In this document: in pieces, positions 1 to 34,158 of the stretch | Position numbering within the stretch: position 1 is the stretch's first letter | How the letters are laid out: the number at the start of each line of letters is the position of its first letter | NCBI GenBank assembly: GCA_944358815.1 | Contig: CALVRX010000035.1 | Coordinates: forward strand, 1-34,158 | Direction: 5' to 3' | DNA from: an uncultured Bacilli bacterium | Lineage (GTDB): Bacteria; Bacillota_I; Bacilli_A; RF39; UBA660 | DNA: 34,158 bases | Translations under genes and position numbers: made by a program | Notes under the pieces: model-generated | What the model saw: only the letters and a program-made list of their open reading frames with translations | Database searches by the model: none | What the model was told of the DNA's origin: nothing

Positions 1-141
1 CATTTCCCCTTGTAACATCGCTTCAAACATAGGGCCAAAAATATCCTTTAATGCATCTTGTACATCTTTGGCTGTCTCTGGTTGATATGTATCTATTATT
101 GCCTTTACTAATTCATTTTTACTTTTACTTTTACTTCTCAT
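1..141 (-). CDS. IS256-family transposase, N-terminus only (cut by window edge)
   Basis: The minus strand opens with an ATG at 141-139 and stays open to the window edge (47 residues). The residues resemble the start of IS256/mutator transposases: a Ser/Lys-rich beginning, then AIIDTYQPETAKDVQDALKD and FGPMFEAMLQGEM, the stretch that normally precedes the catalytic DDE domain. An AGAGGT ribosome-binding site lies 6-11 bases upstream and an extended -10 (TGATAAAAT, minus strand) precedes it. Only the N-terminus is visible, so it cannot be said whether the transposase is intact. The family match is inferred from residue pattern alone. Confidence 0.8.
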   Translation of the reverse strand, partial: MRSKSKSKNELVKAIIDTYQPETAKDVQDALKDIFGPMFEAMLQGEM

Positions 142-160
142 ATTTTTACCTCTTTCTTAT

Positions 161-169
161 ATTTTATCA
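161..169 (-). promoter_or_regulatory. Extended -10 promoter for the IS transposase
   Basis: On the minus strand TGATAAAAT lies about 20 bases before the transposase start codon. No convincing -35 is seen. It matches the extended -10 form found throughout the window. Confidence 0.35.
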
Positions 170-182
170 TACTTAAAAAGTA

Positions 183-202
183 TGTAAGTTTTTTTACTTA
201 CA
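183..202. repeat. Inverted repeat TGTAAGT-N6-ACTTACA
   Basis: TGTAAGT (183-189) and ACTTACA (196-202) are perfect complements around a six-T loop. The repeat sits just inside the presumed IS end and beyond the 3' end of the nitroreductase gene. It could be part of the transposase-binding terminal repeat or a weak terminator for the minus-strand gene. Confidence 0.5.
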
Positions 203-223
203 CACTTTATTTTACACTCTCTG

Positions 224-715
224 TTATTTTATATAATCAACATCTATTAAATGTTCTCTAATATGACTACCATCAGCATAACCAATTCCTACACCGACAA
301 TTGGAACAAAACCTTCAGGTAAATTTAATTCATTTAAAATATCTTTATTTTCTTTAATTAAACCAATAACTAAATTTAAATAAATAGAACCTAGTCCTAA
401 AGCTGTAGCTGCAAGCAACATATTTTCCGCAACACACGCACTATTTTCCTTATCTAGTCCATGACCATCATCACGAGCAGAAATAATAATCAAAGTAGGA
501 GCATTATAAAATACACTTCGCTCTTCTAAATTAGTGATTTTATCTAATAACTCTTGGTTCTGTATAACTGTTATACGCATATCTTCATATTTACCTCTAC
601 CTACTGGTGCCTGCATACCAGCTTTTAAAATTTTTCTCAAATCATCATCCTTTATTTGCTTATCCAAAAATTTACGATTTGAAAAACGCTTTTCAATAGC
701 TTCAAATAATTCCAT
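224..715 (-). CDS. Nitroreductase family protein (FMN-dependent oxidoreductase)
   Basis: 163 residues, a compact member of the nitroreductase superfamily, whose members use FMN and NAD(P)H to reduce nitro compounds, flavins or quinones in the cytoplasm. Family signatures are the N-terminal IEKRFSNRKF (the R-S-x-R FMN-phosphate contact), the MQAPVGRG segment, the central NMLLAATALGLGSIYL helix, and VGVGIGYAD near the end, which corresponds to the usual GYP region. The start is supported by AGGAAGGTGA eight bases upstream on the minus strand. It is transcribed divergently from the small membrane gene at 784 and ends two bases before the IS-derived region. The physiological substrate cannot be inferred. 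Confidence 0.88.
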   Translation of the reverse strand: MELFEAIEKRFSNRKFLDKQIKDDDLRKILKAGMQAPVGRGKYEDMRITVIQNQELLDKITNLEERSVFYNAPTLIIISARDDGHGLDKENSACVAENMLLAATALGLGSIYLNLVIGLIKENKDILNELNLPEGFVPIVGVGIGYADGSHIREHLIDVDYIK

Positions 716-739
716 TTAATCACCTTCCTATTATAATTA

Positions 740-759
740 TATACCAAAAATATGGTATA
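740..759. promoter_or_regulatory. Operator-like inverted repeat in divergent promoter region
   Basis: TATACCA (740-746) and TGGTATA (753-759) are perfect 7-bp inverted repeats spaced by six bases. The right arm overlaps the extended -10 of the rightward gene, and the repeat lies between the divergent nitroreductase and membrane-protein starts. Two half-sites about 1.3 helical turns apart are typical of a dimeric repressor site; the regulator is unknown. Confidence 0.45.
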
Positions 760-761
760 AT
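753..761 (+). promoter_or_regulatory. Extended -10 promoter (TGGTATAAT)
   Basis: TGG followed by a perfect TATAAT (756-761), 23 bases before the ATG at 784. No good -35 hexamer lies 16-18 bases upstream, so the TG extension probably compensates. It overlaps the inverted repeat at 740-759. Confidence 0.5.
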
Positions 762-783
762 CAAAATAAAGGAGGAATAAAAA

Positions 784-1119
784 ATGCGCCAATATTTAGG
801 AGACTATATTAAAACAATTGATAATAAAATAAAAACAAAAAAAATAACGGAAAAAGATATAGAAAATCATTTAACTAAAATAGAATTTTTTCAGCACGAA
901 CGACTTATTCATTTATTAGTAACCTTATTTTATGGTCTATTTGTTTTTTTAGCTGTAATTATTTCATTTAAAACATGGTTGTTTTTAATAATTCTCTATT
1001 TAGCTTTAATTGTCCTAATTTTTTATGTTAGACATTATTTCTTCCTAGAAAATCATGTTCAATATCTTTATAAGCAATATGATAAAATGAAAGAAATTAT
1101 CGATAAAAATACCAAATAA
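784..1119 (+). CDS. Small two-span membrane protein of unknown function
   Basis: 111 residues. A charged N-terminal helix (about 1-45, rich in Lys/Glu) is followed by two adjacent hydrophobic segments (about 46-63 and 65-83), then a basic/acidic tail of about 28 residues. This gives a hairpin in the membrane with both ends probably cytoplasmic. The start has a strong GGAGG seven bases upstream. It stands alone between an extended -10 promoter and a strong terminator, so it is monocistronic. I do not recognise a family. Confidence 0.8.
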   Translation: MRQYLGDYIKTIDNKIKTKKITEKDIENHLTKIEFFQHERLIHLLVTLFYGLFVFLAVIISFKTWLFLIILYLALIVLIFYVRHYFFLENHVQYLYKQYDKMKEIIDKNTK

Positions 1120-1136
1120 AATAAGGTATTTTTTTC
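1105..1136 (+). terminator. Rho-independent terminator
   Basis: AAAAATACC (1105-1113) pairs with GGTATTTTT (1125-1133) over an 11-base loop, and T residues follow. It overlaps the last codons of the 784 gene. Confidence 0.75.
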
Positions 1137-1174
1137 TTATATATCGTTTTACCATAGATTTATTTTACATGTTG

Positions 1175-1183
1175 TGTTAAAAT
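1175..1183 (+). promoter_or_regulatory. Extended -10 promoter for the parA operon
   Basis: TGTTAAAAT, 36 bases before parA. The alternative TTTACA (1164-1169) with TATAGC (1187-1192) at 17-base spacing is also possible. Either would drive the parA-to-5373 operon. Confidence 0.4.
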
Positions 1184-1218
1184 GAATATAGCTATAAATA
1201 TAGAAACTGGTGGTATAA

Positions 1219-2004
1219 ATGGGAAAAATAATTGCACTTGTCAATCAAAAAGGTGGCGTTGGTAAAACAACGTCTAGTATTAACTTAGCAGCTTGCTTAG
1301 GGTATCTTGGTAAACGTTCATTACTAATTGATTTAGATCCCCAAGGTAATAGTACAACAGGTCTTGGAATTGACAAAGGTGATATTAAAAAAAGTATATA
1401 TGACTTATTAATAGGTGAAGCCAATTTTAAAGAAGTTGTAAAGAAAACTAAATTTAAAAATCTTTATATTATTCCAGCTACAATAAGTTTAGCTGGTGCT
1501 GATTTAGAATTAGCTGAAAAAAGTCGTTTAGACCCTGAATTTTCAAAAAATAAACAATTGAAAAAAGGACTAGAAGAGGCAAAAGAAATATTTGATTATA
1601 TTATAATTGATTGTCCTCCTTCACTTGGACTTTTAACGACTAATGCTTTAACAGCTGCAAATTCTGTCATAATTCCTGTACAATGTGAATTTTTTGCCCT
1701 AGAAGGAATTATGCAGTTATTAAATTCCATTATGCTTGCCCAAAAAACCTTAAATCCAACTTTAGATATTGAAGGCGTTTTACTTACAATGCTCGACAAT
1801 AGAACTAACCTTGGATTGGAAGTTGTGCAAGATATTAAAAGTTATTTTAAAGAAAGAGTCTATGATACTATTATTCCAAGATTAGTTAGATTGTCCGAAG
1901 CTCCAAGCCATGGCAAACCAATCATTTATTATGATTCTAAAAGTCGTGGTGCCGAAGCCTATATAAATTTAGCAAAAGAGGTGATTTCTCGAAATGGAAA
2001 ATAG
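1219..2004 (+). CDS. parA: Chromosome-partitioning ATPase ParA (Soj)
   Basis: 261 residues, the normal length for chromosomal ParA/Soj. The deviant Walker A motif KGGVGKTTS begins at residue 10. DLDPQGNSTTGLG is the switch I region, and IIDCPPSLGLLT is the Walker B segment. ParA is an ATP-dependent dimer that binds DNA and, with ParB at parS, segregates origins; in spore formers it also affects Spo0A activation and DnaA. The start ATG follows GGTGG by six bases. It overlaps parB by 11 bases, which is the classical coupled arrangement. The neighbours suggest an origin-proximal locus. Identification is secure. Confidence 0.97.
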   Translation: MGKIIALVNQKGGVGKTTSSINLAACLGYLGKRSLLIDLDPQGNSTTGLGIDKGDIKKSIYDLLIGEANFKEVVKKTKFKNLYIIPATISLAGADLELAEKSRLDPEFSKNKQLKKGLEEAKEIFDYIIIDCPPSLGLLTTNALTAANSVIIPVQCEFFALEGIMQLLNSIMLAQKTLNPTLDIEGVLLTMLDNRTNLGLEVVQDIKSYFKERVYDTIIPRLVRLSEAPSHGKPIIYYDSKSRGAEAYINLAKEVISRNGK

Positions 2005-2869
2005 AAGAGCCCTAGGCAAAGGCCTAGAACAATTATTTGATTTAGATAACTTAAACGTTAATAACGTTAGTGATTTTGAAAAGAATATCTATGAAGACAC
2101 TAAACATGAAGAAATTGTTGAGCTAAATATCGATCACTTAAGACCAAATCCTTATCAACCAAGAACCATATTTGATGAAGATGCATTAAATGAATTAGCC
2201 GAATCCATTAAAGAAAATGGCGTATTTCAACCAATAATTGTCAAAAAAAGTATTAAAGGATATGACGTTATTGCTGGTGAAAGAAGACTTAGAGCCAGTA
2301 AAATAGCTGGCAAAACAACTATACCAGCTATTATAAGACAAATAAGCGATGAAAAAATGGCAGAAATTGCTTTATTAGAAAACTTACAAAGAGAAAATTT
2401 AAATGCCTTAGAAGAAGCCAAAGCCTATAAAAGCCTCATTGATAAATTAAACTTAACCCAAGAAGAATTAGCTAAAAAAGTTAGTAAAAGTAGAAGTCAT
2501 ATCACTAATATGTTAGGCCTACTTAGACTGCCTGGCGAAGTGCAAGACATGATTTCAACGGGCAAACTAACCATGGGACATGCACGAGCTTTAAGTAAAA
2601 TAGAAAATAAAGAAGAAATTGTTAAAATGGCTAATGATATTACTGAAAAAGGATTAACTGTTAGAGAAGTTGAAGAAAAAAGTGAAAATATACCCAAAGC
2701 TCATCAAACAATCAGAAAACCAAAAAATGATGAATTTAAATATGTTCAAGACTTACTCAGAGATAAATTAGATACCAAAGTTAAAATTAAAGATAAAAAA
2801 ATTGAAATATCTTTTACAAATACTGCTGATTTAAATAGAATATTAGAAATCTTAAATATAAAGGAGTAA
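1994..2869 (+). CDS. parB: Chromosome-partitioning protein ParB (Spo0J)
   Basis: 291 residues. After a short N-terminal Arg-rich ParA-stimulating segment (RRALGKGLEQLF) comes the ParB/Srx CTPase domain, with NPYQPR near 52 and GERRLRASKIAGK, the CTP-binding and parS-spreading box. The central helix-turn-helix that reads parS contains LTQEELAKKVSKSRSHITN. A C-terminal dimerisation region ends the protein. It loads on parS as a CTP-dependent clamp and recruits SMC. The start lies inside the 3' end of parA, preceded by AAGAGGTGA. The gene ends in AAAGGAG, which serves mscS. No parS was found by eye in the window. Confidence 0.97.
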   Translation: MENRRALGKGLEQLFDLDNLNVNNVSDFEKNIYEDTKHEEIVELNIDHLRPNPYQPRTIFDEDALNELAESIKENGVFQPIIVKKSIKGYDVIAGERRLRASKIAGKTTIPAIIRQISDEKMAEIALLENLQRENLNALEEAKAYKSLIDKLNLTQEELAKKVSKSRSHITNMLGLLRLPGEVQDMISTGKLTMGHARALSKIENKEEIVKMANDITEKGLTVREVEEKSENIPKAHQTIRKPKNDEFKYVQDLLRDKLDTKVKIKDKKIEISFTNTADLNRILEILNIKE

Positions 2870-2873
2870 ATAA

Positions 2874-3662
2874 ATGGAAAGCATTTTTACAAAAGAAGTA
2901 ATTACCACTATAGGTATAATAATAGTTGCCTTCATCCTTTACTTTATTATAAAACAAATTATATCCAATTTCTTTATCAAAAAGGCTAAACATCATTCAA
3001 ATAAAAAAGCCTTAACTATTTTAACTATTTTAAATAATGTTATAAAATATATAATATTAATAATTGCCCTATTAACTATACTGGCTACATGGGGTGTGGA
3101 TACTAAAGCCTTAATTGCCTCATTAGGAGTTGCTGGTGCCGTAGCAGGTTTAGCAATGCAAGACATGATTAAAGATTTCTTGGGTGGTGCTGATATTTTA
3201 ACCGAAGATCAATTTAAAGTTGGCGATAATATTCAAGTAGGTAACTTCCGTGGTAATGTTATTTATTTAGGTATGAAAACTACTAAAATTAGAGCCTATA
3301 CCGGTGAAGTTAAAATAATTGCTAATAGAAATATTAATGAAGTTATTAATTATAGCATCATGCCTGCAGTCTGTGTAATCGATGTAGAACTATCGTATGA
3401 AAACTCTACCGAAAAAGCCGAAGAAGTATTAAAAACAGTTATTGAACGGGTTTCAAAAATGGTCAATTACTTAAAACGACCAATTACTATATTAGGCATT
3501 GAAGAATTAACTACAGACTCCGTTGTCTACCGCATTGAAGCCGAAGTTAGTGCCATGAAAAACTTTGAATTTAATCGCATTTTCTTAAAAGAAATAAAAA
3601 AAGAAGCGGAAGCTAATCACCTCACTCTATCTTATAGAAAGGTGGATGTTCATAATGTCTGA
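2874..3662 (+). CDS. mscS: MscS-family small-conductance mechanosensitive channel
   Basis: 262 residues. An N-terminal transmembrane segment (about 8-28) and a second (about 55-75) are followed by the pore-lining TM3 region rich in Gly and Ala (ASLGVAGAVAGLAMQDMI), the hallmark of MscS. The beta domain (FKVGDNIQVGNFRGNV) and cytosolic cage follow. The channel opens under membrane tension to release solutes on hypo-osmotic shock. The ATG lies four bases after the parB stop, with an AAAGGAG site inside parB. It overlaps the DUF951 gene by 8 bases, so parA-parB-mscS-DUF951 are translated together. An mscS gene after parB is familiar in Clostridia. Confidence 0.93.
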   Translation: MESIFTKEVITTIGIIIVAFILYFIIKQIISNFFIKKAKHHSNKKALTILTILNNVIKYIILIIALLTILATWGVDTKALIASLGVAGAVAGLAMQDMIKDFLGGADILTEDQFKVGDNIQVGNFRGNVIYLGMKTTKIRAYTGEVKIIANRNINEVINYSIMPAVCVIDVELSYENSTEKAEEVLKTVIERVSKMVNYLKRPITILGIEELTTDSVVYRIEAEVSAMKNFEFNRIFLKEIKKEAEANHLTLSYRKVDVHNV

Positions 3663-3837
3663 TTATAAATTAGGTAGTATTGTTATCATGAAGAAAGCCC
3701 ATCCATGCGGACATAATGAATGGGAAATAATAAGACTTGGGGCTGATATTAAAATAAAATGTTTAGGTTGTGGAAGAAGCATAATGCTTCCTAGAATTGA
3801 ATTTAATAAAAAAATGAAAAAAATAATTAAACTTTAA
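3655..3837 (+). CDS. DUF951 small zinc-ribbon-like protein
   Basis: 60 residues. It has the DUF951 pattern: a beta-rich start (YKLGSIVIMKKAHPCG), then EWEIIRLGADIKIKC and CLGCGRSIMLPR. Cysteines in HPCG and in C-x2-C could bind zinc. An upstream in-frame ATG at 3646 touches the GGTGG site, so the ATG at 3655, with AAAGGTGG eight bases upstream, is the better start. DUF951 genes sit beside ychF and rpsF in Bacilli and beside parB/mscS in Clostridia, so this locus joins the two patterns. A nucleic-acid role is often suspected but is not established. Confidence 0.9.
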   Translation: MSDYKLGSIVIMKKAHPCGHNEWEIIRLGADIKIKCLGCGRSIMLPRIEFNKKMKKIIKL

Positions 3838-3848
3838 GGAGGAAAGCC

Positions 3849-5363
3849 ATGAAAAAAAAGAAAAAAATACTTCTTGGACCAGTCATAACAATCATAATTT
3901 TAACTATTTCAATTATGATTATTAGTGGCATATGTTCCGCCTTAGGTGTTCAAGGAGAAATCACTAGAATAAATAATAATAGCTTAGAAACATCCATGGT
4001 CACCGTTAAAAGTGTCTTCTCTGAAGAAGGCTTAAAATATTTCTTTTCATCACCGGTTGATACCTTCAAAACATTTGAACCATTAGTTCTCTTAATAATT
4101 TCCCTAATGGCAGTATCTATTGGCAAAGCTAGTGGTTTATTTAAAGCCATGTTTTCACCACTTAAAAGATTAAAACCAGGTGTTGTTACTTTCTTTACTT
4201 TATTTGCCGGAATAATATCTTCTTTTTTAGGTGAATATGGATTTATTTTAGTCTTACCCTTAACTGCCGTTATCTATCAGTATTTAGGACGTAACTCAAT
4301 GCTTGGTATCTTAACCGCATTTATAGGCGTTAGTATGGGCTATGGAGCTGGTTTAGTCTTCAATTATGATGACTATCAACTAGGATTATTAACCAGAGCA
4401 GCAGCCACAGTTGATGTCGATGAAAACTATATATTCAACGCTTGGTCTAATTCATATGCCATGATTGTCGCCACATTTATTCTATCCATCTTTGGAACTA
4501 TCATTATTGAAAACATCTTGAGACCTAAAGTCAAAGAATCAATTAAAGAAACTGATGAATTGATTATTTCAAAAAAAGGTCTTATAGCTAGTACAATAGC
4601 TTTTATTATATTAATGTTAATCTTTATTTATACTATTATTCCTGGTTTGCCAGGTTCAGGTTTACTATTAGATCAAAGTCAAACTGATTATGTAGCTCAA
4701 TTACTTGGACCTAATGCTCCATTTACCGATGCCTTTGCTTTCGTCTTTTTAATCATTATGATGATCTGTTCAGGCATCTATGGATATATCTCAAAAAACA
4801 TTAAAAATACTAATGACTTTAGTGTTGGTCTCTCTAAAGAATTTGATAATTTAGGATATATGTTTATTCTAATGTTCTTTGCTTCTTTATTAGTTAGTAT
4901 TTTAAACTGGACTAATTTAGGAACCGTAGTTGCATCTTGGCTTATCTCATTTATGAGTAATCTAGAATTTACTGGTATTCCATTAATTGTTACAATGTTC
5001 TTAGCCATAATTTTAATGTCATTTTTAATACCAGATGCCATTACTAAATGGACACTTGCATCCCCTATTTTAGTTCCCCTATTTATGAAAGCCAACATTA
5101 CCCCAGACTTTACCCAATTTATATTCAAAGCTGCTGATAGTGTTGGTAAAGGCATGACTCCATTTTTTGTATATTTCATTGTTATGCTTGCCTTTTTAGA
5201 AAAATATAATAATAAAGAAAGCAATAAAATCACAGTTTTTGGTACTTTAAATCTACTTAGACCAACTGCTTTAATTTTTGCTGTATTATGGTTTATAATC
5301 GTTATAGGATTCTTTGTCATTGGACTTCCACTTGGACCAACCGCCGCTGCTCCAACTTTATAG
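3849..5363 (+). CDS. AbgT-family transporter (p-aminobenzoyl-glutamate / antimetabolite type)
   Basis: 504 residues with about a dozen hydrophobic segments. AbgT hallmarks are the N-terminal extracytoplasmic loop after TM1, the paired hairpin regions, LNWTNLGTVVASW, the ITKWTLASPILVPLFM stretch (compare the AKW-x5-PIFVPMF motif), and the IGLPLGPTA tail. Family members (E. coli AbgT, MtrF, YdaH) are ion-coupled inner-membrane carriers for p-aminobenzoyl-glutamate or for sulfonamide efflux. The AAGGAGG site 5-11 bases upstream is strong and the gap to DUF951 is 11 bases, so it belongs to the parA operon. This is an unusual passenger between partition genes and ychF. The substrate is unproven. 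Confidence 0.85.
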   Translation: MKKKKKILLGPVITIIILTISIMIISGICSALGVQGEITRINNNSLETSMVTVKSVFSEEGLKYFFSSPVDTFKTFEPLVLLIISLMAVSIGKASGLFKAMFSPLKRLKPGVVTFFTLFAGIISSFLGEYGFILVLPLTAVIYQYLGRNSMLGILTAFIGVSMGYGAGLVFNYDDYQLGLLTRAAATVDVDENYIFNAWSNSYAMIVATFILSIFGTIIIENILRPKVKESIKETDELIISKKGLIASTIAFIILMLIFIYTIIPGLPGSGLLLDQSQTDYVAQLLGPNAPFTDAFAFVFLIIMMICSGIYGYISKNIKNTNDFSVGLSKEFDNLGYMFILMFFASLLVSILNWTNLGTVVASWLISFMSNLEFTGIPLIVTMFLAIILMSFLIPDAITKWTLASPILVPLFMKANITPDFTQFIFKAADSVGKGMTPFFVYFIVMLAFLEKYNNKESNKITVFGTLNLLRPTALIFAVLWFIIVIGFFVIGLPLGPTAAAPTL

Positions 5364-5372
5364 GAAATAAAA

Positions 5373-6107
5373 ATGATTATATCAATTAGATCACCATTTC
5401 ACAGTAAAATAGGAAGAAGAAATTGTCGTGTAATAAATAGAAGCCAAGTCTTTAAAATTAATAAGGAAAAATATGGTAAATTAAAATTAAAACATGATAC
5501 AACACATGCAAAAATAGAAATGGAAAGTTTCTTAAAAATAAAAAATGTTAGTAATATTAATATATATGGAACCTTTACTAGTACTAATGAATATAAATTA
5601 CATTTTAGAGATACTCCTCAACCCCAAGATTTTTTATACGATGATGGTCTATATTATTATAAATATTTACAAAATAATATGCTTTGCTTTTTTGATAAAA
5701 TGGAATATCTCACATACTTCAATGATCAATTAATTGGCATTATGCGTCAATATCTTATAACTAAACCAGGAACAAATGACATTAGCTATGCCTATAGTGC
5801 TTTATATTGGAAAGGTTTAAATTATTTTATATACCCTGCTCATATTAATAAAAAAAATTATTTTTGTATTTATCAAGATAATACTTTAATTGCAATTATA
5901 TATATGAAAACATTTGAATTAATTGGTTGTCCTGTTGGTACTATATATGCAAATGATAATGTTGATAAAGACTTCTTGTGTATCATTGCTGGAACATATA
6001 GTTACATGGATGAACTAACGCAGCCAGCCTCTAATAACTATGTTAGAAATGATAAATTTGACCAAAATTTCATTAATAAAATTATTAATAAGCAAGAAAC
6101 TAGTTAA
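5373..6107 (+). CDS. Hypothetical protein, beta-rich, unrecognised
   Basis: 244 residues, no signal peptide and no clear membrane segment. Aromatic and Asn content is high. Alternating hydrophobic strands (NINIYGTFTS, YKLHFRD, NYFCIYQDNTLIAIIYMK) suggest a largely beta fold with possible repeated hairpins. A LURP-one/tubby-C-like fold is one guess that I cannot support by motif. The start is 10 bases after the abgT stop, with a weak AGGA site, so it is the last gene of the parA operon. A long hairpin terminator follows. Function unknown. Confidence 0.75.
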   Translation: MIISIRSPFHSKIGRRNCRVINRSQVFKINKEKYGKLKLKHDTTHAKIEMESFLKIKNVSNINIYGTFTSTNEYKLHFRDTPQPQDFLYDDGLYYYKYLQNNMLCFFDKMEYLTYFNDQLIGIMRQYLITKPGTNDISYAYSALYWKGLNYFIYPAHINKKNYFCIYQDNTLIAIIYMKTFELIGCPVGTIYANDNVDKDFLCIIAGTYSYMDELTQPASNNYVRNDKFDQNFINKIINKQETS

Positions 6108-6157
6108 AATGATGTACATTCTATTTAGGAAACATCAAATAAAAAACTAGTTTTTTA
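6097..6157 (+). terminator. Long two-part hairpin terminator of the parA operon
   Basis: AAACTAGTT (6097-6105) pairs with AACTAGTTT (6145-6153), and inside it TGATGT pairs with ACATCA. A T-run follows to 6156. It begins in the last codons of the 5373 gene. Confidence 0.65.
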
Positions 6158-6185
6158 TTACTTAATAGACTTATATATATACTTT

Positions 6186-6194
6186 TGATAAAAT
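6186..6194 (+). promoter_or_regulatory. Extended -10 promoter for the GH25 gene
   Basis: TGATAAAAT, 23 bases before the ATG at 6218. There is no strong -35. It follows the preceding terminator directly. Confidence 0.45.
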
Positions 6195-6217
6195 AAATAT
6201 AAAAGGAAGTGAAAATA

Positions 6218-7444
6218 ATGTCTAAAAAGAAAATACTTATAATAGCCATTATATTATTAATAATAGCCATAACAATATTAATAATATATTTAAATAACCG
6301 TATAATAGATGATAATTCAGGCTTTACTTTAAAAGACAATCTTCAAACCGAAGTCTATACCAAAGCTAATATAAAAGATTATATAGATAAAATAGATGGC
6401 AAAATCTTAAAGCAAGATCCAATTAATACTAAAAAATTAGGTACTCAAGAAATTAGCTTTATCTATTTGAATAAAAACAATCAAAAAAGAAGGGGTACTA
6501 TTCAAATAGAAATTAAAGACACAGAACAGCCTTTAGTTTGGATAAATAATAATTACTCAACTAAAGTCGGACAAGAGCCAAACTTTGATAATATTATTTG
6601 CGTAGATAATTATGATAATAAACCAAAATGTGAAATGAGTGGTAATTACGATATAAATACCCCAGGGACCTATAATTTAAAATATAAAGCTGAAGATAAT
6701 AGTGGTAATATTTTTGAAAAAAACATTACCTTAACTGTTTATGAACCTGTCACTAATACCCACTCTACCCCATCCAATACGAAACAACCACAAACTCCAA
6801 CTTTCACTGATTTTCAAACAGTTTTAACTAATTATAAAAATGAAAATACCGAAATAGGTATTGATGTTTCTAAATGGCAAGGAGACATTGATTTCACAAA
6901 AGTCAAAAACGCCGGTGCTTCCTTTGTTATGATTCGAGTAGGTTCTCAATCAGGAACTAAAGGCGAATATGTCTTAGATCCTTATTTTAAACAAAACATT
7001 GAAAATGCCTTACAAAATAATTTAAAGGTCGGTATCTATTTTTATTCATACGCTGATAGTGAGAAAGAAGCAACTAAACAAGCTAATTGGGTGATAGATC
7101 AAATTAAAGACTATAATATTACTTTACCAGTTGTTTTTGATTTTGAAAGTTTTAACTCATTTAATGACATGGAATTAAGTATCTTTGGATTAAATCAAGT
7201 TGCCGATACCTTTATTAAGACTTTGGAAAATAATGGATATATAGGTGTTCTTTATGGCAGCAAAAACTATTTAAATGCTATTTGGAAATACCATGAACAA
7301 CCAGTTTGGCTTGCTCACTATACCAATCAAACTGATTATGATAAAGAATATTTTATGTGGCAAATGTGTGACGATGGTAAAATAGATGGAATAAATGGAT
7401 ATGTCGACATTGATATATTATATAAAAGTTCTAGTAAAAACTAG
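6218..7444 (+). CDS. Membrane-anchored GH25 muramidase (lysozyme) with an Ig-like domain
   Basis: 408 residues. A Lys-rich start and a single hydrophobic segment (about 5-24) form a signal anchor. Residues about 110-175 look like a bacterial Ig-like (DUF5011-type) module (VGQEP, then TPGTYNLKYKAEDNSGN). A Thr/Pro/Ser linker (about 176-200) leads to a C-terminal GH25 domain (about 212-400). Its signatures are IGIDVSKWQGDIDF, VMIRVGSQ, GIYFYSYA and the catalytic VVFDFES segment. The enzyme should cleave beta-1,4 bonds in peptidoglycan outside the membrane. The start at 6218 is chosen over an upstream in-frame GTG (6209) because AAAAGGAAG is then well spaced. Monocistronic. Confidence 0.9.
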   Translation: MSKKKILIIAIILLIIAITILIIYLNNRIIDDNSGFTLKDNLQTEVYTKANIKDYIDKIDGKILKQDPINTKKLGTQEISFIYLNKNNQKRRGTIQIEIKDTEQPLVWINNNYSTKVGQEPNFDNIICVDNYDNKPKCEMSGNYDINTPGTYNLKYKAEDNSGNIFEKNITLTVYEPVTNTHSTPSNTKQPQTPTFTDFQTVLTNYKNENTEIGIDVSKWQGDIDFTKVKNAGASFVMIRVGSQSGTKGEYVLDPYFKQNIENALQNNLKVGIYFYSYADSEKEATKQANWVIDQIKDYNITLPVVFDFESFNSFNDMELSIFGLNQVADTFIKTLENNGYIGVLYGSKNYLNAIWKYHEQPVWLAHYTNQTDYDKEYFMWQMCDDGKIDGINGYVDIDILYKSSSKN

Positions 7445-7457
7445 ACTTTTTTTCTTT
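7424..7457 (+). terminator. Rho-independent terminator
   Basis: AAAAGT-T-CTAGT (7424-7435) pairs with ACTAG-A-CTTTT (7440-7450) over a four-A loop, followed by a T-run. The single central mismatch is tolerated. It overlaps the GH25 stop. Confidence 0.7.
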
Positions 7458-7460
7458 ATG

Positions 7461-7469
7461 TGATAAAAT
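7461..7469 (+). promoter_or_regulatory. Extended -10 promoter for ychF
   Basis: TGATAAAAT lies 16 bases before the chosen ychF ATG. The -35 region falls in the upstream terminator hairpin and is poor. Confidence 0.45.
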
Positions 7470-7485
7470 ATTGTTGGTGATGAAA

Positions 7486-8583
7486 ATGAGTTTAACAGCA
7501 GGAATTGTTGGCTTACCCAATGTCGGTAAATCAACATTATTTAATGCAATAACAAAACAAAATATTTTAGCCGCTAATTATCCATTCGCAACTATTGAAC
7601 CAAATGTCGGCATGGTAACTGTCCCAGATGAAAGAGTAACTTTTCTAGAAAAAATGTATAAACCCAAAAAAACCATACCTGCAACCTTCGAATTTACTGA
7701 TATTGCTGGATTAGTTGAAGGAGCATCTAAAGGTGAAGGATTAGGTAATAAATTTTTATCTCATATTCGAGAAGTCGATGCCATCTGTGAAGTAGTAAGA
7801 TGTTTTGATGATCCAAATGTTACCCATGTATCTGGTAATGTTGACCCAATTCGAGATGTTGAAGTCATCAACGTTGAACTTGAATTAGCAGATCTCGAAG
7901 TAATAGAAAACCGATTAGCTAAAATGGGTAAAAAAGCTCGCCTAGCAAGTGATAAAGAAGCCATGAAAGAAGCTGAATTACTAGAAAAATTAAAAGAAAA
8001 TCTAGAAAAAAACATTAACCCTAGAAATTTAGACTTAACTGAAGAAGAATTAAAAATCTTAAAGCCATTTAATCTTTTAACTATCAAACCAATTATTTAT
8101 GTAGCTAATGTTAATGAAGAAGATATTACCACAGAAAATCAATATGTCCAAATTTTAAAAGACTATGCAAAAAAAGAAAATGCTGAAGTAGTAGTTATAT
8201 GCGCTAAAATAGAAGCTGAACTATCTGAACTAGACGATAATGATAAACAAGAATTATTAAATGATTTAGGAATTGAAGAAAGCGGTCTAGATAAATTAAT
8301 TAAAAGTTCTTATAAATTACTTGGTCTTTCCACTTATTTAACTGCCGGACCAGATGAAGTTAGGGCTTGGACTTATAAACAAGGTATGAAAGCTCCAGAA
8401 TGCGCTGGAATTATTCATACTGACTTCCAAAAGGGCTTTATCAAAGCCGAAGTAATGTCCTTTGATGACCTAAAAAAATATGGCTCAGAGTTAAAAGTGA
8501 AAGAAGCTGGCAAATTAAGACTTGAAGGTAAAGATTACATCATGCAAGATGGGGACATTTGCCATTTTAGATTTAACGTTTAA
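7486..8583 (+). CDS. ychF: Ribosome-binding ATPase YchF (OLA1 family)
   Basis: 365 residues, standard length. The G1 motif GLPNVGKST comes at residue 8. G3 is DIAGLVEGASKGEGLGN. The G4 motif is NVNEED instead of NKxD, the known change that gives YchF a preference for ATP over GTP. A C-terminal TGS domain follows (YLTAGPDEVRAWTYKQG to ICHFRFNV). YchF binds the 70S ribosome and affects stress responses and translation initiation. In-frame upstream ATG/TTG codons exist, but GGTGATG at 7475-7481 places the ATG at 7486 correctly, giving the conserved MSLTAGIVGLPN start. Its position just before rpsF-ssb-rpsR matches Bacilli. Confidence 0.97.
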   Translation: MSLTAGIVGLPNVGKSTLFNAITKQNILAANYPFATIEPNVGMVTVPDERVTFLEKMYKPKKTIPATFEFTDIAGLVEGASKGEGLGNKFLSHIREVDAICEVVRCFDDPNVTHVSGNVDPIRDVEVINVELELADLEVIENRLAKMGKKARLASDKEAMKEAELLEKLKENLEKNINPRNLDLTEEELKILKPFNLLTIKPIIYVANVNEEDITTENQYVQILKDYAKKENAEVVVICAKIEAELSELDDNDKQELLNDLGIEESGLDKLIKSSYKLLGLSTYLTAGPDEVRAWTYKQGMKAPECAGIIHTDFQKGFIKAEVMSFDDLKKYGSELKVKEAGKLRLEGKDYIMQDGDICHFRFNV

Positions 8584-8645
8584 AAACAATTAAAAAAGAC
8601 ATACTAATACTGGTGATTAATATGTACTTGGTTAATTGTTTTTTT
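8582..8645 (+). terminator. 12-bp terminator-like hairpin that encloses the next gene's start
   Basis: AAAAACAATTAA (8582-8593) and TTAATTGTTTTT (8632-8643) are perfect complements, and a T-run continues to 8645. The 38-base loop contains the GGTGAT site and ATG (8622) of the next gene. It can serve as the ychF terminator or as an attenuator of the downstream reading frame. Confidence 0.5.
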
Positions 8646-9124
8646 ATATACTCCATATTTAGTTTCCTTCTAGAAGGAATTTTTAATCTTATAGTATTAA
8701 AACATTTTACAAGTGGTATTTTATATGGACCATGGACTCCAATTTATGGCGTAGGTGCCATCATTACTATCGTAATATCCAAAAAAATATTTCAAAAACT
8801 TCATAAAAGTCAATTCATAGAAACTTTAATTACATTTTTAATTTTATCTGTAACTTTAACATTAACCGAATTTTTAGGCGGTTTCCTAATTGAAAAATAT
8901 TTCATATAACCATGTGGAACTATAAAAACTTTAATTTTCCTATTGGTAAATACATCACTTTAGAAATGACATTTGTCTGGGGTCTAATCAGTATATTTTT
9001 AATCTATATAATAAAACCACTTATTGATATAATTGAAAAAAAGATTCCTAAATTTATAACCATCATTTTATCCATACTGTTTGTATTAGATGTAATCATA
9101 ACTTTACTTACCCGTATAAAATAA
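8622..9124 (+). pseudogene. Frameshifted CmpB-type (PF06541-like) multi-span membrane protein
   Basis: The first reading frame (8622-8909) encodes a membrane protein with FSFLLEGIFNLI, FTSGILYGPWTPIYGVGA and EFLGGFLIEKYFI. The second (8912-9124) continues the same family with MWNYKNFNFPIGKYITL and FVWGLISIFLIYIIKPLID. Together they match the putative ABC-transporter permease family PF06541 (an LLE/LYGP-x-x-P-I-YG half, then a WxY half). The frames differ by one base: adding one T in the TTT at about 8902-8904 would join them through KYFHITMWNY. About 167 residues in total. The gene is probably inactive unless the shift is a sequence error. GGTGAT precedes the ATG. Confidence 0.8.
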
Positions 9125-9170
9125 AAGAAAGTAAAACTGCATCTAATTCATACATCATTCAGTAATTTTC

Positions 9171-9199
9171 AAAAGTAAACATAAACAGTTTACTTTTTT
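9171..9199 (+). terminator. Hairpin terminator upstream of the rpsF operon
   Basis: AAAAGTAAAC (9171-9180) pairs with GTTTACTTTT (9188-9197) over a seven-base loop, with T residues after. The right arm doubles as the -35 of the rpsF promoter. Confidence 0.65.
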
Positions 9200-9217
9200 A
9201 ATATATTTTGTTATAAT
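9189..9217 (+). promoter_or_regulatory. Promoter of the rpsF-ssb-rpsR operon
   Basis: TTTACT (9189-9194), 17-base spacer, TATAAT (9212-9217), with a TG extension at 9209-9210. This is one of the few promoters here with both hexamers and the extension, fitting a high-output ribosomal operon. Confidence 0.6.
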
Positions 9218-9224
9218 CTTAAAC

Positions 9225-9280
9225 GAGTAATTAAATTACTCCTTGCTTTTATAAAAAAGCCGAATAGACCATAAGGAGGT
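9225..9280 (+). ncRNA. Candidate S6:S18 ribosomal-protein leader (autoregulatory 5' UTR)
   Basis: A first hairpin GAGTAAT/ATTACTC (9225-9241) can form. Alternatively CTCCTT (9239-9244) pairs with AAGGAG (9273-9278), covering the Shine-Dalgarno. The inner hairpin GCTTTT/AAAAGC (9245-9260) is followed by CCG at 9260-9262. A CCG element next to a hairpin is the recognised feature of leaders bound by the S6:S18 pair upstream of rpsF. Two competing structures suggest that S6:S18 represses the operon by hiding the ribosome site. The identity is inferred from pattern and position. Confidence 0.55.
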
Positions 9281-9286
9281 GTAAAA

Positions 9287-9577
9287 ATGAGAAACTATGA
9301 AATCATGTTTATCGTTAGACCAACATTAAGTGAAGATGAAGTAAAAAAAGTTGTTAAAGATTTTTCAGACATCATTACTAAAAATGGTGGTAAAGTAACT
9401 AAAGAAGAAAACATGGGACAAAGAGAATTAGCTTATGAAATCAAAGATTTTAAAAGCGGATATTATTTCGTATTCGAAGTAGAATCTACAGATGATAAAG
9501 CTATTAAAGAATTTGATCGTCTAGCTCTTATTAATAATGACATTATTCGTCATTTAATTACAAAAGTAGAAAAGTAA
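9287..9577 (+). CDS. rpsF: 30S ribosomal protein S6
   Basis: 96 residues with the S6 pattern MRNYEIMFIVRPTLSEDEV at the start, NMGQRELAYEIKDFKSGYY in the middle and LALINNDIIRHLITK at the end. S6 binds S18 on the 30S platform near 16S helices 22-23. The start follows AAGGAGG. It is the first gene of rpsF-ssb-rpsR, which is the standard Bacilli order, with 15 bases to ssb. The leader at 9225-9280 likely regulates all three genes. Confidence 0.98.
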   Translation: MRNYEIMFIVRPTLSEDEVKKVVKDFSDIITKNGGKVTKEENMGQRELAYEIKDFKSGYYFVFEVESTDDKAIKEFDRLALINNDIIRHLITKVEK

Positions 9578-9592
9578 GAAAGAGGTAGATTT

Positions 9593-10063
9593 ATGAACAG
9601 AGTATGTTTAGTTGGTAGATTAACTGCTAAACCAGAATTAAGATATACAGGAAGTAATGTTCCATATACTAGATTTTCTTTAGCAGTAAACCGAACTTTT
9701 AATAATGCACAAGGAGAAAGACAAGCTGACTTCATTAATATTGTTGTATGGCGTCGTCAAGCTGAAAACGTAGCTAATTATTTAGATAAAGGAAGTCAAG
9801 TATCTATTGAAGGCAGAATTCAAACAGGTAGTTATACTGCTAATGATGGTAGTAGAAGATATACAACTGATGTCGTCGCAGACAATATTCAATTTTTGGA
9901 TTCTCGTCGTCAAAATCAAAATGATGCTCGAGTTAATAATCAAACCCCATATGATTATGAAGATGCCCCTGCCAATACAACTATGAATGATGTCGATATT
10001 GATGATGATCCTTTTGCTGATTTTGGAGACAATGTCTCAATTGATGATAATTTCTTAGAATAA
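9593..10063 (+). CDS. ssb: Single-stranded DNA-binding protein
   Basis: 156 residues. An N-terminal OB fold (about 1-105) carries [37 protein letters not shown] and [14 protein letters not shown], diagnostic of bacterial SSB. An Asn/Gln-rich disordered linker and an acidic tail follow. The tail has DDDPFADFG, then 13 more residues, and ends IDDNFLE. The usual terminal DDDxPF hook that recruits RecG, PriA, RecO and others is therefore not at the very end. It lies between rpsF and rpsR, so its expression is tied to theirs. AAGAGGT precedes the ATG. Confidence 0.97.
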
Positions 10064-10075
10064 AGGAGGTAAACT

Positions 10076-10291
10076 ATGGCAGAATTTCGTAGAAGAAAAA
10101 GAAAAGTATGTCAAATGTGTGCTGGAAAGCATGTTAGTTATAAAGACGATACTGTAAAAAAATATGTCAGTTTAGATAAAGGTAAAATTTTACCAAGAAG
10201 AATTACTGGTGCTTGCGCAAAACACCAAAGATATATTGCTAATGAAGTAAAAAAAGCTAGATTTATGGCATTACTTCCATTCGTAAAATAA
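10076..10291 (+). CDS. rpsR: 30S ribosomal protein S18
   Basis: 71 residues, with the basic N-terminal [11 protein letters not shown], then [20 protein letters not shown] and [20 protein letters not shown]. It retains Cys residues in C-x2-C and in TGAC-x-KHQ, the C+ (zinc-ribbon) form of S18. It partners S6 on the 30S platform and in leader binding. AAAGGAGG is eight bases before the ATG, and the gap after ssb is 12 bases. A terminator follows, closing the operon. Confidence 0.98.
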
Positions 10292-10323
10292 AACATTTGC
10301 TAACAAAAGTAAATGTTTTTTTC
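10288..10323 (+). terminator. Terminator of the rpsF operon
   Basis: AAACATTT (10291-10298) pairs with AAATGTTT (10311-10318), followed by a T-run. Confidence 0.7.
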
Positions 10324-10343
10324 TTAAACTTTTCACAATTAAA

Positions 10344-10352
10344 TGATATAAT
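10344..10352 (+). promoter_or_regulatory. Extended -10 promoter for rpiB
   Basis: TGATATAAT, 22 bases before the rpiB ATG. A weak TTAAAC lies at 17-base spacing. Confidence 0.5.
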
Positions 10353-10374
10353 TAATCTAAAAGGAGGATAACTT

Positions 10375-10896
10375 ATGGCAGAAAAAGAACCAACCCTAAA
10401 AGATATTGTAAAAAATGATTATCAAGAAAAAACAATTTTAGATTTAAATATACCAGATAATAAAATAGGCATTGCCAGCGATCATAGAGGTTTTGATTTA
10501 AAACAAAAACTTACAAAATATTTAACCAAAAAAGGCTATACTGTTATTGACTATGGTTGTGATGATAAATCCAGTCATGACTATCCGGAATATGGTTTCA
10601 AATTAGCCAAAGCCGTTCGTGATGGTAAAGTTGAAAAAGGCATCGCTATTTGTGGCAGTGGTATTGGAATAAGTATTGCCTGCAACAAAGTAAATAAAGT
10701 AAGATGTGCTAAATTAGATAACATTAAAGAAGCTAAATATACAAGGCAAGACAACGATGCAAATATCATGGCAATTAATGGAAATATGCCACTAATCAGA
10801 GCTAAAGACATTACCGATGTATTTTTAAAAACCCCGTTTAGTAATGAAGAACGTCATAAAAGACGTATTGAAATGTTAGACAACTATAAAAACTGA
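10375..10896 (+). CDS. rpiB: Ribose-5-phosphate isomerase B (RpiB/LacAB family)
   Basis: 173 residues. About 28 N-terminal residues precede the family start IGIASDHRGFDLKQKL, which is longer than usual. The active-site segment AICGSGIGIS places the catalytic Cys at residue 93; YTRQDNDANIMAING is the phosphate-binding loop region. HDYPEYG supplies further contacts. It interconverts ribose 5-phosphate and ribulose 5-phosphate in the pentose phosphate path; allose or galactose isomerase relatives cannot be excluded. GGAGG precedes the ATG. The stop overlaps the next start as TGATG, so a translationally linked operon with the ywzB-like gene is likely. Confidence 0.92.
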   Translation: MAEKEPTLKDIVKNDYQEKTILDLNIPDNKIGIASDHRGFDLKQKLTKYLTKKGYTVIDYGCDDKSSHDYPEYGFKLAKAVRDGKVEKGIAICGSGIGISIACNKVNKVRCAKLDNIKEAKYTRQDNDANIMAINGNMPLIRAKDITDVFLKTPFSNEERHKRRIEMLDNYKN

Positions 10897-11093
10897 TGGC
10901 ACTTAAAGGTTTTATATACATAGTAACGGTAATACTAACTATATGGGCTTTAGAAAGTATCAATATTTCTGGCATATTTAAAAAGAATAGATACTACTCA
11001 TCTAGGGTATTATATCTAATAGTCGCTATGGCTTTATCATACTTAGTCGTTAATTTTTTCTATGATTTTTTCGAAAGTACGAAATTTATATAG
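10896..11093 (+). CDS. DUF1146 (YwzB-like) two-span membrane protein
   Basis: 65 residues with two hydrophobic segments (about 5-20 and 38-56). The middle ALESINISGIFKKNRYYSSRVLYLIVAMALSYLV region fits DUF1146/YwzB. In Bacillus, ywzB lies upstream of spoIID in the atp-murA region, and here too the next gene is spoIID. The start codon shares its A with the rpiB stop (TGATG), so translation likely depends on re-initiation. Function unknown. Confidence 0.8.
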   Translation: MALKGFIYIVTVILTIWALESINISGIFKKNRYYSSRVLYLIVAMALSYLVVNFFYDFFESTKFI

Positions 11094-11107
11094 AAAGGAC
11101 CTAAGAT

Positions 11108-12019
11108 ATGAAAAAGCTCATTATCGTCACTCTATTAGTTATTATAATACCTTTTTTATTTGTCAAAATTTTTGTTCAAACTGACACAATAAAATTTAAA
11201 TATGTCACTAATAACACTATTAGAGTTAAAGATGAAAAAACAAATAAAATAATCAAACTCCCATTTGAAGAATATATCAAAGGAGTAGTTGCTGGTGAAA
11301 TGCCAGCTGACTTCGAAATAGAAGCCCTCAAAGCCCAAGCTGTTGCTTCTAGAAGCTATGCACTGTACCAAATGACTGCAACAAAAAACAAAGAATATGA
11401 TGTATTAAATACTACAGCAAACCAAGTATATTTAACCGATGAACAATTAAAACAAAATTGGAAAAACGATTATAATCAAAAAATAAATAAAATCAAAAAA
11501 GCCGTTGCTGAAACTAGTGGTGAATATTTAACCTATAAAGGAATGATAGTAAACGCTATGTTTTTCTCCACTAGTACTGGTAAAACTGAAAATAGTGAAG
11601 AAGTTTTTGTCTCTGCTCTTCCCTATTTAAGAAGCGTCGATAGTAAATGGGATGAACAATCACCAGCTTATACAGACACCTATACCTTTACTTTAAAAGA
11701 CTTCTACACAAAATTAAATATTCCTTATAATGATAAATTAACCATTGAAGTAACCCAAAAAACCTCAACTGGTCGAATAAAAAAATTAAAAATAAATAAT
11801 GTTGAATTAAATGGTAGAGATGTCGCCACTAAACTATCTCTTCGTTCTAATTATTTTGAAATAATTCAAAATAAAGACAAAGTGACAATCAATACTAAAG
11901 GATTTGGACACGGTGTCGGTATGAGCCAATATGGCGCCAATGGAATGGCAAAAGAAGGCTATAAATATAACCAAATTTTAAAACATTATTACCAAAATAC
12001 TGAAATAAAAAAAATTTAG
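11108..12019 (+). CDS. spoIID: Stage II sporulation protein D (lytic transglycosylase)
   Basis: 303 residues. A signal anchor (about 3-22) precedes the SpoIID/LytB domain. VVAGEMPADFEIEALKAQAV contains the catalytic Glu (E64 here; E88 in Bacillus). AVASRSYALYQ and the C-terminal FGHGVGMSQYGANGMA are hallmark motifs. The enzyme cleaves glycan strands without hydrolysis and, with SpoIIM and SpoIIP, drives membrane migration during engulfment. SpoIIM and SpoIIP are not in the window. GAAAGGAC precedes the ATG, 15 bases after the ywzB-like gene. LytB-like non-sporulation homologues exist, but the adjacent spoIIQ-like gene and mbl match the Bacillus order. Confidence 0.92.
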   Translation: MKKLIIVTLLVIIIPFLFVKIFVQTDTIKFKYVTNNTIRVKDEKTNKIIKLPFEEYIKGVVAGEMPADFEIEALKAQAVASRSYALYQMTATKNKEYDVLNTTANQVYLTDEQLKQNWKNDYNQKINKIKKAVAETSGEYLTYKGMIVNAMFFSTSTGKTENSEEVFVSALPYLRSVDSKWDEQSPAYTDTYTFTLKDFYTKLNIPYNDKLTIEVTQKTSTGRIKKLKINNVELNGRDVATKLSLRSNYFEIIQNKDKVTINTKGFGHGVGMSQYGANGMAKEGYKYNQILKHYYQNTEIKKI

Positions 12020-12065
12020 TATAAAAACACCAAAACTATCCAAAATGATAGTAGAGGTGAAAAAA

Positions 12066-12707
12066 ATGAAGAAAATAAAGCTAAAAAAACCAGTCGTTTA
12101 TAGCATGTGTGCCGCAGTAAGCGTACTTTTATTAGGAGGACTTTGGTATGCCGATATGTCTAATCAATCACTAAATAATAACCCAGATGAAGATTTAATA
12201 TATGTTTCTAGATTATTTGATGATAATGTTGTATCAGTCGTAAATACTCTACCAACCATCTTGAGACCATATAATAATCCTGAAATTAAATCATTAAATA
12301 ACTTTTACGATTATCAAAGTGATGAAAAAACCCAACAAAATGCAATTATAAACTATGACACAACCTATATTCAAAATAATGGTGTCGCCTATGGCGGTAT
12401 CAATGATACTTTTGATGTTTTAAGTGTTCTTCCGGGCACTGTTACATCGGTAAAAGAAGATAATTTAATGGGTAAAATAGTCACCATTCAGCACGACAAC
12501 AATATCATTACCACTTACCAAAGTTTAAGCGAAGTGACAGTCAAAGAAGGTGATAATGTAGCTCAAAACACCATCATCGGTAAAGCCGGTGATTCAAACT
12601 TAGAAAAAGACTTAGGCAAACACGTATTATTTGAAATTACCATGGATGGTAAATATTTAAATCCTGAAAACTGCTTTGACAAAACCATAGATCAACTAAA
12701 GAGTTAA
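12066..12707 (+). CDS. spoIIQ: SpoIIQ-like M23-domain protein, predicted non-catalytic
   Basis: 213 residues. One N-terminal transmembrane segment (about 12-30) is followed by a linker and a LytM/M23 domain (about 100-205). Metal-site motifs are degraded: the first motif reads NNGVAYGG where H-x3-D is usual, and the HxH motif reads KHVLFEI, keeping one His. In Bacillus SpoIIQ the LytM fold is also degenerate and pairs with SpoIIIAH across the septum as a scaffold. It is placed right after spoIID and before mbl, as in Bacillus. The start at 12066 is used because AGAGGTGA sits 7 bases upstream; the earlier in-frame ATG has no site. Confidence 0.8.
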   Translation: MKKIKLKKPVVYSMCAAVSVLLLGGLWYADMSNQSLNNNPDEDLIYVSRLFDDNVVSVVNTLPTILRPYNNPEIKSLNNFYDYQSDEKTQQNAIINYDTTYIQNNGVAYGGINDTFDVLSVLPGTVTSVKEDNLMGKIVTIQHDNNIITTYQSLSEVTVKEGDNVAQNTIIGKAGDSNLEKDLGKHVLFEITMDGKYLNPENCFDKTIDQLKS

Positions 12708-12724
12708 TTTATAACTCTTTTTTC
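12698..12724 (+). terminator. Terminator after spoIIQ
   Basis: AAAGAGTTA (12698-12706) pairs with TAACTCTTT (12712-12720) over five bases, then a T-run. It covers the last codons. Confidence 0.75.
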
Positions 12725-12823
12725 ATTTATACAAATTATCTTTTATAATAATATTAAATAAAATTTATATATTAAAAAAAGTATAAAAAAAAGACATTAG
12801 CAGTATCAAAACAATGTTAGGTA

Positions 12824-12832
12824 TGATATAAT
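12824..12832 (+). promoter_or_regulatory. Extended -10 promoter for mbl
   Basis: TGATATAAT, 23 bases before the mbl ATG. There is no good -35 at 17 bases. Confidence 0.5.
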
Positions 12833-12855
12833 ATTCTAAGAAAAAGGGTGATAAA

Positions 12856-13863
12856 ATGTTTTCAAAAGATATTGGAATAGACTTAGGAACAGCTAATGTT
12901 CTTATTTATATTAAAGGACAAGGAATAGTTTTAAATGAACCAAGTGTTGTTGCCATTGATGAAGAAACTAAAAGACCAGTAGCTGTTGGAACTGCCGCTA
13001 AAGAAATGCTTGGTAGAACACCAGGACAAGTAAAAGCTATTAGACCAATGAAAGATGGAGTTATCGCCGATTTTGAAATCACTGAAATCATGTTAAATAA
13101 CTTCATCAGAAAAGTCAATGGAAAAAGTTTCTTTGGAAGACCAAGAATCTTAATTTGCTGTCCTTCCAACATCACACAAGTAGAAAAAAACGCCATCAGA
13201 GAAGCCGCTGAAAAAACAGGTGCTAGGAAAGTTTACCTAGAAGAAGAACCAAAAGTAGCTGCTGTTGGTGCCGGTATGGATATATCTAAACCAAGTGGAA
13301 ATATGGTTATCGATATTGGTGGTGGTACAACAGATGTTGCGGTTTTATCATTAGGTGGTATTGTTACCTCATCATCCATTAAAATTGCCGGTAATGTTTT
13401 TGATAATGATATAATTAAATACATTAGAGAAAAATATAAACTTCTTGTTGGAGACCAAACAGCTGAAGAAATTAAATTCCAAATTGGAACCGTTTTTCCT
13501 GGATCAAAAAGTGAAAAAATGGAAGTTCGTGGTCGTGATTTAGTCACTGGTCTACCTCATACAATTACTTTAACCTCTGAAGAAGTAGAAGAAGCTCTAA
13601 GAGAAAGTGCCTATGTTATTGTCAACACGGCTAAATCTGTTTTAGAACAAACTCCTCCAGAATTATCTGCTGATATTATTGATAAAGGTATTGTCATAAC
13701 TGGTGGAGGTGCTTTACTTGATGGTATTGATAAACTACTTAGTCATGAACTAAAAGTACCTGTTTTTATTGCTGAAAGTCCATTAACATGCGTTGTTGAA
13801 GGAACAGGTGTTTTATTAGAAAATATTCCTTTACTAGAAAGTGGTTTAAATAAACGTTATTAG
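12856..13863 (+). CDS. mbl: MreB-family actin Mbl (cell-shape protein)
   Basis: 335 residues. Actin-fold motifs: FSKDIGIDLGTANVLIYIKG (phosphate 1), RPRILICCPSNIT, GNMVIDIGGGTTDVAVLSL (phosphate 2) and GIVITGGGALLDGID (adenosine). The sequence resembles Mbl more than MreB (for example GIVLNEPSVVAID and the context after spoIIQ), but I cannot align to be certain. It polymerises under the membrane and guides elongation peptidoglycan synthesis. In Bacillus, spoIIID lies just before mbl; no such gene is present here. The next gene (aminopeptidase) follows by 29 bases with no terminator. Confidence 0.9.
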   Translation: MFSKDIGIDLGTANVLIYIKGQGIVLNEPSVVAIDEETKRPVAVGTAAKEMLGRTPGQVKAIRPMKDGVIADFEITEIMLNNFIRKVNGKSFFGRPRILICCPSNITQVEKNAIREAAEKTGARKVYLEEEPKVAAVGAGMDISKPSGNMVIDIGGGTTDVAVLSLGGIVTSSSIKIAGNVFDNDIIKYIREKYKLLVGDQTAEEIKFQIGTVFPGSKSEKMEVRGRDLVTGLPHTITLTSEEVEEALRESAYVIVNTAKSVLEQTPPELSADIIDKGIVITGGGALLDGIDKLLSHELKVPVFIAESPLTCVVEGTGVLLENIPLLESGLNKRY

Positions 13864-13892
13864 TCCATAATAGAACTAGAAAGGTGGTTTTT

Positions 13893-15305
13893 ATGGAAAA
13901 AACAAAAACACAAATTTTAAAAGAAAAACTATTTAGACCAAACCAAAATGGTTGGAATTCTGCCAACTTAGATACAAACAAAATTATGACATTTGCTCAA
14001 GAATATATTGAATTTATCAACAAAGCTAAAACAGAAAGAGAATGTGTCAAAGAATTTACTAAAATTTTAAAGGAAAATGGCTTTCAAAATTTAAATGACG
14101 TTCAAAATTTAAAAGCTGGTGCAAAAGTATATTATATAAATAGACATAAAAATATATATGCTGCTGTCCTTGGTTCAGAAGATTTAACTAAAGGCTTTAA
14201 CATAATTGGTGCACATATCGATAGCCCAAGATTAGATCTTAAACCAAATCCATTATATGAAAGTACTGAACTCGCATTATTTAAAACCCACTATTATGGT
14301 GGCATAAAAAAATATCAATGGGTCAACATTCCACTAAGTATGCACGGCGTTATAATGACCAAAGATAATCAAAAAATTGAAATAAACATTGGTGAACAAG
14401 ATGATGAACCAATATTTACAATCGCCGATTTACTTCCTCATTTATCATCAAGACAAGATAAAAAGAAATTAGAAGAAGCTATTGGTGGTGAAGATTTAAA
14501 TATTCTAGTAGGTAGTATACCCTATACAACCGATGAAGAAATATCAGAAAAAGTCAAACTAAATATTTTAAATATCCTAAATCAAAAATACGGTATTGTT
14601 GAAAGAGACTTTGTCAGTAGTGAAATAGAATTTGTCCCTGCCTTTAAAGCAAAGAGTTTAGGTTTTGATCAAAGTTTAGTTGCTGGCTATGGACAAGATG
14701 ATAGAGTATGCGCTTATACTAGCTTAAGAGCTCTTTTAGAAGTAGAAAATCCAAAAAGAACAGCTATTTGCTTATTAGCTGATAAAGAAGAAATTGGTAG
14801 TATGGGTAACACTGGTATGTCATCAAGAACCTTTGAATATTTCCTAGAAAAAATTCTCGATAAAACTATTGGCAATAAACCAGGTATAATAGATGAAATA
14901 TATGAATCTACTAGAGTCTTATCCGCTGATGTGACTGGAGGATATAATCCTAATTATCCAGATACCTATGAAAAAAATAATGAATCTTATATCGGTCATG
15001 GTATCTCATTAATTAAATACACCGGAAGCGCTAGTAAGGGTGGAGCCTCAGACGCTAATGCTGAATTTGTCGGTTATGTTAGAAACCTATTTGAAAAAAA
15101 TAATATTACCTATCAAAATAGTGAAATGGGTAAAATAGGCATTGGTGGTGGTGGAACAATTGCCTATATATTAGCCGATAAAGGTGTTGACGTCATCGAT
15201 TGTGGCGTTCCAGTTATATCTATGCACTCACCGTATGAAATAACTAGTAAATTCGATATTTACAATGCCTTTAAAGCCTATGAAGTATTTTATAAAGACG
15301 AGTAA
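13893..15305 (+). CDS. M18-family aminopeptidase (aspartyl aminopeptidase type)
   Basis: 470 residues. Zinc-site motifs of M18 proteases: NIIGAHIDSPRLDLKPNP, GYGQDDRVCAYTSLRA, LADKEEIGSMGNTGM, SADVTGGYNPNYP and VISMHSPYEITS. These supply the two His, Asp and Glu ligands of the dinuclear centre. The enzyme removes N-terminal residues, often acidic, from peptides in the cytosol. The start at 13893 is preferred to an in-frame GTG at 13884 because AAAGGTGG then lies at proper distance. It is probably co-transcribed with mbl. Length agrees with the family. Confidence 0.93.
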   Translation: MEKTKTQILKEKLFRPNQNGWNSANLDTNKIMTFAQEYIEFINKAKTERECVKEFTKILKENGFQNLNDVQNLKAGAKVYYINRHKNIYAAVLGSEDLTKGFNIIGAHIDSPRLDLKPNPLYESTELALFKTHYYGGIKKYQWVNIPLSMHGVIMTKDNQKIEINIGEQDDEPIFTIADLLPHLSSRQDKKKLEEAIGGEDLNILVGSIPYTTDEEISEKVKLNILNILNQKYGIVERDFVSSEIEFVPAFKAKSLGFDQSLVAGYGQDDRVCAYTSLRALLEVENPKRTAICLLADKEEIGSMGNTGMSSRTFEYFLEKILDKTIGNKPGIIDEIYESTRVLSADVTGGYNPNYPDTYEKNNESYIGHGISLIKYTGSASKGGASDANAEFVGYVRNLFEKNNITYQNSEMGKIGIGGGGTIAYILADKGVDVIDCGVPVISMHSPYEITSKFDIYNAFKAYEVFYKDE

Positions 15306-15318
15306 CATCGTCTTTTTC
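15294..15318 (+). terminator. Terminator after the M18 aminopeptidase
   Basis: AAAGACGA (15294-15301) pairs with TCGTCTTT (15308-15315) with a six-base loop, then T residues. Confidence 0.75.
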
Positions 15319-15320
15319 TA

Positions 15321-15329
15321 TGCTATAAT
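15321..15329 (+). promoter_or_regulatory. Extended -10 promoter (TGCTATAAT)
   Basis: TGC then a perfect TATAAT, 20 bases before the ATG at 15350; no -35 seen. It lies directly after the preceding terminator. Confidence 0.45.
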
Positions 15330-15349
15330 ATAAAAAAGGAGTTGTTATT

Positions 15350-15865
15350 ATGAATATTATAAATATTATTACTTTAATAATTGCCACCATTACCTGTTTC
15401 TTTGGTTATAAACTCAATAAAGCCTTAATAGCTATTATGGGACTAATTATTGGCTTTAACTTAGGTGTCACATATCTACCAAATTTTATCACTGACCAAA
15501 CAACTATTTATATAGTCTCAGCAATTATTGCCATTTTAACTGGCATAATATCATATAATTTATATTTAGTTGGTGTCTTCTTATTATGCGCTATAGCCGT
15601 TTATATTCTTTGTGAAAACCTTGGCTTAGAAACCAATATTCAAACTATAGTCGGTATCATAGCTGGTATTATAGCCGGCATATTAGGCGTTAAATTCACA
15701 AGACCTCTTATGATCATCTCTACTAGTTTAGGAGGCGCATCCATTTTAATTACAACAATTTTTAAATTATTAAATTTTCAAAATAATATCTTTTTCCTTA
15801 TCTTATCTCTCATTATTGCCTTTTTAGGAATGGCTTATCAATTTAAACAAAAAGATTTAGATTAA
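15350..15865 (+). CDS. Multi-span membrane protein, TMEM198/DUF4203-like
   Basis: 171 residues, nearly all hydrophobic, with about seven membrane segments and repeated Gly/Ile-rich stretches (IMGLIIGFNLGV, VGIIAGIIAGILGVKF). This looks like the TM7S3/TM198-like (DUF4203) family, whose role in bacteria is unknown. AAAGGAG precedes the ATG. It is monocistronic between two predicted promoters. The family call is tentative; the protein itself is well supported. Confidence 0.75.
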   Translation: MNIINIITLIIATITCFFGYKLNKALIAIMGLIIGFNLGVTYLPNFITDQTTIYIVSAIIAILTGIISYNLYLVGVFLLCAIAVYILCENLGLETNIQTIVGIIAGIIAGILGVKFTRPLMIISTSLGGASILITTIFKLLNFQNNIFFLILSLIIAFLGMAYQFKQKDLD

Positions 15866-15898
15866 TATAAAAATAATTGCAGCAAAAAAAACAGCCTC

Positions 15899-15927
15899 TT
15901 GAAAATATATAAATAAAATGTTACAAT
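15899..15927 (+). promoter_or_regulatory. Promoter of the first surface-protein gene
   Basis: TTGAAA (15899-15904), 17-base spacer, TACAAT (15922-15927) with TG at 15919-15920. Near the expected +1 is ACAAGATAGTGC (15938-15949), shared with the gene at 23191. Confidence 0.6.
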
Positions 15928-15937
15928 GAAATAAACT

Positions 15938-15949
15938 ACAAGATAGTGC
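15938..15949 (+). promoter_or_regulatory. 5' UTR motif ACAAGATAGTGC shared by both surface-protein genes
   Basis: Eleven of twelve bases match 23158-23169 (ACAAGATAGAGC). Both copies begin 7-10 bases after a -10 and precede an AAAGGA ribosome site. This could be an mRNA stability, translation or initial-transcript element; the function is unknown. Confidence 0.45.
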
Positions 15950-15977
15950 AAAAAAAATTTTGAAAGGAAGAGGGGAA

Positions 15978-17222
15978 ATGAAAAAAATATTATTTACTGC
16001 AACAGCTTTTGTTCTAAGTATAGTTATGATGCCAGCTGTTTCAGCAGCCGGTGATGTAGCTAGTGTAGATGGTACTAATTATGCTACATTACAAGAAGCT
16101 ATCAATAATGCCAACGGCAAAACTGTAACTTTACTATCTGACGTTACTGAAAGTATTACTATCAGTGCCGGAAATAAAGTTACCTTAGATTTAGGTAAAT
16201 TTACCTTAACTAATACATCTGGTAAAGACACAATTACTAATAATGGTGAACTTACTATTACAGGTACTGGTACTGTAGATAATGTATCAAATAGTAAAGC
16301 CGCTATGGTAAATAAAGGTACTGCTACATTAAATGGTGCCACTTTAACTCGTTCAGCCGAAAAAAAAGGTAACACTTATTATGTGTTAGATAATAATCAC
16401 GGTACATTCTATATGAAAAGTGGTAAAATTACTAACACTGCCATTAGTAGCTCTTGCGTTAGAAATATAGAAGCAACTTTCTATATGCAAGGAGGAGAAA
16501 TAAGCAATGATTTTATCGCTTTAAAAAATGACGATAATGGTATCATATATATGACAGGTGGTGTTGTCAACAGTAATAAAACTGGTGGAAGTGCTTTACA
16601 AAACTGGGGTACTCTAAAAATGAGCGGTGGAACTTTAAATGCCGCAACTGGAGCTTATGCTTTATGGAATTTAACTTGGAGTAATGATTATACCCAAACA
16701 ACTGCCGTTATTTCTGATAATGCCGTTATTAATGGAAAAGTAGTATTATCATACAATGACAATAAACCAATTACTAATACACCAGAACTTACTATTAATG
16801 GTGGTAGCATAAATGGTGATGTTGTTAATAGCACACCAAGTGAACTTGTAATTACTGCTGGCGACATTAATGGTAATATTTCTACAAGTGGAAAAATAAC
16901 TGTTTCTGATGCTGATTATAGTAAAGTTGAAGAACTAATTAATAAAGCTAATCAACTTGATAAAACATTATATACTGAAGATAGTATAAAAGCCTTAGAA
17001 GATGCTATTAATAAAGTTGATTATACTAAAAATGTTTTAGAGCAAGATGAAGTTGATGAAATGGCTTCAAATATTGAAAAAGCATTAAATAACTTAGTTC
17101 AACCTTCACAATCAACAGTAACTAACCCAAAAACAGCTGATAATATTTTACTTTATGTAATTTCATCTATTGCTGGTCTTGGTCTTGCTACTGTAGCAAC
17201 TAAAAAAAAATTACAACACTAA
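15978..17222 (+). CDS. Sortase-anchored surface protein with beta-helix repeats and a FIVAR-like region
   Basis: 414 residues. A signal peptide (Lys start, hydrophobic core, cleavage about 23 after AVSA) leads to a Thr/Asn-rich right-handed beta-helix-type region (about 28-315) with recurrent short strands, beginning with YATLQEAINNANGKTVTLLS. A helical FIVAR-like segment (about 318-376) includes LEDAINKVDYTKNVL. The end is a sorting signal: NPKTAD at about 383, a hydrophobic stretch and a basic tail KKKLQH. The protein is exported and covalently attached to peptidoglycan by a sortase, not seen here. AGGAAGAGGGG is upstream; an earlier in-frame start (15960) is less likely. Probable adhesin or carbohydrate-contacting surface protein; the ligand is unknown. 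Confidence 0.85.
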   Translation: MKKILFTATAFVLSIVMMPAVSAAGDVASVDGTNYATLQEAINNANGKTVTLLSDVTESITISAGNKVTLDLGKFTLTNTSGKDTITNNGELTITGTGTVDNVSNSKAAMVNKGTATLNGATLTRSAEKKGNTYYVLDNNHGTFYMKSGKITNTAISSSCVRNIEATFYMQGGEISNDFIALKNDDNGIIYMTGGVVNSNKTGGSALQNWGTLKMSGGTLNAATGAYALWNLTWSNDYTQTTAVISDNAVINGKVVLSYNDNKPITNTPELTINGGSINGDVVNSTPSELVITAGDINGNISTSGKITVSDADYSKVEELINKANQLDKTLYTEDSIKALEDAINKVDYTKNVLEQDEVDEMASNIEKALNNLVQPSQSTVTNPKTADNILLYVISSIAGLGLATVATKKKLQH

Positions 17223-17240
17223 AATGAATAACAATTATAA

Positions 17241-17275
17241 AAAGTAACTTCACATTCCAGTGAAGTTATTTTTAT
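17241..17275 (+). terminator. Terminator after the first surface-protein gene
   Basis: TAACTTCAC (17245-17253) pairs with GTGAAGTTA (17260-17268) over six bases, with A-rich 5' and T-rich 3' flanks. A strong intrinsic terminator. Confidence 0.85.
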
Positions 17276-17356
17276 ATAATAAAATAAATAATTCCAATTA
17301 AATAGTTGAAATAAACACCAACCTAAATTTATAACTAAACATAAAAAATAATTCAA

Positions 17357-17386
17357 TTGGCTTTATTATATAAAATATGTTAAAAT
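17357..17386 (+). promoter_or_regulatory. Promoter of tagO
   Basis: TTGGCT (17357-17362), 18-base spacer, TAAAAT (17381-17386) with TG at 17378-17379. Confidence 0.5.
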
Positions 17387-17408
17387 ATACTTATCAGAGG
17401 TGATTTAC

Positions 17409-18467
17409 GTGGGACAAGATGAAATTACAAAAATATTTCTTATGATTATTACCACATTTTTATTTGTCGCAATACTAATACCATTTATAAAAAAAATAGC
17501 CATTCATGTTGGCGCTTTAGACATTCCTAACAAAAGAAAAGTTCATAGTAAACCAATGCCTAGATTAGGTGGATTAGCCATATTTTTTGGCTTCCTCTTT
17601 GGATATATGTTATTTGGTGAACCAAGTAGTACAATGAACTCTATTTTAATTGGTAGTTTCATTATCGTCCTAACTGGTGCTATAGATGATATTAAACCAT
17701 TAAAAGCATCTGTTAAATTCGCCGCCCAATTAATGGCAGCTATCGTTGTTACTTGTTATGGAAAACTATTAATTCAAGATATAACTGCTTTTGGTTTCTA
17801 TCTGGATTTAGGATTATTTGCCTACCCTATTACCATATTCTTTATTTTAGGATGTCTTAATTGTATAAACTTAATTGATGGTTTAGACGGTCTAGCTGCC
17901 GGTATTAGTTCTATTTACTTTGCCACTATTGGTATTATTTCAATTATAATGGGAAAAACAGGACTTGATTTCGTTTTAACCTTTATAATGCTAGGCTCTG
18001 TTTTGGGATTCTTAGTGCATAACTTTTACCCAGCCAGTATTTTTGCTGGCGATTCTGGATCCCTTTTTATGGGATTTATGATAGCTGTTATTGCCCTACT
18101 TGGCTTTAAAAGTGTTACCTTGACATCTTTAATAATTCCTCTACTTATCCTTGCTATTCCTATATTAGATACTGTATTTGCCATTATTAGAAGGCTTTTA
18201 AAAGGAGAAAAAATATCTAAACCAGATAAATCTCATCTGCATCATCAACTATTAAATAAAAACTTTTCCCATAGAACAACAGTTTTAATTATCTATGGTA
18301 TTGATATTCTTTTCGCAGCCGCATCTATCATTTATGCTCTTCATGATCAAAAACTAGGTTATATTATATATACAATACTTACCGTAATCGTTGTCATCTT
18401 TGTTCTTAAAACCGATATTATTGTGGATAAAGCTAGTTTCCACAAAAAACATAATCAAGAAAAATAA
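17409..18467 (+). CDS. tagO: Undecaprenyl-phosphate GlcNAc-1-phosphate transferase (TagO/WecA type)
   Basis: 352 residues with about ten or eleven membrane helices. It has the MraY/WecA family motifs: IPNKRKVHSKPMPRLGG, GAIDDIKPLKAS (the DD catalytic pair), CLNCINLIDGLDGLAAG, FAGDSGSLFMGF and the KSHLHHQLLNK loop. It transfers GlcNAc-1-phosphate from UDP-GlcNAc to undecaprenyl phosphate, the first step of wall teichoic acid or related cell-wall polymer synthesis. The start is a GTG at 17409, six bases after AGAGGTGAT; an earlier GTG at 17400 lies inside that site. Monocistronic, with promoter and terminator. Confidence 0.9.
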   Translation: MGQDEITKIFLMIITTFLFVAILIPFIKKIAIHVGALDIPNKRKVHSKPMPRLGGLAIFFGFLFGYMLFGEPSSTMNSILIGSFIIVLTGAIDDIKPLKASVKFAAQLMAAIVVTCYGKLLIQDITAFGFYLDLGLFAYPITIFFILGCLNCINLIDGLDGLAAGISSIYFATIGIISIIMGKTGLDFVLTFIMLGSVLGFLVHNFYPASIFAGDSGSLFMGFMIAVIALLGFKSVTLTSLIIPLLILAIPILDTVFAIIRRLLKGEKISKPDKSHLHHQLLNKNFSHRTTVLIIYGIDILFAAASIIYALHDQKLGYIIYTILTVIVVIFVLKTDIIVDKASFHKKHNQEK

Positions 18468-18493
18468 TTATCACTCGCATAATTATTTTTTTA
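18462..18493 (+). terminator. Terminator after tagO
   Basis: AAATAATTAT (18462-18471) pairs with ATAATTATTT (18479-18488) over seven bases, followed by T residues. Its stem is AT only. Confidence 0.6.
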
Positions 18494-18519
18494 ATGTTAA
18501 TAATATAAATGGTGATTTT

Positions 18520-19239
18520 ATGAATAAGGAAATAATGGAAATATTAGATGTCATATTAAGATGCTTAGTATCATTAGTCACACTCTTTTTCGTTACCAAA
18601 ATGATTGGTAAAAAACAAGTATCTGAATTTAGTTTATTTGACTATGTAATAGGTATCTCCATTGGCAATTTTGCTGCTGAAATGGCAATTAACTTAGACT
18701 CTGAATACCTTCATGGAACAATTGCCGTCATTGTTTTTGGACTAGTTGCTTATATAGTTTCCGTTATTACCCTCAAAAGTCTTAAAGCTCGAAAATTTTT
18801 CATTGGTGATCCAACAATCATTATTGAAGATGGAAAAATCTTATATAAAAACCTAAAAAAAAATAAAATAGATATTAATGACTTGTTAGAAGAATGTCGT
18901 ATTAATGGCTACTTCGATGTATCAGAAATTGATTATGCCTTAATGGAAGCCAATGGTAAAATCAGTTTTTTACCCAAACCAGATTATCAACCTCCACAAA
19001 ATAAAGACTTAAACATTAAAAAACAAAAAACTGGTCTGTGTGCTAATCTAATAGTTGATGGAAAAATTATTAGTGAATCATTGAAAATTATGCACAAAGA
19101 CAAAAAATGGCTCATGCATGAAATTCAAATAAAAGGATATAAATTAGATGACATAATCTTAGCCACCCTAGATTTAAATGACACTTTTAAAGTTTACGGA
19201 AAAAACGTCAATTCTAAAACTTATGACATTTTAAACTAG
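18520..19239 (+). CDS. DUF421 / YetF-family membrane protein
   Basis: 239 residues. Three N-terminal transmembrane segments (about 8-25, 40-55, 60-80) are followed by the soluble YetF domain with FFIGDPTIIIEDGKILYKNLKK and GKISFLPKP. Two imperfect copies of a small alpha/beta unit follow (ANLIVDGKIISESLK). YetF-type proteins (YrbG, YdfS, YkjA) are found in spore formers and related bacteria; YetF has been linked to spore germination-related or membrane functions, but no biochemical role is certain. The ATG at 18520 has GGTGAT upstream; longer upstream reading frames overlap tagO and its terminator and were not used. Confidence 0.85.
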   Translation: MNKEIMEILDVILRCLVSLVTLFFVTKMIGKKQVSEFSLFDYVIGISIGNFAAEMAINLDSEYLHGTIAVIVFGLVAYIVSVITLKSLKARKFFIGDPTIIIEDGKILYKNLKKNKIDINDLLEECRINGYFDVSEIDYALMEANGKISFLPKPDYQPPQNKDLNIKKQKTGLCANLIVDGKIISESLKIMHKDKKWLMHEIQIKGYKLDDIILATLDLNDTFKVYGKNVNSKTYDILN

Positions 19240-19256
19240 TATTATAAAATATAGTC

Positions 19257-19265
19257 TGCTATAAT
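19257..19265 (+). promoter_or_regulatory. Extended -10 promoter for the NUDIX gene
   Basis: TGC followed by TATAAT, 16 bases before the ATG at 19282. No clear -35. Confidence 0.45.
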
Positions 19266-19281
19266 TAGTTAGGTGATAAAC

Positions 19282-19725
19282 ATGAGACATTTTTGCGCAT
19301 CCGCATATATTATTAATCCTGATAATAAAAAATTACTCTTAGTAAAACATAGTGATTATAATAAATGGCTTCAACCTGGTGGACACATTGAAGATAATGA
19401 AACTCCAGAAGAAGCAGCTATTAGAGAAGTTTATGAAGAAACCGGCATCAAAACAACATTAATCGGCGAGCATTTTCCAAGAGAAGATGATTTAATAAGA
19501 CCATTAGGTATTCAATGTAACCGAAAAAACAATGGTGATCGAATGATTGACATTATTTACTATGGTAAACCTAATAATCCTGATGCTCCTTTAAAAGTTA
19601 ATGACGAAAGTAAAGACATAGGCTGGTTTTCTAGACATGATTTAGAAGAAATGCCCGTATTTCCAGATGTTAAAATAACATTTGATTACCTTTTAAGAAA
19701 TTATTTTGGGGAAAATGATAACTAA
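19282..19725 (+). CDS. NUDIX hydrolase
   Basis: 147 residues. The Nudix box is complete at about residues 35-60: the glycine run begins GGHIED and ends REVYEETGI, giving G-x5-E-x7-REUxEExGU, the metal-binding catalytic motif. The flanks RHFCASAYIIN and LLLVKHSDYNKWLQPGG are typical of small nucleotide-diphosphate hydrolases. The substrate (modified nucleotide, sugar nucleotide or other) cannot be told. AGGTGAT precedes the ATG; an in-frame GTG at 19273 is inside that site. It overlaps the following Cys-rich gene by 11 bases, so the two are translated together. Confidence 0.9.
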   Translation: MRHFCASAYIINPDNKKLLLVKHSDYNKWLQPGGHIEDNETPEEAAIREVYEETGIKTTLIGEHFPREDDLIRPLGIQCNRKNNGDRMIDIIYYGKPNNPDAPLKVNDESKDIGWFSRHDLEEMPVFPDVKITFDYLLRNYFGENDN

Positions 19726-20305
19726 ATCAATAAAAATATCTAATCAAATAGCTTTAGATAAATTTTATCGAAAGCTATTTTTTTATAAAAGATTTTTCTA
19801 CAAAAAGGTAATCTTTAAAGTAGACACTAATTATAAAGAAATAAAACCTATTATAACGGCTTTAAATATAAAAAACAGAAGACAAAGAATCACTTATATT
19901 TACGATGAAGCCTGCGCCCAAATAGATAATCATTATCAAAATAAAAATATATGTGGCTTTAAAAATAATATGTGTTATGTTCAGCAAAAACTAAAAAATG
20001 GTACCACAAATGGTTGCTGTAGATTTTGTAAATATCAAAGCAATAAAGGATGTACGACAAAAAACCTTACTTGTAAATTATTTACTTGCTCAGAAGTTGA
20101 AAAAAGGTGTCAGATAATACAATTTGAAGACCTTAAAATTCTTAAAATATTATCTTTAAGAGATAGAATAATCTTAAAATCTGACTACTTTTCTAAAAGA
20201 GAAGATGTCATAAATGATTTATATATTGCTAGTCTGCTTATTTGGTGTATTAAAATAATTATTAGAATGATTAATACATTCTATACATTAAAAAAAGCTA
20301 AATAA
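19715..20305 (+). CDS. Cys-rich protein of unknown function, possible metal-binding, C-terminal membrane helix
   Basis: 196 residues. A basic N-terminal part is followed by a cysteine cluster at about 88-137: CGFKNNMC, GCCRFCKYQ, GCTTKN, TCKLFTC, and one more Cys. Ten or more Cys in 50 residues suggests an iron-sulfur or zinc site. I recall similar GCC-x2-C ... GCT-x-K-x-L-x-CKLWxC patterns in hypothetical Firmicutes proteins. A hydrophobic segment near the end (about 172-188) may be a membrane anchor. The ATG lies inside the NUDIX 3' end with GGGG just upstream. Convergent with the XRE gene, five bases apart. No function assigned. Confidence 0.75.
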   Translation: MITKSIKISNQIALDKFYRKLFFYKRFFYKKVIFKVDTNYKEIKPIITALNIKNRRQRITYIYDEACAQIDNHYQNKNICGFKNNMCYVQQKLKNGTTNGCCRFCKYQSNKGCTTKNLTCKLFTCSEVEKRCQIIQFEDLKILKILSLRDRIILKSDYFSKREDVINDLYIASLLIWCIKIIIRMINTFYTLKKAK

Positions 20306-20309
20306 ATAT

Positions 20310-20534
20310 TTAACTTTCCTCAAATAATTTAACTATAGGAACATCCAAACAATCTGCTATCACAGCTAAAGTTTCAATCGAAATAGTCGCATACACATTT
20401 TTGGCTTCTAAATTTTTAATAAACCCATAAGATAAATTTGCTTTAATTGCTAATTGCTCTTGGGTTATTTTTTTTAATTTACGATACTTTTTTATATTTC
20501 TTCCAATTAAATTATATATATTCGTATGTTCCAT
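20310..20534 (-). CDS. Small XRE-family helix-turn-helix regulator
   Basis: 74 residues, essentially one HTH_XRE domain: IGRNIKKYRKLKKITQEQLA, then KANLSYGFIKNLEAKN as the recognition helix region, and LAVIADCLDVPIVKLF. No extra sensor domain. Such proteins act as dimeric repressors. AAAGGATGA precedes the ATG on the minus strand. Divergent from the zinc-ribbon gene at 20658 across a perfect 11-bp inverted repeat (20592-20616), which is a candidate target. Targets are unproven. Confidence 0.88.
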   Translation of the reverse strand: MEHTNIYNLIGRNIKKYRKLKKITQEQLAIKANLSYGFIKNLEAKNVYATISIETLAVIADCLDVPIVKLFEES

Positions 20535-20591
20535 AGCATCATCCTTTAAAAGACTCTCACTATAAATATTTTATAATAGATAAGCCTCACA

Positions 20592-20616
20592 AAAAGTCAT
20601 CTAATAGATGACTTTT
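20592..20616. repeat. Perfect 11-bp inverted repeat, operator or terminator
   Basis: AAAAGTCATCT (20592-20602) and AGATGACTTTT (20606-20616) are exact complements with a three-base spacer. The repeat lies between the divergent XRE and zinc-ribbon genes and abuts the latter's promoter. No gene reads into it on the plus strand that needs termination, so an operator role is plausible. Confidence 0.5.
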
Positions 20617-20627
20617 ATTTAAATTTA

Positions 20628-20636
20628 TGTTAAAAT
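20628..20636 (+). promoter_or_regulatory. Extended -10 promoter for the zinc-ribbon gene
   Basis: TGTTAAAAT, 22 bases before the ATG. A TGACTT (20609-20614) at 16-base spacing sits inside the inverted repeat. Confidence 0.45.
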
Positions 20637-20657
20637 ATTTCTGAAGGAGGTAAAATC

Positions 20658-21125
20658 ATGAAAAAATGTAAATACTGCCAAAGTGAAATTGATAACCGAG
20701 CTAAAATATGTCCAAAATGCGGTAAAAAACAAGGAATGCCTAAATGGTTAATTGTTATCATTGTTTTAATAATAATAGCCATTATTGCCAGTTTAGGTAA
20801 CAATACTGAAGAAACAAAAACACAAACAGGCACTACCAAAAAAACCACCGATGGTGTTGTACTAGAAGACGGACATAGCGGCAGTTTAGATGAATTTGGA
20901 ACTTTTTACTATATCGACGGATATATTAAAAATAATACCGATAAAGATTATTCATATATTGGTGTTGAATTCACAACCTATGATAGCGAAGGAAATACTT
21001 TAGGCACTTGTCTAGATAATAATTCATCTCTTGAAGCTAATGGACGTTGGAAATTTCACGCAATATGTTCTGATGATGTTGAAAATATTGCCAGTTATAA
21101 ACTAAAAGAAATAACAAAATACTAA
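20658..21125 (+). CDS. Zinc-ribbon membrane protein with FxLYD domain
   Basis: 155 residues. N-terminal zinc ribbon C-x2-C (CKYC at 4-7) and CPKCGKKQG (19 onward), then one transmembrane helix (about 30-47), a Thr-rich spacer (about 48-68) and an extracytoplasmic beta domain. The latter has YIGVEFTTYDSEGNTLGTC and SLEANGRWKFHA, the FxLYD pattern. The ribbon would be cytoplasmic and the FxLYD domain outside. Function unknown; such proteins are common in Firmicutes. GGAGG precedes the ATG. It is divergent from the XRE gene. Confidence 0.85.
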   Translation: MKKCKYCQSEIDNRAKICPKCGKKQGMPKWLIVIIVLIIIAIIASLGNNTEETKTQTGTTKKTTDGVVLEDGHSGSLDEFGTFYYIDGYIKNNTDKDYSYIGVEFTTYDSEGNTLGTCLDNNSSLEANGRWKFHAICSDDVENIASYKLKEITKY

Positions 21126-21143
21126 GCCACTAGGCTTTTTTTG
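21123..21143 (+). terminator. Terminator after the zinc-ribbon gene
   Basis: AAGCC (21124-21128) pairs with GGCTT (21133-21137) over a four-base loop, then a run of T. Confidence 0.75.
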
Positions 21144-21149
21144 CTTATT

Positions 21150-21165
21150 TTGTAAATATTTACAA
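21150..21165. promoter_or_regulatory. 16-bp perfect palindrome overlapping the typA -35
   Basis: TTGTAAATATTTACAA is its own reverse complement. Its right arm forms the TTTACA -35 box of typA. The position is that of a repressor operator, but AT-rich palindromes can occur by chance. It resembles no consensus I can name with confidence. Confidence 0.45.
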
Positions 21166-21187
21166 TTAGTTTTATTCGTGATATAAT
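21159..21187 (+). promoter_or_regulatory. Promoter of typA
   Basis: TTTACA (21159-21164), 17-base spacer, TATAAT (21182-21187) with TG at 21179-21180. One of the strongest promoters in the window. Confidence 0.65.
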
Positions 21188-21217
21188 TAACCCTAGTGCA
21201 AAAGAGAGGTAGTATTT

Positions 21218-23035
21218 ATGAAACAGAGAAATATTGCGATAATCGCCCATGTTGACCATGGAAAAACAACTTTAGTCGATCAATTGTTAAAACAATCTGG
21301 AACATTTAGAGAAAACGAAGAAGTTCAAACTAGAGCCATGGATTCTAACGCTCTAGAAAGAGAACGTGGAATTACCATTTTAGCCAAAACTACAGCCATT
21401 CACTATAAAGGTTATAGAATAAATATCTTAGATACGCCAGGACATGCTGATTTCGGTGGTGAAGTAGAACGTATCATGAATATGGTTGATGGAGTTTTAC
21501 TTGTTGTTGATGCCTATGAAGGTACTATGCCTCAAACTAGATTCGTCTTAAAAAAAGCCCTTGCTGCTGGCGTAACACCAATTGTCGTTGTCAATAAAAT
21601 AGATAAACCATCGGCTAGACCAGAAAAAGTTGTTGATGAAGTAATGGATTTGTTTATTGAACTAGGTGCATCTTTAGAACAACTTGATTTTCCTGTTTTA
21701 TACGCATCAGCTTTAAATGGTACATCTTCTACATCTCCAGATGTCGCTACTCAAGAAAAAACAATGGATCCTATTTTAGATGCCGTAATTGAAAATATCC
21801 CAGCACCTAAAGTAGATGAAAATGGGCCATTCCAATTTCAACCAGCCCTACTAGATTATAATGACTATGTTGGTCGTATTGGTATTGGTTTAGTTAAAAG
21901 AGGACATATTAAAGTAAATTCTAATGTTACATGTATGCGTTTAGACGGTACTACTAAGCAATTTAGAATTCAAAAGATTTTCGGCTTTTTAGGTCTAAAT
22001 AAAATTGAAATAGATGAAGCTCATGCTGGTGATATTGTCGCAATTGCTGGTCTTCCAGATATTTCCGTTGGTGAAACAGTCTGTGAAATTGGACATGAAG
22101 AAGCCTTGCCACCACTTAGAATAGATGAGCCAACTCTACAAATGACCTTTGGTGTTAACACCAGTCCATTTAGTGGTCGTGATGGTAAGTTTTTAACTGC
22201 TAGACAAATTGAAGATCGACTAGTTAAGGAAACAGAAAAAGATGTTTCTTTAAAAGTAAAACAAATTGACTCAGAATCTTGGATGGTCTCAGGAAGAGGC
22301 GAACTCCACCTATCAATATTGATTGAAACCATGCGCAGAGAAGGATATGAACTAGAAGTATCTAAACCACAAATCATAATTAAAGAAATTGATGGTGTTA
22401 AATGTGAACCGTATGAAGACGTTGAAATAGAAGTTCCTGAAGAATATGTCGGTTCAGTCATTGAATCACTTGGAAATCGTGGTGGTACTATGGAAAACAT
22501 GCAACCATTTGATAATCAAACTAAATTATTATATACCATGCCATCAAGAGGATTAATTGGATTTACTACTGAATTTATGACTTTGACTAAAGGATATGGT
22601 ATCTTATCACATGCCTTTAAATCATATGAACCATTATCAACAGGTAACATTGGTGAACGAAAAGCAGGTGTTTTAGTCTCAATAGACAATGGTAAAGCCA
22701 CAGCTTATGCCTTAGGTTCATTAGAAGATAGAGGTGTTATGTTTGTTGCACCGGGTACAGATGTTTATGAAGGTATGATTGTCGGTGAAAATAATCACGA
22801 AAATGATTTAGCGGTCAATGTTACTAAAGGAAAACAATTAACTAATACTAGAAGCGCTAATAAAGATCATACCGTAGTTCTCAAAAAGCCAAGAGAAATG
22901 AGCCTAGAAGTTTGTTTAGACTATATCAATGAAGATGAGCTAGTTGAAGTAACACCACTTACATATAGATTAAGAAAGAAAATTCTAAACACCAATGAAA
23001 GAAAAAAATATGAAAACAAGAAAAACCCTAAATAA
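21218..23035 (+). CDS. typA: Translational GTPase TypA/BipA
   Basis: 605 residues, normal length. G1 is AHVDHGKTT at residue 10, G2 is RERGITI, G3 is [15 protein letters not shown]4 is NKID. The EF-G-like domains III and V follow ([34 protein letters not shown]), then the BipA-specific C-terminal domain ([22 protein letters not shown]). TypA binds the ribosome A site and aids 50S assembly and stress adaptation, notably in the cold. AGAGAGGT precedes the ATG. Monocistronic with a strong terminator. Identification is secure. Confidence 0.97.
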
Positions 23036-23063
23036 TCTTTCCAATAACCGGAAAGATTTTTAA
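23031..23063 (+). terminator. Terminator after typA
   Basis: AATCTTTCC (23034-23042) pairs with GGAAAGATT (23050-23058) over seven bases, then T residues. Confidence 0.85.
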
Positions 23064-23121
23064 TATTTAATTTTAAATTTCACAAATTTTACATAAACAT
23101 AGAAAATATACGGTTAACCTT

Positions 23122-23150
23122 TTGCATTTAATTTTAACATATGATATAAT
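23122..23150 (+). promoter_or_regulatory. Promoter of the second surface-protein gene
   Basis: TTGCAT (23122-23127), 17-base spacer, TATAAT (23145-23150) with TG at 23142-23143. A short palindrome GGTTAACC (23112-23119) adjoins the -35. Confidence 0.65.
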
Positions 23151-23157
23151 TATGATA

Positions 23158-23169
23158 ACAAGATAGAGC
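23158..23169 (+). promoter_or_regulatory. 5' UTR motif ACAAGATAGAGC, second copy
   Basis: It matches 15938-15949 at 11 of 12 positions and sits at the expected transcript start, 7 bases after the -10. Confidence 0.45.
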
Positions 23170-23190
23170 TTGTTTAGAAAGGAGACATTA

Positions 23191-24516
23191 ATGAAAAAAG
23201 GAGTTAAAACATTCTTAGGTGCATGTGCTTTTTGTGCTTGCCTATTCCCATTTACTCATGCCGATGCTAAAACATTAGTAAACAATCAAGAATATAATAG
23301 TTTACCAGAAGCAATTACAGCAACTGGCGCTAAAACAGCTACTTTTAAAGTAACTAGTGATGAAACTGGAAATGCTAAAACTGTCAATATTCCTGCTGGC
23401 GCAAATTATACTATTGATGGAGGTAACTTTACTGTTAATTATAGTTTTTCATTAGATGCCAAATCTAGTGCCAATAGTACACTTTCTATTAAAAATTTAA
23501 TTATGGATGGTAATAACTCATTGGGTATGGCTATTAATTCACAAAATCAAGAAACTAAACCAAATGAATTAACCTTATCAGTAGTTAATTCAACAATTAG
23601 AAATTATAAAAATAAAGGTTTATATTTAACTAATGTTAAAAATTTACTTATTGATAATGTTAAATTTAATGACTTAGCGACTACTACCCAAACTTGGTGT
23701 AGTGGCGATTATGCCCTAGATGTTAATCTAATTGGTGTTCAAAATGCTGAAATTACTATCAAAAATTCTTCTTTTGCTGGAAAATCTGGCGGTAACTCAC
23801 CAATTAAAGTTACTCAAAGAGGTGGCATAGATGATATTAATACTGACATTACATATTATAAACAAGGACATACTAATGCCCCAGCTAGTATTAAATCACT
23901 ATTAGTTGAAAACTGTGATTTTACTAATGTAACTGGAAATAGTAAAGGTGATGTTATTATTGGATCAAGTCCAAATGCTGATGGAACAGCTCGAACTAGT
24001 GCTACCAACTATGCTTATAAAGTAGTAGCTAAACCAGGAACTACTACTGAAGTATATACTAGAAGTACTAAAGAAGCAGAAGATAGTGGTACCAATAAAC
24101 CAGTAGTTGTCAAAGATGACGCTCCATTAATGCAAGTAACTAACTATGTTCTAAAATCAGATAATAAAACAATCGACTTAGAATTAAATAAAGAATATAA
24201 ATTAAGTTATTACTTTGGCGATAAAGGTGCCATCGTTGTTGATGCGCCAAAAGTATCTTTTACAACTAGTGATGATAGTATTGTTACTGTCGCTGAAGAC
24301 GGTACAATTACTGCCAAAAAAGCTGGAACAGCTACTGTAACAGCCACTTACGATGGTGGAAGCTATGAATGGACTATTAATGTCACTAATCCTGTTACTG
24401 ATAATGTAGAAAACCCTAAAACTGCAGATTCTATCTTATTAACTGTAGCAACATTATTAGTTAGTGGATTAGCTGTCATAACTGCAACTTTAAAAATTAA
24501 ACGTAAAAGTTTATAA
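23191..24516 (+). CDS. Sortase-anchored surface protein with beta-helix and Big2 domain
   Basis: 441 residues. A signal peptide (MKKGVKTFLGACAF..., cleavage about 26 after ADA) is followed by a parallel beta-helix-type region (about 30-270) rich in Asn, Thr and Ser with repeated strand-turn units (LSVVNSTIRNYKNKGLYLTN, LLIDNVKFND, AEITIKNSSF). A bacterial Ig-like group 2 domain follows (about 345-398; SDDSIVTVAEDGTITAKKAG). The sorting signal is NPKTAD at about 408, a hydrophobic helix and KIKRKSL. Its N-terminal module is related in pattern to the protein at 15978, and the sorting motif is the same, so both likely use one sortase. AAAGGAGA precedes the ATG. An adhesion or polysaccharide-contact role is inferred. 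Confidence 0.85.
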   Translation: MKKGVKTFLGACAFCACLFPFTHADAKTLVNNQEYNSLPEAITATGAKTATFKVTSDETGNAKTVNIPAGANYTIDGGNFTVNYSFSLDAKSSANSTLSIKNLIMDGNNSLGMAINSQNQETKPNELTLSVVNSTIRNYKNKGLYLTNVKNLLIDNVKFNDLATTTQTWCSGDYALDVNLIGVQNAEITIKNSSFAGKSGGNSPIKVTQRGGIDDINTDITYYKQGHTNAPASIKSLLVENCDFTNVTGNSKGDVIIGSSPNADGTARTSATNYAYKVVAKPGTTTEVYTRSTKEAEDSGTNKPVVVKDDAPLMQVTNYVLKSDNKTIDLELNKEYKLSYYFGDKGAIVVDAPKVSFTTSDDSIVTVAEDGTITAKKAGTATVTATYDGGSYEWTINVTNPVTDNVENPKTADSILLTVATLLVSGLAVITATLKIKRKSL

Positions 24517-24521
24517 TTAAT

Positions 24522-24547
24522 AAATCTCGCAAATAAAGCGAGATTTT
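24522..24547. terminator. Shared bidirectional terminator
   Basis: AAATCTCGC (24522-24530) pairs with GCGAGATTT (24538-24546) over seven bases, lying between convergent genes and overlapping the lipoprotein stop. T-rich on the plus side. Confidence 0.75.
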
Positions 24548-25220
24548 ATCTTGTTGAAAAAGTAGTATCAAACTTTATAATATCTTTGTCCTTGTTATAC
24601 ATTGGAATAATTGAAACTACATAACCATATTGATTTTCAAAAGAAATTCGAATATCAGGTGTTTCATAATTAATACTTTTACGAATAATTATTTTACTTT
24701 CATTAAAACTATCCTTGTCGTAAACTAAATTCACATCCACATACTTGTCATCTACTTGCTCAATCTCATTAATTTTAAAATTTCTTACCTTTTCACCAAA
24801 ATTTATAACAATATAATTAGAAGTTTTATCCAGTAAAATAGTCTCATCATCACTATTTGACTCGTAATTTTTCATATAATCAATAGTATAAAAGCCCATA
24901 TCTGTATACTTTGCAACAAGTTTTTGTAAATATTTGTTTAACTTGTCATTATAAGCTACTTTATTTCCGTATTTAATCTCATCATCACTTAAAGAAAAAT
25001 AATAAATATCATCAGTCGTTTTCACAGTTAATTTGTTGGAAAAATCTCTTGTATCATTTTTGTCATAAGTTAAATTAATTAAATCTTTAACACTTTCAAA
25101 ATCATTATTATCTATAAAAATATTATTATATTTCATTTCCGTTATCTTACCTTGAATATTTAAAGTTTGCGAGCAACCACAAATTAGCAAAATACACAGT
25201 AAAACAAATATCTTTCGCAT
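24546..25220 (-). CDS. Lipoprotein of unknown function
   Basis: 224 residues. A short signal peptide (MRKIFVLLCILLICGC) has a lipobox ending I-C-G-C with Cys 16 as the lipidated residue, so it should be anchored on the outer face of the membrane. The mature part alternates charged and hydrophobic strands and many Asp/Asn/Lys residues, with no motif I recognise. The start at 25220 is preferred to an in-frame start nine bases upstream, since AGGTGA is then five bases away. Transcribed leftwards; convergent with the surface-protein gene. Its upstream neighbour on the same strand is the CotJC gene with an intervening terminator. Confidence 0.8.
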   Translation of the reverse strand: MRKIFVLLCILLICGCSQTLNIQGKITEMKYNNIFIDNNDFESVKDLINLTYDKNDTRDFSNKLTVKTTDDIYYFSLSDDEIKYGNKVAYNDKLNKYLQKLVAKYTDMGFYTIDYMKNYESNSDDETILLDKTSNYIVINFGEKVRNFKINEIEQVDDKYVDVNLVYDKDSFNESKIIIRKSINYETPDIRISFENQYGYVVSIIPMYNKDKDIIKFDTTFSTR

Positions 25221-25252
25221 AAAAATCACCTATCATTATTATGCTTTTTTTA

Positions 25253-25283
25253 ACCAAAAAAATACTTGCAAAAAACAAGTATT
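25253..25283 (-). terminator. Terminator after cotJC
   Basis: Reading leftwards, AATACTTG (25283-25276) pairs with CAAGTATT (25268-25261) over seven bases, followed by a T-run. It overlaps the cotJC stop. Confidence 0.8.
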
Positions 25284-25839
25284 ATTTTTTCATTTTTAAA
25301 TAATAATCACGTAATTCTTTAAAGCGTTGATAGTGGACAATCTCTCTTTCTCTTAAAAATGAAAGAGGTCCTAAAATATCTGGATCATCTGTCAAATCCA
25401 TTAAATGTTCATAAGTTGCTCTAGCTCTCTGCTCAGCTCCCATATCACTTTCAATATCTGCAATATAATCGCCTGCTACTTTAATATAAGTCATATTAAA
25501 TGGATTACCAAATGAATCTGATGGAAATAAATCCATTCCAAATTGTGCATACTGTCCATCAAGACCAGCCGCTTTTAATTCTTCCTTAGTTGCCCCATTC
25601 ATAAGCTGATAAAGCATTGCAGATATAATTTCTACATGCGCCAGCTCCTCCGTACCAATATCCGTAAGCAACGCTTTTCCCCTATCATCCGGCATAATAT
25701 ATCTTTGGTCTAAATATTGCCATGCAGCTGCGAGCTCTCCAGCTGGACCGCCATACTGTGTCAAAATACATTTTGCCATCTTTAAATTTCTTTTTTTAAT
25801 ATTTACTGGATATTGTAATTTTTTTTCATATTTCCACAT
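25282..25839 (-). CDS. cotJC: Spore coat protein CotJC (manganese-catalase family)
   Basis: 185 residues. The family match is clear: MWKYEKKLQYPVNIKKRN at the start, ILTQYGGPAGELAAAWQYLD, GTEELAHVEIISAMLYQLMN and SFLREREIVHYQRFKE. The Glu and His residues in EELAHVEI and EREIVHYQRF are the expected di-manganese ligands. CotJC is an inner spore-coat protein and a presumed Mn catalase. AGGAGG lies upstream on the minus strand. It is 9 bases downstream of the CotJA-CotJB gene, forming the cotJ operon, normally under mother-cell sigma control. Confidence 0.95.
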   Translation of the reverse strand: MWKYEKKLQYPVNIKKRNLKMAKCILTQYGGPAGELAAAWQYLDQRYIMPDDRGKALLTDIGTEELAHVEIISAMLYQLMNGATKEELKAAGLDGQYAQFGMDLFPSDSFGNPFNMTYIKVAGDYIADIESDMGAEQRARATYEHLMDLTDDPDILGPLSFLREREIVHYQRFKELRDYYLKMKK

Positions 25840-25848
25840 ATTAACCTC

Positions 25849-26358
25849 CTATTTATTTTCCCAAGGCCAAGGTGATTTATTCCAAGTCCATGGATACCCT
25901 TCATTTGAATTTACTAAAATAGGTCCATACTTACTTTCATAATCATTTTTAGCTGTCCAAGCATCCGCACTAAACTGATTATATAAATCAATCATCGCTC
26001 TATCATTAGGATGCGTATCTAAATATAAATTAATATCATGTGCCGCAAAAGCATAAGCATCAAGTTTTGTTAAAAGTTCTGCTTGCTCATTCATTCCTTT
26101 AACATCGTATGGTCTAGAAAGTTTATATTTGTTGTATAAATTAGGAAACATATTACCCCTAATAAATCCATTATAAACATCGTATAATTCATTCGGACTA
26201 GTCTTTCCATCAAAACCACATTTGTTGAAATTCATATTGTCCCCTGCTTGCTTACTTAACTTTTTACTAAGTTCCGCATCTTGATCCATCTTTGGCATTG
26301 CTTCAGGATATGCCATCATAAACTCGTTAGGAAACATTCCGTTCATATAGTTATTCAT
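25849..26358 (-). CDS. CotJA-CotJB-like fused spore coat protein
   Basis: 169 residues. An N-terminal, Met/Asn-rich stretch (about 1-53) contains no known domain. Residues about 55-85 (NELYDVYNGFIRGNMFPNLY) resemble CotJA, whose hallmark is a RGTLFPELxxPY segment. Residues about 90-169 are CotJB-like: FAAHDINLYLDTHPNDRAM, YESKYGPI and the C-terminal WTWNKSPWPWE. In Bacillus these are separate genes cotJA and cotJB; here one reading frame covers both. GAAAGGAG precedes the ATG. It heads the cotJ operon. The CotJB assignment is strong, the CotJA half moderate. Confidence 0.85.
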   Translation of the reverse strand: MNNYMNGMFPNEFMMAYPEAMPKMDQDAELSKKLSKQAGDNMNFNKCGFDGKTSPNELYDVYNGFIRGNMFPNLYNKYKLSRPYDVKGMNEQAELLTKLDAYAFAAHDINLYLDTHPNDRAMIDLYNQFSADAWTAKNDYESKYGPILVNSNEGYPWTWNKSPWPWENK

Positions 26359-26418
26359 CTACTTAACTCCTTTCGAAATATTCTATGAAATAAAATATCT
26401 AAAGTATAGGCAAAAAAC

Positions 26419-26447
26419 TTGTTATTGTAATAAAATTTTAGTAAGAT
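26419..26447 (+). promoter_or_regulatory. Candidate promoter of the SNF2 gene
   Basis: TTGTTA (26419-26424), 17-base spacer, TAAGAT (26442-26447). It lacks the TG extension. It lies in the 108-base divergent region shared with the cotJ operon, where no extended -10 faces cotJ, as expected for a sporulation-sigma promoter. Confidence 0.4.
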
Positions 26448-26466
26448 ATGAAAAGAGGTGATAACC

Positions 26467-29400
26467 ATGCGTCTTTATGATAAAGTAATCCATATATGTG
26501 GTACATCAGACTTTGTAAAGGGATTAAACTATAAGGCCAATAAAATAAAACTAATTAAAACCGAAGATTTCGATAACCAAAGAAAAGCCGATTTTAGTAT
26601 TACGTCAGAACGTATAGATAAAGAATATAAAGTTCAAATTTTAGTTGATAGAAACAAAGAAGAAATCGAAGAATTTTTCTGTACCTGTCCGCAGTATGAA
26701 AAAATGGATACCTGTAAACACATTGCTGCCTGCATATTAAAATATGAAGACGCCCTATTTGGTGATGAAGAAATAAGTCCCGTTGAATACCAATTAAACT
26801 TAGGTTCGCAAATACTAGATAATTTCTATAAGCCAAAAAAATCCACCATAAAACAAAAATTATTCTTGCAAGTAGATATTGAAACAGCTCAAAACTATTA
26901 CTATAATAACTTTCTTAAAGTTTCCTACAAAATAGGCATCGATAGACCATATACCCTAAATAATAAATATCGTAATTTTATGTATGCTTACTCTCAAAAT
27001 AGACCATATAAAATATCCACCAAACTAACCTATGACCCAAATGAATATTACTTTGATAAAATTGATAAAAAAATACTTGATTATAATATCCATATATTTC
27101 AAAATGGGCACTATGAATGTATTATTACAGAAGATGACTTAGATGGCTTTATGGAAGTTTTAAAAGATAAAACATTTACCTTAAATGGTATTCCATATCA
27201 TAGTTATCTAACTGAAAACCCCTTCAATATTAACCTCCATAAAACAGACAATACATATACCTTAAGTATCGATAATTTAACAGAACTAGAACCACTTATC
27301 GAAGGTAAAAATTACTTTTATAATAGTAAAAACATCTATAAACTAAACGATAATGTCTATAAACTGTATAAACAATTAGAAGACAATGACATCGATAGTT
27401 TTATGTTTTCTAAAAAAGATCTAGGTAAATTTACTGGTGGCTTGCTCTCTTTACTAAAAGACGACATTCACTTAGATGAAAACATCACCGAAATTACCAT
27501 TCCAACCAAGCCAGAAGCAAAACTTTACTTTGACTTTTACTATAGTGCTATTGAATGCCAAATCAAACTAATCTATGGTAAAAAAGAAATAGGCTACTTT
27601 TCTAAAGACCCAGGAATAGTCAGAGATAACGAATTCGAAAGTAACATAATCCAAAAATTATCTCAATTTGGCTTTACTGTAAATAAATCGCATATCACCT
27701 TAGAAGATATTGATTTAATTGGTGATTTCTTACAAAAAGGTATATACGAAATAAGCGATGAATTTGAAGTCTTTACATCTAAAAAAATCAAAGAGACAAA
27801 TATTGTCAAACAAACCCAAAACTCAGTTACCTTTTCTATTGGAAAAGATAATATCTTATCTTATAACTTCAACCTAGATGGTATAAACCAAAACGAATTA
27901 ACCGATGTTCTAACTTCACTTAAATCAAAAAAACACTACCACCGTCTTAAAAGTGGTAATATCCTCGACCTAACTGCTGACACTAACCTTCAAAAACTAA
28001 GTGAAATCACTGATGAATTAGATTTAACCAAAAAAGAAATAACAAACGGCGAAGGCGTAATCCCCAAATACCGTGCTTTATATCTAGATAGCTTAAAACA
28101 TAACTACTCTACTTTAATTAATACTAGTGATTCCTTCAATAATCTAATCAATAACTTTAAAACCTATAAAAATAGTGAAATAAAATTAGCTAAAAAAGAT
28201 TTAAATGTTCTAAGGGACTATCAATTAACCGGTGTTAAATGGCTCTATAACATCTATAAATCAGGTTTTGGTGGTATCCTAGCCGATGAAATGGGTTTAG
28301 GTAAATCAATTCAATTAATCTACCTTACTAAACTCATTATAAAAGAAAAAACAAATGCTAAAATCTTAATCGTCGCCCCTACTTCCTTAATATATAATTG
28401 GCAAAAAGAATTTGATAAATTTGGACCAGAACTAAACTATAAAGTCTTTGCCGAAAATAAAACCCAAAGATTAAATGATTTAGATAACTTAGAAAATATA
28501 AACATTTTGATAACATCCTACGGTTTAGTTAGAAACGACATTGAAAAATATCGAGAAATATCATTTGAACTTGTTGCCATCGATGAAGCCCAAAATATCA
28601 AAAATCCCAATGCTGGTATCACTAAAGCTGTAAAAGAACTAAGTGCTAGCGTCAAATTTGCCCTAACAGGTACCCCTATTGAAAATAGCCTTCTAGAACT
28701 TTGGAGTATCTTTGACTTTATCATGCCAGGTTACCTCGCCTCAAAAGATAAATTTCAATCAATATATAATGTCAAAGATATTGACGGTGAAAGTAATCAA
28801 TTCAAAAGATTAAATACTCAAATAAGCTACTTTATCCTAAGAAGAAAGAAAAAAGACGTCGTCAAAGACCTGCCAGATAAATTAGAAAATAACATCTATA
28901 TTGACCTTGGCAAAACCCAGAAAAAAGTCTATGCCGCTGAAGTACAAAAAACAAAAAAAGAATTAGATGAATTAATAAAAGAAGTCGGCTGGAAAAAAGC
29001 TAGATTTAAAATATTACAATTACTTACTAAACTAAGAGAAATCTGTATTGACCCATCAATCATTTTCGATAACTATAAAGGCGAAAGTGCCAAAATAGAA
29101 GAGCTTTTAAAAATTGTCTCTGAAACCAAAGCAAATGGTCATAAAATGTTAATCTTTACAACTTATAAAAAAGCCTTAGACCTAATCATACCAAAACTAA
29201 ATAACCTAGGTATTTCATCTTATTATATAGATGGGTCCGTATCCTCTAAAAAACGTATGGAACTGGTCGATAAATTCAACAGTGATGATACCGATGTCTT
29301 TATAATAACCCTAAAAGCTGGTGGAACTGGTCTAAATCTAACCTCCGCCACAGTAGTGATTCATCTAGATTTGTGGTGGAATCCGCAAGCTGAAAATCAG

Positions 29401-29616
29401 GCTACCGATAGAGCTCATAGAATAGGTCAAAAAAATACCGTCGAAGTTATTAGACTAATTACCAAAGGCACCATCGAAGAACGTATATTAGAACTTCAAA
29501 ATAAAAAAAGAAAACTTGCTGAACTATTAATTGATAATGACAGTCATTCTGAAAATAGTTTTTCTAAACTTACCGAAGATGACATCAAAATGTTACTTTC
29601 TATGGATAATGAGTAA
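26467..29616 (+). CDS. SNF2-family helicase with N-terminal SWIM zinc finger
   Basis: 1049 residues. A SWIM domain near 65-90 (FFCTCPQYEKMDTCKHIAAC, pattern C-x-C-x8-C-x-H) is followed by a long SNF2-associated region (about 120-560). The SNF2 ATPase core has motif I GGILADEMGLGKS, Ia VAPTSLIYNW, II VAIDEAQNIKN and III ALTGTPIENS. The helicase C-terminal lobe has FTTYKKALDL, LKAGGTGLNLTSA, HLDLWWNPQAENQATDRAHRIGQ. It should be a DNA translocase remodelling protein-DNA complexes; the specific role is unknown. The ATG at 26467 is favoured by AGAGGTGAT six bases upstream. It is divergent from the cotJ operon. Confidence 0.92.
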   Translation: MRLYDKVIHICGTSDFVKGLNYKANKIKLIKTEDFDNQRKADFSITSERIDKEYKVQILVDRNKEEIEEFFCTCPQYEKMDTCKHIAACILKYEDALFGDEEISPVEYQLNLGSQILDNFYKPKKSTIKQKLFLQVDIETAQNYYYNNFLKVSYKIGIDRPYTLNNKYRNFMYAYSQNRPYKISTKLTYDPNEYYFDKIDKKILDYNIHIFQNGHYECIITEDDLDGFMEVLKDKTFTLNGIPYHSYLTENPFNINLHKTDNTYTLSIDNLTELEPLIEGKNYFYNSKNIYKLNDNVYKLYKQLEDNDIDSFMFSKKDLGKFTGGLLSLLKDDIHLDENITEITIPTKPEAKLYFDFYYSAIECQIKLIYGKKEIGYFSKDPGIVRDNEFESNIIQKLSQFGFTVNKSHITLEDIDLIGDFLQKGIYEISDEFEVFTSKKIKETNIVKQTQNSVTFSIGKDNILSYNFNLDGINQNELTDVLTSLKSKKHYHRLKSGNILDLTADTNLQKLSEITDELDLTKKEITNGEGVIPKYRALYLDSLKHNYSTLINTSDSFNNLINNFKTYKNSEIKLAKKDLNVLRDYQLTGVKWLYNIYKSGFGGILADEMGLGKSIQLIYLTKLIIKEKTNAKILIVAPTSLIYNWQKEFDKFGPELNYKVFAENKTQRLNDLDNLENINILITSYGLVRNDIEKYREISFELVAIDEAQNIKNPNAGITKAVKELSASVKFALTGTPIENSLLELWSIFDFIMPGYLASKDKFQSIYNVKDIDGESNQFKRLNTQISYFILRRKKKDVVKDLPDKLENNIYIDLGKTQKKVYAAEVQKTKKELDELIKEVGWKKARFKILQLLTKLREICIDPSIIFDNYKGESAKIEELLKIVSETKANGHKMLIFTTYKKALDLIIPKLNNLGISSYYIDGSVSSKKRMELVDKFNSDDTDVFIITLKAGGTGLNLTSATVVIHLDLWWNPQAENQATDRAHRIGQKNTVEVIRLITKGTIEERILELQNKKRKLAELLIDNDSHSENSFSKLTEDDIKMLLSMDNE

Positions 29617-29643
29617 TATTTTTGATAAATCATTCAAAATAAC

Positions 29644-29672
29644 TTGAAAAAAGACAAATTTACTGATAAAAT
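29644..29672 (+). promoter_or_regulatory. Promoter of tRNA-His
   Basis: TTGAAA (29644-29649), 17-base spacer, TAAAAT (29667-29672) with TG at 29664-29665. The expected start is about 10 bases before the tRNA. Confidence 0.6.
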
Positions 29673-29685
29673 ATATTTGTCTTTT
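29649..29685 (+). terminator. Hairpin after the SNF2 gene, overlapping the tRNA promoter
   Basis: AAAAGACAAAT (29649-29659) pairs exactly with ATTTGTCTTTT (29675-29685). The 15-base loop contains the tRNA -10 element. It may terminate SNF2 transcription. Confidence 0.55.
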
Positions 29686-29689
29686 AAAT

Positions 29690-29766
29690 GGCGGAATTGG
29701 TGAAGGGGTTAACACGGCGGATTGTGGTTCCGTTATGCATCGGTTCGAATCCGATATTCCGCCCCA
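29690..29766 (+). tRNA. tRNA-His (anticodon GTG)
   Basis: The cloverleaf folds: acceptor GCGGAAT (29691-29697) with ATTCCGC (29756-29762), extra G at 29690 opposite C at 29763, the G-1 typical of tRNA-His. The anticodon loop TTGTGGT has GTG at 29724-29726. T-arm ATCGG-TTCGAAT-CCGAT is at 29739-29755. CCA is encoded (29764-29766). The following genes are accessory in nature, so the tRNA may be the insertion point of an island; no duplicated 3' end was seen. Confidence 0.95.
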
Positions 29767-29776
29767 TTGATGTTTG

Positions 29777-29815
29777 AAAATCGCATGCTTGATTTTTTCG
29801 AGATGCGTTTTTTTA
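29777..29815 (+). terminator. Terminator after tRNA-His
   Basis: CGCAT (29782-29786) pairs with ATGCG (29803-29807), extended by an inner CTTGA/TCGAG stem with one wobble, followed by a long T-run. Confidence 0.7.
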
Positions 29816-29836
29816 TTATATAAAGGAGTGTTGTTG

Positions 29837-30304
29837 ATGGTAATAACAATGATCGAAGAAGGTTCCAGATTTGGTGCCAGAGCAGGAGCAGTTATTTATA
29901 ATGAAGATAAAACTAAAATATTAATTGAAAAACAAGATGAAAAAATGTATAGGTTTCCAGGTGGTAGAATTGGTGTTCATGAAGATAGCATGACCTCTAT
30001 TAAAAGAGAACTAATCGAAGAGTTAAATATAAAAGCTGATTTAAAATTAAAATGTATTGTGGAAATGTTTTTAAAATCACCAAAAACTAAATATCATGAA
30101 ATAGGTTTTTACTTTGTAATAACAATAAACGAAAAATTAATAGAAAACAACTTTAAATCATTAGATGGTGACAGTACTTTTATGTGGATACCTATTAAAG
30201 ATTTAGATAAATATAATATAATTGCTAAACCAATAAAAGATAAAGTAATTAATAACGAAATAACAGATTACACTCTTGAACACCTAGTTTATAGGGAATA
30301 TTAA
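29837..30304 (+). CDS. NUDIX hydrolase, variant box
   Basis: 155 residues. The Nudix box (about 45-68) runs from FPGGRIGVHE to KRELIEELNI, matching G-x5-E-x7-REUxEE-x-x-U, with Asn in place of the final Gly. The beta-strand start ARAGAVIYNEDKTKILIEK and the late TFMWIPIKDLDKYN fit the fold. Substrate unknown; differs from the NUDIX gene at 19282. AAAGGAG lies eight bases before the ATG at 29837; an in-frame ATG at 29849 is possible. It is the first gene after tRNA-His, without its own clear promoter. Confidence 0.85.
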   Translation: MVITMIEEGSRFGARAGAVIYNEDKTKILIEKQDEKMYRFPGGRIGVHEDSMTSIKRELIEELNIKADLKLKCIVEMFLKSPKTKYHEIGFYFVITINEKLIENNFKSLDGDSTFMWIPIKDLDKYNIIAKPIKDKVINNEITDYTLEHLVYREY

Positions 30305-30335
30305 ACTTCATTTAAAAATCAAATGAAGTTTTTAT
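30303..30335 (+). terminator. Terminator after the NUDIX gene
   Basis: AAACTTCATTT (30303-30313) pairs exactly with AAATGAAGTTT (30321-30331) over seven bases, then T residues. Confidence 0.85.
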
Positions 30336-30367
30336 AATAACAAATAAAACTAAAAACAGTATATTTA

Positions 30368-30376
30368 TGATACAAT
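30368..30376 (+). promoter_or_regulatory. Extended -10 promoter of the fic-DUF262 unit
   Basis: TGATACAAT, 21 bases before the ATG at 30398. No -35 recognised. Confidence 0.45.
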
Positions 30377-30397
30377 ATAAATGTTGGGTGTGATGAT

Positions 30398-31233
30398 ATG
30401 AGCGAAAAAGATTTAGATTCAAGCATAAATCCTTATATGGAAAAAACAAAACCAAAAGGTTATATAAAACAGCAAGAGTGGGATATAGCTATTGGACTTC
30501 AACAAGTAGATAATTTAAAACCATCTAAATATTTAAAACAAATATCAGAAAAAATGTTTTATGAAAACTTTCTATAGAAAAAGTAAAACAAAGGTTAAAA
30601 AGTTATTATGTGGAAAAAGAAAAACAAAATAATATTAATCATAGCGAATTTGAATGTGACTTTGTATCTATGAGGATAGTAGAACTATTAGAAAAAGATA
30701 ACTTTGAATTATCCGTAGATTATTTAAAATACATTCATAAATATTTATTTCAAGATGTATATGAATTTGCAGGAGAATTTAGAAAAATTGATTTTTCAAA
30801 GCATGAAAAAAAATTAAATAATGATTCAGTTGCTTATGGAGACTGCAAAACATTAAAAGAGTCTTTAGAATATGATATATCCATAGAAAAAGAAAAAAAC
30901 TATAAAGATATGTCTATTGTTGATGTTATTAAAAATATTGCTGATTTTACATCTAATATATGGCAAGTATATCCTTTTAGAGAAGGTAACACTAGAACCA
31001 CAGCTGTATTTATAGAAAAATACTTAATAAGTTTAGGATATGCTGTTGATAACTCATTATTTAAAGATAAATAGATATATTTTAGAAATACTTTAATTAG
31101 GAGTAATTACTTTAATAATTATTTAAACATCAAAGAAGATAAAAGTTATTTAATCAAATTTCATGAGAACTTCTTATTAGGTAAAAATAATAATTTACAC
31201 TCACAACATTTAATAGTGAAAGAATTATTTTAG
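30398..31233 (+). pseudogene. Decayed Fic-family gene (frameshift, internal stop, altered catalytic motif)
   Basis: The first frame (30398-30577) gives MSEKDLDSSINPYMEKTKP and then WDIAIGLQQVDNLKPSKYL, an N-terminal region seen in Fic proteins. At about 30565-30570 the frame slips by one base; the continuation LSIEKVKQRLKSYYVEKE reads on into the Fic core with YEFAGEFRKIDFS. The core motif reads VYPFREGNTRT, where the family has HPFREGN-x-R: the catalytic His is Tyr. An in-frame TAG stands at 31072-31074, after which the same frame continues with YFRNTLIRSNY to 31233. Fic enzymes AMPylate target proteins; this one cannot be active. GTG 30610 would give only a fragment. Confidence 0.85.
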
Positions 31234-31243
31234 GAGGAAAACA

Positions 31244-32539
31244 ATGATTGAAACAGAAGAAAAAACAAAAAGAGTTTTTACAGATAAAAAGGACTTTCCT
31301 TTATCTTTAATTAAAGAAATGTTTGATGATGGAGATATAATTCCACAACCCGATTATCAAAGGGATTATGTAATGGATAATAAAACTGCCTCAAGATTAA
31401 TTGAATCTGTGCTTTTAAATATTCCTATTCCAACAGTTTATTTATGTGAAGAAATTGATGGACGTTTTAGTATTATTGACGGTCAGCAAAGAATGACCTC
31501 ATTCGTAAGATATTTGAAAAATGATTTTGCTTTAAAAGGACTTGAAGAACTACCAGAAATAAATGGCAAAAAATTTAACGAATTAGATAAATCATTACAA
31601 AGAACATTAAAATCTTGCACATTGAATTCTATAATTTTAACTAAAGAGTCACAGGAACTAAAATATGAAATATTTGCTAGACTTAATCAAGGTTCGATTA
31701 GATTAAAACCGCAAGAATTGCGTAATTGTATTTATAGAGGAACATTTAATAATATGCTTGAAGACATAGCAAAAAGTAATAAACATCTATGTGAATTATT
31801 TTTAGAAAAAAATAAAAGAAAAAATTATCAAGAATATATATTAAGATTTTTTGCCTTAAGAAATTTTACTAATTATAGTTCATCTATGAAAAAAACAATG
31901 AATAATTACATGATAAAACATCAAAATGCGGATAATAATGAAATAAAAGAATTAAAAACATTATTTAATGGAACTATAGATATAATTAAACAGGTTTTTG
32001 GTTCAACTGCTTTTTGCGCATATGATAGACAAAAATCTCAATTTATGAATAAATTTAGTGGCTCTGTTTATGATTCAATAGCTATTGCTTGTTCAATGTT
32101 CAATCATCACGATTTAATGACTCACGCAGATGAGATTAGAAAACAAGTTAATGACATGAAAATGAATAATCCAACATATCAAGATTATACATATGCAGCC
32201 ACTGGCTCTAAAAATAGAGTTATTGGGAGAATTATGATGATATATAATTTAATAAAAAATATAATTGGTAATGAAAATAACCATCCAAGAACATATTCAA
32301 AAAGTACTAAAGAAGAACTATGGCATAATGGATATATTTGTCCATACTGTAAACAAGAAATATTAAGTATTGAAGATGCAGAAGTAGATCATATTATTCC
32401 TTATTCAAAAGGCGGTCAAACAATAATGGAAAACGCACAATTATTACATAGACATTGTAATAGAGAAAAAAATAATGCTGATTTTGAATCTACAGATATT
32501 AATGAAATTGAATTGATAAACAAAGATGAAAATATCTAA
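31244..32539 (+). CDS. DUF262 protein with C-terminal HNH nuclease domain
   Basis: 431 residues. The N-terminal DUF262 (ParB/Srx-like) domain has PQPDYQRDYVMDNKTASRLI, PIPTVYLCE and FSIIDGQQRMTSF, the DGQQR motif being its nucleotide-binding hallmark. A helical middle follows. The C-terminal HNH nuclease fold (about 360-415) has CPYCKQEI, AEVDHIIPYSKGG, and ENAQLLHRHCNREKNN. DUF262-nuclease fusions (GmrS/GmrD-related) are type IV restriction or anti-phage proteins; here HNH replaces the more usual DUF1524. GGAGG overlaps the end of the fic frame. A defence role is inferred from context with the methylases. It appears intact. Confidence 0.88.
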   Translation: MIETEEKTKRVFTDKKDFPLSLIKEMFDDGDIIPQPDYQRDYVMDNKTASRLIESVLLNIPIPTVYLCEEIDGRFSIIDGQQRMTSFVRYLKNDFALKGLEELPEINGKKFNELDKSLQRTLKSCTLNSIILTKESQELKYEIFARLNQGSIRLKPQELRNCIYRGTFNNMLEDIAKSNKHLCELFLEKNKRKNYQEYILRFFALRNFTNYSSSMKKTMNNYMIKHQNADNNEIKELKTLFNGTIDIIKQVFGSTAFCAYDRQKSQFMNKFSGSVYDSIAIACSMFNHHDLMTHADEIRKQVNDMKMNNPTYQDYTYAATGSKNRVIGRIMMIYNLIKNIIGNENNHPRTYSKSTKEELWHNGYICPYCKQEILSIEDAEVDHIIPYSKGGQTIMENAQLLHRHCNREKNNADFESTDINEIELINKDENI

Positions 32540-32594
32540 TTTTTTTATTAAATACATTTTATAGACATCAAACGATATAAATAATTTTGACTGG

Positions 32595-32615
32595 AATGAT
32601 GATAAAATCATCATT
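32595..32615. repeat. 9-bp inverted repeat AATGATGAT-AAA-ATCATCATT
   Basis: Perfect 9-bp arms with a three-base loop, flanked by TTGACT (32587-32592) and AGTCAA about 15 bases beyond. Confidence 0.6.
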
Positions 32616-32778
32616 GTGTAATTTTAAAATAGTCAATGGTTTAGTGACGAAATGATCATGTTTTTTGTAACTAAACAGTACTTCATTTAATAGATTTAAT
32701 CAGAACTTTTTAAAAGTTTTATATTTTTCAACTTAATTATAACTTTTATTATTCTGGTAAAAAATATAAATCTAACAC

Positions 32779-32806
32779 AAAACTACATAAAAAGTAGTTT
32801 TTTTTC
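32779..32806 (+). terminator. Intrinsic terminator
   Basis: AAAACTAC (32779-32786) pairs with GTAGTTTT (32794-32801) over seven bases, followed by a T-run. It ends whatever is transcribed from the DUF262 gene or the structured region. Confidence 0.8.
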
Positions 32807-32854
32807 ATAAAATAATTAATTTAACCTTTAAGATAGCCATTTTTAAAACCTATG

Positions 32855-32863
32855 TGATATAAT
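32855..32863 (+). promoter_or_regulatory. Extended -10 promoter of dpnM
   Basis: TGATATAAT, 42 bases before the ATG at 32906. No -35. Confidence 0.5.
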
Positions 32864-32905
32864 GAAAAAGACAGTTATTTTAATGTGTTAAAGGATGTAG
32901 ATAGT

Positions 32906-33772
32906 ATGATAAAAGGAAAACCATTTGTAAAATGGGCTGGAGGCAAAAGACAAATTATCGATAAACTAAAAAAATGTCTCCCAGAAGATTTTAATACATA
33001 TTATGAACCGTTTATTGGCGGCGGAGCTTTGTTATTTGAATTATCTCCTCAAAAAGCCGTAATAAATGACAGTAATGAAGAACTTATGAATGTATATAAA
33101 GTTTTATGTAATGAAGAAAAATTCAAAAAAATGTGTCATACTTTAAATCATTATGAGACTTCTCATTCGGAAGAATTTTATTATGAAATAAGAAATAAGG
33201 ATAGAAATAAAAAATCATTTAATAGATTAGCTGACTATACAAGAGCTGCTAGAACAATCTATTTAAACAAAGCTTGTTTTAATGGCTTATATCGCGTTAA
33301 TAGTAAAAATGAATTTAATGTTCCGTTTGGTAAAAAGAAAAAAGTAAACACTTATGAAGGAAATAATCTAATTACCGTGAGTAATTATTTAACTATGAAT
33401 GATATAAAAATACTTTGTTGTGACTTTGAAGAAGCTGTTAAAGATGCTAAAAAAGGAGACTTTATTTACTTTGACCCACCTTATGACTCAGACACGTCAA
33501 CCTTTAATAGCTATACTGAAACAGGCTTTGATAAAGATGAGCAAAGAAGACTTGCCAAAGTATTTAAAGAGTTAGATAAAAGAGGCTGTTATGTCATGCT
33601 TTCTAATCATAATACAAAACTAATTAATGAACTCTATAAAGACTATAATATTCATCATATTGAAGCTAAAAGAAATATAAATTCTAATGGTAAAAAAAGA
33701 GGCAAAGTCGAAGAAGTTATAATCACTAATTACGAAAGTGTTTCTGAAAAGCAAGAGGTCTTTGATGAGTAA
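32906..33772 (+). CDS. dpnM: DpnM-like DNA adenine methyltransferase (D12 class, GATC)
   Basis: 288 residues. Alpha-class (D12) N6-adenine methylase motifs: KPFVKWAGGKRQI with the AdoMet loop, YYEPFIGGGALLF, and the catalytic FIYFDPPYDS at about 190. The intervening NKACFNGLYRVNSKNEFNVPFG is the family target-recognition region of Dam/DpnM. It is predicted to methylate adenine in GATC, the usual specificity, though this cannot be proven from sequence. The start at 32906 has AAAGGATG nine bases before; an in-frame GTG at 32885 is less likely. The stop overlaps the next gene by 8 bases, forming an operon with dpnA. Confidence 0.9.
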   Translation: MIKGKPFVKWAGGKRQIIDKLKKCLPEDFNTYYEPFIGGGALLFELSPQKAVINDSNEELMNVYKVLCNEEKFKKMCHTLNHYETSHSEEFYYEIRNKDRNKKSFNRLADYTRAARTIYLNKACFNGLYRVNSKNEFNVPFGKKKKVNTYEGNNLITVSNYLTMNDIKILCCDFEEAVKDAKKGDFIYFDPPYDSDTSTFNSYTETGFDKDEQRRLAKVFKELDKRGCYVMLSNHNTKLINELYKDYNIHHIEAKRNINSNGKKRGKVEEVIITNYESVSEKQEVFDE

Positions 33773-34158
33773 ATATTATAGTCAAAATGATTTTACCCTT
33801 ATTCTAGGTGATTCATTAGAAGAATTAAAAAAAATAAAATCTAAAAGCATCGATATGATATTTGCAGACCCACCTTATTTTTTATCTGGTGACGGCATTA
33901 CCTGTAGTGGTGGTAAAATGGTCAGCGTTAAAAAAGGTGAGTGGGATAAAAAGATAGATATTAAAGAAAAACATAAATTTAATAAAAAATGGATAAGAAT
34001 GTGTAAAAGAGTTCTAAAAGATAATGGCACTATTTGGATAAGTGGCACTATGCACAATATTTATTCCATTGGTATGGCTTTAGAAGAAGAAGGCTTTAAA
34101 ATAATCAATAATATTACATGGAAAAAACTAAATCCCCCGCCTAATATTAGCTGTAGAG
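33765..34158 (+). CDS. dpnA: DpnA-like second adenine methyltransferase, partial at window edge
   Basis: 131 codons visible, open to the edge. LGDSLEELKKIKSKSIDMIF leads into ADPPYFLSGDGITCSGG, the DPPY catalytic motif of a beta-class N6-adenine methylase, followed by WIRMCKRVLKDNGTIWISG and NITWKKLNPPPNISCR. This resembles DpnA, which methylates GATC including single strands in DpnII systems. It overlaps dpnM by 8 bases with AGAGGT upstream. In DpnII loci a dpnB endonuclease follows, which would be outside the window. Confidence 0.88.
   Translation, partial: MSKYYSQNDFTLILGDSLEELKKIKSKSIDMIFADPPYFLSGDGITCSGGKMVSVKKGEWDKKIDIKEKHKFNKKWIRMCKRVLKDNGTIWISGTMHNIYSIGMALEEEGFKIINNITWKKLNPPPNISCR

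Follow-up and report, generated by a model that had tools for sequence, protein, structure and literature searches.

A single gene in the stretch of DNA that we analysed (34,158 nucleotides, hereafter the window) very probably encodes the second half of the spore-coat protein CotJA and a complete CotJB as one chain, which would replace the CotJA–CotJB pair and work with CotJC. The gene lies on the minus strand at positions 25849–26358 and specifies 169 amino acids, from an ATG start to a stop codon included in the interval. Reading the sequence alone had already placed a 169-residue frame there, upstream of cotJC; its coordinates proved right and its strand is the minus strand, the plus-strand reading of the interval being full of stops. 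A putative ribosome-binding site, AAAGGAG, can be read 8 nucleotides before the ATG (26367–26373, minus strand). The order of a cotJ operon (cotJA, cotJB and cotJC on one strand) is kept here, cotJA and cotJB being merged into a single gene: cotJC (25282–25839, minus strand), which encodes a manganese-catalase-like coat protein of 185 amino acids, starts 9 nucleotides past the stop of the fused gene, and its GGAGG overlaps that stop. CotJC scored 174.7 bits against PF05067 and has the metal-site residues expected of a manganese catalase, which places it in the family, and it matches small manganese catalases of solved structure (KatB, 6j42 and 4r42; E ~1e-21). Residues E35, E65, H68, E136, E166 and H169, which we take to be the metal-site ligands, are conserved in 78–79 of 79 loci with a long cotJB frame and in all 24 loci with a separate cotJA. 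Farther along the same strand, a 52-nucleotide gap separates cotJC from a gene for a hypothetical protein of 227 amino acids (24546–25229), which may be co-transcribed with it.

The fused protein begins with an extension (residues 1–55; 26194–26358) of low predicted confidence and without a family match, in which QAGDNMNFN is conserved in many genus mates. It continues with the CotJA-derived segment ELYDVYNGFIRGNMFPNLYNKYKL (residues 56–79; 26122–26193), a linker (residues 80–93; 26080–26121) whose counterpart in relatives keeps the distance from CotJA match to CotJB start near constant, and the CotJB domain, a predicted helical hairpin (residues 94–167; 25858–26079), and it ends in SPWPWENK (all on the minus strand). 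The CotJB half is complete, as had been proposed, scoring 86.7 bits against PF12652 (gathering score 29) over profile positions 2–76 of 76, and is a member of that family. The CotJA-like segment scored 12.5 bits against PF11007 (E 0.13; residues 56–76, profile positions 13–33 of 35), below the gathering score of 25 bits and hence outside the family as Pfam draws it; because it misses this cut-off, which some fused relatives pass, we term it CotJA-derived and not a CotJA protein. A comparison of the fused protein with NCBIfam yielded nothing useful.

A second profile, trained without fused sequences because it was built from separate cotJA genes alone (24 loci, with L067 of genome G045 left out), scored the window segment at 12.8 bits, and the best of 4950 shuffles reached 9.3. 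The match covers columns 19–42 of 46, the second half of CotJA, whose motif (R/K)GTxF..LY.PY is present in the window as IRGNMFPNLYNKY; the first half (LAxAYVPxQ-like) was not recognisable in the window protein, in which the match begins only at column 19. The HMM comparison of both halves proposed in the sequence-only reading thus put CotJB over its cut-off and CotJA under it in Pfam, yet above shuffles with the separate-CotJA profile, and its CotJA assignment stood for the second half of CotJA and not for the first. The CotJA half is not significant from the window alone, and it is the data from relatives that make it so. From 115 loci with a long CotJB frame we took the part of the protein before CotJB, which left 99 N-terminal sequences once redundancy at 85% identity was removed. 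Of these, 89 scored higher than 3.4 bits, the 99th percentile of the 4950 shuffles, and in each of the 89 the CotJA match stops a nearly fixed number of residues short of CotJB; the ten that did not pass this threshold (G187, G256, G294, G039, G164, G170, G225, G328, G364 and G383) include half of family f5, and the frame of G294 is cut by a contig end. In profile–profile comparisons with separate CotJA (hhalign), P was 2.1e-6 for the 21 N-terminal sequences from the genus, 2.2e-9 for the 41 from elsewhere in the family and 8.6e-13 for the 35 from other families.

The host genus is Candidatus Coprosoma, which is placed in order RF39, family CAG-822 (in the accessible part of PMC8035907); RF39 is predicted to form spores (excerpted text of PMC10868615). 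The host group comprises little-known gut bacteria with small genomes, and both SpoIVA and Spo0A, sporulation genes expected alongside a coat protein, were found in the window's own genome, and a third such gene, for SpoIID, lies in the window. No separate cotJA was found in that genome, which is 63% complete, so that one could be absent from the assembly, though none was found in relatives either, across the 36 genus genomes searched. The sole CotJA match in these 36 genomes falls inside a second fused frame of G016. The fused protein is present in 33 of the 36, as a single frame in 32; in G008 its parts are split between contigs. The fusion was to be abandoned had the N-terminal half failed to match CotJA while a separate cotJA turned up elsewhere, and neither was the case. 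The second fused copy of G016 (L068, on contig 16), SLYNPEEAIIRGNLFKDLYKDYKNY, is intermediate between true CotJA and the window form; it may be contamination, because the bin has 5% contamination and two Spo0A matches and, by phylogeny, the copy falls with a different genus.

Across 395 genomes of the class, CotJB matched in 118 and CotJA in 37 (E 0.001), over the cut-off in 32, and counts of CotJA at the Pfam cut-off therefore miss cases. We inspected 108 of the 118 CotJB genomes (all except G177, G254, G275, G289, G303, G317, G323, G358, G395 and G424) and found a long single frame in 83 and a separate cotJA in 25. The fusion is thus widespread among relatives; it is not peculiar to this genome and is the commoner architecture in the CotJB genomes that we inspected. 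cotJC follows the long frame in 114 of 115 loci. Some relatives, among them G049 (CotJA score 26.3) and G136 (33.7), have CotJA and CotJB both over the Pfam cut-offs within a single frame, and G049 keeps ATAYIKNQ, a remnant toward the first half of CotJA. In 23 of 24 loci with a separate cotJA, the cotJB frame has its first ATG either overlapping the cotJA stop or at most 23 nucleotides from it, so that joining the two needs little. Some loci of the separate type have features of their own: in L111 and L112 (G416 and G326), the cotJB frame runs to 259 and 286 amino acids from stop to stop, with ~180–208 Asp/Cys-rich residues before CotJB despite a separate cotJA upstream, which would make another unusual coat protein, and in L069, L118 and L120 (G056, G070 and G082), CotJA is the last part of open frames 281–369 residues long and may bear a long N-terminal part.

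The fusion probably happened once, as judged from a tree of CotJB and CotJC with the CotJA columns excluded, in which a single change of state suffices (support 100/97, and in all 200 bootstrap trees). The tree is unrooted and has 93 rows; a quick version of 103 rows was made after dropping the majority of the genus mates and any row whose CotJC was missing, short or weak, and ten further near-duplicates were removed for the final one. The label 'separate' was given to families f8, f11 and f19 and three f13 genomes, all with a CotJA match, and the label 'fused' to every other long frame, including the ten N termini that did not pass the shuffle threshold. A sample of the phylum had CotJB in 66 of 392 genomes, none of them outside the class of the window, which leaves the tree without an outgroup, and a search of plasmids for a named outgroup gave no match; taking the separate state as ancestral rests on Bacillus and Clostridioides difficile (available text of PMC8745062 and PMC3789822). 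It is possible, if unlikely, that fused and separate operons are instead two old lineages that were sorted or exchanged between families, and not the outcome of one fusion followed by descent. Family f13 has both types (separate in G058, G368 and G410; fused in G141, G189, G244, G258, G292 and G354), the tree places the three separate ones together with family f19, which an exchange of operons might explain, and G056 and G082 each carry two operons. However, no inspected genome has both types, the copies of G056 and G082 all being separate, and even under such sorting the fusion would still have arisen once and the nature of the gene would be unchanged.

Under a single fusion followed by descent, the ancestor would have had a touching or overlapping cotJA–cotJB pair of the kind still seen in species with separate genes; the stop of cotJA would have been lost in frame with cotJB, joining the two, and the first half of CotJA would have eroded. 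The product would be one polypeptide in which a CotJA motif of the RGTxF..LY.PY form is followed by a linker of ~15 residues and a complete CotJB. As the sequence-only reading had argued, a fusion would fix the ratio of CotJA to CotJB; a single frame sets it at 1:1. The sporulating mother cell would translate a single message into the fused protein and CotJC, the CotJA segment would pack on the CotJB hairpin, so that the fused chain would amount to a pre-assembled CotJA–CotJB pair, and the chain would be laid into the spore coat with CotJC.

Structure prediction fits such packing. AlphaFold2, run with 99 sequences, gave the full protein a mean pLDDT of 80 and a pTM of 0.69, with the CotJB helical hairpin at 96–98 over most of its length and residues 51–70 at 95. 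With the N-terminal half alone, pTM was 0.26, and pLDDT was 70 for residues 51–60 and 87 for residues 61–70, a drop that fits a CotJA motif packing on CotJB and may partly reflect the shorter chain. The contact between the halves is a predicted one, resting on this modelling. Solved structures included no relative of the fused protein (best E 0.11), and Foldseek found no match in the PDB at E ≤ 0.001; its best matches were bacterioferritins and, lower down, the manganese catalase KatB, with TM ~0.3, which is uninformative for a helical hairpin, as is the best VIA-align Z of 6.1.

Upstream of the gene, the window contains an exact match to a promoter of the sigma-E/sigma-K (mother-cell) type, CTATAC-N16-CATAGAATA (26379–26409, minus strand). 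A pattern of this form could occur in the window by chance, but AC-N15..17-CATANNNTA precedes the start in 31 of 32 genus loci against 0.58 expected from Markov resamples, a comparison that does not amount to a probability since the loci are related and some are identical. In the genus alignment, CYATAC and CATANNATA hardly vary, whereas the 16-base spacer has drifted, which is the pattern that a used promoter would give. Beyond the genus, with the first ATG taken as the start, the full motif occurs at 14 of the family's 42 loci, at 2 of 6 in f13, 1 of 10 in f16 and 0 of 24 others. A promoter for sigma-K only was considered and set aside: judged by consensus letters from the available part of PMC3416734, whose columns we assumed to be sigma-E and sigma-K, the window site fits sigma-E better (fully at −10, at six of eight positions at −35). 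In the genus as a whole, the −10 box always ends in TA, a better match to sigma-K, and we assign the predicted promoter to the mother-cell class only. Matches to TIGR02846 (sigma-K) gave at least two strong sigma-E/K-like factors in 17 of the 18 genus genomes searched, and one in G011, all under the cut-off, so that sigma-E and sigma-K are not told apart. The window's own genome has two exact sites of the same promoter form, that of the fused gene included, and with up to two mismatches it has 138 matches against 107 for the reversed control, a difference on which we claim no regulon. The B. subtilis genes cotJB and cotJC are assigned to the sigma-E class (PMC3416734, in the part available), and the C. 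difficile operons CD2399-cotJB2-cotD and CD0596-cotF-cotCB are sigma-K dependent according to the accessible text of PMC3789822.

It is improbable that the frame has two products, an internal start also giving a separate CotJB: a Shine–Dalgarno-like GAGG does stand before the ATG of RGNM in many genus mates, but GAGG arises simply from the Arg-Gly codons of RGNM, only the first ATG was flagged in the motif list for the window, and a start there would cut the CotJA motif without yielding a clean CotJB. Least credible of all, and already strongly disfavoured, is a CotJB with an unrelated N-terminal extension, cotJA having been lost and the resemblance being due to chance or convergence, a reading that the sub-threshold Pfam score, the ten failing N termini and the missing first half of CotJA favour, but against which stand the 89 passing N termini with their near constant spacing, the profile–profile P values, and relatives that exceed the Pfam CotJA cut-off in the same frame, with forms intermediate between the two.

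The fused CotJA–CotJB gene is a variant of a known coat operon. The products of cotJA-cotJB-cotJC in B. subtilis are inner-coat components (accessible part of PMC8745062), and we infer a function in the coat for the fused protein. The window agrees with the B. subtilis operon in its three protein families and their order, but carries the second half of CotJA and CotJB as one chain, where B. subtilis has three genes. The C. difficile operons likewise have three genes, the last two encoding a CotJB-like protein and a manganese catalase and the first a separate conserved hypothetical protein, as described in the available text of PMC3789822. Moorella thermoacetica has cotJB-cotJC, with CotJA reported to be absent by ortholog search (in the consulted part of PMC8745062), and the CotJA of the window would in the same way count as absent at the Pfam cut-off. 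The fusion itself is apparently undescribed: we found no account of it in the open-licence papers that we searched on the cotJ operon, its structure, interactions or sigma-E/K control. The available portion of PMC10868615 names cotJB and does not contain the terms 'fused' and 'fusion', and the main text of PMC13339974 has none of the three cotJ names.

How the three cotJ products fit each other is little documented in the open-licence literature, and that the fusion is kept across several families and needs one change on the tree suggests, circumstantially, that CotJA and CotJB normally touch. The fusion also shows which part of CotJA has been retained, and provides one chain that could be used for expression and structure solution with CotJC. 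As a tentative generalization, about which we are somewhat more doubtful than confident, CotJA may be a detachable first part of CotJB whose motif completes the CotJB fold in every spore former; the RF39-type fusion would then show that ~24 CotJA residues suffice, and genomes that seem to be without CotJA may hide it within CotJB.

Other parts of the window also drew our attention. A gene for SpoIID (11108–12019) lies near an MreB/Mbl gene (12856–13863) in this reduced genome. A terminator-like hairpin at 24522–24546, readable on both strands, stands between two convergent genes, that of the 227-amino-acid protein on the minus strand and one on the plus strand (23170–24516) for a surface protein that is probably secreted and has a Big_2 domain and an ENPKTAD...KIKRK tail resembling a sortase signal. 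Farther on, a GmrSD-like/HNH nuclease gene (31244–32539) sits beside one for a D12-class adenine methyltransferase (32885–33772), a possible restriction-modification cluster.
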